Shown: piece after piece, positions 1-48,141 of the stretch
Layout of the letters: every line of letters starts with the position of its first letter
Position numbering within the stretch: position 1 is the first letter of the stretch
From: a virus
IMG/VR virus record: IMGVR_UViG_3300017971_000377
Coordinates: 1 to 48,141 of that record
Length of the DNA: 48,141 nucleotides
Reading direction: 5' to 3' (one strand)
Translations under genes and position numbers: made by a program
The notes under the pieces: generated by a model
Databases searched by the model: none
What the model was told of the DNA's origin: nothing
Seen by the model: only the letters and a program-made list of their open reading frames with translations

Positions 1-120
1 AAACAGAAACAGAAACAGAAACAGAAACAGAAACAGAAACAGAAACAGAAACAGAAACAGAAACAGAAACAGAAACAGAAACAGAAACAGAAACAGAAAC
101 AGAAACAGAAACAGAAACAG
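1..120. repeat. Perfect hexamer tandem repeat (AAACAG) x20 at the window edge
   Basis: Twenty exact copies of AAACAG fill the first 120 bases. Frame 3 has no stop from base 3 into the next gene and reads as Thr-Glu dipeptides followed by about 27 ordinary-looking residues. The repeat may therefore be the C-terminal or linker part of a Thr-Glu-rich protein cut off by the window edge. Frame 1 reads Lys-Gln and stops at 163-165. A perfect short repeat at a contig edge is also where assemblies break, so the copy number is unreliable. Confidence 0.9.
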
Positions 121-197
121 ACGATAGTGTTGTTTTTGATGTATATACTAAAGATAAAGAGTTAATTTGTGCAAATTACAACGTGGAGGAAGAAAGA

Positions 198-587
198 ATG
201 GATAAATTAAAATTGGAACATATTTTTGTAGATGTAAAAAATGCTGCTCAGCAAGGTGTAAAAGACGCTGCAATTGCAGAGACAGTTGATGTGTTAGTTA
301 ACATAGTTGATAAATATACAAATGGGAAGCTTGCTTTTTTAGAAAAAATACCATTATTAGGTGATGTACGTGGAATGACATTATCTGCATTGGTTTATAG
401 TTTAACTGTAATTTTTAATACTAAAATACCTCATGCAGATACGATTGGTCAAATATCTAAAATAGCAATGAGAACTCAGTTCTACGAATTTGCTAAACCA
501 CATTTTACTAAAATTTCTGAAATGTTTATAGAAATTTTTACAGTCTTAGCGGAACGTGGTCTTTTGCCGAAAGATGAAGGCAAATAG
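198..587 (+). CDS. Hypothetical phage protein (about 129 aa)
   Basis: No family is recognised. The ATG at 198 is chosen because GGAGG at 185-189 lies 8 nt upstream. An in-frame GTG at 183 exists, and the frame stays open to base 3 through the Thr-Glu repeat, so an N-terminally longer product cannot be excluded. The protein looks mostly helical, with a hydrophobic middle (LGDVRGMTLSALVYSLTVIF) that could be buried or membrane-associated. It lies 24 nt upstream of the helicase-loader gene and is probably co-transcribed with the replication cluster. Confidence 0.7.
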   Translation: MDKLKLEHIFVDVKNAAQQGVKDAAIAETVDVLVNIVDKYTNGKLAFLEKIPLLGDVRGMTLSALVYSLTVIFNTKIPHADTIGQISKIAMRTQFYEFAKPHFTKISEMFIEIFTVLAERGLLPKDEGK

Positions 588-611
588 AATTAAATAAAGA
601 TTATTAGCAAA

Positions 612-1229
612 ATGGAACAACAAAAAATTGTATTAACTGTAGATCATTTAAAACGCATGAACGTTCCGAAAAGATTTTGGAATGTTTCATTTGATAAAAT
701 TTTACCTGAAGAATCAGATCATCGAAAAGTCATTAAAAAGTATTTAATAACAATAGATGAGCGATTTAACAGAGGATGTGGGTTGCTATTAACTGGTAAT
801 AATGGTACAGGTAAAACCAGCTGCGCTGTAGTAGTTGGCAAGGAGGCCAGAAGAAAAGGTTATTTAGTATTATTTATCAGATCAACAGCATTGCGAGATG
901 GGATTATTAATAATAAAGTTTTTGATGATGGAAATACCTTTCTTGAACGTGCTAGGAATGTTGATTTATTAATTATAGATGATTTAGGTAAAGAATACTC
1001 GAAAGAGTACGGATCATATAATAGTAGTATATATGAAGATCTCCTCAGGGTCAGGGTGGATGAAGTTAAACCTACTATTATTACAAGTAATTTAGATGTG
1101 GAACAGATGAATAAAGAATATAAAATATCAATGATGAAGCTTTTAAAGAGTTATTTTTTACCCTTATTAGTAAAAGGTTATGATTATTTGTCACAAATAG
1201 ATATGGCTGATTTTTTAAAATGGAAATAA
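612..1229 (+). CDS. DnaC/IstB-like AAA+ ATPase, probable helicase loader
   Basis: A 205-residue AAA+ ATPase of the DnaC/IstB type. Walker A is GNNGTGKT at residues 62-69, and Walker B is LLIIDDLGKE with paired Asp near 123-124. An ITSN sensor-1-like motif follows (TIITSNLD). Family members load the replicative helicase on DNA, which fits the DnaB-type helicase about 2 kb downstream. The N-terminal part, with Lys and aromatic residues, resembles the helicase-binding extension of loaders. No strong ribosome binding site precedes the ATG. An IS21 helper ATPase is unlikely because there is no transposase beside it. Confidence 0.85.
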   Translation: MEQQKIVLTVDHLKRMNVPKRFWNVSFDKILPEESDHRKVIKKYLITIDERFNRGCGLLLTGNNGTGKTSCAVVVGKEARRKGYLVLFIRSTALRDGIINNKVFDDGNTFLERARNVDLLIIDDLGKEYSKEYGSYNSSIYEDLLRVRVDEVKPTIITSNLDVEQMNKEYKISMMKLLKSYFLPLLVKGYDYLSQIDMADFLKWK

Positions 1230-1232
1230 AAA

Positions 1233-2015
1233 ATGATAAAAGGATATAAGTTTTTCTTAAAGGATTATAAGTCAAAGTACGGCGATTTTCAGTTTAAGGT
1301 GGGAGAGAGATATAAGCATGATGGTTTAGTAATTTTATGTAATTCGGGCTTTCATTTTTCAAGAGATTTAGAAGATGCATTTCAATATTATAAAGAGGAG
1401 GCACATCATTGTTGCAAGGTAGAAGGGGGTGGAGAGATAGGAGAAGGTGATGACAAAGTTGTCTGTTCAGAGATACATATCAAAGAGGAATTAGACATTG
1501 CTGAAGTATTAAAAAAATTAAGTGAAGATAATGTTGAAGTATTAGAAAAATTAGGCGAAGACAATAGTTATAATATTAGAAGGACGATAGCAAGAAATCC
1601 TAATTGTCCGGTGGAAACATTAGAAAAATTAAGTGAAGATAATTATAGTGATGTCAGGTGGGGAGTAGCAAAGAACCCTAATTGTCCAGTTAAAATATTA
1701 GACAAGTTATGCAAAGATAACAATTGGAATGTCAGGAGGATGGTAGCAGGAAATCCCAACTGTTCAACAGAGACTCTAGAAAAGTTGAGCAAGGATGGCA
1801 GTTGGAGTATTAGATGGGCAGTAGTAAACAATCCTAATTGTTTGATAGAGACATTGAAAGAATTAAGTAAAGATAATTATTGGAATGTCAGGGCGGCAGT
1901 AGCAGAAAGTCCCAACTGTCCAATAGAGATACTAAAAGAACTAAGTAAAGATGATGATTGGGAGGTTAGGGAGGCGGTAGCAAGCAATCCTAATTATGAA
2001 ACAAAGAAATATTAA
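1233..2015 (+). CDS. DUF7666-like domain fused to leucine-rich repeat variant (LRV) repeats
   Basis: Residues 1-90 match the pattern I associate with the phage DUF7666 domain: an N-terminal GYKF, a KVGERYKHDG turn, GFHFS, DAF.YY and a conserved AHHCCKV. Residues about 105-260 contain six 26-residue repeats of the form LSKDxxWxVRxAVAxNPNCPxEIL. This is the LRV repeat, a helical solenoid often used for protein binding. A close paralogue lies at 15781-16440 and a decayed LRV fragment near 45.7 kb. The last repeat is truncated after NPNYE. The function is unknown. The repeats suggest a binding scaffold with the N-terminal domain as effector or anchor, which is inference. Confidence 0.75.
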   Translation: MIKGYKFFLKDYKSKYGDFQFKVGERYKHDGLVILCNSGFHFSRDLEDAFQYYKEEAHHCCKVEGGGEIGEGDDKVVCSEIHIKEELDIAEVLKKLSEDNVEVLEKLGEDNSYNIRRTIARNPNCPVETLEKLSEDNYSDVRWGVAKNPNCPVKILDKLCKDNNWNVRRMVAGNPNCSTETLEKLSKDGSWSIRWAVVNNPNCLIETLKELSKDNYWNVRAAVAESPNCPIEILKELSKDDDWEVREAVASNPNYETKKY

Positions 2016-2045
2016 TTAAACACATTAAAAGAGGAAAATAAAAAA

Positions 2046-2654
2046 ATGAGAGATGCAACTGAAATAATAATGGTTTTAGACAAGTCAGGCTCCATGGAAT
2101 CTATAAAAAGTGATACTATAGGAGGGTTTAATCATTTTTTAAAAGACCAACAAAAAGAGCCTGGCGAGGCCAACCTTACTTTAGTATTTTTTGATACAAC
2201 ATATACGATTTATCCAGCAAAACCAATTAAAACTATTAAACCATTAAATCATAAAACATTTGTTCCGGGTGGATGTACAGCATTGTTAGATGCGATAGGA
2301 CGTGCTGTTATAGAAACAGGTAAACGATTAGCTGATATGCAAGAAGTAGATCGACCTGACAAAGTAATTATGGTGATTATGACAGATGGTTTAGAGAATG
2401 CAAGTCTTGAACATAATCATCAACAAGTAAAAGATATGATTAAACACCAAGAGGAAAAATATTCTTGGAAGTTTATCTTTTTAGGTGCGGGCCCAGATGC
2501 TTTTGCAGAGGGGACGAGTCTTGGACTTGACTCTGTATTTTATACTGCTTCTTCTATAGGTACGCGGTCAGCTTATCAAGGCACTACACAGACGGTTGCT
2601 GAGTTTCGAAAAACTGGAGCCATAAAGAGGGATTGGAAAAAAGGTATTAAATAA
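2046..2654 (+). CDS. von Willebrand factor A (VWA) domain protein
   Basis: A single VWA domain of 202 residues with a complete metal-ion-dependent adhesion site: DKSGSM at residues 12-17, a Thr in GGCTALLDAIG and an Asp in MTDGLENAS. The fold binds Mg2+ and a protein partner. No transmembrane segment or signal peptide is seen, so it is probably cytoplasmic. It stops one base into the next gene (TAATG), so the two are translationally coupled. Standalone VWA proteins occur in large phages without an assigned role, and no MoxR-type ATPase partner is seen nearby. Confidence 0.8.
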   Translation: MRDATEIIMVLDKSGSMESIKSDTIGGFNHFLKDQQKEPGEANLTLVFFDTTYTIYPAKPIKTIKPLNHKTFVPGGCTALLDAIGRAVIETGKRLADMQEVDRPDKVIMVIMTDGLENASLEHNHQQVKDMIKHQEEKYSWKFIFLGAGPDAFAEGTSLGLDSVFYTASSIGTRSAYQGTTQTVAEFRKTGAIKRDWKKGIK

Positions 2655-3010
2655 TGAGTAATTATCGTGGAATGAAGTTTGTATATATCTCAGGTCCGTA
2701 TCGTGCTAATAAAAAAATAGGTGTTAGTGAGAACATACATAATGCACGGAAAGTAGGATATAAAGTAGCTGATTTAGGAGCTTTTCCTATTGTACCACAT
2801 AATATGGCGCTTGGATTTGAGGATGATATACATGATGATTTTTGGCTGGATGGATTGCTTGATTTAGTAATTAAATGTGATGCGGTTGTGATGGTGGAAG
2901 GTTGGCAACAATCCGATGGCTCCATAAAAGAGATGGAGGTAGCGTTAAGAAATAAGATTCCAGTTTTTGATGATCTTTTTAAACTTCGTGAATGGTTAGC
3001 AAAGAGTTAA
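2654..3010 (+). CDS. DUF4406 / nucleoside 2-deoxyribosyltransferase-like protein
   Basis: A 118-residue protein with the hallmarks of this family: FVYISGPYRAN near the start, an N..A...G...A..GAFPIVPHN segment, and SDGSIKEMEVA, whose Glu sits where the family nucleophile lies. Relatives cleave or exchange the base on nucleosides, or are annotated only as DUF4406 in phages. It may act in nucleotide salvage or removal of modified nucleotides. It is coupled to the VWA gene by a 1-nt overlap and lies upstream of the helicase. The fold assignment is stronger than the reaction. Confidence 0.7.
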   Translation: MSNYRGMKFVYISGPYRANKKIGVSENIHNARKVGYKVADLGAFPIVPHNMALGFEDDIHDDFWLDGLLDLVIKCDAVVMVEGWQQSDGSIKEMEVALRNKIPVFDDLFKLREWLAKS

Positions 3011-3078
3011 AGTTAATTATTTAAATTATTAAAATGGGAGGGAATATTTTCTTTTCCATTTTTTATAATGGAGGCAAA

Positions 3079-4341
3079 TTGTCAGATCCTAAAATCGACA
3101 TAAATTTGGCTAATAAAATTGTCGAAGTAGGACAAGAAGGAATTATTGATTTTTTAAATAGTGGTATATCTCCGGAAATGTTAAAAGGAGATGGTAAAAA
3201 AATTTTATTATTTATTTTAGATTTTTGGAAAAAGTATAACTCATTGCCTTCTTTTGAATTAATTAGCGACAATACGGGACATAAGATAGAAATTGTTAAT
3301 GAACCAGTTAAATATTGGCTTGACGAGATTAAAAAACGCGTTCTGTTTGAAGTATTAAAGGACGGGTTAGAGCCTGTTTTAAAGCATATGAATGATTATA
3401 AACCAGATCAGGCTTTTGAAAGCATTATGACATTAGGGCGAGAAATGTGGAATTGTTTACCAAACATTTCCAATATAGAGTCGATTTTTTCTATTGGTCC
3501 ACGATTAAAAGAGTATTATTTCAGGATAAAAGAGGGTAAGCTTGGTGTTCCTTCTCCATGGCCAACATTAACATTGGCAAGTCTTGGGTGGTGGCCAGGC
3601 GATTTAATAGCATGTGTAGGTAGGCCGGCTACAGGCAAGACGTGGTGTATGTTATTATTATCACATGCGGCATGGGTTAAAGGATATAAGGTATTATTTG
3701 TTTGTACAGAAATGTCAAGGCTAAAAGTGGCGCAACGTTTTTTTGCAATACATTTAAAATATCCTGCTGACAATCTTCGAAAAGCAAAATTAGGATATTT
3801 TGAAGAACAAGCTTTTTTTGATAGTATTGATGAGTTGTTAGAAACGAAAGGGTTTTATGTAGTCGGTGATGATTATGAAGTTAATTTAGAAGTTGTTGAG
3901 GGAGCTATTTATAAAGTTAGTCCTGATTTTGTGGTTATAGATGGATTATATTTGGTAAAGATTCCTGGCTATTCTGATAGGACTCAAAGAATGGCAATGG
4001 CGGTAAATGAGATAAAAAATTTAATAAAACGGTACGGGGTGGCTTGTGCTATTTCTTCACAATTTAATCGACAGGTTAAAGCTAACGATCCTAAGACGGC
4101 AGATCTTGAAAATATAGGTTTAAGTGATAATATAGGATGGGCCGCGGATGTAGCCATTGGGCTTATTAGAACAACAGACATGAAACAAGACAAAAAGATG
4201 TTAATAAAATTGTTAAAATTACGAGAGGGCGAACCTAAGGATTTAGTGGTTAATTGGAGTTTTGATACAATGGATTTCAGTGAAATTATTGATCCAGGGG
4301 AAAATAATACAATCATTGATGAAGGAGAATCTCCTTTTTAA
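3079..4341 (+). CDS. DnaB-like replicative helicase
   Basis: A RecA-fold hexameric helicase of about 420 residues. Numbered from the alternative upstream ATG at 3034, Walker A is GRPATGKT (196-203), the catalytic Glu lies in CTEMSR (about 226), and Walker B is FVVIDGLY with Asp about 303. A C-terminal ISSQFNR motif and a late LRxGEP segment also fit. The N-terminal third resembles the helical DnaB N-domain. The TTG at 3079 is chosen because GGAGG sits at 3070-3074. The in-frame ATG at 3034 has no ribosome binding site and would add a Gly/Phe-rich leader. It should unwind the fork together with the primase at 4985 and the loader at 612. Confidence 0.85.
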   Translation: MSDPKIDINLANKIVEVGQEGIIDFLNSGISPEMLKGDGKKILLFILDFWKKYNSLPSFELISDNTGHKIEIVNEPVKYWLDEIKKRVLFEVLKDGLEPVLKHMNDYKPDQAFESIMTLGREMWNCLPNISNIESIFSIGPRLKEYYFRIKEGKLGVPSPWPTLTLASLGWWPGDLIACVGRPATGKTWCMLLLSHAAWVKGYKVLFVCTEMSRLKVAQRFFAIHLKYPADNLRKAKLGYFEEQAFFDSIDELLETKGFYVVGDDYEVNLEVVEGAIYKVSPDFVVIDGLYLVKIPGYSDRTQRMAMAVNEIKNLIKRYGVACAISSQFNRQVKANDPKTADLENIGLSDNIGWAADVAIGLIRTTDMKQDKKMLIKLLKLREGEPKDLVVNWSFDTMDFSEIIDPGENNTIIDEGESPF

Positions 4342-4352
4342 TTGGAGGAACA

Positions 4353-4988
4353 ATGAACTTGCAAGAAAGAATTGATTTTATTAAATTTGTTTTTGAAGAA
4401 AAATTAATACCGATTTTGGAACAAAAAGGAAGTGATTATGGTAAGAAGAATAATATTAATTCCAGTTTTATTGAAGTAGCTAAAGATATTAATCGTAAGG
4501 ATATAGACAAATACGATGTTTGGCAAGTATTCTTTAATAAGCATCTAATAGCGATTAGAACATGGTTGGAAGATCGAAGTGTACAGTCTGAGCCGATTGA
4601 TGCAAGGATTGGAGATGCTATAAATTATTTATTCATTTTATGGTCAATGCTTAAGGATGATAATCTTTTAGAACAGAAACAGAAGCCAGAGATTGAGCAA
4701 CACTTTGATGTGCATATAGGCAATGGGGATGGTAGTAATATTTTTTGCTGTAATCTTCCATGGGGAAATATTGTAGAAAGTACCTTAATATTTGTAACTA
4801 AAAATCAAAATATGGATAATATGATTGTTTTTGATAATGGAAAAGGTGATTTATTAGGAGATATTGACTATAATTATCGCAATGCATGTCGTATTGATTA
4901 TAAAACGGGTGCTTTAAGGGTTTATTTTAAAGATTTTCTTGCTGATGGCAGAGAAATTATTATGAAAGTATGTTCTGTTAGGAAATGA
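4353..4988 (+). CDS. Nucleotide-modification-associated (Nmad/DUF1599-like) domain protein
   Basis: The first 110 residues have the pattern of phage DUF1599/Nmad-type domains: KGSDYGKKN followed by a helical segment, a KH..AIRTWLED core and DARIGDAINYLFILWSM. Relatives occur beside thymidylate-synthase-like or base-modification genes in phages. Residues 115-211 form a separate, mostly beta region (FDVHIGNGDG and later) that I do not recognise. It has a GGAGG ribosome binding site 5 nt upstream and overlaps the primase start by ATGA. No thymidylate synthase is in the window, so a link to base modification is only suggestive. Confidence 0.55.
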   Translation: MNLQERIDFIKFVFEEKLIPILEQKGSDYGKKNNINSSFIEVAKDINRKDIDKYDVWQVFFNKHLIAIRTWLEDRSVQSEPIDARIGDAINYLFILWSMLKDDNLLEQKQKPEIEQHFDVHIGNGDGSNIFCCNLPWGNIVESTLIFVTKNQNMDNMIVFDNGKGDLLGDIDYNYRNACRIDYKTGALRVYFKDFLADGREIIMKVCSVRK

Positions 4989-5983
4989 TTGAACATAAAA
5001 TAATTAGTTTATTAACCTTAAAGGGATGTAGAAGAATTCGTGTCAGAGGGGGGCGCGTGACGGCTACTTGTCCTAACGAGCATGTTCATACTAAAGGAAT
5101 AGATAAACATCCTTCATTCAGTGCATTTATAAGCAATGGTCCGAGTTATTGTCAATGTTTTTCATGTGGTTTTGATGGAGTGTTGGAAAAGTTAGCTCAC
5201 GAATGGGGATATGAAGGGTTTGATCGAGAAGAATATATATTAGAGCATAAAGAAAAAAAGAAAAAGTTTAAATTAAGAGGCGATCTGAATGCTAATTTAA
5301 AAATTTGGGGTAGAGATGAAAGTGAAGAATATTATAAATTTTTACCTGAAACAGCAATAGAGTCATTTATGGGGTGTTGTCCTCGATATATTTTAAATCG
5401 AGGCATATCATTAAGTACAGCGCAGAGGTGGAGTATAGGTTATGATAAAAAGAATTTAAGAGTAATATTTGTTGTGAGAGATTTATCAAATAGATTATGT
5501 GGTGTAAGCGGAAGAAGTATTATTAATCAAAATCCTAAAATGTTACATTATTCTTGGGATATTAAAAATAGCAAATTGGAACCTTTTATTGATTATAGTA
5601 GAGAAGATGACTTTCGAAGATTTAAAAAGAGTGATTTTTTATTTGGCGAACATCTTGTTACTAAGGCTCGTAGGGATCTTGTAATAGTGGAAGGTCATGT
5701 AGATGCAATCAAGATTGAACAGGCAGGATTTAACGTAGTGGCATTAATGGGCACTCAATTTAATGAAAAACAGATAAAAAAAATTATTGACCTTATTTCT
5801 ACTGGACAATTTGTTATTTTAATGTTAGATGGAGATAGGGCAGGGAGAGAGGCTACTAAAAAATTAGAAAAGGAATTAGATGGAGTATTAACTAAAAAAG
5901 TAAAATTACCTGACAATACAGATCCTGGGGATTTCAACGATCTGGATTTGAGTAATTTTATTACCAAGGCAACTATTTTTTAG
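4985..5983 (+). CDS. DnaG-type primase with zinc finger and TOPRIM domain
   Basis: A 332-residue phage primase. An N-terminal zinc-binding region contains C29, nearby His residues and the C58-F-S-C61-G knuckle. The TOPRIM core has VEGHVDAI with Glu 236 and LDGDRAG with Asp 282 and Asp 284, the metal-binding acidic set. The middle part (RYILNRGIS and VIFVVRD) matches the DnaG/T7-type RNA polymerase basic domain. No helicase domain is fused, consistent with a separate DnaB-type gene just upstream. The start overlaps the preceding stop as ATGA. Confidence 0.88.
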   Translation: MIEHKIISLLTLKGCRRIRVRGGRVTATCPNEHVHTKGIDKHPSFSAFISNGPSYCQCFSCGFDGVLEKLAHEWGYEGFDREEYILEHKEKKKKFKLRGDLNANLKIWGRDESEEYYKFLPETAIESFMGCCPRYILNRGISLSTAQRWSIGYDKKNLRVIFVVRDLSNRLCGVSGRSIINQNPKMLHYSWDIKNSKLEPFIDYSREDDFRRFKKSDFLFGEHLVTKARRDLVIVEGHVDAIKIEQAGFNVVALMGTQFNEKQIKKIIDLISTGQFVILMLDGDRAGREATKKLEKELDGVLTKKVKLPDNTDPGDFNDLDLSNFITKATIF

Positions 5984-6023
5984 AAAAACATTTTAAAAAG
6001 CAAAAAAGCAAAGGAAGAAAAAA

Positions 6024-6710
6024 ATGAGTTGGTTTAGTGAAGGTTATAAAGATTATAAAGAAAATAAAAAAATAGAAGAGCAAGAAAGAATAAAAGCACC
6101 TTTTAGATTTTTTTTATCACCTGGCGAGAAGAGAGATATTATTTTTGTAGATGATAGAGGGTTTCAGTTTTGGGAACATGTTGTATATAGGGAACCGGGA
6201 AATTTTAGAGGTCCTCGTGATTACTATACATGTTGTGAGAGAGTTTATCCGAAAGGGTGTCCTTTATGTGCGGCAGCGAACAAGCGTTCTTATATGACAA
6301 TGTATACTATTTTGGATACAATGGAGTGGGAGGATAAGAACGGCATTATCCGTAAGAATTCAAGAAAGTTGCTTCCTTTAAAAGGCGAGGCGTCAGACAT
6401 TATGGAAAGTGTATCTGAAAATTTGAAACTTTCTGGGGGGAAAGGTTTGATAGGATATCGATGTACTTTTAAACGTGGCGACGAACGAAGTATATCGACG
6501 GGTATCCATATTACTGGAAAAAATTATGTAGATTTAAATGATGACGAGTTTTTGTTTGTAACGCAAGATAAAAAGAAACATCGGCCGCAACCGTTTAAGT
6601 ATGAAGAAATTTTTAAACCTTTACCAAGAGAAAAATTAATACAGATTTTGACAACTCGGAGTGAATTAGATTCGGTTGAGTATGGAAATAGCGATGATAT
6701 TCCATTCTAA
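6024..6710 (+). CDS. gp32-like single-stranded DNA-binding protein with zinc motif
   Basis: A 228-residue protein with the features of phage gp32-like SSBs: an aromatic-rich OB-type core, a Cys cluster (YTCCERVYPKGCPLCAAANK) that could bind zinc, and an acidic C-terminus ending SDDIPF, the classical SSB partner-docking tail. It coats unwound DNA and recruits replication proteins through the tail. It directly follows the primase and has an AAGGAAG ribosome binding site. A second, OB-fold SSB is encoded at 17824, so the genome carries two types. Confidence 0.8.
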   Translation: MSWFSEGYKDYKENKKIEEQERIKAPFRFFLSPGEKRDIIFVDDRGFQFWEHVVYREPGNFRGPRDYYTCCERVYPKGCPLCAAANKRSYMTMYTILDTMEWEDKNGIIRKNSRKLLPLKGEASDIMESVSENLKLSGGKGLIGYRCTFKRGDERSISTGIHITGKNYVDLNDDEFLFVTQDKKKHRPQPFKYEEIFKPLPREKLIQILTTRSELDSVEYGNSDDIPF

Positions 6711-6737
6711 TTAGTTTAAAAAAAATAGGAGCGAATA

Positions 6738-7130
6738 ATGATCGGTTATGAGTATAATGTTATTGGTTGGTGTAAAAATAGAACGGTTTTAGGTTGTGAA
6801 TGGCGTCTGATAGAATTGCTGTCAAAAATTTGTAATTCCATTGGCATGAGACAGTTATCAAGCGGTTCTGTTACGGTAGAATGTGATTTGAATAAGCTAG
6901 ATCGTGAACAATTTCAAGATGAAGGTGGTGTAACTGCTTATTTGATACTGAGTACGTCCCATATTGCAATACATGGTTGGCCGTATCGTGACATGAAGCG
7001 TGATGACGGGGGATATTTTTGGTTGAATGTATGTTCATGTCGATCATTTAACAACTCTGTTATAGATAGTACGTTAAAATCTGCATTAAATACAACTAAT
7101 GTAGATACTCACATGTGGAGATATGGATAG
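6738..7130 (+). CDS. speD: S-adenosylmethionine decarboxylase (SpeD)-like pyruvoyl enzyme
   Basis: A 130-residue SpeD-fold protein. The segment GGVTAYLILSTSHIAIHGWP aligns with the self-processing site of bacterial AdoMet decarboxylases. S74 corresponds to the pyruvoyl-forming Ser, H79 to the processing His and C101 (NVCSCRSF) to the catalytic Cys. Two residues differ: the Glu normally before the cleaved Ser is T73, and the WPE glutamate is Y83. SpeD homologues with altered residues have been shown to act as ornithine or arginine decarboxylases, so the substrate is uncertain. Product polyamines could neutralise packaged DNA. AGGAG lies 8 nt upstream of the ATG. Confidence 0.75.
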   Translation: MIGYEYNVIGWCKNRTVLGCEWRLIELLSKICNSIGMRQLSSGSVTVECDLNKLDREQFQDEGGVTAYLILSTSHIAIHGWPYRDMKRDDGGYFWLNVCSCRSFNNSVIDSTLKSALNTTNVDTHMWRYG

Positions 7131-7167
7131 TTAAAATTTGCACTAAATACAATTAATGTAGATATTC
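7074..7167. repeat. Imperfect direct repeat of the speD-like 3' end
   Basis: Bases 7074-7110, inside the end of the speD-like gene, recur at 7131-7167 just after its stop with 33 of 37 bases identical. This looks like a short duplication of the gene end that has drifted in the untranslated copy. No function is evident. Confidence 0.75.
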
Positions 7168-7217
7168 CCTCCATTTTTAATACATCTTTAGATATTTAAA
7201 ATTTTAATCAAATCAAT

Positions 7218-7245
7218 TTGACACATCTGTCAGATGTGTTACACT
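7218..7245 (+). promoter_or_regulatory. Sigma70-like promoter with embedded palindromic operator
   Basis: The -35 TTGACA (7218-7223) and -10 TACACT (7240-7245) are spaced by 16 bp; TAATAT at 7245-7250 is an alternative -10. The spacer is almost entirely a perfect 9-1-9 palindrome, ACACATCTGTCAGATGTGT, at 7221-7239. A dimeric repressor bound there would block polymerase. Related palindromes occur in the promoters at 12739 and 32444. It should drive the SNF2 gene starting at 7293 and those downstream. Confidence 0.75.
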
Positions 7246-7292
7246 AATATATAGATGATGATTTATTAACCCCTAACCAAGGAGAAGAAGAA

Positions 7293-9203
7293 GTGAAAGT
7301 TGTTTATGAGGATGGTAAATTTAAATGTTTCTCATCATATGATGAGAAACATTTACCTAAAAGTGCAGGGTGGTGGTGGGACTCCGCCAACAAATATTGG
7401 TTTACTAAAGAAAAACATAAGGCACTTTTATTAAAGGATTATTTCACTCCATCAGCCTCGTCTGAGGCCAATCGCTGTTTTCAACCCCAACCTCAGTGCA
7501 ATTCAATTGCATACAATGACAAAATACCATGTCCTGAGGGAATAAGATATTTTCCATTTCAGGAAGAGGGAATAAGATATTCCCTTTCTCGAGAGGGGAC
7601 CCTTAACGCGTCAGAGATGGGGTGTGGCAAATCAATAATGGCATTAGGTCTTATTAATATTGATGAGACTCTTCGGAATATATTAATTATTTGTCCAGCG
7701 TCTTTGAAAATCAATTGGCAACGCGAATCTGAGAAATGGTTGGTTAGACCATTTGAGATTTATGTTATAAATAATAATAAAATTTCTCCAAATGTAAATG
7801 CAAATTTGATTATTGTCAATTATGATCGCCTAAAAGGCGATATTCTTAAATATATTATGAAACGCAATTGGGATTTATTAATTGTAGATGAAGCGCATGC
7901 CCTGAAAAACGGGGCGGCACAGAGAACAAAAAAAATTCTGGGAGTGCCGCCTACATGGCGTTATCATAATGGAAGCTGGAAACAGATTAAACCACGAACC
8001 TTTGGTGTAATCGACCAATGTCGAAAAAAGGTGTTCTTAACTGGAACACCTGTTCTTAACCGACCCGTCGAACTATTTTCGCTTATCTCAGCCTTGGATT
8101 CGAAAAATTGGAGATCACGTTCAAAATTCGAAACAAGGTATTGCAATGCTCATATGGGAAAATGGGGGTGGGATAACAAGGGTGCTAGCAATATTGACGA
8201 GCTTAACTTCAAACTTAGATCGTCGATTATGTTTCGAAAAACAAAGGCGGAGGTTTTGCCTGATTTGCCTCCCAAAACCAGACAAATTATAGTTCTGCCT
8301 GGTGACAGTAAGGTGAAATCATTGATTAAAGAAGAAAAAAAATTAAAGATCGATTTTTCGGATATCGAGGCGTTAACACCTGTGTCAACGGAGTTTCAAC
8401 AGTTGTCAGAATTGCGTAAACGGTTAGCAATTGCGAAATTGCCTATGATAATCGAACATATAGAGAATATATTAGAAGGTACTGAGAAGATTGTTATTTT
8501 TGCGCATCACCATGAGGTCATCGATGCGCTTCATGGCCATTTTCAGGCATCGGTAAAATTAGACGGTAGGAACAGTTTGGAGGCTAAGCAAAAAGCAATC
8601 GATGCATTTCAAGATGGTCAAGCTAGGATTTTTATTGGAAGCATCCAGGCCGCTGGTGTTGGAATTACACTTACCGCGGCATCGCATGCGGTATTTGCAG
8701 AATCGGATTGGGTCCCGGCGAATTTGAGCCAAGCTGAAGATCGTCTGAATCGAATTGGTCAAAAAAATGCTGTTTTGATCCAACATTTAGTAGTGGATGG
8801 CACGTTGGATGCTAGAATGGTTCAGATAGTAGTGGAAAAACAAAAAATTATTGATGGTATTGTGAAACCAGTAGAGTTGATCGAACCTAAGAAATCCGAA
8901 CCACCAAAATCTAAACCATCAAAATCTAAACCTGGTAATGGTAAAAAAAATAATAACATTACTAACGAGCGCAGGGAGGCACTTTGTTGTGCATTGATTA
9001 GTTTAGCTGGAAAATGTGACGGCGCTCGTCAGCAAGACGGGTGCGGGTTCAATAAGCTGGATACTAATTTTGGTACTAGTTTAGCAAAGCGGGGATCAGA
9101 ACGTCCCCTGACTGACGAGGAGTTTTTAGCTGCGTTGAAAATGATTAAGAAGTACAAACGTCAGATTGAACCTAATTTGTTTGATTTGATTTATAAAAAT
9201 TGA
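7293..9203 (+). CDS. SNF2/SWI2-family DNA translocase (helicase superfamily 2)
   Basis: A 636-residue SNF2-type ATPase. Motif I is SEMGCGKS (Lys 113), motif II is VDEAHALKN (DEAH at 199-202), motif III is LTGTPVLNRPVEL, and motif VI is QAEDRLNRIGQ, the SNF2-typical form. A Pro/Lys/Ser-rich linker (repeated KSKP) at about 530-550 leads to a C-terminal module with a conserved CDGARQQDGCGFNKLDT segment seen at the end of other phage helicases. It moves on duplex DNA and may remodel protein-DNA complexes or D-loops beside RecA. The start is GTG with AAGGAG 8 nt upstream. It carries a 17/19 match to the 19-bp palindrome at 7495-7513. Confidence 0.88.
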   Translation: MKVVYEDGKFKCFSSYDEKHLPKSAGWWWDSANKYWFTKEKHKALLLKDYFTPSASSEANRCFQPQPQCNSIAYNDKIPCPEGIRYFPFQEEGIRYSLSREGTLNASEMGCGKSIMALGLINIDETLRNILIICPASLKINWQRESEKWLVRPFEIYVINNNKISPNVNANLIIVNYDRLKGDILKYIMKRNWDLLIVDEAHALKNGAAQRTKKILGVPPTWRYHNGSWKQIKPRTFGVIDQCRKKVFLTGTPVLNRPVELFSLISALDSKNWRSRSKFETRYCNAHMGKWGWDNKGASNIDELNFKLRSSIMFRKTKAEVLPDLPPKTRQIIVLPGDSKVKSLIKEEKKLKIDFSDIEALTPVSTEFQQLSELRKRLAIAKLPMIIEHIENILEGTEKIVIFAHHHEVIDALHGHFQASVKLDGRNSLEAKQKAIDAFQDGQARIFIGSIQAAGVGITLTAASHAVFAESDWVPANLSQAEDRLNRIGQKNAVLIQHLVVDGTLDARMVQIVVEKQKIIDGIVKPVELIEPKKSEPPKSKPSKSKPGNGKKNNNITNERREALCCALISLAGKCDGARQQDGCGFNKLDTNFGTSLAKRGSERPLTDEEFLAALKMIKKYKRQIEPNLFDLIYKN

Positions 9204-9223
9204 AAAGGAGACAAAAATAGAAA

Positions 9224-9424
9224 ATGGATAATAATCAAAAATTAGTGTTCCATAAAAAAACCTTTAGACCCATAATTGAAACCATAAGGGCGAGACAATC
9301 CATCATCAGTCTAGATAATAGAAACTCCCAAAGGATGAAGATAATGAAAATTGGTAAAAATTCTTTGGGAGTTTCAGGTGTTTTATTAAAATCTCTACGC
9401 AAATCTGGTTTTACCTTGCCTTAA
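9224..9424 (+). CDS. Small hypothetical protein, basic
   Basis: A 66-residue basic open frame with no recognised family. The nearest purine-rich ribosome binding site (AAAGGAG) is 13 nt upstream, which is long, so expression is uncertain. Its 3' end takes part in an imperfect duplication (9372-9428 versus 9454-9510), which suggests the region is drifting. Confidence 0.4.
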   Translation: MDNNQKLVFHKKTFRPIIETIRARQSIISLDNRNSQRMKIMKIGKNSLGVSGVLLKSLRKSGFTLP

Positions 9425-9510
9425 AATCTGATTCATACCTCACAATCATTTCCTTTCAGGTGTTTTATTAAAATCCCTATCCCTATACAAATCTCCTTGC
9501 CTTAAAAAGC
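9372..9510. repeat. Imperfect direct duplication around the end of the small ORF
   Basis: A 22-base identical block starts at 9372 and again at 9454. Further similarity follows in both copies (CAAATCT and CCTTGCCTTAAAA). The second copy lies in the 116-base gap before the next gene, which otherwise shows no hairpin or clear promoter. Confidence 0.7.
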
Positions 9511-9540
9511 ATCGTATGGTATTGTTTTTTTCTTAAATTA

Positions 9541-10038
9541 ATGATGGTAGAAAAAAAATCTAAAAGGGCTCAAAAAGCTTATTTAAAAAAATATTATCGT
9601 GAAAATAGGGAAAGATTAAAAGAATATTATCGATTAAAATATCATAACAATCCAGAATATAAGAGGAAGACGATTGAGAATGACGCCAAGCGACGAAAAA
9701 GGCGTCAAGAAAAGGAGAGGAGGAGAAGAAAAAAAAGGGGTATTCCTTATTTGTATGGCACATTGCCGGTTATTATTAATGGAAAAAGGTATTATCCTAT
9801 GAGATTTTTATCAAATTTTATTGGCAAGTCACGACACACGATTAGAATGTGGGAAAAAAGAGGAATAATACCGTGTTATTGGTTCAAGGGTCGTAGATTT
9901 TATACGTATTCTTTAATAAAGGCGATTAAATATGCTGTTGACAGTTTAGATGGTGAGCAACTTAGAGTAAAAAAGGAAAGAAAGTTTAAAAGCAAGCTGA
10001 TAGCCTATTTATCCGTGGAGAAAAGAATTGATTTTTAA
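9541..10038 (+). CDS. MerR-like helix-turn-helix DNA-binding protein with basic N-terminus
   Basis: Residues 1-75 are extremely Lys/Arg-rich and probably helical (RRKRRQEKERRRRKKRG), suggesting non-specific DNA or RNA contact. Residues 80-135 resemble a MerR-type winged helix: a YYPMRFLSNFIGKSRHTIRMW helix-turn-helix followed by EKRGIIPCYWFKGRRFYTY. No effector-binding domain follows. It is a candidate regulator for the phage palindromic operators, because it sits just upstream of nusG. The ATG has no good ribosome binding site, and ATGATG offers two possible starts. Confidence 0.65.
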   Translation: MMVEKKSKRAQKAYLKKYYRENRERLKEYYRLKYHNNPEYKRKTIENDAKRRKRRQEKERRRRKKRGIPYLYGTLPVIINGKRYYPMRFLSNFIGKSRHTIRMWEKRGIIPCYWFKGRRFYTYSLIKAIKYAVDSLDGEQLRVKKERKFKSKLIAYLSVEKRIDF

Positions 10039-10049
10039 GGAAATCATAT

Positions 10050-10553
10050 ATGGGGTGGTATATATTAAGAGTAATTTCAGGAAGAGAAAAAAGGGTTAAA
10101 AATTTTTTAAATAGGAGGAAAGATAAAAATGTCATTAAACAAATAATGATACCTTCTGAGCTGGTAGTTGATTTTACTAAAAAAGCAAAGAGTAAAAATC
10201 ATAGTCATAATCTTTATCCTGGTTATGTCTTCGTTGAAATAGATTTGAATCAACAAGTTATTGAATTTATTAAAAAGACTCCTGGCGTATTGAATTTTTT
10301 AAAAGATTTAAATGGATATCCAAAAGAGATGTCATCAAAAGACATTAATCAAATATTAAATATAAAACCGTCCTTGAGAGAAAAGAAGTTTACTAAAGGC
10401 GATGTAATTACTATTAAAAAAGGTCCTTTTAATGGGTTTAATGGGATAATAGATGATGCTAATAATCCTAGAAAGGTCATCATTTTAGTAATGGTGTTTG
10501 GGAGACAAACACCGGTGGAATTGGATATCAATTTTATTGAAGAGGTTAAATAA
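10050..10553 (+). CDS. nusG: NusG-like transcription antitermination/elongation factor
   Basis: A 167-residue NusG homologue. The NGN domain starts MGWYILRVISGREKRV and includes LYPGYVFVEIDLN and the TPGVLNFL segment. A C-terminal KOW domain reads FTKGDVITIKKGPFNGFNGII. NusG binds the clamp helicases of RNA polymerase and, through KOW, Rho or NusE. A phage copy could redirect host polymerase to read through terminators in long phage operons. It sits between a DNA-binding protein and the RecA operon, with AAGGAAAT upstream of the ATG and a 1-nt overlap into the next gene. Confidence 0.9.
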   Translation: MGWYILRVISGREKRVKNFLNRRKDKNVIKQIMIPSELVVDFTKKAKSKNHSHNLYPGYVFVEIDLNQQVIEFIKKTPGVLNFLKDLNGYPKEMSSKDINQILNIKPSLREKKFTKGDVITIKKGPFNGFNGIIDDANNPRKVIILVMVFGRQTPVELDINFIEEVK

Positions 10554-10858
10554 TGGAAAAAACTTTAGAGTCAAAAATTAGTGTTTATAGACAATTTACT
10601 GAAGATGGAGTAATCATTAAAGAAAGTATTGACGAAAACGTTATTATGGTTCATCGATTTCCTGAGGGAGTTACACCTGCGACAGTTCAAAGAGTGTTTT
10701 CTTCCACTGTCTCAACGGCTCCATACGAAAATATGAAAATTACTATTTCTATAACAGTTCCGTGTTACACAGAAGAAATTAGTAGTGCTATAAATTTTGC
10801 CAAAAATCAGTCTTTGCCTATTTTAGATGAAGAAGTTAAAAAATTAAAGGGGTTATAA
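10553..10858 (+). CDS. Conserved phage protein of the recA operon, function unknown
   Basis: A 101-residue protein whose second half (MKITISITVPCYTEEISSAI) resembles small proteins I associate with phage RecA-like genes. It overlaps both nusG and recA by one base, so all three are translated as a unit. No catalytic motif is visible. A role in recombination or replication is implied only by position. Confidence 0.65.
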   Translation: MEKTLESKISVYRQFTEDGVIIKESIDENVIMVHRFPEGVTPATVQRVFSSTVSTAPYENMKITISITVPCYTEEISSAINFAKNQSLPILDEEVKKLKGL

Positions 10859-12018
10859 TGGCTGAGCAGTGGTATGACGAGAGCAATCCAGAACAGAGTG
10901 ATAGCGAATCTCAGGAGGCTGAAATTATTGGAGAGGAACAAAAGCCTAAACAAAGCAAAGATGAAAGATCTGTCATAATAGCAGATCTTCGAAAAAAAAT
11001 TAATAAAAAATTTGGCAAGGGAACCACAGCGCCAGGAAACAAACTTTTAGTGGAGATGGAGCGGATTCCGACGGGCATATTTTCGTTAGATGAAGCGTTG
11101 GGTGGTGGAATACCGGCTGGTAGGATGATAATGTTGAAGGGTGATGAGTCTGCATCTAAGACGACAATTGCCTTGAGGGCTATTGGGAATGCTCAAAATA
11201 TGTGTTCGAATTGTTGGGGATGGCCAACTTGTACTTGCGGAGAGAATAGAGATGCTTTTTGTTGTTTTCTTGATCAGGAGGGTGCGTTAGATATTCTATG
11301 GTCAGAACGATTTGTCGATCTATCTCGATTAGAGGTACAAAGACCGATTACAGCCGAGGAAACGGTAGAAGTTGGTAGCTGGTGGCTAAGGAGTGGTCAG
11401 GTTGATTTATTAGTTCTTGATTCGTTGGCGGCTATGGCAACGGCGGATGAGATTGAGGGAAAAAGTCATATGGGTCAATTACCTCGATTAGGCAATGAGG
11501 CAATGCGTCGATGGCAGTCGGCGCAAAATGAATGTCGGAAAAAATATAATCGTATTCCTACAATTATATTAATCAATCAGGTACGTTCTAAAATTGGGGT
11601 TGTTTTTGGAGATCCTAGAACGTATCCGGGCGGTCATGGACAGCGGTTTAGCACAACCGCGGATATTGAGTTACGAAAGGGTAAATATACAATGGATAAG
11701 GACACAGGATCGCCGATATCTGTAAGCTTTGGCTTTAGGGTATCTAAAAATAAATCTGCTCCGGCAAACAGATCAGGAGAATTTATCATGATGATGGCAG
11801 ATACGGAAACGAAACAAATGGGTGACATATATGATGAGAAGGTTGTTGTAGCAGAATCAGAACAATTTGGGATTGTTAAAAAGGAAGGAAAAACTTATCG
11901 TTTAGGAGAACAAACTTTTGCATCAAAGATTGATACTATTAAATATATGTTGGAAAATAGAGATGTTTTTGAGGAACTTAAATTAGAATTAATGAAGTTG
12001 AAATTAAGACAGGAATAA
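10858..12018 (+). CDS. recA: RecA-family recombinase with variant Walker A and Cys-rich insert
   Basis: A 386-residue recombinase. The core has GDESASKTT (95-103) as Walker A, FLDQEGALD with the catalytic Glu 141, VDLLVLDSL as Walker B (Asp 188), and the L2-type segment INQVRSKIGVVFGDP followed by GGHGQRF. The usual Gly before the Walker Lys is Ser 100. A CSNCWGWPTCTCG cluster (116-128) sits between the P-loop helix and the next strand and could bind zinc. The acidic N-terminal 40 residues are extra. It should catalyse strand exchange for repair and recombination-dependent replication, with the nuclease gene downstream. Confidence 0.87.
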   Translation: MAEQWYDESNPEQSDSESQEAEIIGEEQKPKQSKDERSVIIADLRKKINKKFGKGTTAPGNKLLVEMERIPTGIFSLDEALGGGIPAGRMIMLKGDESASKTTIALRAIGNAQNMCSNCWGWPTCTCGENRDAFCCFLDQEGALDILWSERFVDLSRLEVQRPITAEETVEVGSWWLRSGQVDLLVLDSLAAMATADEIEGKSHMGQLPRLGNEAMRRWQSAQNECRKKYNRIPTIILINQVRSKIGVVFGDPRTYPGGHGQRFSTTADIELRKGKYTMDKDTGSPISVSFGFRVSKNKSAPANRSGEFIMMMADTETKQMGDIYDEKVVVAESEQFGIVKKEGKTYRLGEQTFASKIDTIKYMLENRDVFEELKLELMKLKLRQE

Positions 12019-12019
12019 A

Positions 12020-12361
12020 ATGTCTAGTATTTACAAAAAGCATGAAAAAGATATCGCTAAACGGCTGGGAGGAAAAAGGCAGCCTTTGTCTGGGGCATTG
12101 CCAGAGGCAAAAAGCGATGTAATAACTGACAAGTTAAGGATAGATTGTAAGTATGTGCATGTGAAATCATACCGGTTAACCTTGGATGTTTTAAAAAAAA
12201 TTACTATGGAGTCAGCCGGTCAAGATATTATTCCAGCGATTCAGATCAGATTTGAAAAGTGCGGAAAAGATATTCAATATGATGTTGTAAGTCGTGATTG
12301 GATCGTGGTTCCATTGTCTGCTTTTGAGGAATTACTTTCGTTGGCTGGTGACGAATGGTAG
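12020..12361 (+). CDS. PD-(D/E)XK nuclease, Holliday-junction-resolvase-like
   Basis: A 113-residue protein with the pattern of phage resolvase-like nucleases: GGKRQPLSGALPEAKSD, then LRIDCKYVH giving the Asp-x-Lys catalytic pair, then KSYRLTLDVLKKI. The C-terminal WIVVPLSAFEEL matches the family end. It lies 2 nt after recA, fitting a role in processing recombination intermediates. A RuvC-type resolvase is also present at 17268. Confidence 0.75.
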   Translation: MSSIYKKHEKDIAKRLGGKRQPLSGALPEAKSDVITDKLRIDCKYVHVKSYRLTLDVLKKITMESAGQDIIPAIQIRFEKCGKDIQYDVVSRDWIVVPLSAFEELLSLAGDEW

Positions 12362-12729
12362 TTAACAATATTGTGAAAATGGTTGATACGGCGACATCGT
12401 TTTTTAAAGGTAAAGTGATAGTACCATCTAATCCAACTTTTGAACAGTGGTTTAGTTTAAATTCTGAACTAATACTTGATGTTGATCAGATATTATCTGA
12501 GGTAATAACATATCTCATGAGAAGAAAAGAAAAGGAGCCAATGTTAAAGCTATTAAACGTATTAGACAGGCATTTAGCCAATAAAGATCGGCCATTAAAT
12601 CTAGTATTTACATTTTTAAGACTTTTTGACTCATACAATCTTGCTTTGAAATACAAAGGAGCTACTAATCCATGCATGGTAGAAGGGATGTTTGATGAAT
12701 TGGTAAGAAGAAAAGTTTTAAAAAGATGA
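12355..12729 (+). CDS. Hypothetical helical protein
   Basis: A 124-residue, apparently all-helical protein with no recognised domain. Its start codon overlaps the preceding stop (ATGGTAG). It is the last gene before the promoter at 12739, so it ends the recA operon. Confidence 0.65.
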   Translation: MVVNNIVKMVDTATSFFKGKVIVPSNPTFEQWFSLNSELILDVDQILSEVITYLMRRKEKEPMLKLLNVLDRHLANKDRPLNLVFTFLRLFDSYNLALKYKGATNPCMVEGMFDELVRRKVLKR

Positions 12730-12738
12730 AAAAGTTGC

Positions 12739-12776
12739 TTGACTCTGTTTAAAATACATCTTATAGAGTAAGATGT
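12739..12776 (+). promoter_or_regulatory. Sigma70-like promoter with palindrome across the -10
   Basis: TTGACT (12739-12744) and TATAGA (12762-12767) are separated by exactly 17 bp. An inverted repeat with 8-bp arms (ACATCTTA and TAAGATGT, 12756-12776) spans the -10. The arms share ACATCT/AGATGT with the 7221 operator. It drives the gene at 12810 and probably the long operon beyond. Confidence 0.75.
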
Positions 12777-12809
12777 GATGTATTTAACAAAAAAAAACGG
12801 AGCAAGAAA

Positions 12810-13142
12810 ATGAGAACTGAAATAATTCAAAAAGTCATTTGCGATCGATGTGGGCGACAGATGACGGAAGTAAAAGATGTTGGTTCTAATGGTAATGGTT
12901 CAGGAGGGGAAAATCGTCCTTCAGATCTTCAAGTTGTAGTTAACGGAGAGGTGGTGTTGCAGTATGATGATCTTTGTGATATTTGTGTAGGAAAAGGAGA
13001 AAAGATGATTAACCATATGGTTAATCATATGCAAAAGATCGATCTCGGCAAACGGGGCAAACGGGGCAAACGGGGCAAAAAGGCAAATGGTCAATCAGTT
13101 TCGTCTGAGATAGGACAGCCTCAGCAACAAGCAACAGCATAG
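12810..13142 (+). CDS. Zinc-ribbon protein with basic Gly-Lys-Arg repeats
   Basis: A 110-residue protein with CDRCG near the N-terminus and CDICVGKGEK about 45 residues later, a likely four-Cys zinc site. The C-terminal part carries a GKR tripeptide repeated from a 9-bp DNA repeat (13046-13078), then a Gln-rich tail. The basic repeat suggests nucleic acid binding. It is the first gene after the 12739 promoter, with CGGAGC upstream of the ATG. Confidence 0.7.
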   Translation: MRTEIIQKVICDRCGRQMTEVKDVGSNGNGSGGENRPSDLQVVVNGEVVLQYDDLCDICVGKGEKMINHMVNHMQKIDLGKRGKRGKRGKKANGQSVSSEIGQPQQQATA

Positions 13143-13152
13143 TTTAATAAAA

Positions 13153-13527
13153 ATGACTAATTCAAACGAAATGGCTCAATGCCTGGAACAGGTTGGTGCA
13201 TTAATAGATCTAGGGGCTAATAGAATAGTATTAGCGGGGGCTGGACTTGGATTTGAGTATCAGTTAAAAGATGATAAGCAGGGAGAGGGAATTGACTTTA
13301 ATAAGGTAGTTAATGATGAGCAGGTAAGAAAATCGTTATTGCGCGAATATAGAGAATTTGATAAGGAAAAAAATACTGTTTGTGATTTACTTTTAACAAT
13401 GGGGTTTAACGAAGAAGATCTAAAGTCAAAAAATTCACGTCCAGTTAATGAAATAATTCAAAAAGTGTGGAACATGTTTAATGCCGAATCCCAAAAAAAA
13501 GTATCGCATTCTGAAAAAGATATCTGA
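13153..13527 (+). CDS. Hypothetical protein upstream of the endolysin
   Basis: A 124-residue protein with no recognised domain. A short Gly/Ala-rich segment (IVLAGAGLGFEY) precedes charged helices. Its last 47 bases overlap the endolysin gene in another frame, so the two are probably translationally coupled. There is no transmembrane segment that would suggest a holin. Confidence 0.6.
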   Translation: MTNSNEMAQCLEQVGALIDLGANRIVLAGAGLGFEYQLKDDKQGEGIDFNKVVNDEQVRKSLLREYREFDKEKNTVCDLLLTMGFNEEDLKSKNSRPVNEIIQKVWNMFNAESQKKVSHSEKDI

Positions 13528-14521
13528 AGATATCTTAAAAAAATGCGGTATGATGCCAGAACCAACAAGACCAGTAAATAGAATAAGACCGTGGCAGGAG
13601 AGGGGGCCTACAGGAGTTCTATATCATTATACAGGTGGTCCTATTGGTTTGAAATCGATGAAATGGGCTAACAAGCCATCATGGGGTAATACTGTTAGTA
13701 GTTGGCATGTTACGGTATTGGATAGAGTTGAAGATGATATAATTGGTAATTTATGGCTTGAATTATGTCCTGATTGGTTATTAGAATTATTTCCAGTGCC
13801 AACAATTATAATGGCGAGCTGGGAAAAAGGAACGCATCATGGTAATTGGTCAAACAAGTTCCTGTTAGGAGTAGAGAATAGAAATAGTGGATATTATGGT
13901 TATAAGAAGTTAAAAAATGGCTTATTAGATCTTGGGAAATCGGGAATTAGGGTTGGTCGAAGAATATACGAACCATATACTCGAGAGCAGCTCATAGCTA
14001 ATATTAACATTGGCAAGTTGGCCAAGGAAATGTTTAATCAGTTTAATCCTGATGATATTTTAAGTCATCAATGCATTTGGGCGACAAAAAAAGACGCGGG
14101 GCCGTTATTTCCAATACATAATATTCGGGATGCTATTTTTGGAAATAGTAATATTAGATGGCTTAATCTTTTTCAGTCCTTTCAACAATTAGTAAAGAAT
14201 ATTGGCGGTGATGATTATGATGTATGGGTTTCTGAGACAGAGTCGCGGGGTGACTTTGAAGATTTTCGGGAAATCAGTGATGTATATGCAAGCAAGTTTG
14301 ACACTGAGTTGCCCAGATCCAGATTGACCAGGCTAGGATATAATACTGTTAGTTTTAATAGAAAGAGTTTTTTAAAAGCGGTTCGATACTTTCAAAAAAG
14401 TACTTACGCTTATAAAAGAGTAAAGAAAAAAGAGGATTTAATTTTAAAAGTTGATGGTATCTACGGAATAAATACACATCGTGTTTTAGATTTAAGATTA
14501 AAAGGCATGGGATTATTGTAA
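13481..14521 (+). CDS. N-acetylmuramoyl-L-alanine amidase endolysin (Amidase_2 plus peptidoglycan-binding domain)
   Basis: A 346-residue lysin. The amidase domain shows the zinc set of the AmpD/T7-lysozyme family: H49 in VLYHYT, H196 in LSHQCIW and D205 in KKDAGPLFP. SSWHVTV and FLLGVENRNSG match the core. Residues about 295-346 resemble a peptidoglycan-binding domain (FLKAVRYFQKS followed by VDGIYGINT). It cleaves the bond between MurNAc and the stem peptide at lysis. No signal peptide is present, so a holin would be needed; none is clearly identified next to it. The start inside the previous gene has no strong ribosome binding site; MM at residues 24-25 is a shorter alternative. Confidence 0.85.
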   Translation: MPNPKKKYRILKKISEDILKKCGMMPEPTRPVNRIRPWQERGPTGVLYHYTGGPIGLKSMKWANKPSWGNTVSSWHVTVLDRVEDDIIGNLWLELCPDWLLELFPVPTIIMASWEKGTHHGNWSNKFLLGVENRNSGYYGYKKLKNGLLDLGKSGIRVGRRIYEPYTREQLIANINIGKLAKEMFNQFNPDDILSHQCIWATKKDAGPLFPIHNIRDAIFGNSNIRWLNLFQSFQQLVKNIGGDDYDVWVSETESRGDFEDFREISDVYASKFDTELPRSRLTRLGYNTVSFNRKSFLKAVRYFQKSTYAYKRVKKKEDLILKVDGIYGINTHRVLDLRLKGMGLL

Positions 14522-14524
14522 AAC

Positions 14525-14983
14525 TTGGATAGTCTTGTATTTTCTACAAAGATAATTGATTTAATAATCAATCAAAAGATTAATAAGTTCTTAAAAAAAG
14601 CATCCATAAAGCAATGTCCTCTTTGCAAAGGATTGGGATTTTTTCGTGGACTTAAGGTTGGATGCAGCAAGTGTAACAAGTCAGGATATTTAGGTTCAGG
14701 AGTCAAATTAAATAATATTTATCAATGTAAAATAAACAGAAAAGATATATGTTATTTTGCCGAAATTAAGATAACTGGTGTGACTGTCGTTAATTCTAAT
14801 GATATTATTTTTGGGGAATATGGATTTAATTCACAAGTGTTGCTTGATAACTTTATTAAGGATAAAAATCAATTATGGTCAATAGGTTTTCTTTTAATGG
14901 AAGTTACAGATTATGAGAAATTAGAGATAATGCAAAGACATGACCATCGAGTGGTTCTTAATTTAAAAAGAAAAAGGAGATAA
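14525..14983 (+). CDS. DnaJ-type zinc-finger protein
   Basis: A 152-residue protein with CPLCKGLGF followed 15 residues later by CSKCNKSGY, the CxxCxGxG pairing of DnaJ zinc fingers. The rest is beta-rich and unrecognised, and there is no J-domain. The start is a TTG at 14525, the only start available before the motif, without a strong ribosome binding site. It may be a zinc-dependent protein- or nucleic-acid-binding factor. Confidence 0.6.
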   Translation: MDSLVFSTKIIDLIINQKINKFLKKASIKQCPLCKGLGFFRGLKVGCSKCNKSGYLGSGVKLNNIYQCKINRKDICYFAEIKITGVTVVNSNDIIFGEYGFNSQVLLDNFIKDKNQLWSIGFLLMEVTDYEKLEIMQRHDHRVVLNLKRKRR

Positions 14984-14987
14984 TTAG

Positions 14988-15353
14988 ATGATGAGGCAGG
15001 TAGTTAAATTTTTTATTGAATCATTATATAACAAAATTTGCGAATCTGAACAGCGCGAAAAGATTGACAATCTTAAGTGGTCTTATCATGAATTGAACAA
15101 TGCGGTTAACACTATGAAGCGTGTAGTTGAACAAGCTAACAATGATTTACGTAATAGAATTAGTAAAATCGAGGAAGGTTTATCATTTAACGAGTTGGAT
15201 ATTGTTACATCTCGCAAGAATAATTGTAAGTGTAAAGAGTTAAAAAAAGAAATTGATAAAATTATGGAAAGATTTAATGAAGAGATAATTGATTTAAAAG
15301 AAAATATAGAAAGTATTCGTTATTTAAATGAGGAAAAAAATGAGAATTTATAG
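14988..15353 (+). CDS. Coiled-coil hypothetical protein
   Basis: A 121-residue protein rich in Glu, Lys, Asn and Ile with long heptad-like helices (residues 15-60 and 75-115) and a central CKCKELK. It probably oligomerises. GGAG precedes the ATG. It ends just past the start of the following small gene. Confidence 0.65.
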   Translation: MMRQVVKFFIESLYNKICESEQREKIDNLKWSYHELNNAVNTMKRVVEQANNDLRNRISKIEEGLSFNELDIVTSRKNNCKCKELKKEIDKIMERFNEEIIDLKENIESIRYLNEEKNENL

Positions 15354-15543
15354 ATCATATATATGCAAATCGTGTCGATGGTGGGCTTATAAAAAACGCA
15401 CTTATGGAGAATGCAGGATTAATCCGCCGATATCAATGTACCAGGGAGCTTCGCACATATATCATGGTTGGCCGGTTACTCTTGAAAATGAATGGTGTAG
15501 CAAGTATGAGCAATTTGAGAAAGAAGAAAAAAAAGATGAATAA
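15340..15543 (+). CDS. Small Cys-rich protein of a widespread phage/bacterial type
   Basis: A 67-residue protein with the layout CKSCRWW, GECRINPP and WCSKYE, a pattern common in small phage and bacterial proteins thought to bind a metal. The ATG at 15340 is preferred over 15328 because GAGG lies 6 nt upstream. It overlaps both neighbours by a few bases. Function unknown. Confidence 0.65.
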   Translation: MRIYRSYICKSCRWWAYKKRTYGECRINPPISMYQGASHIYHGWPVTLENEWCSKYEQFEKEEKKDE

Positions 15544-15787
15544 AACTACTGTTTTTGAATTACATATGGGTAGCAACAGTTTTAGTAAGGATGATATAGG
15601 AAAAACAGTTTGGCTTACTAGACCACAATGGTATGTAAGATTATTGGATCGAATAGGAAGAGGTTTTCCTTTTTTAGACAACATATGTAGACGATTAATT
15701 GCAAGATTTTACGGATGTGGATATTTTAAAATTGTTGATGTTATTGATAATATGACATTAAAGATTGAACGAGAAAACAAATGGTGA
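15536..15787 (+). CDS. Hypothetical protein
   Basis: An 83-residue protein beginning MNKTTVFELHMGSNSF. The ATG at 15536 overlaps the preceding stop (ATGAATAA), and a frame open further upstream is taken to be chance. It is aromatic-rich with a central IGKTVWLTRPQWYVRLLDR segment. Its stop overlaps the next start. No family recognised. Confidence 0.55.
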   Translation: MNKTTVFELHMGSNSFSKDDIGKTVWLTRPQWYVRLLDRIGRGFPFLDNICRRLIARFYGCGYFKIVDVIDNMTLKIERENKW

Positions 15788-16440
15788 TAGAAGGATATAA
15801 GTTTTTGGGGAAAGACTATAGGTCAATGTACGGCAATTTTCAGTTTAAGGTAGGAGAACGGTACAAACATGATGGTCCAGTTAGATTATGTGAGTCAGGT
15901 TTTCATTTTTCTAAAAGACTAAGTGATGCGTTCAGTTATTATGGAAAGGAGGCACATCATTGTTGTAAGGTAAAAGGAAGTGGAAGGATGGAGGAAGGAC
16001 AAGACAAGGTTGTTTGTTCAGGTATATATATTGAGAAAGAATTGAATTTTGTTGAGGTATTAGAGGAATTAAGTAAACATGATAGCGTAAAAAAAGGAGT
16101 AGCGGAGAATCCCAATTGCCCGGCAGAAATATTAAAGAAGTTAAGTAAAGATGAAAATTTGAATGTTAAGATGTCAGTAATATGCAATCTTAGTTGTCCT
16201 ATAGGGATATTGGAAAAATTAAGCAAAGACAAGCATTGGCATATTAGAACATTAGTGGCAGAACATCCCAGGTGTTCTATAAAAATTTTAGAAGAGTTAA
16301 GTGAAGATAAAGATTGGTATGTTAGATATGCGGTAGCAGGGCATCCTAGTTGTCCTGTGAAAGTGTCAGAAAAATTAAATAAAGATATAAATTCTAACAT
16401 GTTAATAGCAGTGGAAGAGAGTAAATATGGAACTATCTGA
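15781..16440 (+). CDS. Second DUF7666-like/LRV repeat protein
   Basis: A 219-residue paralogue of the gene at 1233. The N-terminal domain is nearly the same in its motifs (GYKFLGKDYRSMYGNFQF, KVGERYKHDG, GFHFS, EAHHCCKV). The C-terminal part has four or five LRV repeats of about 26 residues (for example LSKDKHWHIRTLVAEHPRC). The repeats are more divergent and fewer than in the first copy, while the N-terminal domain is better conserved. That suggests the N-terminal domain is under stronger constraint. It overlaps the downstream nuclease by 14 bases. Confidence 0.75.
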   Translation: MVIEGYKFLGKDYRSMYGNFQFKVGERYKHDGPVRLCESGFHFSKRLSDAFSYYGKEAHHCCKVKGSGRMEEGQDKVVCSGIYIEKELNFVEVLEELSKHDSVKKGVAENPNCPAEILKKLSKDENLNVKMSVICNLSCPIGILEKLSKDKHWHIRTLVAEHPRCSIKILEELSEDKDWYVRYAVAGHPSCPVKVSEKLNKDINSNMLIAVEESKYGTI

Positions 16441-17281
16441 TATTGTTTTAAATATTCAAAAGCGGAAAAAAAAAGATTTTGTTTCTAAAATCTTTGATGG
16501 AATCTCTAAAAGAGAAGATATTATCCTTCCGATGAAATCGTCCGATTTTGTTAAGGTTCACAGTTTTGGACGTCTTTGCCAGCGAGAAGAATGCATTTGT
16601 GCAAAAATAAATTATATTCGCAAAAGAACTTTGGATCCGCGGTTACTTTTTACATTTAACATGGGAAGTGCTTTGGGCGATATGATACGAGATGAGTGGT
16701 TAGGACCAGGTCAATATTTAATTGGCGAATGGAAATGTTTATCATGCGGGGTACATATGGGGGATGAATCAAGGATTAGAATGCCTTCAAAATGTAAAAT
16801 GTGTGGTAACGACAAATTTACGTATATAGAGGAGGATGTTGTAAGTAAAAAATATGGTATTATCGGACATCCTGATGCATTTCTTATTGAAAATTGCCAA
16901 TATTATATTGGCGAGATTAAAACTGTACGAAGTATTGGTTATACTAATCTTCGGAGATCTGGTTATAGTATAAACTCTATAGATCCTACATATTTGTTAC
17001 AGTTAAGGATTTATATGTGGTTAACCCAGTATAATGATGGGATGTTTATTTTTATCAATAAGGATGCTTCACCATTAAGACAAACAAATGATTATCTTAC
17101 AGTTATAAAAGTAAAACACAATCAAGAGATAATCAATGAGAGGGTTATCAATTGGATTGAGTCATTGCGAGATCTTTTAGAAAAAGGGAAAGTACCTCAG
17201 AGGGAAATTTGTATGAGATTGACGGATAAAAGAGCGAAAGATTGTGAAGTAGCTCATCGGTGTTTTTATGGACGATTCTAA
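16427..17281 (+). CDS. Cas4/RecB-like PD-(D/E)XK exonuclease
   Basis: A 284-residue nuclease with the RecB-type core: GIIGHPDAFLI (Asp 150), then YIGEIKTV (Glu 163, Lys 165), and later YLLQLRIYMWL, the QxxxY-like motif. Cysteines at about 51-58 and a C-terminal cluster (EICMRL with DKRAKDCEVAHRC) could hold a Cas4/AddB-style iron-sulfur cluster. An internal CLSCG with CKMCGNDKF looks like a zinc ribbon. It could resect DNA ends for RecA. No CRISPR array or cas1/cas2 is present, so a CRISPR role is unlikely. It overlaps ruvC by 14 bases. Confidence 0.8.
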   Translation: MELSDIVLNIQKRKKKDFVSKIFDGISKREDIILPMKSSDFVKVHSFGRLCQREECICAKINYIRKRTLDPRLLFTFNMGSALGDMIRDEWLGPGQYLIGEWKCLSCGVHMGDESRIRMPSKCKMCGNDKFTYIEEDVVSKKYGIIGHPDAFLIENCQYYIGEIKTVRSIGYTNLRRSGYSINSIDPTYLLQLRIYMWLTQYNDGMFIFINKDASPLRQTNDYLTVIKVKHNQEIINERVINWIESLRDLLEKGKVPQREICMRLTDKRAKDCEVAHRCFYGRF

Positions 17282-17819
17282 GATTATTGCTGGATTAGAT
17301 TTGTCATTATCTAGAACGGGAATTGCGGTGCTTTTTCCGGGGTTTATGAGTAATGAAAACTTGATGGATGGGATTTGTTTTGAGCATATTGTGGTAGCTA
17401 AGTTGAAAAATAATGATATTCAGAGTAGGATTGAAAGAATAATTTATATTTCAGATGAAATTATTAAGATTTTAAATAGCTATTGCGTTACACATGTTGC
17501 GGTTGAGAATTACGCATATGGTCGTGCTGGTTATGGGAGGGTTTTTGATTTGGCGGAATTAGGTGGACATGTAAAATGTGAGATATTTTCTAAAATGAAT
17601 ATTATCCCTGATATACTTCAGATTTCCACAATAAGGAAACATCTAATGGGCAGATGTAGACGAAATAATCCCAAAGGTCAGGTTTTAAGTTTTTTAAAAA
17701 GAGTAGGTATAGTTGTTAATAATAATGATGAAGCGGACGCTTTTGCAGTAGCATTAAAATTGTTTGATGATATTAATAATAATAAAATGCCAAGTTTAAG
17801 TAAATATTGGCGAGGATGA
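17268..17819 (+). CDS. ruvC: RuvC-like Holliday junction resolvase
   Basis: A 183-residue RNase H-fold resolvase. The four acidic catalytic positions are visible: D11 in GLDLSLSRTG, E80 in VAVENYAYG, and D154 and D157 in NDEADAFAVA. It resolves four-way junctions or trims branched DNA before packaging. Its neighbours, a RecB-like nuclease and an SSB, fit a recombination cluster. Length matches phage RuvC proteins. Confidence 0.87.
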   Translation: MDDSKIIAGLDLSLSRTGIAVLFPGFMSNENLMDGICFEHIVVAKLKNNDIQSRIERIIYISDEIIKILNSYCVTHVAVENYAYGRAGYGRVFDLAELGGHVKCEIFSKMNIIPDILQISTIRKHLMGRCRRNNPKGQVLSFLKRVGIVVNNNDEADAFAVALKLFDDINNNKMPSLSKYWRG

Positions 17820-17823
17820 TAAC

Positions 17824-18222
17824 ATGAAAGGATTTAATGCGTGGATAGGCAGTGGAAATGTTGGTCAGCCAATTAAGTTTGCAACGACCAAAAAACAGGT
17901 TCCATGTTGTTCATTTATGGTAGCGTGTGAAAGAAAAGGGGTATTGGTTTGGGTTAGAGTAAATGTTTATGGGGAGAATTTAGTTGAAAATTGTAGATCA
18001 AATTTGCGGGTTGGTGGATATATTCAGGTTCAGGGCGAGTTGATGAATCGGGCAATTACTCTTGACGAAAAAGTTACGGAAGTAAGAGGAACTGATTTGA
18101 TATTTCTTAACAGACCGATTAAGGATAATTCAGATTTTACACCTGGCAATCCTTATAAAAATTTTGAACCTAAAAATATTAAGTATATTCGAAACAAAGA
18201 GTTAACATCAAAAAGTGAGTAA
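17824..18222 (+). CDS. ssb: OB-fold single-stranded DNA-binding protein (SSB-like)
   Basis: A 132-residue protein with the SSB layout: an N-terminal AWIGSGNVGQPIKF strand pair, CSFMVACERKG, WVRVNVYGENLVENC and VGGYIQVQGEL. There is no acidic IPF tail. It is a second ssDNA-binding protein besides the gp32-like one at 6024, and may work with RuvC and RecA rather than at the fork. GGATGATAAC precedes the ATG. Confidence 0.75.
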   Translation: MKGFNAWIGSGNVGQPIKFATTKKQVPCCSFMVACERKGVLVWVRVNVYGENLVENCRSNLRVGGYIQVQGELMNRAITLDEKVTEVRGTDLIFLNRPIKDNSDFTPGNPYKNFEPKNIKYIRNKELTSKSE

Positions 18223-18224
18223 AT

Positions 18225-19160
18225 ATGGCTGGACTTGTAAGTAAAGGTGACAAATCTATCATTTTACGAGATGGTAGCAATGTGATTGTTACATCGAATA
18301 CTAGAACCATAAAAGATTTAAGCAATAACGAATTGCGTGAGTATTCAGCTTATATAAGCGAGCGATCCTACAAGGACAATCTTCACTTAGCTGAGTCATT
18401 ATTTTATATTTATAAAAATATATTGTATACAAAATGGACAAACAAAGAAACTGGAGAAAAATATAAAAGCTTCACAGAATACGTTGAGTGTGAGTTAAAA
18501 AGAAGTTTAAGGACGGCTCGATATTTTTTATCAATTTGGACATGGTTTGGAGTTACGGTTGGAAGTGAAAAGGTTTTAAAAAAATTTGAAACTGTTGGTT
18601 GGGGAAAGCTTAAAGATTTAGTAGAGGTTGTTGACGAAAGCAATATGGATGAGTGGTATGAGAAAGCAACAACTTTAAGCTGTGAAGAATTAGCTGTGGA
18701 ATGCAGGGCAGCGTTGGTCAGGAAGAGAATAAGTGATGGAACAGTTGATCCAGATGATGAGGAAGTAAAAAAAGCAAATGATAATTTAAAACAAATTCGA
18801 GGTAGGGGTGATCGTGCAACGATTAAAAGAGATATAAATAATAATAAACCGTTAAAAACAATTACATTTAAAGTGGACAATGATCAGCATTCAATGATTA
18901 AGGATGCAATGACAAGAGCACACGAGATTAGCGATCGAAGTTTTCGGCCGGAATTGTTTTCATTTATTGCTCAAGATTTTGTCGCTACTAATATGTTTAA
19001 GACGGGCCATGCTAAAAAAAGTGATCTTATAACCTATCTAAGAAAGCTTGAATCCTTATTGCCTCATATTAAATTAATAATTGTTGATACTAACGAAGAT
19101 GAAATTATTTATGGTTTAGATACTTTAAATAAGTGCATAGAATTAGCAGTATCTTCATGA
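18225..19160 (+). CDS. Putative phage DNA-binding protein with helix-turn-helix-like core
   Basis: A 311-residue protein. Residues 75-175 (FTEYVECELKRSLRTARYFL, then WGKLKDLVEVVDESNMDEWY and SCEELAVECR) resemble a helical region found in several mobile-element and phage DNA-binding proteins. The C-terminal 100 residues look like a separate alpha/beta domain. It overlaps the methylase start by ATGA. Possible roles are partitioning or transcription control, but no family is certain. Confidence 0.5.
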   Translation: MAGLVSKGDKSIILRDGSNVIVTSNTRTIKDLSNNELREYSAYISERSYKDNLHLAESLFYIYKNILYTKWTNKETGEKYKSFTEYVECELKRSLRTARYFLSIWTWFGVTVGSEKVLKKFETVGWGKLKDLVEVVDESNMDEWYEKATTLSCEELAVECRAALVRKRISDGTVDPDDEEVKKANDNLKQIRGRGDRATIKRDINNNKPLKTITFKVDNDQHSMIKDAMTRAHEISDRSFRPELFSFIAQDFVATNMFKTGHAKKSDLITYLRKLESLLPHIKLIIVDTNEDEIIYGLDTLNKCIELAVSS

Positions 19161-19984
19161 ATGCATATCCCTTTTTAAAATGGGTTGGTGGAAAAAGACA
19201 AATTATAGATAAGTTGTTGATTCATATTCCAAACCTGTTTAAGAATTATTATGAACCCTTTTTAGGAGGAGGGGCGTTATTTTTTACCTTATATAATACT
19301 GGGCAACTTAATAATAAAAAAATTTTTTTGTCAGATTTTAATCAAGAATTGATTGACTGTTATGTTGCTATTCGAGATGATGTTCAATCTGTTATTTATT
19401 ATTTAAAAGATCATTATTATGATCATGATTATTATTATCATATTCGAGATTTAGAACCTAATTTTCTTTCTCTTACAGAACGAGCTGCAAGAACGATCTA
19501 TCTCAACAGGACGGGATTTAATGGGTTATACAGGGTAAACAAGAAGGGAAAGTTCAATGTATTGTTTGGGAGATATGTTAATCCGACAATTTGTGATGAA
19601 AAAAATCTTATAGCTGTATCTAGCGCTCTTAAAGATGTTATTATTTTATGTTGTTCTTTTGTAGAAATTGCGTATGATAATATTGAAAAACATGATTTTA
19701 TTTATTTTGACCCTCCTTATATTCCCATATCTAAAACATCACATTTTGTTAATTATAATAAAATGGGGTTTAGTTGGGACGATCAAGATAAACTTTTTAG
19801 AATTTTTTCTTTATTGACAAAAAGAAAAGCATATGCGATGCTTTCTAATTCTTATATTGATTGGGTAATAAAAAAATATCAAGAGTTTAATCAAAATATT
19901 ATTTTTGCTAAACGTCGAGTGAATTCTCGAGGCAGCAAACGGGGACCCGTAAAAGAATTGCTTATATTAAATTATGGAGAATGA
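19157..19984 (+). CDS. dam: Dam-type D12-class N6-adenine DNA methyltransferase
   Basis: A 275-residue methyltransferase with the Dam/D12 motif order: FLKWVGGKRQI, YYEPFLGGGALFF (AdoMet binding), FLSDFNQELI, RTIYLNRTGFNGLYR, the catalytic DPPY in FIYFDPPYIP, and a late SNS motif. Dam relatives methylate adenine, commonly in GATC, and phages use this to evade host restriction. No cognate restriction enzyme is near, so it is an orphan. The ATG at 19157 overlaps the previous stop; the in-frame GTG at 19133 would add eight non-conserved residues. Confidence 0.88.
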   Translation: MNAYPFLKWVGGKRQIIDKLLIHIPNLFKNYYEPFLGGGALFFTLYNTGQLNNKKIFLSDFNQELIDCYVAIRDDVQSVIYYLKDHYYDHDYYYHIRDLEPNFLSLTERAARTIYLNRTGFNGLYRVNKKGKFNVLFGRYVNPTICDEKNLIAVSSALKDVIILCCSFVEIAYDNIEKHDFIYFDPPYIPISKTSHFVNYNKMGFSWDDQDKLFRIFSLLTKRKAYAMLSNSYIDWVIKKYQEFNQNIIFAKRRVNSRGSKRGPVKELLILNYGE

Positions 19985-20232
19985 AATTGATTAACGCATC
20001 GATGATTCCTTACAGAAAAGGAAATCTGGACAATAAAGAATTTTATAAAAAGGTTGCTAAGTATTTGATTAATTCAAGTGTAAATCAAAAGGCTGATCTG
20101 ATAACAACAATTTTAAAAAACAAAAAAGTATCTTATCCTAGAACTCAATTAGAGGAAATGAGAAGAGAACTTGGTCCAATATTAGCAATAGGCATGTTGG
20201 CCATAAAATTAAAAGAAGTAGACGAAGAATAG
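19981..20232 (+). CDS. Small hypothetical protein
   Basis: An 83-residue basic helical protein, overlapping the methylase stop by ATGA and followed 12 bases later by the clamp gene. No domain recognised. Its position suggests it belongs to the replication operon. Confidence 0.6.
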   Translation: MKLINASMIPYRKGNLDNKEFYKKVAKYLINSSVNQKADLITTILKNKKVSYPRTQLEEMRRELGPILAIGMLAIKLKEVDEE

Positions 20233-20244
20233 GGAGAGATGAAA

Positions 20245-21414
20245 ATGTTAAATTTTTCAATAAATAAAGATGAATTATTGCATTGTGCATCTATGGCTGC
20301 AAATGTAGCCATAAAGGAAAAGTATTTTGCATTATTGTCAAATATTTTAATTCAAGCTCGAAGTGGGGTGTTAAATTTTGAAGCAAATACGATGGATATT
20401 AGTGTTTCGTGTTCTGTTATAGTAGACAATGTAACAGATCTTAATATCTGTTTAGATGCTAAATTGTTTTATAATATTATTAAGAAATGTGATAGTGATA
20501 CTTTTAATATTCAGATTGATCGAGACAAAAATGTTCTTATTATTAGAAATGGTAATTCAAGATATAATCTTATTTATATTAATGGGGCGGATTATCCTGC
20601 TAGATTTTATCCAAAAAATGATTCAGTTTTTTTTACTCTTGATAGAAAAGATTTTTCTTTAGCTATTCAAAAGGTGTTATTTTGTACTTTAAATGCTGGA
20701 AGGGCATCTGACGGTGTTTTTATTAAGTTTGGCGATGAATTAATTGACTTTGTAGCTACTGACGGAAAGAGGATGTCGGTATTTTCAATAAAAAACAGTA
20801 CTGAATATACAGATCAGATACAGATTAATAAAAAAAGCTGCGAGAAAATATTAAAACTTATTGAGGGAGAAGGTGATATAGAAGTTTGCGTTGATCTTGA
20901 AAGTGTTGAGGAAAATTTAAAAAGGTTGTTTATTAAATTTGATAATACAATGATCAGTTTACCCTTAAGTAGAGATAATTTATATATAGATTATAAAAAA
21001 GTTCTTGAAGATCAAGTTGATAAGAGTTTTCCAATATTAGTAGATAAAAAGAGTTTAACTTCGGCTGTTCAACGATTATTGTTACTATGTGAACCATCTT
21101 CTTCGGAAGATAAAATACCTTATAGTGGAACAATTACTGTCAAGGAAAATATGCTTGAACTGGAAACAGATAATTTTAATACAGGATCAGCAATAGAGAA
21201 GGTAGTTGCGAATTGTAAAGAACAAGAAAATATTGATGATAATTCTATCACTATAGATTACGGATATTTAGCGTCTTTTTTGTCAAAGGTTAAAAATGAT
21301 TTAGCATTATATATTAGTCGTAAAAAAAATCGTGAGTTACTCTTTCTTGAAGAGCGTAACCTCACGGAAAGAGGCTATTGTGGTATTATTATGTCTATTA
21401 ATAAAGTTGCTTAA
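20245..21414 (+). CDS. dnaN: DnaN-like beta sliding clamp
   Basis: A protein of 389 residues with the clamp signature FVATDGKRMSVF, which matches the bacterial beta-clamp LVATDGHRLA motif. Clamp strands elsewhere include PARFYP and the C-terminal GYCGIIMSI, corresponding to the terminal M-P/I region. The length fits three clamp domains. It would tether a DNA polymerase; no polymerase is in the window, so it may serve a phage polymerase elsewhere or capture the host enzyme. GGGAG at 20232-20236 favours the ATG at 20245 over 20239. Confidence 0.8.
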   Translation: MLNFSINKDELLHCASMAANVAIKEKYFALLSNILIQARSGVLNFEANTMDISVSCSVIVDNVTDLNICLDAKLFYNIIKKCDSDTFNIQIDRDKNVLIIRNGNSRYNLIYINGADYPARFYPKNDSVFFTLDRKDFSLAIQKVLFCTLNAGRASDGVFIKFGDELIDFVATDGKRMSVFSIKNSTEYTDQIQINKKSCEKILKLIEGEGDIEVCVDLESVEENLKRLFIKFDNTMISLPLSRDNLYIDYKKVLEDQVDKSFPILVDKKSLTSAVQRLLLLCEPSSSEDKIPYSGTITVKENMLELETDNFNTGSAIEKVVANCKEQENIDDNSITIDYGYLASFLSKVKNDLALYISRKKNRELLFLEERNLTERGYCGIIMSINKVA

Positions 21415-21519
21415 AGTGGTTGGTATGCTATATTAATATAATGTAAACGAGACGGGTGTTTTTCATAGTGTAAATATAATATTTGAGTTGATTGACGAAT
21501 TTGTAAACAGGTAGTTTCT

Positions 21520-21816
21520 TTGAATCAGGTTGGTATAGATTTTAAGAGAATTTCGGTTGCATTGCATGGATCTGGTCATAGAATAGTTTTAAATAATAAT
21601 AAAAATAAAATATTTCTTATTCCTAAAGGTTTGTGCAATGCATTATGCGCAGAATTAGGAGTTAAGTATGATACATTGCCTATGAGGTGGATGTATCTCT
21701 TTGGAAGAGATAAATGGTTTTATTTGCAAAAAAAATCATTATCTAATCATATATACAAAACAATTGCTCGCATTCCTATATCATCAATTCCGAACTTAAT
21801 CAAAAAAATAACTTAA
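21520..21816 (+). CDS. Hypothetical protein with TTG start
   Basis: A 98-residue basic protein, no family recognised. The only start near the 5' end is a TTG with AGGTAG upstream. The preceding 105-base gap holds an AT-rich stretch with a possible promoter (TTGCTT at 21407, TATATT 16 bp later), not strong. It precedes nrdG by 17 bases. Confidence 0.5.
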   Translation: MNQVGIDFKRISVALHGSGHRIVLNNNKNKIFLIPKGLCNALCAELGVKYDTLPMRWMYLFGRDKWFYLQKKSLSNHIYKTIARIPISSIPNLIKKIT

Positions 21817-21833
21817 AAAAGGAAAATAATAAA

Positions 21834-22352
21834 ATGAGCTTACAAACGCGGATAATATATCCATTTGTAGAAACATGGCAAGATTATCCTGATTCGGTTA
21901 GTAATGCGGTATTGGTTTATTTTGTTGGCTGTGACAATTATTGTAAAGGTTGTCATAATCATCAATTAATTAATTATTATAATAATGATGCCAGGTCTAT
22001 TTTTCTTGGTAATTTTATTGAAGACTTAAACAATATGTGCACAAGGTGTAATACTGATAAAGTAGTTTTAAGTGGCGGGGATCCGTTGTATTGTAAAAAT
22101 GTGGAATTTGTTAAAAGTTTTTTAGTTCAGAACAATTTATCAGTTACTATTTACACTGGTTATGATTATAGTTATGTAAAACGATGTGAAATATCTGGTT
22201 TTGATTTTATAAAAGTTGGAAAATTTATTCCAGAAGAAAGTCAACCTCCAGCCAAGAGTGACACATTTCTTAGATTAGCATCAAAAAATCAAAAGATTTA
22301 TAATAAAGACCTCATTGAAGTTACAGACGGCAATGGGGTCTTTTTCTTTTAG
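21834..22352 (+). CDS. nrdG: Anaerobic ribonucleotide reductase activating protein NrdG (radical SAM)
   Basis: A 172-residue radical SAM protein with the cluster motif CDNYCKGC (C33, C37, C40) near the N-terminus and the VLSGGDPLY Gly-rich AdoMet contact. It generates the glycyl radical on NrdD using AdoMet and a 4Fe-4S cluster, which needs strictly anoxic conditions. The gene directly precedes nrdD, its partner. A terminator-like hairpin begins inside its last codons (22307-22350). Confidence 0.9.
   Translation: MSLQTRIIYPFVETWQDYPDSVSNAVLVYFVGCDNYCKGCHNHQLINYYNNDARSIFLGNFIEDLNNMCTRCNTDKVVLSGGDPLYCKNVEFVKSFLVQNNLSVTIYTGYDYSYVKRCEISGFDFIKVGKFIPEESQPPAKSDTFLRLASKNQKIYNKDLIEVTDGNGVFFF
22307..22350 (+). 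terminator. Intrinsic terminator-like hairpin between nrdG and nrdD
   Basis: An 11-bp stem (AGACCTCATTG at 22307-22317 with CAATGGGGTCT at 22331-22341, one G-T pair) and a 13-base loop are followed directly by TTTTTCTTTT. It overlaps the end of the nrdG coding sequence and stops just before the AGGAG of nrdD. It would reduce nrdD relative to nrdG unless antiterminated. Confidence 0.65.
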
Positions 22353-22362
22353 GAGTCAACAT

Positions 22363-24792
22363 ATGAACACCTCTTCAACTCTGTCTGAATTTGTTTCTAA
22401 TCCAACAACAACTAGAACAACTACAAATATTACAAATTCTTTAGTACAGTCTTTAACAAGAAAATACAAATTAGGATATGATCTTTGGGATATAGTACAA
22501 AAAATAATGGCTATTCATGGGTTATCAAATGATAAGTTTGATTTTGTTGGTAATTTAAACAAGGTTTTGTGTAACAGATTAAATGATGTGAGCATTGATG
22601 ACAATTCAAATAAGGTTGAAAAAACGTTTGAGGGATTAATACAGGAAGTTGTATGTCCTATTAAAAAATCAGTTGGTTATGATTTTTTATATCAAACAAT
22701 GCGAAAAATATATGGAAAGGAGGAAGCTAAAAGATTAAGCGGGGAGTTGTATGACTTTTCTTTATCATTAAATGATTCAACTAAGATATTAATTCCTTAC
22801 TGTTATTCTTTTAATGCATCTAATATTATATTAAATGGTAGAAAATTTGGTCAATTATATTCTAATCCACCTAAAAGGATCGAGTCGTATATAGCATGTT
22901 TAAATGAAACTATTCATCAAATGTCTCATCATGTCGCTGGAGCTTTAGCTGTTTCTACAATTTTTATAGATTTTTGTCATATTTTATTAATAAAAGAAAA
23001 AATACCTTATTATGATATTATAAATAATATGGCGGTTCGTAAGAGAATAGAAAACGCCTTTCAAATGTTTGTACATTCGGTAAATCATTTATCTAGAAAC
23101 AGCATTGAATCACCTTTTTCTAATATTTCAATCTTTGATAGACCCAAATTGAGAGCATTAATTGAGGGTATGAAATGGTATTTTAATGATTTAAATACGA
23201 ATAATGTGATTGAATATATTATAGCAATTCAAGATATATTTTTAGATTTTTTTGACAAAGGTGATCCATCTAAAAATGGATTGCTTTATAGATTTCCTAT
23301 TTGTACAGTCAATATTTCAAAGAAAAAAAAGGACAATGAATGGGTAGTCGAGGATGATAAGTTTCTTGAGTCAATAGTAAAAAGAGATATTTTTAGGTAT
23401 AACATTTTTTCTAGTGAAGGAATAAAAATTGCTAGTTGTTGTTTTAGGGGAGATCAGCAAGTTGAAACAATGATTAATAGAGATGGAGTGATTTATGCAG
23501 ATTTACCAACCTTTAAAGAGTTAATAGACGATATAGATGATTGTAACGATCGTAGAGTATATTATAATGGGTGGAAACATTTTGATAAGGTTAAAATAGG
23601 ATATAATGATGATTGGATTGAGATTGTTTGTATGGATGGAAAAAAAATAACTTGTACTAAAGATCATTACTTTCCTTGTTTAAGTTATGAGGAAGGATTA
23701 ATTAGATATTATGAATATAATAAAAGGGCAGAAGATTTAACAAGTAATGATTATTTAAAAACTTGTTGTAGTTTTATAAAAATTAAAAAAGTTAATAAGG
23801 TTCAAAACAATGAAGGAGTTGCTTATTGTATTAATATTAGAAATGGTGAACCGTACTTTACATTGGCTAATGGAATTATAACTCATAATTGTCGTCTTAT
23901 TAACGACACAGAGATGTATGAACTAGGTGGGACAATTAATTCATTCGGTGGATCAGCAATATCAATGGGATCTCATCGTGTAGTTACAATAAATATTAAT
24001 AGAATTGCTCTTGAGGCTAAAACTTTAGATGATTATTATGCGATTTTAAAGGAGAGAGTTAGAGATACGGCAAAAATTTTAAAAGCCCATAAAGAATTAA
24101 TAAACATGACTACAAAGGAAGGCATTCAGATGTTTATTAAAATGGGTTGGATAGCGATGAGTAGGATGTTTTCAACGTTTGGAATATTGGGAATAGTTGA
24201 AGCAAAGGAAAATTTGGAAAAAAAATTTGGAAATAATGGTGATTATATTGAAGAAACTCTTAAATTAATGAATAAATTAGTTTTTGAATATTCAAAAAAA
24301 TATGGTATATATGGCAATATTGAACAAATACCTGGCGAAAGTATGGCTGTTCGATTTGCTGAGGTAGATCGGTTATTATTTGGAGACGAAGCAATACCAC
24401 AAAAAATATATTCAAATCAGTTTGTGCCTTTATGGGAAAATTCAACGATTTGGGAAAGGATGGCTGAAGATGGCAAATACAATCAATTGATTACTGGGGG
24501 CGGAATTGTACATGTGCAGGTTGGAGAGAAAACAACCTCACAGCAGTCGAAAAAAATTATCAAATATGCTATTAAGGTAGGCAATGAGCATTTTGCTTTA
24601 AATGCGATCTATACGGAGTTTCAAGATGGTTCATTTATGCTTGGCAAGTATAAAATTAATCCTCAATCTGGCAGTCCTGCTAGGGAATATTATACAAGAG
24701 TTGTTGGTTTTTTTACTCCTGTTGGTAGTTGGAATAAGGTGAGACGAGAATGGGAGTTTCCACAACGAAAGTTCAACGGAGTAGACGTATGA
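22363..24792 (+). CDS. nrdD: Class III anaerobic ribonucleotide reductase NrdD, interrupted by a mini-intein
   Basis: An 809-residue precursor; removing the intein (360-509) leaves 659 residues. It reduces ribonucleoside triphosphates by a glycyl/thiyl radical mechanism. Visible host motifs are IPYCYSFNAS, the CCRL pair (with IASC before and CRLINDTE after the intein) and the glycyl-radical loop RVVGFFTPVGSWNKVRRE near the C-terminus. The zinc-ribbon cysteines normally just upstream of that loop are absent (NPQSGSPA instead of a CPxCGSP form), and no Cys occurs in roughly the last 150 residues. The ATG at 22363 follows AGGAG 7 nt earlier; a longer open frame from 22315 overlaps nrdG and is not used. 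Confidence 0.92.
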   Translation: MNTSSTLSEFVSNPTTTRTTTNITNSLVQSLTRKYKLGYDLWDIVQKIMAIHGLSNDKFDFVGNLNKVLCNRLNDVSIDDNSNKVEKTFEGLIQEVVCPIKKSVGYDFLYQTMRKIYGKEEAKRLSGELYDFSLSLNDSTKILIPYCYSFNASNIILNGRKFGQLYSNPPKRIESYIACLNETIHQMSHHVAGALAVSTIFIDFCHILLIKEKIPYYDIINNMAVRKRIENAFQMFVHSVNHLSRNSIESPFSNISIFDRPKLRALIEGMKWYFNDLNTNNVIEYIIAIQDIFLDFFDKGDPSKNGLLYRFPICTVNISKKKKDNEWVVEDDKFLESIVKRDIFRYNIFSSEGIKIASCCFRGDQQVETMINRDGVIYADLPTFKELIDDIDDCNDRRVYYNGWKHFDKVKIGYNDDWIEIVCMDGKKITCTKDHYFPCLSYEEGLIRYYEYNKRAEDLTSNDYLKTCCSFIKIKKVNKVQNNEGVAYCINIRNGEPYFTLANGIITHNCRLINDTEMYELGGTINSFGGSAISMGSHRVVTININRIALEAKTLDDYYAILKERVRDTAKILKAHKELINMTTKEGIQMFIKMGWIAMSRMFSTFGILGIVEAKENLEKKFGNNGDYIEETLKLMNKLVFEYSKKYGIYGNIEQIPGESMAVRFAEVDRLLFGDEAIPQKIYSNQFVPLWENSTIWERMAEDGKYNQLITGGGIVHVQVGEKTTSQQSKKIIKYAIKVGNEHFALNAIYTEFQDGSFMLGKYKINPQSGSPAREYYTRVVGFFTPVGSWNKVRREWEFPQRKFNGVDV
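23440..23889 (+). other. Mini-intein (150 aa) inside NrdD
   Basis: The intein starts at Cys in CFRGDQQV (block A), has a block B CTKDHYF with the TxxH-type His, a block F near VAYCINIRNGEPYFTLANG, and ends ITHN before the +1 Cys of CRLIND. At 150 residues there is no room for a homing endonuclease. All residues needed for Cys-type protein splicing are present. It lies between the two cysteines of the conserved CC motif, a typical active-site insertion. Confidence 0.92.
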
Positions 24793-25061
24793 CGAATGAG
24801 AAAATTTTTACTATTTTGAATAAATATTCAAAATTTTTAAATAAGAAAGGATATAAATCTCGTGCGATTAAACAGAAATTATATTATCCTAACGATATTG
24901 ACGCAATGGGGCATGTTTTAGTAATGATTCCTAGGATAAAGCAATTTATTAAAGAGGAGAGACGAGAAAAAGCTTTTCGTTGGCTGGGGTTTGTTCAAGG
25001 TATTTTATGGTCTTATGGAGAGTATACAATAGAAGAATTACGTGATCATAATAAAATATGA
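24789..25061 (+). CDS. Conserved phage protein (RWLGFVQG type)
   Basis: A 90-residue protein. Its second half (FRWLGFVQGILWSYGEYTIEELRDHN) is a sequence type I recognise from small, uncharacterised proteins in many phages. The ATG at 24789 overlaps the nrdD stop as ATGA. Function unknown, although it may travel with nucleotide-metabolism genes. Confidence 0.65.
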   Translation: MTNEKIFTILNKYSKFLNKKGYKSRAIKQKLYYPNDIDAMGHVLVMIPRIKQFIKEERREKAFRWLGFVQGILWSYGEYTIEELRDHNKI

Positions 25062-25255
25062 GAAAGAGGCCGAATAAAAAAATATACAATCTTGGAATTA
25101 CCTGGTGTTTAAAATGTGAAAAGATGACTAATGATAATATATGGAAAAAAATAAAAGAAGGAATTTTCGTTGGTCAGTGCAATTGGTGCAAGACAAGAAT
25201 GGTTGCCTATATGTATGAAAAAGGTAAAATTGTTGCTGACAAAATAAATGATTGA
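25058..25255 (+). CDS. Small zinc-ribbon protein
   Basis: A 65-residue protein with CLKC and CNWC about 26 residues apart, a likely four-Cys zinc ribbon. It overlaps the previous stop (ATGA). The 19-bp palindrome begins exactly at its stop codon. Confidence 0.6.
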   Translation: MRKRPNKKIYNLGITWCLKCEKMTNDNIWKKIKEGIFVGQCNWCKTRMVAYMYEKGKIVADKIND

Positions 25256-25273
25256 GTGCAATTGAATTGCACT
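25255..25273. promoter_or_regulatory. 19-bp palindrome AGTGCAATTGAATTGCACT
   Basis: A perfect 9-1-9 palindrome placed directly before the ribosome binding site (AAGGAG) of the gene at 25286. The same sequence with a C at the centre is found at 39175 and 40297. It could be an operator or, as RNA, a 7-8 bp hairpin that controls translation or mRNA stability. No T-run follows, so it is not a terminator. Confidence 0.7.
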
Positions 25274-25285
25274 TAAGGAGATTTT

Positions 25286-25546
25286 ATGGCTGCGGTCATT
25301 AGAAAAGTACCCTCATTATATGGATTAATTGAGGTGGAGCGAGACGAAGATCCGCCTCGAATGCTTAATGTGGGGGTCATTATTAATGGCGGATATATGG
25401 TAGAGAATTTTGTCAATATGAGTATTTTACCGTTAGAATTGCAACAGATGATTAGAAATGCTCTTTTTGATAGAAGATCTATAGATAATAGGATTGACAA
25501 AAAGACAAAACAAGAACTTTATGAGGCTTCTAAAAAGAAAGAATAA
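25286..25546 (+). CDS. Hypothetical protein behind the 19-bp palindrome
   Basis: An 86-residue protein, no family recognised. Its N-terminal half is beta-like (SLYGLIEVERDEDPPRMLNV) and the C-terminal half is a charged helix. AAGGAG lies 7 nt upstream. Sharing the palindrome with the two beta-helix genes suggests common regulation. Confidence 0.6.
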   Translation: MAAVIRKVPSLYGLIEVERDEDPPRMLNVGVIINGGYMVENFVNMSILPLELQQMIRNALFDRRSIDNRIDKKTKQELYEASKKKE

Positions 25547-25566
25547 TCAGTAATCTTTTTAAAACG

Positions 25567-25595
25567 CTGTTTGCAAAGAATGGAATTGTTATAAT
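25567..25595 (+). promoter_or_regulatory. Possible promoter with consensus -10
   Basis: A perfect TATAAT at 25590-25595 lies 35 bases upstream of the next ATG. The -35 region (CTGTTT at a 17-bp spacing) is poor, so activity may need an activator. Confidence 0.4.
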
Positions 25596-25629
25596 ATTTA
25601 TGATATTCTTTTAATAAAAGGATAAAAAC

Positions 25630-26400
25630 ATGAATGCAAATAGCGTAGAAGTTTTAGACAAGGTAAGCGATAAAGAGTTTAAAAATTTTAGTACGACTAG
25701 AATTTCAAGAAAAAATGGATCTATTTTAGATTCTAGAAAATTAAATCGAAGACGTCCTCGAGTTTATAATAGTCGTATGGGTCGAAGCATTGTTGAACTA
25801 AAGGAGCTTCCATTTGTAGATGAAATTGATTTAATGATCAAGAATGGGTTTACTGATGCTTATATAGTAGAGCATATTCAACAAGAGAAACATGCTTTAC
25901 TAAATTATCCACGAGATCAGCTAATAGGTACAATACAAAAATATCGTGACGAATTACCGCCGTCCAAAGTTGCTGCTCTTGCAATGCCATCTCAGTTTAT
26001 ATCAAAGATGAAACAATTCAATCAAGGTGTTGATGTTTTAGGCGAATTAAATGATTTGTACCATCTTCATCGTGAACGTGTTAACATTGCCGTGGAGATA
26101 GAAAGGCAAGAACAGATGCTATTGCCTGGCACAGTAAAGGAGATTGCTCAGGCGCTAGAGATACTAAAGGTTATTGGTGAAATGCAAATGAATTTGGGAC
26201 TTACAGAAAGACATTTGGGTACGATTGGAATTGATGCTAATATTATGGCTGTGATAGATCAGGAAATTGACAGAGACTCAAAGGATGCACTTCAGAATCC
26301 TGAAAATCGTCGTAAAATTTTAGAGTTAGTTGATAATTTATCTTCCGTGGATGAAAGTATTTTAAAAGAAGTTTCTGAGAAGATAAAACATCAATACTAA
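25630..26400 (+). CDS. Hypothetical protein, possible DNA-binding
   Basis: A 256-residue protein. A basic N-terminal stretch (residues 25-50, RKLNRRRPRVYNSRMGRS) precedes a helical region with a helix-turn-helix-like look (EIDLMIKNGFTDAYIVEHI). The rest is helical and charged. A small terminase subunit is conceivable from this layout, but no large subunit is near, so no function is assigned. Confidence 0.55.
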   Translation: MNANSVEVLDKVSDKEFKNFSTTRISRKNGSILDSRKLNRRRPRVYNSRMGRSIVELKELPFVDEIDLMIKNGFTDAYIVEHIQQEKHALLNYPRDQLIGTIQKYRDELPPSKVAALAMPSQFISKMKQFNQGVDVLGELNDLYHLHRERVNIAVEIERQEQMLLPGTVKEIAQALEILKVIGEMQMNLGLTERHLGTIGIDANIMAVIDQEIDRDSKDALQNPENRRKILELVDNLSSVDESILKEVSEKIKHQY

Positions 26401-26417
26401 AAAAGGATTATTGCAAA

Positions 26418-26897
26418 ATGACTAAAGATTTTTTTGGAGAAGTTTTAGAAAAAATTGAAAAAGAAGTAAAAGAAGCAAAAAAAAAGGAAGAGATAGAGAA
26501 AATAAAAATGGAAAGAACCTTAGAAGAGGCAATACGACCTTTAAGTCGAGTTACTACCTTGGTGTATATTCTTAAAAAGAAGGGAATCTTAACTGATGTT
26601 GACATTGATGAGTATCAGTCTTTTTCTGATGCGCTAATGAAAAATTTAATTTCTTTTAATATGATAATAGCTGAAATAATGATTAAAGACGAAGAAGGAG
26701 ATTTTATTGATGATTTGGACGAGGATGGAATTAAAGAATATATAAAAAAGACAAGTGACTGTATAAATGCCGGACAATGGATTATTGATAATTGTTGTAA
26801 TGAGTTTTTTAATTTGGAAGAAGTTGAAAGTTTTAAAACAGTAATTAATCAAGTGATAGAAATAAGGACAAAATTGGAAAACAATGTCAAGATATGA
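26418..26897 (+). CDS. Hypothetical acidic coiled-coil protein
   Basis: A 159-residue protein with a Lys/Glu-rich N-terminal helix (residues 1-40) and an acidic middle (DEEGDFIDDLDEDG). No domain recognised. It overlaps the next gene by 14 bases. Confidence 0.6.
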   Translation: MTKDFFGEVLEKIEKEVKEAKKKEEIEKIKMERTLEEAIRPLSRVTTLVYILKKKGILTDVDIDEYQSFSDALMKNLISFNMIIAEIMIKDEEGDFIDDLDEDGIKEYIKKTSDCINAGQWIIDNCCNEFFNLEEVESFKTVINQVIEIRTKLENNVKI

Positions 26898-27096
26898 TGA
26901 CGGATATATCCAATTTAATGATGTACAGGTGGTAAAAATTACTCCTTATGCTTGCTTGTTGGAAATAAATGATAATGAGTTTTGGATCCCGTTTTCAAAT
27001 ATTAACCAAGAGGAATCTGATATAATAGTTGAAGGCAATATTGGAACGGTTTTTATTAAAGAATGGTTAGTAAAAAAAGAACACATTGGAGAGTAA
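26884..27096 (+). CDS. Small hypothetical protein
   Basis: A 70-residue beta-rich protein with no recognised domain, coupled to its upstream neighbour by overlap. GGAAAACA precedes the ATG. Confidence 0.6.
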   Translation: MSRYDDGYIQFNDVQVVKITPYACLLEINDNEFWIPFSNINQEESDIIVEGNIGTVFIKEWLVKKEHIGE

Positions 27097-27100
27097 AAGA

Positions 27101-27283
27101 ATGGATTGTGTAACTATTGAATGTGCTAAATGTGGTGGTATAAATATTTCATATAAGAAAGAATTGACCTATAAGGTTCAAAGAATGAAAAATGCTATTG
27201 ATGCTACATTTTCATGTACCTGTGGTCATACATGGAGCGGACGAAAATATAACAACTTAAAGTATAACAATTTAGATTTTTAA
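27101..27283 (+). CDS. Small zinc-ribbon protein
   Basis: A 60-residue protein with CAKCGG and SCTCGHTW, a likely zinc ribbon like those in transcription-related small proteins. The ATG at 27101 has GGAG 9 nt upstream and is preferred over the TTG at 27086. The C-terminus contains a short duplicated KYNNL motif. Confidence 0.6.
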   Translation: MDCVTIECAKCGGINISYKKELTYKVQRMKNAIDATFSCTCGHTWSGRKYNNLKYNNLDF

Positions 27284-27300
27284 GGGTAAAGGAATGGCGA

Positions 27301-27708
27301 ATGACTAGTAATAAAAAAGAATTATTACAAGAAATGGTTGAGGTTTTTTCCGATGCTACAAAATTTCAAAAGAAGCTTAAAGAATTTAAAGGAAGAATAG
27401 AAAATGTTGACAAACGATTAGCATTGGATATTGATGGTATTTTGAACGGCATAGAACAGTTAGTGGATTCATGTTGTACTCGGACGGAAGCATGTTTGCA
27501 TAAAGACGAAGATATGGAAAAAATAATTAAGAGGTTAGACAGGAAAGAGTCAGGAGAAGACACTCTTAGCCCTGACTTTATGATTCATTCTGTGAATCAT
27601 AAAAATGGACGATTGGATGACGAGATTGAAGCTTTAAGGACTGCAGTTAATCTTGCAGAAGATAGTCTTTTTTATTATATTATTCCAGAGGTTAAAGGAA
27701 CTTGTTAA
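27301..27708 (+). CDS. Hypothetical coiled-coil protein
   Basis: A 135-residue, helical, charged protein, no domain recognised. Its stop lies one base before the next ATG. Confidence 0.6.
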   Translation: MTSNKKELLQEMVEVFSDATKFQKKLKEFKGRIENVDKRLALDIDGILNGIEQLVDSCCTRTEACLHKDEDMEKIIKRLDRKESGEDTLSPDFMIHSVNHKNGRLDDEIEALRTAVNLAEDSLFYYIIPEVKGTC

Positions 27709-27709
27709 T

Positions 27710-28027
27710 ATGTCAGATCAAAAATTCAAAAAAAACGATATTGTAAAGTATATTTTTAACGGAAGCAAGGGTAAAATAGTTGATCATAGAATTATTGGTG
27801 GAACTAATGAGTATTTAGTTAAATTTAAAAAATATATTCCTGATTGGGTTGGTGAGCCTTACTTAGAAAAATGTGAATGCGACTGTAATAATGATGATGA
27901 TAATGATGGATGTGGTACTTGCAATGTATATATTGGCAAAGATTCAACGGATTATGAATTTAGAATAAAAGATGGTATAGTTCGGCATATATTGGCAAAG
28001 ATTCAACGGATTATGAATTTAGAATAA
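27710..28027 (+). CDS. Hypothetical protein with C-terminus altered by a tandem duplication
   Basis: A 105-residue protein beginning MSDQKFKKNDIVKYIFNG, a KOW/SH3-like start. It has an acidic Cys-rich middle (CECDCNNDDDNDGCGTC). The 59-bp duplication shifts the reading frame, so the end now reads ILAKIQRIMNLE instead of the HFF-stop that the second copy would give in the original frame. The ATG at 27710 follows AAAGGAAC; a frame open further upstream is ignored. Confidence 0.65.
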   Translation: MSDQKFKKNDIVKYIFNGSKGKIVDHRIIGGTNEYLVKFKKYIPDWVGEPYLEKCECDCNNDDDNDGCGTCNVYIGKDSTDYEFRIKDGIVRHILAKIQRIMNLE

Positions 28028-28045
28028 AAGATGGTATAGTTCGGC
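27928..28045. repeat. Perfect 59-bp tandem duplication
   Basis: Bases 27928-27986 are repeated without a mismatch at 27987-28045. Because 59 is not a multiple of three, the duplication changes the C-terminus of the gene it lies in. The perfect match implies a recent event or an assembly artefact. Confidence 0.95.
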
Positions 28046-28097
28046 ATTTTTTTTAATATAAATATTTTAAGAAAGGGGAGACAATTTTAGGAGAAGA

Positions 28098-28400
28098 ATG
28101 ATGAACATATTTAATAAAGGCGATCAAGTTCATTGGAGTAGTCAATCTAATGGTACAAATCTGATCAAAAGTGGAATAGTTATTGCTATAATAAAAGCAG
28201 GTGAATGTCCTCCTGTGCCTCAAAATTATTTAAAGACTCACAGGGTTCAGTATGCTGGAATTCGGCCTCGAAATCATACATCTTATTTAATTGAGGTTAA
28301 GAGGTATAGTAAAAAAGGAAAAGAGTTAGAAAAACCTTTTATTTATTGGCCAAAGACCGGAGATCTACAGCAAGGTCGTTTTGTCCCATCTCACCAATAG
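28098..28400 (+). CDS. Hypothetical protein, SH3/KOW-like
   Basis: A 100-residue basic protein. FNKGDQVHWSSQSNGTNLIK followed by a KSGIVIAII strand resembles a small beta-barrel such as an SH3 or KOW module. The ATGATG start gives two choices behind AGGAG. No promoter lies immediately before it. Function unknown. Confidence 0.55.
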   Translation: MMNIFNKGDQVHWSSQSNGTNLIKSGIVIAIIKAGECPPVPQNYLKTHRVQYAGIRPRNHTSYLIEVKRYSKKGKELEKPFIYWPKTGDLQQGRFVPSHQ

Positions 28401-28458
28401 ACATATCTTTTAATACTTGTATTAAAAATTACATCAAATTAAGATAGAGTTAAAAAAA

Positions 28459-28487
28459 TTGACTTATTAGACGTCAAATGGAATACT
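28459..28487 (+). promoter_or_regulatory. Sigma70-like promoter
   Basis: TTGACT (28459-28464), a 17-bp spacer and AATACT (28482-28487). The spacer contains GACGTC, and the -35 pairs with a downstream GTCAA as a loose inverted repeat. It lies in the 123-base gap before the gene at 28524. Confidence 0.6.
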
Positions 28488-28523
28488 AAGATAATCATAC
28501 CTCATATTAAAAAGGAATAAAAA

Positions 28524-28736
28524 ATGAGAATGAGTGAAAGTTTATCAAACCCGTTTAATCAAAATATTGACTATGTTATAGGTGTTTTTTGGCAATCATT
28601 AAAACATCAAGCAAAATGGTCTTTTGGTAGGTACAGTCCACTATCTTTTTCTATCAGATCCGTCATTAAAGCTACTAAGTATGCATGGAAAAGCAGAAAA
28701 GAAGTAGCCGCAAGACATTTTTTTTCCACCTATTAA
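28524..28736 (+). CDS. Small basic hypothetical protein
   Basis: A 70-residue basic, aromatic-rich protein, no domain recognised. It is the first gene after the 28459 promoter and has AAGGAAT upstream. Small basic early phage proteins often bind host enzymes, but nothing specific is visible. Confidence 0.6.
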   Translation: MRMSESLSNPFNQNIDYVIGVFWQSLKHQAKWSFGRYSPLSFSIRSVIKATKYAWKSRKEVAARHFFSTY

Positions 28737-28745
28737 GGAGTTAGT

Positions 28746-29333
28746 ATGAAATCATTAGCGAAAATTGTTAAGTTTCCGTCAGTCAATCAATCTACTGTTA
28801 TTAACGAAATAGATTATATATGTAATAATTTGTTTTCTGAGACAGTAGATGAATTGATAGATTTAAAGGGTAAAATAGCAGAACTAAAAAAGTGTTATGA
28901 GGAAAATCAGGAACGATTAAGAAACGAGGCACGACTGACTTGGTCTCAAGATGGTAAGCTGCAAAATATTAGATTTGGTGGCAAAAAAGGTCATGTAACG
29001 GTTTCCTCTAAGGTAAAACCTAAAAAAGTGTCAAAGGTAGATGAGGACAAATTTATCAACCAGTATGGAAAGAAGGCTTTTCAATGTATTTTCAGAAGAG
29101 ATGTCAATGTTGCAATAACGGGTTCGACTGAAGATTTTATTCGAAAAGCTTATGATAGCAATTTTCCAATTGAAGACTTCTTCGATATTACAGAGGTGAT
29201 TATCCCTCAAGAAGACTGTTTTCAATGGTTAAATGCTTCAGGGCTATCATTGCAAGATATTGACGGAATAGAAGCCGATTTGTGGGCCCTTCATAGTACT
29301 CCTGGAGTGACAGTTACCAAGAAGGATAAATAA
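28746..29333 (+). CDS. Hypothetical protein with helical N-terminus
   Basis: A 195-residue protein. Residues 25-70 form a coiled-coil-like helix (ELIDLKGKIAELKKCYEENQ), and the rest is mixed with a Lys-rich strand region (KVKPKKVSKVDEDKFI). It superficially resembles phage Gam-type nuclease inhibitors in its coiled-coil opening, but I cannot confirm that. AAGGAG precedes the ATG. Confidence 0.55.
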   Translation: MKSLAKIVKFPSVNQSTVINEIDYICNNLFSETVDELIDLKGKIAELKKCYEENQERLRNEARLTWSQDGKLQNIRFGGKKGHVTVSSKVKPKKVSKVDEDKFINQYGKKAFQCIFRRDVNVAITGSTEDFIRKAYDSNFPIEDFFDITEVIIPQEDCFQWLNASGLSLQDIDGIEADLWALHSTPGVTVTKKDK

Positions 29334-29336
29334 AAA

Positions 29337-29564
29337 ATGGAAGTTGTTATACCTGATAACATGGCCTGGATCTTATATGTAATTATTTATTTTATCATTG
29401 GGTTGGTTGTAGCAAGGATTGCTTACGGTATTAATAATGGTTTCAAAGAAAGGCCAAATTTTGCGACTTATACTTTTTTACCATTGTGTTGGCCTATTTT
29501 ATTATTTATAGGTATTGCTATTTTTTTAATGAATCTATTTTCTTTGTCTATGGGAGATGAATAA
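29337..29564 (+). CDS. Small membrane protein, two transmembrane segments
   Basis: A 75-residue protein with hydrophobic segments at about 9-30 and 50-70. It is a possible holin by size and topology, but it is far from the endolysin, so this is speculation. Confidence 0.6.
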   Translation: MEVVIPDNMAWILYVIIYFIIGLVVARIAYGINNGFKERPNFATYTFLPLCWPILLFIGIAIFLMNLFSLSMGDE

Positions 29565-29565
29565 A

Positions 29566-29835
29566 ATGGGAAAAGATTTTGGTAAATTTAACAACGATCA
29601 AACAATAGAAATGAAGATGTCTTTCAATAAAGACGTGTGGGTAACAATTTCACAAGTGGTCGACTCTTGTGATATGAAGGGATTTTTTGAAGAAACATCC
29701 GTAATGGAAATAAAAAATATTGGCTGTTTGGTGAGAGTGACTCACCATCAGGGTATAGCGTTAACATTTGTACCAAATGTTAAGATTGGTCAAGACAAGC
29801 ATGGTAATAAAAAACTTATTGCCTTATATATTTAA
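29566..29835 (+). CDS. Hypothetical protein
   Basis: An 89-residue beta-rich protein beginning MGKDFGKF. The ATG at 29566 is 9 nt from GGGAG and preferred over 29557, which has no space for a ribosome binding site. No family recognised. Confidence 0.6.
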   Translation: MGKDFGKFNNDQTIEMKMSFNKDVWVTISQVVDSCDMKGFFEETSVMEIKNIGCLVRVTHHQGIALTFVPNVKIGQDKHGNKKLIALYI

Positions 29836-29848
29836 GCGGTACGGTATT

Positions 29849-29962
29849 ATGGATTATTATAATAGTTATATGGTTAAAATTTTAATATTTGTTGCAGTCA
29901 GTTTTTTTGGACTTGCCACAGGATATATTGGGTGTTCGACCATTCTGTCAATCATGGGGTGA
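29849..29962 (+). CDS. Very small membrane protein
   Basis: A 37-residue frame starting MDYYNSYMVKILIF with one transmembrane segment (about residues 9-35). The ribosome binding site is weak. An upstream open frame overlapping the previous gene is disregarded. Confidence 0.4.
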   Translation: MDYYNSYMVKILIFVAVSFFGLATGYIGCSTILSIMG

Positions 29963-29966
29963 AAAA

Positions 29967-30227
29967 ATGAATAAAGAAGCTTTTATAAATCAACCATTAA
30001 GAGATGACGCAAAATTAGTGGTTGACGAATCAAGGATTAATACTCTTACTGAAGGAGAAGAAATATTTTTAGGCCGTGTATTTGAGATTTGGCCAACCAA
30101 ATCAACCGAACAAGTAGTTAAACTGGTGGCATCTTTGAGTAATTATTTACATTCTAAAGGTTGTTGCCTGCTGTCGGGGGTGGGTTGTTACAATAAATTA
30201 TATGCGCAACGTGTCAGCAAGGAATAA
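29967..30227 (+). CDS. Hypothetical protein
   Basis: An 86-residue protein starting MNKEAFINQP, with GGGGTG upstream. It has a charged N-terminal half and a Cys-containing end (KGCCLLSGVGCYNK). No family recognised. It overlaps the next gene by 26 bases. Confidence 0.55.
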   Translation: MNKEAFINQPLRDDAKLVVDESRINTLTEGEEIFLGRVFEIWPTKSTEQVVKLVASLSNYLHSKGCCLLSGVGCYNKLYAQRVSKE

Positions 30228-30411
30228 AAAGCGTAAAATTACAATTTTGTTAATAATAATTGCCGGAGTTATAGTAACAACAGCCCTGAGTATGACAGAT
30301 TTTTTTAATTTTATTTTATCATTAATGGACAATGTAATATTTGATTTTTTAAAAGCGTTAACAGGGGTTGTTGTAATAAAATATCTAATAACACCTTGTG
30401 AGTTAGATTAA
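30202..30411 (+). CDS. Small membrane protein
   Basis: A 69-residue protein with a basic N-terminus (RNKKRK) and two hydrophobic stretches (about 13-30 and 38-60). It overlaps its upstream neighbour. Function unknown. Confidence 0.55.
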   Translation: MRNVSARNKKRKITILLIIIAGVIVTTALSMTDFFNFILSLMDNVIFDFLKALTGVVVIKYLITPCELD

Positions 30412-30412
30412 A

Positions 30413-31102
30413 ATGAGTAAAGAAATTTGGGTTAAATTAAGCGGCTATAAGTACGAATATGAAGTATCCAATTATGGTTATGTTAAATATTTAAAAAAAG
30501 GTAATTATGTTTATTTAACCAGAAGAGGAGGACAAAAAAGGGTTTTCTATACTTTTGTTTTGCAAGATGGAAAAACAAAAAATGTCTCAGTAGGCAAATT
30601 GATATTGACAACTTTTAAAGATCCAGGGTGTCAAGGATTACATGCTGCATATAAAGATGATGATTTTCGCAATTGTCATCTTGATAACTTATACTGGACG
30701 CTTCCATCTGGATTGACCGAACAAAATGTGGTTGATCTTAGAGAGGAGCAACGCAAGGGAGTGTCTTTAAAAGATTTATCAAAAAAATATGGTTTACATT
30801 TTCGTAGTATTAAAGACATAATTGACGGTCGCGTGTGGCCAACAGCGGGGAAGCATTTAAAAAAAGATAAGGAGGTTAAAGCTAAGCAAGAGGTTAAAGC
30901 TAAGCAAGAGGTTAAAGCTAAGCAAGAGGTTAAAGTTAAGCAAGTTAAGCAAAAAACTAACAAAGAATTAAAGAGGACAAAAAAGGAAATAAAAACTTTT
31001 TTAGTTTCTTCTGGTGAAAGAAGTCTTGTTATGGCAAGAATAGCCAAAGTTGAAGAGATGTGTGATGGTATTTTTCGTGATGGAAATACTTATTTGTTTT
31101 AA
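30413..31102 (+). CDS. NUMOD4-type protein with degenerate HNH region and KAKQEV repeats
   Basis: A 229-residue protein. The start (EIWVKLSGYKYEYEVSNYGY) is a NUMOD4 motif, the DNA-binding module of HNH homing endonucleases. A following segment (GLHAAYKDDDFRNCHLDNLYW) occupies the HNH position but lacks the usual NHxDGNxxNN spacing, so cleavage is doubtful. A helix-turn-helix-like part (DLSKKYGLHFRSIKDIIDG) comes next, then a six-residue KAKQEV repeat encoded by four 18-bp units. The protein may be a former homing endonuclease reused as a DNA-binding protein. A divergent relative is at 33460. Confidence 0.65.
   Translation: MSKEIWVKLSGYKYEYEVSNYGYVKYLKKGNYVYLTRRGGQKRVFYTFVLQDGKTKNVSVGKLILTTFKDPGCQGLHAAYKDDDFRNCHLDNLYWTLPSGLTEQNVVDLREEQRKGVSLKDLSKKYGLHFRSIKDIIDGRVWPTAGKHLKKDKEVKAKQEVKAKQEVKAKQEVKVKQVKQKTNKELKRTKKEIKTFLVSSGERSLVMARIAKVEEMCDGIFRDGNTYLF
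30872..30943. repeat. 18-bp tandem repeat x4 (encodes KAKQEV units)
   Basis: Four copies of the 18-base unit GAGGTTAAAGCTAAGCAA, with one change (C to T) in the fourth, followed by a partial copy. The period is a multiple of three, so length changes keep the frame. Confidence 0.9.
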
Positions 31103-31120
31103 AAAAGATAGGAGAGAATA

Positions 31121-32377
31121 ATGGATTTTGATTTATCAAGAAAAAGCACTTGGGGTTTAATAATAGCAGTAGGAATTATTGGTTTATTATTAATATGTTG
31201 GGGTAGGATGTTCGAAACTAATTCGGCAGGGTTTATGCAAGTAAAACAAGCAGCAATAACGGGAAATTTGTCCTGTAAAAGCAAACCTGGAATGTATCTC
31301 CAACTGTTCGGTGATATTTTCACTTATCCTGAAGCCACGACGTTTTACTTTACAGTTGATAAGGAAACCGGAGAAAAAAGAGATCAATCTTTACCTACTC
31401 GATTTAATGATGGAGCTAGGGCAAGCGTATCTGGCTCAGTCCGCGTTATATTGCCAACTGATTGTGAAGATCTAAAGCTTTTACATCGGAAGTTTAAAAG
31501 CGCTAAGGGAGTAATGGCGAAATTAGTTTTACCGGCCGTTCGTAAGGCATTATTTAATACAGGTCCCCATATGAGTGCAGCGGAAAGTTTTGCTGAGCGA
31601 CGTGGTGAATTTGCTGCATTAGTTGAAAATCAGCTAGTCAATGGGATTATCCTAGTAGAGAAAATTCAAGAGATAAAACCAGATCTTATTACTGGAGAGA
31701 ATAAAAAAATATGGGTATTAGTGAAAAAGCGATGCAGTGTGCTAGTAGATAAAGAGAGTTGCATTGATGGATATTTACGTGATCGTGCTGCATTTTTAGA
31801 TTTCAATGTAAAAGTTATCAATTTGGTTATTGACAATATTACGTATTCTCCTAAAGTGTTGGAACAAATTGAAACTCAACGAAAAGCACGGATGGATATT
31901 ATTACTCAGCAAGCACAGGCAAAACAAGCGGAAGCGCGTGCAGCGAAGGCTAACGCGGAAGCTAAGGCGCAAATCGCTGAGACACGAGCCAAGGAAGAGG
32001 TTCAGAAAACACAGCGTGTCGTACGGGCTGAGGCGGACAAGGAAGAAGCTATTTTAAGAGCACAGAAGAAAAAAGAAGTGGCTTTTCTTGATTTAGCTGC
32101 AGCTGAATTAGAGAAAAAAGCTAATATTTTACGCGGTGAAGGTGAAGCATCCCGTCGACGAGCTATTATGCACGCTGATGGAGCCTTATCTCAAAAATTA
32201 GAAGTTATGGCTCAGATTCATCAATATTATGCAGACGCTTTAGCCCATGCCAAACCTGGCGCTTTAGTTCCTCAGACGGTCATTGGTCAAGGAAAATCTT
32301 CCTCAGCTAACGATTTAATCCAATTGTTACTTGTGAAAACAGCTAAGGATTTGAATATAAATTCTAAATTAAAATAA
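31121..32377 (+). CDS. SPFH/Band 7 (stomatin/prohibitin-like) membrane protein
   Basis: A 418-residue protein. An N-terminal transmembrane segment (about 11-28) is followed by an SPFH domain (residues about 35-240). A long Ala/Lys/Glu-rich coiled coil (about 250-345, with AKQAEARAAKANAEAKAQ) is typical of HflK/HflC, prohibitin and flotillin. These proteins form cage-like rings on membranes and control proteases or membrane domains. A phage copy might shield phage membrane proteins or interfere with host HflKC-FtsH, which is inference. Neighbouring genes on both sides are also membrane proteins. Confidence 0.82.
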   Translation: MDFDLSRKSTWGLIIAVGIIGLLLICWGRMFETNSAGFMQVKQAAITGNLSCKSKPGMYLQLFGDIFTYPEATTFYFTVDKETGEKRDQSLPTRFNDGARASVSGSVRVILPTDCEDLKLLHRKFKSAKGVMAKLVLPAVRKALFNTGPHMSAAESFAERRGEFAALVENQLVNGIILVEKIQEIKPDLITGENKKIWVLVKKRCSVLVDKESCIDGYLRDRAAFLDFNVKVINLVIDNITYSPKVLEQIETQRKARMDIITQQAQAKQAEARAAKANAEAKAQIAETRAKEEVQKTQRVVRAEADKEEAILRAQKKKEVAFLDLAAAELEKKANILRGEGEASRRRAIMHADGALSQKLEVMAQIHQYYADALAHAKPGALVPQTVIGQGKSSSANDLIQLLLVKTAKDLNINSKLK

Positions 32378-32443
32378 CATTTATTCCTATCTGTAACTTA
32401 CCTTACATTCTTTTCAATAATAGTTAATCTAAAAAAGAAAATA

Positions 32444-32472
32444 TTGACTTATATCTGCAGATGTGCAATATT
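32444..32472 (+). promoter_or_regulatory. Sigma70-like promoter with ATCTGCAGAT operator
   Basis: TTGACT (32444-32449), a 17-bp spacer and AATATT (32467-32472). The spacer contains the perfect palindrome ATCTGCAGAT (32453-32462), followed by GTG, closely like the operator at 7221. It lies in the 136-base gap after the SPFH gene. Confidence 0.65.
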
Positions 32473-32513
32473 AATAAGACATAATTTTTCACTAAAAGGA
32501 GATATAAGAAAAT

Positions 32514-32834
32514 ATGTTACAATTGATATACTTTTTGTTGATTTGTTTTGGAATGACTAATATTGTTACAGGTAGTAATCTTAGAGTTTTTAAGTTTCTA
32601 AGGAAGAAGTCTAACCTTTTCAAATGTTCAATGTGTTTTGGGTTCTGGATAGGGGTGGTGTTAGGGGTATTTAATTTCATAACTCCTGCTAATTTATTAT
32701 CTATTCAGATTTATTATCCATGTTATCCATTTGTAAAATGGTTTATAAATGGATTTACTTGTGGGGTGATCAGCTCAGGATGGTGTTGGATCATAAGGGT
32801 GTTATTACATGCGTTAAAAGAAGATCAAATTTAA
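32514..32834 (+). CDS. DUF1360-like small membrane protein
   Basis: A 106-residue membrane protein. KCSMCFGFWIGVV matches the C-x-x-C-x-G-F-W-x-G signature of DUF1360-type phage proteins. Three hydrophobic segments are visible (about 1-20, 42-60 and 75-98). Family members have no assigned function. AAGGAG lies upstream of the ATG. Confidence 0.65.
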   Translation: MLQLIYFLLICFGMTNIVTGSNLRVFKFLRKKSNLFKCSMCFGFWIGVVLGVFNFITPANLLSIQIYYPCYPFVKWFINGFTCGVISSGWCWIIRVLLHALKEDQI

Positions 32835-32845
32835 AAGGAGAAAAA

Positions 32846-33268
32846 ATGGGATTTGCAGCATTTTTAACTACTGTGGGAGTTTTAATTCTATCTGTAGCGT
32901 TTATGATAGAATGTTTTATTATTGCTAAATTTATAGAAACTGTTTGGAATGGGGTTTTGCTTTGTGCTCAATTCACGTTTGGAACAATTATTACTATTAT
33001 AGGAGGTGTAACATATTATAACTGTTGGGCAATCAATCTAAGGTATTCTTATGAGGGAATGCGGCAAGAGGTTAAAAGCCTAATAACAGAGAGAACAGTT
33101 TTAGAGCAGCAATTGAGAAGAGTAGAAAGAGAATCACAAGAAAGGTTAGAAGGATTACAAAAAGAAATTAAAGTAGTACAAAAGGAATCCAACCTATTAA
33201 TGGATATTCCAGATCATTTTTTTTTAAACCAAATGAAAACAAGAAATTTAGGTGAAGTCAATGATTAA
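32846..33268 (+). CDS. Membrane protein with cytoplasmic coiled coil
   Basis: A 140-residue protein starting MGFAAFLTTV, with two transmembrane segments (about 5-25 and 35-58) and a coiled coil (about 70-115, VLEQQLRRVERESQERLEGL). The ATG at 32846 has AAAGGAG 6 nt upstream; the open frame begins earlier inside the previous gene but that start is not used. Confidence 0.65.
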   Translation: MGFAAFLTTVGVLILSVAFMIECFIIAKFIETVWNGVLLCAQFTFGTIITIIGGVTYYNCWAINLRYSYEGMRQEVKSLITERTVLEQQLRRVERESQERLEGLQKEIKVVQKESNLLMDIPDHFFLNQMKTRNLGEVND

Positions 33269-33458
33269 AAAGACCAATGCCTCCATGACGGGGGCTATAA
33301 ATTCCCTAGTGGAGAAATACAATAAACTGAAAAAAGAAAGCAATTTTCTTAAAAAGCAAATTCAGGAAAAAAATGCTGATGTCCAGGCAATTAAAAGCTA
33401 TCTTGAATATGGCTTACATGAAGATGCCTTAAATTATATAAGATTTAAAGCAATATAA
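33261..33458 (+). CDS. Small coiled-coil protein
   Basis: A 65-residue protein with a central coiled coil (VEKYNKLKKESNFLKKQIQE). The ATG at 33261 overlaps the previous stop; a GTG at 33252 is an alternative. It may pair with the coiled-coil membrane protein just upstream. Confidence 0.55.
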   Translation: MIKKTNASMTGAINSLVEKYNKLKKESNFLKKQIQEKNADVQAIKSYLEYGLHEDALNYIRFKAI

Positions 33459-33459
33459 A

Positions 33460-34158
33460 ATGGTAGAATGGAAGCCGTTGCGGGGCTATGAGTTATATCT
33501 AATATCATCAAATGGGGATATTAAAGATTTAATGACTGATCGATATCTGGTTGCGAGTTATCAAGAAAGTGGTCCAAGTGTATTGCTTTTTAGTGAGAAT
33601 GGATATACTCGCTGTAAAGTAGCAGATTTGGTTTTAAAAACTTTTTTGCGTCTCCCCGAAAAAGATGAGATTCTCTTTTTTTTTGATGGTAATTGTAATA
33701 ATGTAAATATTTCTAATCTTTCATGGAAAAAAAAGAAAGAGGAAGTTGTTAAAAAAAAGCAGCAAATTGCCGATGATTATGTCTGTGCAATCAAATGTTC
33801 ATTTTATTCGGGGAGCCGAAAGATTTCGCAATTAGCAGATTGTTATGATTTGGAAATTGAAGACATAAAAGATATTTTATTTAATCCTTGTTGGAACTAT
33901 ATTGATATTCCTGGAACGAAGATAATCGATAATAATGGTAAAAAAATTCCAGATAGAAAATTGCCTGAATTGGCGGTCTTTCTTAGAAAATGTAATAAGT
34001 ATTATAAAAAACGGAAAATAGACAAAGGAGATATTGAAGAGGGTAAAAACGAAGAAGAAGAATATGATGATTATGAAAAAGAACTCCCTGAAATGTCATT
34101 AAGAGAATTTAGGAACTTTATAAGAAATAAAAATGGAGATGATAATGAAAAAAAATGA
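33460..34158 (+). CDS. Second NUMOD4-like protein, degenerate HNH
   Basis: A 232-residue relative of the gene at 30413. WKPLRGYELYLISSNGDIKD fits NUMOD4. FFFDGNCNNVNISNLSW keeps the N..N..NL.W end of an HNH homing endonuclease, but the leading His is missing, so it is presumably inactive. The C-terminal third is strongly acidic (EEGKNEEEEYDDYEKE), which in phages often means a protein partner or DNA mimicry. It overlaps the next gene by 14 bases. Confidence 0.55.
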   Translation: MVEWKPLRGYELYLISSNGDIKDLMTDRYLVASYQESGPSVLLFSENGYTRCKVADLVLKTFLRLPEKDEILFFFDGNCNNVNISNLSWKKKKEEVVKKKQQIADDYVCAIKCSFYSGSRKISQLADCYDLEIEDIKDILFNPCWNYIDIPGTKIIDNNGKKIPDRKLPELAVFLRKCNKYYKKRKIDKGDIEEGKNEEEEYDDYEKELPEMSLREFRNFIRNKNGDDNEKK

Positions 34159-34660
34159 CAATTTTATGTTAAAGAAGCAAATAATTAAATATTTAGAACA
34201 AAAGCAGACTGCCAGTATTCATGATATTGTGATTAATACAGGTCAAGTTATACATAACATAAGAAAAGTACTTGAAGAATTAATTTTTTTAGGTTTTTTA
34301 AGAAAGGATAATAAACAAACAGATGCTTATGATCTATGTTTAGGAAGAAACTATAAAAAGAATCAATCTTGTTATAGCTTAGTAAAATATCCTCAAAGTG
34401 ATATTGATTTATTTCCAAAAAAGATAAAATACGTAGCCAGTAAAGTACAAGATCTTATCCAAGAACGCGGAGAAATGAGCATACCTCAAATTTCTATTGA
34501 GTTGAAAATTTCTCAACATTATGCAGGTCAAGTTTTGAAGAAATTAGAACAAAAAGGAAAGCTTGTTAGAGTTGTTAAGCCACAACGAACAGAAGAGGAG
34601 GTAAGAAGGAGGGTTAGAACAGTGGGAAGAAAAATGAGTTTTTTTTCCGTAAAGTGTTAA
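34145..34660 (+). CDS. Tandem winged-helix DNA-binding protein
   Basis: A protein of about 171 residues with two winged-helix-like repeats. The first reads KKQIIKYLEQKQTASIHDIV followed by VIHNIRKVLEELIFLGFL, and the second SKVQDLIQERGEMSIPQISI followed by QVLKKLEQKGKLVRV. The C-terminus is Arg-rich. It is a candidate transcription regulator for the phage operators. The ATG at 34145 is chosen because GGAG sits 6 nt upstream; two earlier in-frame ATGs (34133, 34139) exist. Confidence 0.65.
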   Translation: MKKNDNFMLKKQIIKYLEQKQTASIHDIVINTGQVIHNIRKVLEELIFLGFLRKDNKQTDAYDLCLGRNYKKNQSCYSLVKYPQSDIDLFPKKIKYVASKVQDLIQERGEMSIPQISIELKISQHYAGQVLKKLEQKGKLVRVVKPQRTEEEVRRRVRTVGRKMSFFSVKC

Positions 34661-34691
34661 TACAATTGGATTATGCATGGGAGGTTAACAA

Positions 34692-35666
34692 ATGAATACA
34701 ACATTATTTACTAATGAACAAGAAAAGTATACGATAGGTTGGGTCGCTGGAGGCGGGGAGATTAGAGAGGATGGAATTTGGATTAATTCTAAAAAAGATG
34801 TTTCTAAAATTACTGGTATTTCAACAGATGTTTTACGTTTAATCTATAATTATGTAGATTTAAGAAAGTGTGATTTTGACAATTATTTTATATTTGAAAA
34901 ATGGCTTACTATTAGGGGGTTATTTGACAATTGCGGAGAAATTCTTTACAACAATGAACCGCAGTGTATTATCAGCATTAAAGCTAACACTTGGCAAAAG
35001 CGAAAGTTGTGGTCCGATTTGCTTCAAAGAATATATCAATTTATTCATATTCCAGGAAGTTGGGAAAATGTAAATGATGGTTTTAAGATTACATGGCTGG
35101 GCAATAATGCATTAGATTTATTAGGTAAAGTGTACCATTGTCCAAATCAAAGTTCACGTATTTATTTAAGCGAAAATTATGATACATATATATATTTATG
35201 TGCATGGTATCCTTCAAAATTAAAATCTACAGGATTTAAATGGACAAAAACGGATCAGGCAGCACTCCCGCCTACCAAGGAAAAAATCTCAGATGCAGGA
35301 TATGATATTACTATTATTAAGGAAATTAAAACAATTGGTGATGTAACTTTTTATGATACAGGAATAAAAGTTCAGCCTGATTTTGGGTACTATTTTGACT
35401 TAGTGCCTCGTTCGTCTATATCAAAAACTGGCTACATGTTAGCGAACAATGTAGGAATAATTGATCGAGCTTATCGGGGGCCAATTATTGTAGCATTACG
35501 AAAAGTAGATCATTATACTGAAGATTTAAAGCTACCTTGTAAGATTGCTCAAATAATTCCTCGTCATATAGTTCATTTGCAACCGATTGAAGTCGATCAA
35601 CTGGATGAGACTGCTCGTGGCGAAGGTGGATTTGGTAGCACTGATTCTAAAAAAAGAGAACAATAA
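34692..35666 (+). CDS. dut: dUTPase fused to an inactive LAGLIDADG-like domain
   Basis: A 324-residue fusion. Residues 195-320 are a complete trimeric dUTPase with all five motifs: SDAGYD (200-205), PRSSISKTG (239), GIIDRAYRG (255), KIAQIIPR (284) and RGEGGFGSTD (309). Residues 10-150 look like a two-repeat LAGLIDADG homing-endonuclease fold, IGWVAGGGEI and IRGLFDNCGEI. The catalytic Asp of each repeat is replaced (Gly 21 and Cys 81), so DNA cleavage is not expected. It hydrolyses dUTP to dUMP, keeping uracil out of phage DNA. The N-terminal part may be a leftover or a DNA/regulatory domain. Confidence 0.8.
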   Translation: MNTTLFTNEQEKYTIGWVAGGGEIREDGIWINSKKDVSKITGISTDVLRLIYNYVDLRKCDFDNYFIFEKWLTIRGLFDNCGEILYNNEPQCIISIKANTWQKRKLWSDLLQRIYQFIHIPGSWENVNDGFKITWLGNNALDLLGKVYHCPNQSSRIYLSENYDTYIYLCAWYPSKLKSTGFKWTKTDQAALPPTKEKISDAGYDITIIKEIKTIGDVTFYDTGIKVQPDFGYYFDLVPRSSISKTGYMLANNVGIIDRAYRGPIIVALRKVDHYTEDLKLPCKIAQIIPRHIVHLQPIEVDQLDETARGEGGFGSTDSKKREQ

Positions 35667-35944
35667 TGCGATTTATTTACATAATAATAGGTATGCTTTT
35701 TGTTTTCGCTCTATGTAGAGGTGTTTTCACTGATAGTAATATAGTAGAAAATGCTTTAATAGCAAATGGCTTTCAAAATATTAGTATAATAGATAAAAGT
35801 TTTTTTCTTGTTGGCCTGAGAGGGTGCAGCGGAAAAGATGCAGCTTTATTTAAAACGAGAGCAATCAATCCAACCGGCAAGGACGTTGAGATTATTGTTT
35901 GTGTTGGGTGGCCTTTTAAGGGCGCTACAATTCGGGTGAAGTAA
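35666..35944 (+). CDS. Small exported or membrane-anchored protein
   Basis: A 92-residue protein with an N-terminal hydrophobic segment (residues 3-19, a signal peptide or anchor) and two Cys in the mature part. There is no lipobox. It overlaps the dUTPase stop (TAATG). Confidence 0.6.
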   Translation: MRFIYIIIGMLFVFALCRGVFTDSNIVENALIANGFQNISIIDKSFFLVGLRGCSGKDAALFKTRAINPTGKDVEIIVCVGWPFKGATIRVK

Positions 35945-36243
35945 TGAATATTTTTCAATTTGATGATATTAATTCTCGGGTAGAGAGAAGTATCGAACTG
36001 GCGGGCAACATGTTAGTAGAGGTTGCCCGTGCTATTGATTCTAAGGCTCAAGCTGGAGATGGCGGACCTATTGCGATAGGTGTTGAACTGGGAATAATGC
36101 TTATTCTTCGATCTCTTCATGTTGCAATAATGACTGATGAAGTAGATTTAGATCAAGCACGTAAAATACTTAAATCTATCAATGAGGATCTGACAGAAAG
36201 ATTTGATAACATTACTATTGCTGATAAAAGTAATAAAAACTAA
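35944..36243 (+). CDS. Hypothetical protein of a four-member small family
   Basis: A 99-residue protein. The segment IGVELGIMLILRSLHVAI and the following ILKSINEDLTERF align in pattern with the genes at 46495, 46851 and 47150, suggesting one expanded family. The start overlaps the previous stop. Function unknown. Confidence 0.55.
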   Translation: MNIFQFDDINSRVERSIELAGNMLVEVARAIDSKAQAGDGGPIAIGVELGIMLILRSLHVAIMTDEVDLDQARKILKSINEDLTERFDNITIADKSNKN

Positions 36244-36278
36244 TTAGTTATCAAAAAAATCAAAAAAAGGTTTAAAAA

Positions 36279-36557
36279 ATGAATTTGTCTGAGAAAGAAA
36301 TAGCAATTCCTGATTGGTGGGAGCCAATGAAGTCAATCAGACATTCGATGAATAGTTTAGATTTTGATTGTAATCTTATTGGTTTTTATAAAAAAGTTCG
36401 TTTATTGTTAAAAAGTTTACAGCAAATTGAAGAAATGGTTAAAATTGGGAATAAACTTCCATTAGGAGTTGCTAAATGGATGACAAGAAGAAGAATTGAA
36501 ATATTAAAAAGGACAAGAGAAGTGTTGGAAAATCAATTATCCAAAGAGAGGGTGTAG
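36279..36557 (+). CDS. Hypothetical helical protein, pair with next gene
   Basis: A 92-residue helical protein. FYKKVRLLLKSLQQIEEM is similar to LYKTVRLLINNLINFIEL of the next gene, so the two may be old tandem duplicates. Its stop overlaps the next start by one base. Confidence 0.55.
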   Translation: MNLSEKEIAIPDWWEPMKSIRHSMNSLDFDCNLIGFYKKVRLLLKSLQQIEEMVKIGNKLPLGVAKWMTRRRIEILKRTREVLENQLSKERV

Positions 36558-36874
36558 TGTTTAATCAAGAGATGATAAATAAGATTAACGAACTTGTGAA
36601 CGGATTAAATAAATATACTTATTCTTCGCCTCCTAATAATTCGTTGGATCTCTATAAAACAGTACGGTTACTGATAAATAATTTAATAAATTTTATAGAG
36701 TTAGAAGAGGCTATTGAAATAGAAGAATATTTTCGTATGAGAAAAATAGAAATTGGAGAGAGAGAGGATTTTGAAATTATGGCATTAAAAATGATAGAGA
36801 AATTGGTTCAAAAACAAATTTATCAACTTAATTTAAACTTGAAAAAAGCAGAGATAGAAACCAATGAAGTATAA
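36557..36874 (+). CDS. Hypothetical helical protein, GTG start
   Basis: A 105-residue helical protein related in its middle to the gene before it. It starts with GTG overlapping the preceding TAG, with GAGAGGG upstream. It ends 11 bases inside the next gene. Confidence 0.55.
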   Translation: MFNQEMINKINELVNGLNKYTYSSPPNNSLDLYKTVRLLINNLINFIELEEAIEIEEYFRMRKIEIGEREDFEIMALKMIEKLVQKQIYQLNLNLKKAEIETNEV

Positions 36875-37325
36875 AAACAAAGTATTAATGACACGATTGG
36901 TAACTACTGGTCCTAACCCCGAAATTCATGGGATAGCTCAAATTGTAATGTGGCCTCATATTCCTCCGGTTTTTCGATTTACTGAAAAAGCATTATGTTT
37001 TTTTCAAACTATTTTTCCTGAATATCGCCAAATTAATAAAGCATATGTCAAATGTATTGGCTATGGTTGGTTATTGGAATCACCTATGAGTGATGACGTG
37101 ATAAAGCGGGAGGCGGTAGGATCATATGCTGCTTGGCAAAGCGTGGTTGATTATGTGGATTGGTTATACCATGGAGATAGGAGTAATATTATTATTCAAG
37201 GTGTTCCAGATGATGAAAGTGTTTTACCTTTTGTTTGGGGATTGTATCAAGATTATTTAAAAATAATACAAACGGACGAACATCTTAGCCATGAATGGCC
37301 TTTTGTTAATTGCAAGGAAGGATAA
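36864..37325 (+). CDS. Hypothetical protein, possible degenerate DnaQ-like fold
   Basis: A 153-residue protein. Its start (MTRLVTTGPNPEIHGIAQI) mimics the first motif of DEDD 3'-5' exonucleases (DxETTGxNPExxEIIEI), but the catalytic Asp and Glu are Arg and Val. A later IIIQGVPDDESVLPFVWGLY could correspond to the second motif. If so, it is a non-catalytic relative. The similarity is weak and may be chance. Confidence 0.4.
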   Translation: MKYKNKVLMTRLVTTGPNPEIHGIAQIVMWPHIPPVFRFTEKALCFFQTIFPEYRQINKAYVKCIGYGWLLESPMSDDVIKREAVGSYAAWQSVVDYVDWLYHGDRSNIIIQGVPDDESVLPFVWGLYQDYLKIIQTDEHLSHEWPFVNCKEG

Positions 37326-37326
37326 A

Positions 37327-37680
37327 ATGGAATTACTGTTTACAATTAGTGGAATAATTAATATTGTTTTAAGCGTTTTATTATGGAAAAAAGAGAAGGC
37401 CATAAAGAAAGAGAGAGACAATCCAATCAGACTAGGTCATCACGTTATCATTAGAGATCTTGATGAGCAATATGACTATTGGGTAGGATTGCTAGTTGGA
37501 TATGACTCTATTGGTATTCCTTTAGTTCTCAATCAAAAAACTAAAATAGTATATGCTACAGAATATGCGATTATTGTTCTACACAATAAGGAGTTGGTTG
37601 AAAATTTAGATGAAATGCCACCCTTGGAGCAAATAGACTATTTAAGACCATTTAATTTAAATATGTTTAAAACATGCTGA
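37327..37680 (+). CDS. Small membrane-anchored protein
   Basis: A 117-residue protein starting MELLFTISGIINIVLSVLLW, an N-terminal transmembrane anchor, then a basic patch (KKEKAIKKER) and a soluble beta-rich region. AAGGA lies upstream of the ATG at 37327; an upstream in-frame ATG at 37291 is not used. Confidence 0.6.
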   Translation: MELLFTISGIINIVLSVLLWKKEKAIKKERDNPIRLGHHVIIRDLDEQYDYWVGLLVGYDSIGIPLVLNQKTKIVYATEYAIIVLHNKELVENLDEMPPLEQIDYLRPFNLNMFKTC

Positions 37681-38033
37681 AAGAATTAATAAAACAGGTT
37701 GTAGGATGTCAACAATGTGGAAGGTGTTGTAGAGGCTGTGTCGAAAAATTAGGTTATTTTCAAGTGCCTAGTGGATATTTATTGTCTGATGTTGTTAATG
37801 CTAATACGGTAGTAATCAATAATGCTATGACGCGGTTTCGTGTAATAGCTGAGCAGCATGGTTTTGATAAGGTAGATGGGTTTTTATCCGACACAGGATG
37901 TATTTTGCCTTACGATGTAAGGTCTATTACGTGCTTATCTTACTTTTGTGGTAATATTGTTGATATCGAAAATAGAAAAAAATTAGATAAATATTTGAAG
38001 TTATTACGCAAGAAGCGAAAATATTTATTTTAG
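37674..38033 (+). CDS. YkgJ-like Cys-cluster protein
   Basis: A 119-residue protein with CQQCGRCCRGC near the N-terminus and later GCILP...SITCLSYFC. This is the CxxCxxCC cluster layout of YkgJ/DUF-type proteins believed to chelate zinc or iron. Function in phages is unknown. It overlaps the previous gene by 7 bases and ends the operon before the 38118 promoter. Confidence 0.65.
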   Translation: MLKELIKQVVGCQQCGRCCRGCVEKLGYFQVPSGYLLSDVVNANTVVINNAMTRFRVIAEQHGFDKVDGFLSDTGCILPYDVRSITCLSYFCGNIVDIENRKKLDKYLKLLRKKRKYLF

Positions 38034-38082
38034 ATAACTTAACCGCACTACTTAAGCTTGCCTTGTTCAAAAAAACATTATC

Positions 38083-38093
38083 ATCTCTGAGAT
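38083..38093. promoter_or_regulatory. Short palindrome ATCTCTGAGAT upstream of the 38118 promoter
   Basis: An 11-bp 5-1-5 palindrome 25 bases upstream of the -35 box. It has the same shape as the ATCTGnCAGAT operators with one base pair changed, so it could be a related or upstream operator. Confidence 0.4.
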
Positions 38094-38117
38094 ATATAAA
38101 ATTTTTATAAAATTAAT

Positions 38118-38146
38118 TTGACATATTTTAGAGATAGTAGTACTCT
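38118..38146 (+). promoter_or_regulatory. Sigma70-like promoter
   Basis: A consensus TTGACA (38118-38123), a 17-bp spacer and TACTCT (38141-38146), 37 bases upstream of the next ATG. The spacing and -35 make this one of the best promoters in the window. Confidence 0.7.
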
Positions 38147-38182
38147 TTAGGTGAAGTTATTAAAAAAGGAAAGAAGGAAAAA

Positions 38183-38458
38183 ATGGAAATAGACAATTGG
38201 TGTAGATTGGGTAACGGAGATTGCTCAATTCTATATTTAAAAAATGATGTCAAAAAATGTATTAAAACAATAGAGGAGGCATCTATAATAACACCACAGG
38301 GATGTGCCTATGCTAATGGAAACTTATTAAGGAATGCTGATATAAATTCCAACGGAACAGTGACACCAAGATGTCTAAAATATTGTCAGTATCAAAAATG
38401 TGAAATGAAACCTGAAGAATTCATTCGCTGGAATGGTAACTGTACGTATTATGTGTAA
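38183..38458 (+). CDS. Small Cys-rich protein
   Basis: A 91-residue protein with eight Cys (including WCRLGNGDC and CLKYCQYQKC), probably metal-binding or disulfide-bonded. First gene after the 38118 promoter. No family recognised. Confidence 0.6.
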   Translation: MEIDNWCRLGNGDCSILYLKNDVKKCIKTIEEASIITPQGCAYANGNLLRNADINSNGTVTPRCLKYCQYQKCEMKPEEFIRWNGNCTYYV

Positions 38459-38771
38459 TACTTCTGATGATTGGGATTATTGTTGGACGAATTGTCCAAA
38501 ATGTAACAGGTCTTATCATATGTCCGACGGGGGATGCGATTGTAGCATAATGGAGCAAGAAAGAAAAATAGAAAAGTTTTGGGATGAATTCAACGGAATA
38601 GAAGAGGTTGTTATTGAGTCAGCATTGTTTAAAAAAGAAGATGCATGGGGAGATTTTCTCAATAAAGGAGATATGGAGGTTGTTATTTACACAAAAGATA
38701 ATGATTTTACATTAACTTTGTCTAATTGGAAAAGAGTACAAAAAATTTTAAATCAAACTTCGCATAATTAA
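38433..38771 (+). CDS. Small Cys-rich zinc-binding-like protein
   Basis: A protein of up to 112 residues with YCWTNCPKC and GGCDC near the N-terminus, a plausible zinc site, and a beta-like C-terminal half. The ATG at 38451 is an alternative start; neither has a strong ribosome binding site. It overlaps the previous gene. Confidence 0.55.
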   Translation: MVTVRIMCNTSDDWDYCWTNCPKCNRSYHMSDGGCDCSIMEQERKIEKFWDEFNGIEEVVIESALFKKEDAWGDFLNKGDMEVVIYTKDNDFTLTLSNWKRVQKILNQTSHN

Positions 38772-38837
38772 TATCTTTAATTACTTCAATAAAGCTGGAA
38801 GATCAAAATAAAAAATCGATACAACAGGAGAAAGGTA

Positions 38838-39161
38838 ATGAAAAAAATAGAGTCTGGTGAAACATTTGTAACAATAGCAATTATTATTGCAAGTATAATA
38901 ATTGCTATTGTATTAACGTTTCAACATGTGATAGATTCACAAATAAATTTAGATATAGCATTTCAATCGGCTCATCAGTTTTCAAAGAAAATAGAGGATA
39001 TTGCAGATATCAATTGTGTAGCGCAAGATAGCGATAGTGATGGCTATTGTTCATGTAGCCTTATTAAAAAAGATGGAAGTGTAATTTCTCTGGAATGTGG
39101 CTGTCGGCAAAAATTTTATGGTTGCAAACTGGCAACATTCAAGGTTGGGGAAATAGATTAG
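38838..39161 (+). CDS. Membrane-anchored Cys-rich protein
   Basis: A 107-residue protein with one N-terminal transmembrane segment (about 10-30) and a Cys-rich exposed domain (GYCSCSLIK, LECGCRQKFYGC). AGGAG precedes the ATG. Function unknown. Confidence 0.6.
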   Translation: MKKIESGETFVTIAIIIASIIIAIVLTFQHVIDSQINLDIAFQSAHQFSKKIEDIADINCVAQDSDSDGYCSCSLIKKDGSVISLECGCRQKFYGCKLATFKVGEID

Positions 39162-39172
39162 GGAAGAAGTCG

Positions 39173-39195
39173 CCAGTGCAATTCAATTGCACTGG
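39173..39195. promoter_or_regulatory. 23-bp palindrome containing AGTGCAATTCAATTGCACT
   Basis: A perfect 11-1-11 palindrome, 43 bases upstream of the beta-helix gene at 39239. The inner 19 bp are identical to the copy at 40297. No T-run follows. Confidence 0.75.
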
Positions 39196-39238
39196 TATAA
39201 GGGGAAAGAGCTATACGATTTAGAGTTAGGAGAGGAAG

Positions 39239-40036
39239 ATGAGCATTAAGAGTTTTAAGGACATTATGAACCTTCATGGGCTAATAGGCCAAGACGAATC
39301 TGATTGGTATCAGCACCAAAACGGCGGCGGGTGGATAAAAAAGACAGCATATGTTAACAAGACAGTATATGTTGGGCCTTATGCAATAGTTTATGGTAAG
39401 GCCTTAGTATCTGGTAAGGCAAAAATTAATGGGACGGCTCAGATTTATGGAACGGTTCGAATTTGGGATGAAGTAAAAGTTTATGGCAATGCAATAGTAG
39501 GTGGAAATGCGGTACTGTTTGACAATGTAGAAATTTATGACAATGCAAAAATTTATGATAATGTAGTAGTAGTTGATGAGGCAATGGTAGCCGGCGAAGC
39601 TATCATATATGATAATGTTCGAGTATATGATAATGCGCGAATTTATGGCAAAGCAAGGGCATTTGACGATGTACATGTAGGTAATAATGCAAGAGTATAC
39701 GAGAATGCAGTATTATTTCATAAGACAAAAATTCGTGGCAACGCATGTGTTTATGGCAACGCATGTGTTAAGGGTTCTAGCATTATTCGTGGTTATGTTC
39801 AAATTTGTGGTGAGGCAGAAGTTGTGGATAAAATTTATGAGGGAAATATCATAGTTTCAACCGCGACATATAAGGGATTGAAGACTAAAGACAATCAAAG
39901 TAAAAAAATTGAATCCAATTTAACACCTGAAGTACCTAAATATAATTCATCATGTCCTATTTGCGGGTCTCCGGCGCAAGATTTAATATTTAAAATTTAC
40001 TGTTCTAAGACAGGATGTCAAAATTATCATCCGTAG
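39239..40036 (+). CDS. Beta-helix hexapeptide-repeat protein with C-terminal zinc ribbon
   Basis: A 265-residue protein in three parts. The N-terminal cap is MNLHGLIGQDESDWYQHQ followed by NGGGW. Next come roughly 25 hexapeptide repeats (IYGNAKI-like, residues about 36-200) that should form a left-handed beta-helix. A zinc ribbon (CPICGSP with CSKTGCQNYHP) ends it. The His residue that acts in hexapeptide acyltransferases is not evident, so a structural or binding role is likely. The partner paralogue is at 40340. A ribosome binding site AGGAG lies 7 nt upstream. Confidence 0.78.
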   Translation: MSIKSFKDIMNLHGLIGQDESDWYQHQNGGGWIKKTAYVNKTVYVGPYAIVYGKALVSGKAKINGTAQIYGTVRIWDEVKVYGNAIVGGNAVLFDNVEIYDNAKIYDNVVVVDEAMVAGEAIIYDNVRVYDNARIYGKARAFDDVHVGNNARVYENAVLFHKTKIRGNACVYGNACVKGSSIIRGYVQICGEAEVVDKIYEGNIIVSTATYKGLKTKDNQSKKIESNLTPEVPKYNSSCPICGSPAQDLIFKIYCSKTGCQNYHP

Positions 40037-40045
40037 GAGAAAGAA

Positions 40046-40144
40046 ATGGTTATGCGTAAGAAAAAGTTCCCATCCGAGATTGATAAAATATTTCCTCTTT
40101 TTTTCTGGACTAAGTGTGATAAATGTTTTTGTGAATTCCGTTGA
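40046..40144 (+). CDS. Very small Cys-containing protein
   Basis: A 32-residue frame (MVMRKKKFPS start) with CDKCFC at its end and AGGAG upstream. It could be a real small protein or the 5' part of a broken gene continuing at 40151. Confidence 0.4.
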   Translation: MVMRKKKFPSEIDKIFPLFFWTKCDKCFCEFR

Positions 40145-40150
40145 GAGAAA

Positions 40151-40288
40151 ATGTGGAGAATTAAGAAATTTGAAGATCACAGTTGTAAGGTGTTTTTTTA
40201 TTTTTGTGTCGTTAATTATTATATTTGTACAAAATGTGCACCTACTCTTCTAGAACTTACAAAAATAAGACGTTGTTTATGCATATAA
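40151..40288 (+). CDS. Very small Cys-rich protein or gene fragment
   Basis: A 45-residue frame starting MWRIKKFEDHSCKV with CTKCAP and RRCLCI. GAGAG precedes the ATG. Together with the frame before it, it may be a decayed Cys-rich gene between the two beta-helix genes. Confidence 0.4.
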   Translation: MWRIKKFEDHSCKVFFYFCVVNYYICTKCAPTLLELTKIRRCLCI

Positions 40289-40296
40289 TATTAATT

Positions 40297-40315
40297 AGTG
40301 CAATTCAATTGCACT
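40297..40315. promoter_or_regulatory. 19-bp palindrome AGTGCAATTCAATTGCACT
   Basis: Identical to the inner part of the copy at 39173 and located 24 bases before the ATG of the second beta-helix gene, just 5' of AAGGAGG. Confidence 0.75.
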
Positions 40316-40339
40316 GACACAAGGAGGAAAGAAGAGAAA

Positions 40340-41122
40340 ATGGATTTTAGTCAGGTTATGAACCTTCATGGGCTAATAGGTCAAGACGAATCTGATTGGC
40401 ATCAACACCAAAACGGCGGCGGGTGGGTACAGAATATAGCTAGAGTTGAGCCTGCAGCATATATTGGATCCGAGGCAATAGTTTATGGTCATGCGCGAAT
40501 TTATGGCAAAGCGGAGGTGTACAATCAAGCTCGAGTATTCAACAGTGCACAAGTACATGGTCATGCTCAAGTATTTGATAATGCATGGGTTTACGGAAAT
40601 GCGGCAATATTTGATAATGCGAGAGTATTTGGATTTGCATCGGTTGACGATAATGCGAGAGTATATGGTGATGCAATAATACGTGACAATACACAAGTAT
40701 TTGGAAATGCGGAAGTTTATGATCATGTACAGATTGAAGAAAATGCAAGAATTTATGGTAATGCGCGAATTTATGGCCATGCAATGGTTTGTGATAATGC
40801 ACAAGTTTGTGATAATGCACAAGTTTATGGCAATGCAAGGGTCGGCGGTTCTAGCAGTATTGAAGAATATGTTGAAGTTTGTGGTTGTATAAAAATTGCA
40901 GACAATAAAAGATACAGGGGAAATATTGTAATTACTACTACTAATGATGATAAAAAGCGTACTCTTCTTATTAAAAAATCTACAGATGGACAGCCTAATC
41001 CGAAGAAAAAAATTGAATTATCTCAATATAATTCATCATGTCCTATTTGTAAATCACCAGCACAAGATTTAATATTTAAAGTTTACTGCTCCAAGGTGGG
41101 ATGTCAAAATTATCATCTGTAA
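40340..41122 (+). CDS. Second beta-helix hexapeptide-repeat protein with zinc ribbon
   Basis: A 260-residue paralogue of the gene at 39239. The cap (MNLHGLIGQDESDWHQHQ) and the zinc ribbon (CPICKSP with CSKVGCQNYH) are almost identical. The hexapeptide repeats between them have diverged strongly and are more regular (VYGNARI, VFDNAWV). That contrast suggests the two ends carry the conserved function and the repeats vary. The ATG at 40340 has GGAGG 12 nt and GAAGAG 4 nt upstream; the open frame further upstream runs through the palindrome and is not used. Confidence 0.78.
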   Translation: MDFSQVMNLHGLIGQDESDWHQHQNGGGWVQNIARVEPAAYIGSEAIVYGHARIYGKAEVYNQARVFNSAQVHGHAQVFDNAWVYGNAAIFDNARVFGFASVDDNARVYGDAIIRDNTQVFGNAEVYDHVQIEENARIYGNARIYGHAMVCDNAQVCDNAQVYGNARVGGSSSIEEYVEVCGCIKIADNKRYRGNIVITTTNDDKKRTLLIKKSTDGQPNPKKKIELSQYNSSCPICKSPAQDLIFKVYCSKVGCQNYHL

Positions 41123-41142
41123 AAAGTAAAAGAAGGAAGAAT

Positions 41143-41382
41143 ATGATCGCGCTTAATATTTTAGCTTCTTTAGGAACGATTATTTTCATACTGTGGGTTG
41201 TAGCGATTATTGCAGGAAAAGCAAATGGATTTTTTACAAGATTATTTTACCGCCTTGGGTTGACTAATCTTACTCAAAAGGAGTATATGTTATTAGTAAA
41301 GTTTTACGATGGTGAAGAAGTAAGTCCAGATGAGGTTAAAAAAGTGTTAAGTATTTTATACGGAGAAAATGATGATTATTAA
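41143..41382 (+). CDS. Small membrane protein
   Basis: A 79-residue protein starting MIALNILASLGTIIFILWVV, one transmembrane segment, then a charged C-terminus (TQKEYMLLVKFYDGEE). AAGGAAG precedes the ATG at 41143. It overlaps the next gene. Confidence 0.6.
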   Translation: MIALNILASLGTIIFILWVVAIIAGKANGFFTRLFYRLGLTNLTQKEYMLLVKFYDGEEVSPDEVKKVLSILYGENDDY

Positions 41383-41932
41383 TTTAAAAGATGCCAAAGT
41401 AAAACTAATTCAAAAAGCTGAAACGTATCAAGTTCAAAAAAGACTATTTAGATGTCCTATTTGTGGTCATCATGATTCAGGGTTTTCGTATGGTCATTTA
41501 ATCGCTGATGCTAAAAACGAACCTAAAGATTTTGGGCCATGGTATTGTGAATCATGCGGACAAGGCGTATTTGGCCATGTAACAAAGGATGGGCAAGTTT
41601 TTCTTAAGATTGATCCTGATGTAAAATTTCATAAGTTTCTTGCACTATTGCGCTATGAAGACTTATTTATTATTGTTGAAGGTAGCACCTCTATTGAAAA
41701 AGAGTATCACACTATAGAAATGCATCGTTTTTATTATGAGGAACACGCTTGTCCAGTTAATTTTTTAAGAGGGGTAAAAGAAGTTATTTATAATAAGAAA
41801 TTAGATCCTCACGGTGTATTTAAAGTTGTTGCTGTTGTTGACAGAGGTTGGGAAGAGGATTTGGAGAATGCAACTATTGAAAAGTTTGAAAAACTATTTA
41901 ATGTTGAATTTTCAGAAAAAAACAAAATTTAG
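41369..41932 (+). CDS. Zinc-ribbon protein, function unknown
   Basis: A 187-residue protein with CPICGHH at about residue 29 and CESCGQG about 33 residues later, a zinc ribbon. The C-terminal two thirds are alpha/beta and unrecognised. ATGATG gives two starts behind GGAG. Confidence 0.6.
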   Translation: MMIINLKDAKVKLIQKAETYQVQKRLFRCPICGHHDSGFSYGHLIADAKNEPKDFGPWYCESCGQGVFGHVTKDGQVFLKIDPDVKFHKFLALLRYEDLFIIVEGSTSIEKEYHTIEMHRFYYEEHACPVNFLRGVKEVIYNKKLDPHGVFKVVAVVDRGWEEDLENATIEKFEKLFNVEFSEKNKI

Positions 41933-41987
41933 TTTTAACATATGAATAACCAAAAGAAAATCTTTTTTTAAAAGAAGGGAGGAAAAA

Positions 41988-42380
41988 ATGGAATCAATAG
42001 CGGAAGCAATGGGATTAACAACAACAGGATTAACAATAGTAATCATTATTGCAATATTTGTATATATGATGTTGGTTGGTGTTACATATTGTCTAGCTGA
42101 TAAGTATACTAGCTTGGACATAGAAGATATAGGGCTTATACTTGTAATACTTTGGCCTATATATCTTCCTGGTCTATTACCGTATGTGTTTTTTAAAAAA
42201 TCAATGCCATGTATCATTGAATGGTATAATAAAAGAAGTAAAAATAAAATTCCTGATATCTACATAAGGGAGGGAGCAAAAATAAAAACTCTTGAGCAAT
42301 ACAGTAAGATTGTTGGATTAGTGGAGGAGTATGAAATAGAAAACGATTTTGAAAATTTATTAAACAAAAGAAGAAACTAA
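41988..42380 (+). CDS. Membrane protein, two or three transmembrane segments
   Basis: A 130-residue protein with hydrophobic segments at about 14-36 and 47-69 and a charged C-terminal domain. GGGAGG precedes the ATG. Function unknown. Confidence 0.65.
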   Translation: MESIAEAMGLTTTGLTIVIIIAIFVYMMLVGVTYCLADKYTSLDIEDIGLILVILWPIYLPGLLPYVFFKKSMPCIIEWYNKRSKNKIPDIYIREGAKIKTLEQYSKIVGLVEEYEIENDFENLLNKRRN

Positions 42381-42385
42381 AAGAG

Positions 42386-42544
42386 ATGGAACCAACAACG
42401 GGAGTGATGGAATTAATAACGGACGTGATAGGCTTTTTTGTCATGGTACTTATGCTTATATATCTAGTACTTCCCGGTATCATTGCTCGAATGGATTTCA
42501 AACGGATAGAGGCAAGAAGAAAAACAAAAAAGAAAAAATCTTAG
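42386..42544 (+). CDS. Small membrane protein (52 aa)
   Basis: A 52-residue protein starting MEPTTGVMELIT, with one transmembrane segment (about 12-35) and a strongly basic C-terminus (RRKTKKKKS). The start lies 5 bases after the previous stop. Its topology is like a small membrane regulator; no function known. Confidence 0.5.
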   Translation: MEPTTGVMELITDVIGFFVMVLMLIYLVLPGIIARMDFKRIEARRKTKKKKS

Positions 42545-42552
42545 GAGATGTG

Positions 42553-42684
42553 ATGTTAGAAATTGTTAATCAAAAAGTATCAGAAACCTCGACAGAAATG
42601 AAAAAATGTTGTCAAAAAATGTTAAGGGAAGTGGACAAACTTGCTGCGTTGTTAAAAGATCAAATGATGGTGCTGGAACGTTAG
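42553..42684 (+). CDS. Small helical protein (43 aa)
   Basis: A 43-residue frame starting MLEIVNQKVSE, predicted as an amphipathic helix with a CC pair. AGGAG lies upstream (42543-42547). No family recognised. Confidence 0.45.
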   Translation: MLEIVNQKVSETSTEMKKCCQKMLREVDKLAALLKDQMMVLER

Positions 42685-42710
42685 CGTGGTGGGAATTTCT
42701 CAGGGACAGA

Positions 42711-42800
42711 ATGGACAATATAAATAATTTATATGAAAATATAACGTTAGCTTTTGTTCAATTTTTAAAAGAAAAAAGAGAAAAGGAGAACAAAAAATGA
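42711..42800 (+). CDS. Small helical protein (29 aa)
   Basis: A 29-residue frame starting MDNINNLYENI, with AGGGA upstream and a stop overlapping the lipoprotein start (ATGA-type coupling). It may be a leader that couples translation. A longer open frame in the same register starts at 42606 inside the previous gene. Confidence 0.35.
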   Translation: MDNINNLYENITLAFVQFLKEKREKENKK

Positions 42801-43354
42801 AATCGTATCAAATTTTATTAATTCCAATACTTTTATCATTAGTTGGATGTAAGTGTAAAAATACAGTCACTACTGATGCGCGGGTGGACGCTGGCATAGT
42901 TCAATCCAAAGTATCAAAAGATGCCAGGCTGGTAGAAAATCTTGAAGGCATGTGGTATATAGACGACGATGGGGTCTGCTTACATTTGAAGAAAAAACAG
43001 GAAGGTTATTCATATGAAGGATTACAAAAGACCAAATATGATACCTTTGAAGAGATTAATGTGCTTGTAAAATTTGAAGAGGGTAGAAAATTAACAATGC
43101 TACTTTCATTTTTTCCAGCGGGCAAAGGAGAACATGGGGTTCAAATAGATACGTTTTTGCTAATAGGCAAGGCGGGCCCTGAGTGGAAAAAAATATTCTT
43201 TGATCATGCTACAAATATTTCAATGGTTTCTAATTCTGATCATACTGGATATAAGATAATTGAGACGAATCTGACTTCAACATGGAAAAAGCTTGTTACA
43301 CGTGAGGGGTTAGAGAAATGCAGGTGTGCCAGGTCGAAATTAGAATCTCTATAA
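42797..43354 (+). CDS. Lipoprotein
   Basis: A 185-residue protein with a type II signal peptide: MKSYQILLIPILLSLVGC, a lipobox LVGC with the acylated Cys at 18. The mature part is mixed and unrecognised. It would be anchored on the outer face of the cytoplasmic membrane or in the outer membrane. Phage lipoproteins commonly act in superinfection exclusion, which is a possibility here. AAGGAG precedes the ATG. Confidence 0.7.
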   Translation: MKSYQILLIPILLSLVGCKCKNTVTTDARVDAGIVQSKVSKDARLVENLEGMWYIDDDGVCLHLKKKQEGYSYEGLQKTKYDTFEEINVLVKFEEGRKLTMLLSFFPAGKGEHGVQIDTFLLIGKAGPEWKKIFFDHATNISMVSNSDHTGYKIIETNLTSTWKKLVTREGLEKCRCARSKLESL

Positions 43355-43376
43355 AGGGAGTAAAAGGAGTAAAAGA

Positions 43377-43760
43377 ATGAGCCAAATAGATTTATTGGAA
43401 GAATCCAAAAAAGAAAATGCTAAATTAACTGAACAAAATGCTAAATTAACTATGGATATCACAGAAAGAGATAGCAGAATAAGCGATTTGCAAGATCGGA
43501 TTTATCACAGAAGGATAAATAAGATTAGTAATTTTTTTAAAACGTGTGCATTATACGCTTTATTGATTGGCTATATTGTTATTGGCGGGGCCACCTGTCA
43601 ACATGTTCAAAATTCGTCTGATTCGACTAAATATAGTCATACTCAAATCATGATACATGGTGGAACGGCTGGGATAGCTTGGCCGATTTATTTGGTGTCG
43701 AAGGTTGGTGGAGTATTTGTAAGCAAAACGGACAATAAGCAAGTAGAAGCAAAGGAATAA
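43377..43760 (+). CDS. Coiled-coil membrane protein
   Basis: A 127-residue protein with an N-terminal coiled coil (including a NAKLT repeat), a transmembrane segment at about 57-75 and a second weak hydrophobic stretch. The coiled-coil-plus-anchor layout resembles a membrane adaptor. It lies just after the lipoprotein gene. Confidence 0.6.
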   Translation: MSQIDLLEESKKENAKLTEQNAKLTMDITERDSRISDLQDRIYHRRINKISNFFKTCALYALLIGYIVIGGATCQHVQNSSDSTKYSHTQIMIHGGTAGIAWPIYLVSKVGGVFVSKTDNKQVEAKE

Positions 43761-43763
43761 AGA

Positions 43764-44240
43764 ATGAAAATAAAAACAGAAGATCTTCATAAGGCATTTG
43801 AAGAAGTTTATAAGGCGATGGTTGAACAATTTCAGTGTCCAGGATGTGTCAATGGGTCAAGTCCTGTTAGTTGTTCTAAATACGTGTTACAAGAAACTGA
43901 CTATTTAGGGGTGGAAGGCAAATATTGTGCAGCTCACGCGCCTGGAACAATGATGACATATGGAGCATCATTTAGAAAAATAGTTTTAGGGTTGCCGATT
44001 GGATTCAATAAATATGTAGGCGATCGGCCTGAATTATATTTATTTCTTAACAATCAATATCCTAACTATAACAAATTCAATAGAGCCATTTGGGCCTTAG
44101 AAAAGGATGGTTATTTATTTGTAAGGGCATATTGCCCTCGCATCAATCAAGGCTTTATAAATATTATTCGTGATGGAAAGTTTTGTGATTTACCTTCTGG
44201 CGTGGTAGATGTAAGTGAATTCATTGATGAGGTGGATTAA
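43764..44240 (+). CDS. Hypothetical Cys-containing protein
   Basis: A 158-residue protein with FQCPGCVNG and SCSKY, and a later YCAAHAPGT, a possible zinc site. No family recognised. The stop is followed by the 14-bp repeat array. Confidence 0.6.
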   Translation: MKIKTEDLHKAFEEVYKAMVEQFQCPGCVNGSSPVSCSKYVLQETDYLGVEGKYCAAHAPGTMMTYGASFRKIVLGLPIGFNKYVGDRPELYLFLNNQYPNYNKFNRAIWALEKDGYLFVRAYCPRINQGFINIIRDGKFCDLPSGVVDVSEFIDEVD

Positions 44241-44247
44241 TTGTTCT

Positions 44248-44345
44248 AAGAAAACCTAATCAAGAAAACCTAATCAAGAAAACCTAATCAAGAAAACCTA
44301 ATCAAGAAAACCTAATCAAGAAAACTTAATCAAGAAAACCTAATA
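44248..44345. repeat. 14-bp tandem repeat array x7 (AAGAAAACCTAATC)
   Basis: Seven contiguous 14-base units; unit 6 has one change and unit 7 ends ATA. The array fills most of the 120-base gap between genes. It has no spacers, so it is not CRISPR. Possible roles are an iteron-type protein-binding site or a replication-slippage remnant. A second 14-bp array at 45643 shares AAAACCTA. Confidence 0.9.
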
Positions 44346-44360
44346 AAAGGAAAAGATGAA

Positions 44361-44876
44361 ATGTATCTATTAAATGGCGATTTAAATCAATTGGTAAATT
44401 TGACACGGTTTTTAAAAAATTGTGAACTTTACGTTACCCGCGTTGGTATTTATCCTGCTTTTAATAATGTAGAACAGTATGTAAAAGCACTTGAGGCAAT
44501 TTTTAAGAATCGTGTCGAGGGGTGGTGGAGTCAAAAACATGAACTCATTCAACATAATATTTGTACAAAAGAAGAGTTCAATTCAATCTTACAACAAGAA
44601 ATAAGAGAAAAAAGACAGGCATGGGAGGAAAAGGAAGAAATGGCCGGCAAGGAAAAAAAGAAAATCAACTGTTGCAAGAAGGGGGAGGAGGATATTTTCT
44701 TTAAGAAGGCCGACAATTGTGATGGGCCAGAGGAGGACGGATTCGTATTAGCTATTAAGGGGCAATACCCTGATCCCGCATATGAACTTATCAATTACTG
44801 TCCTTATTGTGGAAAAAAAATATACCAGGAAGAGAAGAAAGAAGAGGTGGAAGCAACGGTTGGGTGGATGATTTAA
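44361..44876 (+). CDS. Hypothetical protein with C-terminal zinc motif
   Basis: A 171-residue protein with a charged helical middle (EIREKRQAWEEKEEMAGKEK) and CPYCGKK near the C-terminus with a CC pair before it, a likely zinc ribbon. AAGGAAAA precedes the start. Function unknown. Confidence 0.6.
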   Translation: MYLLNGDLNQLVNLTRFLKNCELYVTRVGIYPAFNNVEQYVKALEAIFKNRVEGWWSQKHELIQHNICTKEEFNSILQQEIREKRQAWEEKEEMAGKEKKKINCCKKGEEDIFFKKADNCDGPEEDGFVLAIKGQYPDPAYELINYCPYCGKKIYQEEKKEEVEATVGWMI

Positions 44877-45049
44877 TAAATGCGCATTCTTTAAACAATC
44901 GGATGGGGGTGGATAGTTTGACAGATATTTTTACAATAACTAAATTTAATCTTGTCAACGTTGAGGACAATGTACAGGTAAAATATATTTTAAGCAAAAA
45001 CGGTGAACCATTATGGCATAAGAAGCTTTGTAATGTTCTAGGATCATAG
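44864..45049 (+). pseudogene. ORF ending at TAG but open in frame for 47 more codons
   Basis: The frame from GTG 44864 (or ATG 44903) stops at TAG 45047-45049, then stays open without another stop to TAG 45191-45193. The downstream part (EKLDDRDFLF, then MHEGRLARWVDIL) looks like normal protein. The simplest reading is a longer gene broken by an amber mutation. TAG is used as a stop by several other genes here, so general TAG recoding is unlikely. Confidence 0.45.
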
Positions 45050-45201
45050 TTTTATTTTAATTTTAAAGAGTATATTCTTGAGGAGAAACTTGACGACAGA
45101 GATTTTTTATTTATGCATGAAGGCAGGTTGGCGCGCTGGGTGGATATATTAAAAATGCAGAATTATAAGAAGGATTTTACATTATTGATGTAGGAAGGAA
45201 A

Positions 45202-45411
45202 ATGTATAGTGATAATTGTATAAAAATACATAAAAAAGCACAACAAATTTTAAAAGAAAGAGCCAATCTTTTAAAAAAAAGGCACGAATCGGGACTGTCT
45301 GAAGATGAAGAACTTAAATTGATGGAAATGGGCGATGCATTAAATGAAGTATTAACGCCGTGCTTTAGTTGCGAGAAGGGGGGAGGCAGGGAGGAGGTAA
45401 ACAATGAATAA
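45202..45411 (+). CDS. Small hypothetical protein
   Basis: A 69-residue protein, helical and charged, with CFSCEKGG near the end. GTAGGAAGG lies upstream. It overlaps the next gene by 8 bases. Confidence 0.55.
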   Translation: MYSDNCIKIHKKAQQILKERANLLKKRHESGLSEDEELKLMEMGDALNEVLTPCFSCEKGGGREEVNNE

Positions 45412-45658
45412 TGAATCAGCAATGTATAGTTGTTCTGAGGTTATAGTAGGATTTTTCGACGATTTTAATCTTGACAATGCTCAGAATGTATTAAAACAAT
45501 TACCATATTTTGTAAAGATTTTAAACACATATGAACTTATTCTTGCGGTTCATGTAAAAGTTGTGGAAAATAGGGTAATAGATTTTGCAGAGAATGCGAA
45601 AAAATTAAAATGCATAAAGTATGTAAATTTGAATTACTTTGTAAAACCTACTTTATAA
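45404..45658 (+). CDS. Small hypothetical protein
   Basis: An 84-residue protein with alternating beta/helix pattern and no recognised domain. Its last four residues and stop are encoded by the first unit of the 14-bp array at 45643, so the repeat grew from, or into, its 3' end. Confidence 0.55.
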   Translation: MNNESAMYSCSEVIVGFFDDFNLDNAQNVLKQLPYFVKILNTYELILAVHVKVVENRVIDFAENAKKLKCIKYVNLNYFVKPTL

Positions 45659-45693
45659 AACCTACTTTATAAAACCTACTTTATAAAACCTAC
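45643..45693. repeat. 14-bp tandem repeat array (AAAACCTACTTTAT), about 3.6 copies
   Basis: Three full 14-base units and a 9-base partial one. The first contains the stop of the preceding gene. It has the same period and the same AAAACCTA core as the array at 44248. Confidence 0.9.
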
Positions 45694-45705
45694 ATAGGCA
45701 TCTAA

Positions 45706-45870
45706 CATTGCTCAATAAAAATATTAGAAAAACTAAGCAAAGATGTTTCAACGGACCTGCGCCCTAACTATTATTGCAGCTTGAAACATGGTTTTAAAGC
45801 ATCAAAAAATTCAGTAAGCCACATTTCATTGTTTTTTCTTCAATTAAAAAAGTTAATATCTGTTGAATAA
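45706..45870 (+). pseudogene. Remnant of an LRV-repeat gene
   Basis: An open stretch after a TAA and without a start codon encodes CSIKILEKLSKDVSTDLR, a clear LRV repeat unit like those at 1233 and 15781, followed by PNYYC and then unrelated sequence. The rest of the gene, including the DUF7666-like domain, is missing. This is a decayed third copy. Confidence 0.6.
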
Positions 45871-46058
45871 AGGTCAAAGGATTTGCCATCGACAATTCTC
45901 TAAGAAGATAGATGTACAATTATACCAACGTGTAAGTATGTGAAAATATTGATAAATGAATTTTGGAATTTTTTTGAAACCTTTTGCTTAAATAATTGAA
46001 ATAATTGAAGAAATTGACACTGTTGAAAAAAAGATAACAAAAACAAGGAGTAAGAAAA
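45871..46058. other. AT-rich intergenic stretch with a weak promoter candidate
   Basis: The 400-base gap from 45659 to 46058 holds the repeat array, the LRV remnant, and this AT-rich stretch. TTGACA at 46014-46019 is a good -35, but no proper -10 is seen at 16-18 bp. Nothing else is evident. Confidence 0.4.
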
Positions 46059-46295
46059 GTGGAAAAAACTAAAGATGTGGACCAAAATGGAACAATTTTC
46101 GAGATTATTCTCGAAGGTAACCGAAGGAAAATCAGGTGTTTTAGCGATTCTTTGATAGAGATTGACACCTATGTTAGGCAATTATGCCTGGACGGATTCA
46201 GGGGGAAAGGTCTCTTGGTATGCTTATATCAGAGAGAAGATAGTCCGAGATGTATTCCTCAATATGAGCTACCTCTTCAAATCGGAACGTGTTAA
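46059..46295 (+). CDS. Small hypothetical protein, GTG start
   Basis: A 78-residue protein, no recognised domain. The GTG at 46059 has AAGGAG 8 nt upstream, which supports it over later starts. A YQREDSPRCIP region is followed by the stop, which overlaps an in-frame upstream start of the next gene. Confidence 0.6.
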   Translation: MEKTKDVDQNGTIFEIILEGNRRKIRCFSDSLIEIDTYVRQLCLDGFRGKGLLVCLYQREDSPRCIPQYELPLQIGTC

Positions 46296-46297
46296 AG

Positions 46298-46492
46298 ATG
46301 AGTAAAAAGTCAGAAAAGAAGAAAAAAAGACGCGAAAAAAGACGCAAGGCTAGGTTAAGAGAGAAAAAGAGAATTCAAAGTGAAAAAATGAAAAGCGCCA
46401 GGGAGGCTATGAGGCAAGAAAATGATTTTTCACTCACGGATTCCCAGTTGCTTGCGTTGGCCAGTGTGCTTCTTAAAAAGAGAGGAGAATAA
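46298..46492 (+). CDS. Small highly basic protein
   Basis: A 64-residue protein whose first 40 residues are almost all Lys, Arg, Glu and Ser (KKKKRREKRRKARLREKKR). It probably binds nucleic acid or is unfolded. The ATG at 46298 is used; GTG 46289 is an alternative. Confidence 0.5.
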   Translation: MSKKSEKKKKRREKRRKARLREKKRIQSEKMKSAREAMRQENDFSLTDSQLLALASVLLKKRGE

Positions 46493-46494
46493 TA

Positions 46495-46803
46495 ATGACA
46501 GAAGAAGAGAAAATATTTAATGAGTTTAATCAATCAGATGAATTTAACGATCTTAGGATTAATATTGTTGATACGATTTTTAACATGGTACAAGCAAAAA
46601 CAAATAATGCTTTTTTAACACAAGTCGTCATGATGAGGATTAGTATAGATATGGTAATCTCGTTTCTTATAATAGGTCTTGATAGAATTGGTAAGTTTGA
46701 TCAAAAATTTGTTGATGATTTTTTTGAGGACTTAAAAGGTGATTTTTTAAGACGATACAATGATTTTGTAGAAGAGAAGAAAAAGCGGGCCGAACAAAAC
46801 TAA
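46495..46803 (+). CDS. Hypothetical protein of the four-member small family
   Basis: A 102-residue helical protein with AGGAG before the ATG. Its pattern (MRISIDMVISFLIIGLDRIG, then FVDDFFEDLKGDFLRRYNDF) matches the next two genes and the one at 35944. Confidence 0.6.
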   Translation: MTEEEKIFNEFNQSDEFNDLRINIVDTIFNMVQAKTNNAFLTQVVMMRISIDMVISFLIIGLDRIGKFDQKFVDDFFEDLKGDFLRRYNDFVEEKKKRAEQN

Positions 46804-46850
46804 ATAAATCTGTCATAATTTAAAAATTAATAATAAAAGAGAAGGCTAAG

Positions 46851-47150
46851 ATGAAGGAAGAAAAAATAGATCAAATTCTTAAAATGGTAAAAAATGAGTT
46901 ATTGTTTGACGACAATCTTTCACCTGAGGATATGGTGGAAGTAGGGAGTAAGGTAGGAATGAGTCTGATTTTTAGCTCCCTTATGACGTGGATACATTGT
47001 AGGACTGAGCAAGAGGCGGAAAAACTCATTGATGAGTTTTGTCAAGCACTTAGTGAGGATTTTAAAAGAACTCGAAAGGAAATCAGGAAAAATATCAATG
47101 AAGAAACTCTTAAATGGTTTCAAAAAGGGTTTCAAAAAGGAGAAGCATAA
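46851..47150 (+). CDS. Hypothetical protein of the four-member small family
   Basis: A 99-residue protein, EVGSKVGMSLIFSSLMTWI followed by LIDEFCQALSEDFKRTR, paralogous to its neighbours. A short WFQKGFQKG duplication is seen at the C-terminus. GAAGG lies upstream. Confidence 0.6.
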   Translation: MKEEKIDQILKMVKNELLFDDNLSPEDMVEVGSKVGMSLIFSSLMTWIHCRTEQEAEKLIDEFCQALSEDFKRTRKEIRKNINEETLKWFQKGFQKGEA

Positions 47151-47443
47151 TGGATGAAAGCAAACTGAGAATAAAACTTTTAAAAAAAGAAGAAAAGCAA
47201 GCTATAATTGATAAAATTTTGGATATAGTAGGAAATGAGCTTTTAACACTTGACAGCGGTGCTGATATGTTGGAAATAGGTTATCATATAGGAGCACACT
47301 TAATAGTCACATCATCATTAACAACGGCATATTTTACTAATGATGTTAATAAAGAAAAAATTTTTGATGACCTTTGTGATTCATTTAGAAAAGATTTGGA
47401 AGCTGCTTGGGATGATTTTAGGAAAAAAGCAGAAGTACTTTAA
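47150..47443 (+). CDS. Hypothetical protein of the four-member small family
   Basis: A 97-residue protein, EIGYHIGAHLIVTSSLTTAY followed by FDDLCDSFRKDLEAAWDDF. It overlaps the previous stop (TAATG), supporting the start at 47150. The tandem order of three relatives suggests local duplication. Confidence 0.6.
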   Translation: MDESKLRIKLLKKEEKQAIIDKILDIVGNELLTLDSGADMLEIGYHIGAHLIVTSSLTTAYFTNDVNKEKIFDDLCDSFRKDLEAAWDDFRKKAEVL

Positions 47444-47470
47444 AATAAAGAGAAATAAAAAGGGAAGGAA

Positions 47471-47842
47471 ATGTTTATTGTATTAACGACGGAAAGTGGT
47501 AAAAAACACTTATTTAATCTCGATGATATTATTTGCACGGAGGATTCAGGGTTTGAAGGGGCTATGTTAGTCATTCACAATGGCGAGAAACCTTGCCGTA
47601 TTATGGTACAAGAGACGCCTGAGCAAATAGCTACGGCGATTGAACGCGCCGAAACAGAGGTTGCCAGGGTGGAAGATTGTCCTTTTTGTTCTTCTGCTAT
47701 TACCAAAAATAGCACGTTAAATATAATTCCTCTATCTAATGATTTTCAAAAAGTAAAAATACCTCAAGTGGATATAAAAAAGGAGCTTGCCAGCAGACTG
47801 ACCAAATCATTATGCAATGAAAAAAAAGAGGAGGAAGAGTAA
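47471..47842 (+). CDS. FlbD-like domain protein with Cys pair
   Basis: A 123-residue protein. The first 60 residues (FIVLTTESGKKHLFNLDDI, then ETPEQIATAI) resemble the small FlbD-type domain found in flagellar operons and many phages. CPFCSS follows, then a Lys/Glu-rich tail. AAGGAA lies upstream. Its role in phages is unknown. Confidence 0.55.
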   Translation: MFIVLTTESGKKHLFNLDDIICTEDSGFEGAMLVIHNGEKPCRIMVQETPEQIATAIERAETEVARVEDCPFCSSAITKNSTLNIIPLSNDFQKVKIPQVDIKKELASRLTKSLCNEKKEEEE

Positions 47843-47843
47843 A

Positions 47844-47951
47844 ATGAGTCGTCTTTTTTTATTAGTTGCAATATTTGGAATATTTTGGTCTTTAGATTTT
47901 ATTGATCAATCAGATTTTATTGATAGACAGTCAATATTGATAGAGGAATAA
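47844..47951 (+). CDS. Very small membrane protein (35 aa)
   Basis: A 35-residue frame MSRLFLLVAIFGIFWSL with one hydrophobic segment and an acidic tail containing a short repeat (DFIDQSDFID). GAGGAAGAG precedes it and the start is coupled to the previous stop. Confidence 0.45.
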   Translation: MSRLFLLVAIFGIFWSLDFIDQSDFIDRQSILIEE

Positions 47952-47952
47952 A

Positions 47953-48024
47953 ATGAGTATAGCATTTACAATAGTGTTATTTTTTATGATTGGTATGGCG
48001 CTTCGATGTATGATGGATTCTTAA
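47953..48024 (+). CDS. Very small membrane protein (23 aa)
   Basis: A 23-residue hydrophobic frame (MSIAFTIVLFFMIGMALRCM) directly after the preceding gene. GAGG precedes it. It could be a real micropeptide or chance. Its stop lies within the first copy of the end repeat. Confidence 0.35.
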   Translation: MSIAFTIVLFFMIGMALRCMMDS

Positions 48025-48141
48025 AAAATGCTCCTGGACAAAATCTACCGTCCATGAGTTTTAAATTCCGAGCCTTCTAAAATCCCGATCTAATAAAATC
48101 AAGCACTTACAAGAATGGGCTCTTAAAAAATGCTCCTGGAC
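48019..48141. repeat. 21-nt direct repeat ending exactly at the window edge
   Basis: An identical 21-base sequence (beginning TCTTAAAAAATG and ending CTCCTGGAC) occurs at 48019-48039 and 48121-48141, the last base of the window. The 81 bases between have no gene. A repeat exactly at a contig end of this length suggests an assembly graph break. Confidence 0.9.

Follow-up and report, generated by a model that had tools for sequence, protein, structure and literature searches.

LAGLIDADG endonucleases occur in introns, in inteins, and as free genes. The endonucleases of inteins and group I introns lie within a host gene, as does the LAGLIDADG domain of the fusion described here, but the fusion has no splicing domain, its dUTPase is unsplit, and its locus shows no Rfam intron. 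The free-standing LAGLIDADG endonucleases of phages (here loci L097, L098, and L223–L302) have the same two-repeat domain as the fusions; they differ in being unfused, and the sampled ones form a separate clade (branch support 100/99).

Other described systems come close in one respect or another. The WHO elements of yeasts consist of a LAGLIDADG endonuclease with a zinc finger, have no exteins, do not splice, and are tied to the aldolase gene FBA1, downstream of which they lie, accompanied by duplicated pieces of the FBA1 3′ end (PMC7282813). HO is a domesticated descendant whose nuclease is still active (PMC7282813). Both resemble the fusion family in joining a LAGLIDADG domain to a zinc-finger module in an unspliced protein, and WHO also in its tie to one metabolic gene. 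However, the WHO endonuclease and the FBA1 enzyme are not one polypeptide, and HO is an active nuclease, whereas retention of the dUTPase fusion accompanies loss of catalysis. WhiA (DUF199), a transcriptional regulator, has a domain of the LAGLIDADG type (PMC3781837) and, like the protein studied here, is no homing endonuclease; it is a cellular protein in which the partner domain is a helix-turn-helix and not an enzyme. The Dut protein of staphylococcal phages, likewise a phage dUTPase with an added segment, acts on Stl as a regulator (PMC5593958); its addition is the internal signaling motif VI, in contrast to the N-terminal former endonuclease domain found here.

Results

A dUTPase with an N-terminal extension

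The window, that is, the whole stretch of DNA analyzed, is a linear IMG/VR record of 48,141 bases. It contains a 324-residue ORF in a single frame, the C-terminal part of which has the following features.

34680..34684, + strand: Shine–Dalgarno-like GGAGG, 7 nt 5′ of the ATG of the fusion ORF (read in the sequence)
34692..35666, + strand: LAGLIDADG–dUTPase fusion ORF, 324 residues, one frame (sequence and homologue family)
35238..35642, + strand: dUTPase domain, residues ~183–317 (profile matches; Z of ~16 to solved dUTPases)
35292..35306, + strand: dUTPase motif I, D201-AGY-D205 (sequence)
35406..35417, + strand: dUTPase motif II, P239-RSS242 (sequence)
35445..35480, + strand: dUTPase motif III, N252..GIID258RAY261RG263, with the catalytic Asp and Tyr (sequence)
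35541..35552, + strand: dUTPase motif IV, K284-IAQ287, Lys where most have Arg (sequence)
35616..35642, + strand: dUTPase motif V, R309-GEGGFGST317 (sequence)

All five motifs that the initial annotation had placed in the C-terminal half are thus present, and this half matches Pfam PF00692 (3.8e-16, residues 194–317), phrog_135 (5.3e-28), and, under the curated cut-off, NCBIfam TIGR00576 (1.4e-23). The catalytic residues D258 and Y261 of motif III are retained in all fusions. Judged by its sequence, the window protein is a dUTPase of the trimeric type in which no active-site motif is missing, and it should be active. In most members of the family described below, no good internal start was found from which the dUTPase could be made alone, and it would therefore be made as the fusion.

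The N-terminal half is a degenerate LAGLIDADG domain

The remainder of the protein was assigned as follows.

34692..35225, + strand: degenerate LAGLIDADG homing-endonuclease domain, residues 1–178 (HMM of intact fusions; collinear alignment)
34728..34763, + strand: first LAGLIDADG helix YTIGWVAGGGEI, residues 13–24, catalytic Asp replaced by Gly21 (codon 34752–34754; alignment column)
34764..34898, + strand: shortened first repeat, 63 residues between the motifs versus 91–99 in intact members (alignment; low pLDDT)
34899..35186, + strand: second LAGLIDADG repeat, residues 70–165, predicted helix-strand-strand-helix-strand-strand-helix (AlphaFold2)
34911..34943, + strand: second LAGLIDADG motif IRGLFDNCGEI, residues 74–84, catalytic Asp replaced by Cys81 (codon 34932–34934; alignment column)

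On its own, the N-terminus (residues 1–180) had no match in Pfam, PHROGs, or PDB sequences, and nothing significant was found with it among phage records. An HMM built from other, intact fusions alone nevertheless scored it at 52 bits (E = 2.7e-15), compared with 6.5 bits (E of 0.26) for the best of 1000 shuffles. This link depended on the intact fusions as intermediates, because an HMM of free-standing enzymes alone gave the window protein 6.6 bits, which is rank 1 of 1001 and not convincing. AlphaFold2, run on an alignment of fifteen sequences, gave a pLDDT of ~85 across residues 70–150; from the single sequence the pLDDT was 32 and the model useless. In the second repeat, the model has helix 70–81, strands 82–86 and 90–97, helix 101–118, strands 123–127 and 130–136, and helix 137–148, whereas the first repeat has a helix at 9–19 and is otherwise shortened and poorly predicted. 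This topology of the full-protein model fits LAGLIDADG; when the same model was compared with PDB folds, the lists were filled by dUTPases.

The HMM match places the N-terminal domain in the LAGLIDADG superfamily by homology, and the predicted topology fits this assignment. The initial annotation had seen two LAGLIDADG-like helices with the catalytic Asp replaced by Gly21 and Cys81, and this was borne out: both columns are Asp in all 14 intact homologues in the alignment. An active homing endonuclease has an acidic catalytic residue in each motif, and the window protein has Gly21 and Cys81 at these positions. We infer that the domain formerly had endonuclease activity.

The fusion defines a family in phages and bacteria

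About 20 IMG/VR phage contigs and more than 20 bacterial genomes, the latter from several lineages, encode proteins of the same architecture, so that the search for the fusion in other phages suggested by the initial annotation had a positive outcome. Loci matching nearly the whole window protein came from a query combining this protein with two close dUTPases, and when the scan was repeated with fifteen aligned fusions, further loci emerged in viral contigs and GTDB genomes; both viral scans were complete for the short peptide motifs used as query. Less specific approaches gave little. General dUTPase scans mostly returned ordinary enzymes of 140–210 residues, and when viral contigs were first scanned with a dUTPase profile, none of the 80 loci listed was a fusion. 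A DNA pattern joining FDxxG to DAGxD retrieved the window itself as the only fusion, and a search for sister phages by means of the window RecA gave no close relative. Neither the window protein nor an intact relative, used as query, had 80% of its length covered by any one place in 50,697 phage records, and the same held for the window protein in plasmids. A match on a Peribacillus plasmid (residues 68–320) proved not to be a fusion, being preceded by a stop codon and an unrelated DCD-like gene.

Members typically consist of a Cys-rich N-terminus (~60–140 residues before motif 1), two LAGLIDADG repeats, and the dUTPase; the window protein, whose LAGLIDADG domain runs in frame into a complete dUTPase that belongs to the same clade, is thus a member. 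Most loci are metagenomic. Intact fusions match Pfam LAGLIDADG_3 (PF14528) at up to 3.8e-13, and profiles of the fused domain match the homing endonuclease in PDB 2dch at 5.8e-8 and the free-standing phage endonucleases at ~1e-37. No match to Intein_splicing or Hint was found in the window protein or ten relatives, and the window locus and eight related loci gave no Rfam match at the gathering score. As there is neither a splicing domain nor a group I intron, we read the intact protein as endonuclease and enzyme in one chain. The WhiA model did not match the window protein, and the best fusion relative tested, L306, reached 15.8 bits (E = 0.007; cut-off 44.1).

Searches of the full text of open-licence papers turned up no account of a LAGLIDADG–dUTPase architecture, consistent with the statement in the initial annotation that no such family was known to it. 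Among predicted viral structures, the best match is a dUTPase of 386 residues from Clandestinovirus, a giant amoeba virus (BFVD A0A8F8KKJ2), which aligns with nearly the entire fusion model (26% identity, E of 5.6e-17, rmsd 18.5); going by this model comparison, Clandestinovirus may carry a fusion too.

Intact and dead members

Sixteen fusions, fifteen of them viral and one from Polyangia (L576), are intact, with Asp in both motifs (ASDG or AADG, then DGDG or EGDG) and a spacing of 91–99 residues. In the window protein, the motifs read GGG and DNCG, and the first repeat has ~60 residues. Dead members have lost both motifs' Asp. Among viral contigs these are the window protein, L310, L317, and L401–L407; those in genomes come from Microscilla (L462), Planctomycetota (L463), Polyangiaceae (L464 and L466), Methylomirabilis (L465), Myxococcales (L473), and the Desulfurobacteriaceae. 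In L317, the first-motif column of the alignment holds an Asp, within a motif that is otherwise broken. The Cys-rich module is present in almost all intact members (absent from L408, unclear in L576), whereas dead members begin near the first motif, and in several lineages the first repeat is shortened.

In a joint alignment of ten dead members, the catalytic Asp is found once in motif 1 and never in motif 2, and the conserved Lys and RK pair are retained in one to three. The LxRK dipeptide, present in 14/14 intact relatives compared, is absent from the window protein. By contrast, G16, R75, G76, L144, and Y148 are retained in all ten, which belong to different phyla. These column counts show that residues for cutting and probable DNA contact were lost and that fold residues were kept. 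Most phage relatives look able to cut DNA, and the fusion is not dead as such. The proposal of the initial annotation, a homing endonuclease captured by the enzyme and kept after losing cleavage, therefore stands for the window protein, in which both Asp are replaced, but not for most of its phage relatives, which are intact.

Origin of the fusion and loss of catalysis

In a tree of 53 LAGLIDADG domains, with a limited sample of free enzymes, all fused domains fall on one side of a branch (100/99) separating them from the sampled free-standing enzymes. This favors a single event, and the fusion is likely to have arisen once. In the dUTPase tree, the fused enzymes occupy one supported part (97/92; 30 rows, one of them unfused), with three more fusions just outside it among unfused enzymes. 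The dead label requires eight changes on this tree, at least five of which are forced by well-supported branches, and mixed sister pairs occur (intact L307 with dead L310, 100/98; intact L576 with dead L464, 100/99). On the dUTPase phylogeny, then, catalysis was lost repeatedly within the family. The LAGLIDADG tree instead places the dead L462, L463, and L464 together (97/95), in conflict with the pairing of L464 and L576; because of this conflict, and because the dead domains form long branches, losses were counted on the dUTPase tree only.

L576 and L464 lie in two Polyangia genomes with common neighbors, including guaA, and in opposite gene orientation, which points to either a local inversion or an independent arrival. 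The chromosomal slot with dead and intact fusions in this class is also listed as L464 and L606. The fusion was found in 3 of 192 genomes of the Polyangia class, the other matching genomes giving dUTPase-domain matches only, and in two of the 15 genomes of the Microscilla family. Several Aquificota genomes encode proteins of 318–337 residues (G284:C1:1893814-1894611, G296:C67, G291:C27, G271:C1) whose match to the fusion profile covers its N-terminal and LAGLIDADG part but not its dUTPase part; judging from these partial matches, they are possible relatives of the partner before fusion.

The dead domain is under purifying selection in Desulfurobacteriaceae

A fusion of 287–329 residues, dead in each copy read, is present in 19 of 22 Desulfurobacteriaceae genomes and is the sole good dUTPase match in most of these. 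At the two loci examined, the gene lies between pnp, whose end it overlaps by a few bases, and a rhomboid gene. The main dut of this family appears to be of a type linked to mobile elements. As dS is near saturation in most pairs, we used the five least saturated ones, in which dN/dS is 0.10–0.24 for the dead N-domain (~155 codons) and 0.03–0.13 for the dUTPase part. The dead N-domain is under purifying selection in this clade. No relative close enough to measure selection on the N-domain of the window protein itself was found, and the constraint is that of the bacterial clade.

The rest of the sampled Aquificota have ordinary dUTPases of ~145–170 residues. Two dUTPases of 154–158 residues, L607 (G303:C43) and L479, are unfused, and L479 groups with the Desulfurobacteriaceae fusions. 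In genome G303, of a related lineage, a domain-free dUTPase gene directly follows pnp, and the LAGLIDADG domain was there either cleanly lost or never gained. Since this lineage has the same pnp–dut locus without the domain, the domain is not indispensable everywhere; a domain-free form is therefore possible, and retention elsewhere is informative.

Other features of the window

The window has further features of note. The anaerobic ribonucleotide reductase NrdD (22315–24792) contains a mini-intein: residues 426–482 match Intein_splicing below the curated cut-off, and an endonuclease domain was not seen. Upstream of the fusion, two NUMOD4 proteins (30413–31102 and 33460–34158) have an HNH-like stretch, seemingly without the catalytic His, and a helix-turn-helix-like tail; the pair is apparently a second kind of dead homing-endonuclease relative in the same phage. 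Tandem paralogues at 39239–40036 and 40298–41122 have short repeats of the type KVYGNARVYGNA and are probably left-handed β-helix proteins. Two other paralogues, with a repeated NPNCPVETLEKLSEDNxxxVRxxVA unit, lie far apart (1233–2015 and 15781–16440).

Discussion

We consider the window gene to encode a working dUTPase with a noncutting LAGLIDADG domain that is retained for fold or assembly, and give this reading a probability of roughly 0.75. The phage-borne family, with its Cys-rich module, two LAGLIDADG repeats, and dUTPase, would descend from one fusion. Its intact members are most likely still endonucleases, in which enzyme and homing would travel as one gene with neither intron nor intein involved. 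The window copy has lost both catalytic Asp and the conserved RK pair as well as the Cys-rich module and a large part of repeat 1, while its dUTPase part presumably keeps dUTP out of the phage DNA. What remains of the domain may now be part of the enzyme fold or assembly and would be kept both for that reason and because the dUTPase lacks a start of its own. An argument against this structural role is that misfolding of a fused segment, whatever its nature, would be selected against, which could yield some constraint even if the domain has no positive role.

That two separate genes were merged by a sequencing or assembly error, a doubt raised along with the initial annotation, is for practical purposes excluded, because homologues in phage contigs and bacterial genomes carry the same fusion in frame. 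It is also very improbable that the N-terminal half is an unrelated helical or strand domain. Such a domain would fit the lack of direct database matches and the dUTPase-only fold lists, but not the highly significant match to intact fusions, which are themselves recognized as LAGLIDADG_3, nor the predicted topology. A more serious alternative is that the domain is functionless and decaying, persisting only because an essential enzyme is read in the same frame from the same start codon. Its strong degeneration, the shortened first repeat of several lineages, its clean absence from the same locus in one Aquificota lineage, and the failure to find an alternative start for the dUTPase all agree with this idea, which we still regard as doubtful given the low dN/dS and wide occurrence of the domain in Desulfurobacteriaceae and the retention of fold residues in every dead member compared, across phyla.

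The dead domain could also have been domesticated as a DNA binder, still recognizing a DNA sequence and serving to anchor the dUTPase on phage DNA or to repress a promoter, in the manner of WhiA. Besides that precedent, the purifying selection in Desulfurobacteriaceae and the basic N-domain of some dead members (L464, L465, L466, and L473) speak for such a role, which the initial annotation had also entertained. However, the N-domain of the window protein has a net charge of 0 (pI 6.65), compared with a mean of +8.8 for free-standing enzymes, which makes DNA binding less likely for this protein; it also has no LxRK, and its first repeat is truncated. The N-domain of L471 from Desulfurobacteriaceae is acidic (−7), the conserved Lys and RK are gone from most dead members, the Cys-rich module is absent, and the first repeat is shortened. 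Between intact and dead N-domains, the difference in net charge is not significant (p = 0.12). We regard a DNA-binding role of the dead domain as unlikely, and retention of the domain for fold or assembly of the dUTPase as the preferred explanation.

A further, tentative proposal concerns the intact members, which might constitute a homing element of an undescribed kind, with endonuclease and essential enzyme in one polypeptide. The endonuclease would cut the dUTPase genes, or their neighborhood, of competing phages or hosts, and a copy bringing a cut-resistant dUTPase of its own would take the place of the cut gene. This element, once fixed and stripped of its nuclease, would have left behind the window gene and, in the Desulfurobacteriaceae, the housekeeping dut. 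We think it somewhat less probable than not that the family works in this way.

The family is a lasting unspliced fusion of a LAGLIDADG domain with a metabolic enzyme, and its descendants include catalytically intact forms as well as forms inactivated independently. It may thus offer a natural series in which a selfish nuclease turns into a harmless part of an essential enzyme, and it makes two questions testable: whether the intact form homes without splicing, and what part the dead domain plays in the dUTPase.

What the first reader, a model, noticed from the sequence alone, without database searches (positions are those of the whole stretch)
39173..41122. Palindrome-linked pair of beta-helix proteins with identical caps and zinc ribbons but divergent repeats
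Both genes carry the same 19-bp palindrome upstream, almost identical N-terminal caps (LHGLIGQDESDW) and C-terminal zinc ribbons (CPIC...GCQNYH), yet quite different hexapeptide repeats. Conserved ends around a variable beta-helix suggest a modular binding protein whose repeats diversify. No catalytic His of acyltransferases is evident.
Basis: partly seen in the sequence, partly recalled or inferred. Interest (0 to 1): 0.65.

Follow-up and report, generated by a model that had tools for sequence, protein, structure and literature searches.

The report
Paired phage beta-solenoids with matching ends
A phage carries two side-by-side genes for rod-shaped repeat proteins whose two ends are nearly the same while the rods between them differ; they belong to a widespread but functionally unknown family of phage proteins, here with an unusual zinc-binding-type tail.

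Summary
Genes A (39239-40036) and B (40340-41122) each follow the same 19-bp palindrome. Their N-caps are 88% identical and their C-terminal Cys4 ribbons 86%, but their hexapeptide helices only 42%. That 42% is no more than the family background, since each helix scores 37-42% against unrelated phage relatives. A codon test shows that the ends share recent ancestry (cap P=1.5e-4), whereas the middles look synonymously saturated (P=0.25). The palindrome is not specific to the pair: a third exact copy precedes an unrelated ORF.

Both proteins belong to the known but functionally unassigned YdcK-type beta-solenoid family (PF18836; PHROGs 5070 and 7964). This family is widespread in phages, frequently in tandem, and modular: one of two cap types (YdcK-like, or HxHxNGGGW as here), 4-55 hexads, and an optional C-terminal module. 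Swapped repeat types under the same cap occur elsewhere. The zinc-ribbon tail was not found in any other member sampled. No shared helix histidine and no loop insertion was seen, which argues against acyltransferase or carbonic anhydrase activity.

Most likely this is a non-enzymatic, early-expressed scaffold or binding rod. Function and partner are not shown. The AlphaFold2 models have a suspect handedness.

The parts
39173..39195 (.). 23-bp perfect palindrome (core AGTGCAATTCAATTGCACT), predicted hairpin about 44 nt 5' of gene A start
39239..40036 (+). Gene A: 265-aa YdcK-type beta-solenoid protein with Cys4 ribbon
39260..39340 (+). Gene A N-cap (residues 8-34, HxHxNGGGW-type; first His is Tyr here)
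39353..39820 (+). Gene A: 26 contiguous hexads (residues 39-194)
39950..40033 (+). Gene A C-terminal Cys4 ribbon (residues 238-265)
40297..40315 (.). 19-bp palindrome, second copy, predicted hairpin 24 nt 5' of gene B start
40340..41122 (+). Gene B: 260-aa YdcK-type beta-solenoid protein with Cys4 ribbon
40352..40432 (+). Gene B N-cap (residues 5-31)
40445..40894 (+). Gene B: 25 contiguous hexads (residues 36-185)
41036..41119 (+). Gene B C-terminal Cys4 ribbon (residues 233-260)
25255..25273 (.). Third exact copy of the palindrome, 12 nt before an unrelated 86-aa ORF (25286-25546)

Best explanation
Two tandem paralogues of a non-enzymatic beta-solenoid scaffold or binding protein. The N-terminal helix and NGGGW cap close one end of a rigid rod of about 8.5 triangular coils (25-26 hexads). 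A conserved C-cap closes the other end, and a flexible linker carries a Cys4 zinc ribbon as an anchor or recruitment module. The rod's outward residues differ between the two proteins, so they probably present different surfaces while sharing the same partner at the ends. Both genes lie on the same strand in a run of short non-structural ORFs and are probably co-regulated through the palindrome (an operator or a 5' hairpin). Shown by sequence: architecture, family, differing history of ends and middle, absence of a shared catalytic His. Inferred: scaffold/binding role, zinc binding, early expression, co-regulation.
For: Pfam B_solenoid_ydck above cut-off in both. Profile-to-PDB best match is YdcK 2f9c at 1e-26, and it reaches the GGW of the cap. 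Hexad register is unbroken with no loop insertion; no His is shared between the two helices (alignment). The ends versus middle codon test: cap 17/19, C-cap 15/20, ribbon 18/24, repeats 26/48. Tandem paralogues with conserved caps recur in other phages: 34 pairs, caps 88%, repeats 65%. Related genes in named phages sit near replication or early genes: Sfi19 helicase, Boilgate primase, LfeInf RecA, Aer_P220 upstream of RNA polymerase. AlphaFold2 gives a confident helical core (pLDDT over 90) and an N-terminal helix.
Against: No partner, expression or binding data exist. The ribbon is not matched to any zinc-finger family and is modelled below pLDDT 50. Model handedness conflicts with the YdcK homology. 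In other phages the repeats show recent unit amplification (91% identical codons), which is equally compatible with little constraint on the surface.
Confidence: 0.5

Rival explanations
1. A bactofilin-like polymer: the solenoids stack end to end through the conserved caps into filaments, and the variable middle is simply the filament shaft.
For: Bactofilin Pfam match just below cut-off (25.2 versus 27.9 bits in A); some relatives are annotated as polymer-forming cytoskeletal protein; conserved ends would suit end-to-end stacking; AlphaFold2 models fit right-handed helices.
Against: No bactofilin among the PDB matches shown up to E=10 (best 60 of 87); YdcK is by far the best relative; the cap carries a helix and the C-end a linker and ribbon, which would obstruct stacking (inference).
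Confidence: 0.17
2. An acyltransferase or gamma-carbonic anhydrase of the LpxA-like superfamily.
For: Hexapep Pfam match and weak LpxA, LpxD and carbonic anhydrase matches.
Against: All enzyme models score far below their cut-offs; no loop insertion in 25-26 hexads; no His shared between the two helices.
Confidence: 0.06
3. A DNA mimic like the pentapeptide-repeat proteins that inhibit gyrase.
For: Rod shape; the AlphaFold2 models align with Qnr and AlbG.
Against: Net charge of repeats is +2.7 and -5.3 per 100 residues, family mean -3.2 (sd 3.6), far from the strongly acidic surface expected; the fold match may reflect only a general solenoid.
Confidence: 0.06
4. Weakly constrained repeat filler: the caps and tail do the work, and the hexads drift or expand by slippage because any hexad keeps the fold.
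For: Repeats at family background and synonymously saturated; 4-55 hexads tolerated in relatives; adjacent identical 18-nt units in B.
Against: A and B differ by only one hexad in length and keep perfect register; orthologues conserve repeats as well as caps (L044/L046/L076).
Confidence: 0.2

Closest known systems
YdcK (PDB 2f9c/2pig; NCBIfam NF040481; Pfam PF18836 B_solenoid_ydck)
   Same: Same hexad repeat, GGW at the N-cap, best profile match in the PDB; classed as left-handed beta-helix in PMC4671585.
   Different: Score far below the YdcK equivalog cut-off (65.8 versus 350); HxHxNGGGW cap instead of the AGxxGGWV cap; Cys4 ribbon not covered by the YdcK match.
PHROGs 5070 and 7964 (phage families, unknown function)
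   Same: Both window proteins match at 1e-34 to 1e-48, as do most other phage members tested.
   Different: No function assigned; the C-terminal ribbon lies outside the matched region.
Phage 'DFGDGxGPVPAHxHxNGGGWV' and 'LKxxFPDATxETWHQHPNGGGWV' solenoid genes in IMG/VR
   Same: Same cap motif and hexads, often in tandem.
   Different: C-terminal modules are absent or of another type; ribbon not seen.
Beta-helix domain of Svx-type secreted peptidases (NF040510)
   Same: Same HxHxNGGGWV motif followed by hexads; its LbH domain has no known function (PMC9266454).
   Different: Attached to a secreted peptidase; no peptidase in the window proteins.

Membership tests
YdcK-type beta-solenoid (PF18836) | Match above Pfam gathering score | tested here: met
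   41.8 and 72.7 bits versus cut-off 30
YdcK equivalog (NF040481) | Score above NCBIfam cut-off 350 | tested here: not met
   54.5 and 65.8 bits
LpxA-like acyltransferases | Catalytic His in a conserved coil, loop insertion in the helix | tested here: not met
   No His shared by A and B in the helix; unbroken 6-residue register
Gamma-carbonic anhydrase | Three zinc-binding His in the helix | tested here: not met
   No His conserved between the two helices
Bactofilin (PF04519) | Match above gathering score | tested here: not met
   25.2 and 20.3 bits versus 27.9
Left-handed beta-helix fold | Left-handed triangular coil | tested here: inconclusive
   Sequence relatives are left-handed, but the AlphaFold2 models fit right-handed helices (rmsd 2.4-4) and LbH chains only at rmsd of about 11-12
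Zinc ribbon | Binds zinc through two Cys knuckles | not testable with these tools
   C-x2-C-x12-C-x4-C present in both; no Pfam family

The most novel reading that the evidence does not exclude
The pair is part of a phage cassette system: constant caps and constant zinc ribbons frame interchangeable solenoids, giving one phage a co-regulated set of rods that hold different host targets (for example defence proteins) through the same ribbon-bound partner.
Probability: 0.1. Interest if true: 0.75.

Novelty: new variant of a known kind. Interest (0 to 1): 0.36.

Why it matters
The window gives a clean natural pair in which the ends and the middle have demonstrably different histories. That makes the question of what the ends hold constant and what the rods vary directly testable.

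Tried and rejected
Searches for close relatives of the phage (recombinase, palindrome, ribbon, C-terminal tail) found no close kin; the cap search gave one relative, L008. So copy number across related phages could not be compared. Foldseek against the PDB and BFVD gave nothing with E at or below 0.001. The VIA second look gave many right-handed helices. Because AlphaFold2 is reported to give confident but unrealistic solenoids for repeat proteins (PMC11795689), I do not use the fold match as evidence. PADLOC gave nothing useful. Paper searches on phage solenoids found no study of this family. The palindrome as a recombination end of a cap cassette was rejected because the third copy has no cap gene. 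Palindrome as terminator: the only terminator-like call is on the minus strand at 40315-40297, at chance level. The HxH pair as a catalytic or metal site was weakened because gene A has Tyr in place of the first His.

Full report
What is there. Gene A (39239-40036, 265 aa) and gene B (40340-41122, 260 aa) lie in tandem on the + strand of a 48-kb viral contig. The contig carries DnaB, primase, UvsX-like recombinase, NrdD and dUTPase genes. Each gene follows the same palindrome, exact at 39175 and 40297; at A it extends to a perfect 23 bp. It folds as a hairpin in RNA. A third exact copy at 25255 sits 12 nt before an unrelated 86-aa ORF. The palindrome was not found in IMG/VR (the window's own record may be left out of that scan). 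It is thus a shared element of this phage, probably regulatory, and not a mark of the pair.

Anatomy. Both proteins have an N-terminal helix and cap ending in NGGGW, 26 or 25 hexads without a break in register, a C-cap (VxGSSxIxxYVxxCG), a linker and a C-x2-C-x12-C-x4-C ribbon. They match Pfam B_solenoid_ydck and Hexapep above cut-off and PHROGs 5070 and 7964, which have no function. Their profile finds YdcK first in the PDB (1e-26).

Ends versus middle. Caps are 88% identical, ribbons 86%, helices 42%. Against 78 unrelated family members, A's helix averages 37% (sd 4) and B's 42% (sd 5), so the two helices are no closer to each other than to strangers. Their caps are 88% alike, against means of 38% (A) and 47% (B) to other members. 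Using the window's own codon usage, I asked how often identical residues would share a codon if synonymous sites were saturated. Cap: 17/19 observed, 9.6 expected, P=1.5e-4. Helix C-cap: 15/20, P=0.008. Ribbon: 18/24, P=0.02. Repeats: 26/48, 23.4 expected, P=0.25. The ends therefore share recent ancestry, while aligned hexads behave as unrelated or fully diverged. Either the middles were rebuilt from other hexads, or the ends were homogenised; without sister phages I cannot tell which.

The family. Extracted ORFs fall into two phage cap classes and one bacterial secreted class. The window's caps belong to the 'W-H-x-H-x-NGGGWV' phage class. Named phages often carry the YdcK-like cap (GGWI/GGYI...NLSQ) instead, also in tandem. 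Among 101 distinct closed ORFs, hexads number mostly 4-55; 48 have essentially no tail, and the rest carry several kinds of C-module; three have other Cys clusters (L183, L231, L234). The window's ribbon was not found in any other member. L074, L090 and L100 put similar caps over a different 'GGTFWGG/GGTIWGG'-type repeat. So modularity is real across the family.

How other pairs evolve. In 34 tandem pairs from other phages (many from related contigs, so not independent) caps are 88% and repeats 65% identical, but there the repeats use the same codons in 91% of identical residues, against 78% in caps. That is the mark of recent unit amplification, the reverse of the window pair. Between-phage orthologues (L044, L046, L076) diverge evenly in cap and repeats. 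So 'repeats diversify' is true of paralogues, not of orthologues over short times.

Function. No helix His is shared between A and B and there is no loop insertion, so the LpxA-like enzymes and gamma-carbonic anhydrases are unlikely. Charge does not suit a DNA mimic. Neighbours in several named phages place the family near early and replication genes, not tail genes. I commit to a non-enzymatic scaffold or binding rod with a ribbon anchor at 0.5; the binding step is inference.

Limits. The AlphaFold2 cores are confident, but their VIA alignments fit right-handed helices (rmsd mostly 2.4-4 A) and left-handed ones only at about 11-12 A. This conflicts with YdcK, which PMC4671585 lists as left-handed. 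AlphaFold2 is reported to give confident unrealistic solenoids (PMC11795689), so handedness stays open. The HxH conservation is partly built in by the search pattern; gene A itself has Tyr at the first His.

Noticed in passing
1-119: A microsatellite of about twenty AAACAG units opens the contig; it could be a real repeat inside a truncated ORF or an assembly edge.
   Followed up: no
7325-7352: A perfect 28-bp palindrome (ATGTTTCTCATCATATGATGAGAAACAT) lies inside the 5' end of the helicase ORF; another 24-bp one lies at 13005-13028 beside a short tandem repeat (GGGGCAAAC).
   Followed up: no
L002:1579-6877: A 140-kb viral contig carries at least five tandem solenoid genes with near-identical YdcK-type caps and, in several, a shared long C-terminal domain (QSMYIMFSHTTKDLTKRENILQ...).
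   Followed up: partly
L074:8206-9609, L090, L100: The same cap classes sit on a quite different glycine-rich GGTFWGG/GGTIWGG repeat, which has no Pfam or PHROG match in the case tested (L074).
   Followed up: partly
L248:2605-2744: In Vibrio breoganii phages the solenoid gene's repeats are annotated as CRISPR spacers, probably a false call from the 54-nt repeat period.
   Followed up: no
L144-L246 (many): The HxHxNGGGWV cap also occurs in bacterial proteins that look secreted, including dockerin-like Ruminococcus proteins, suggesting a shared unexplained module in cell-surface enzymes.
   Followed up: no
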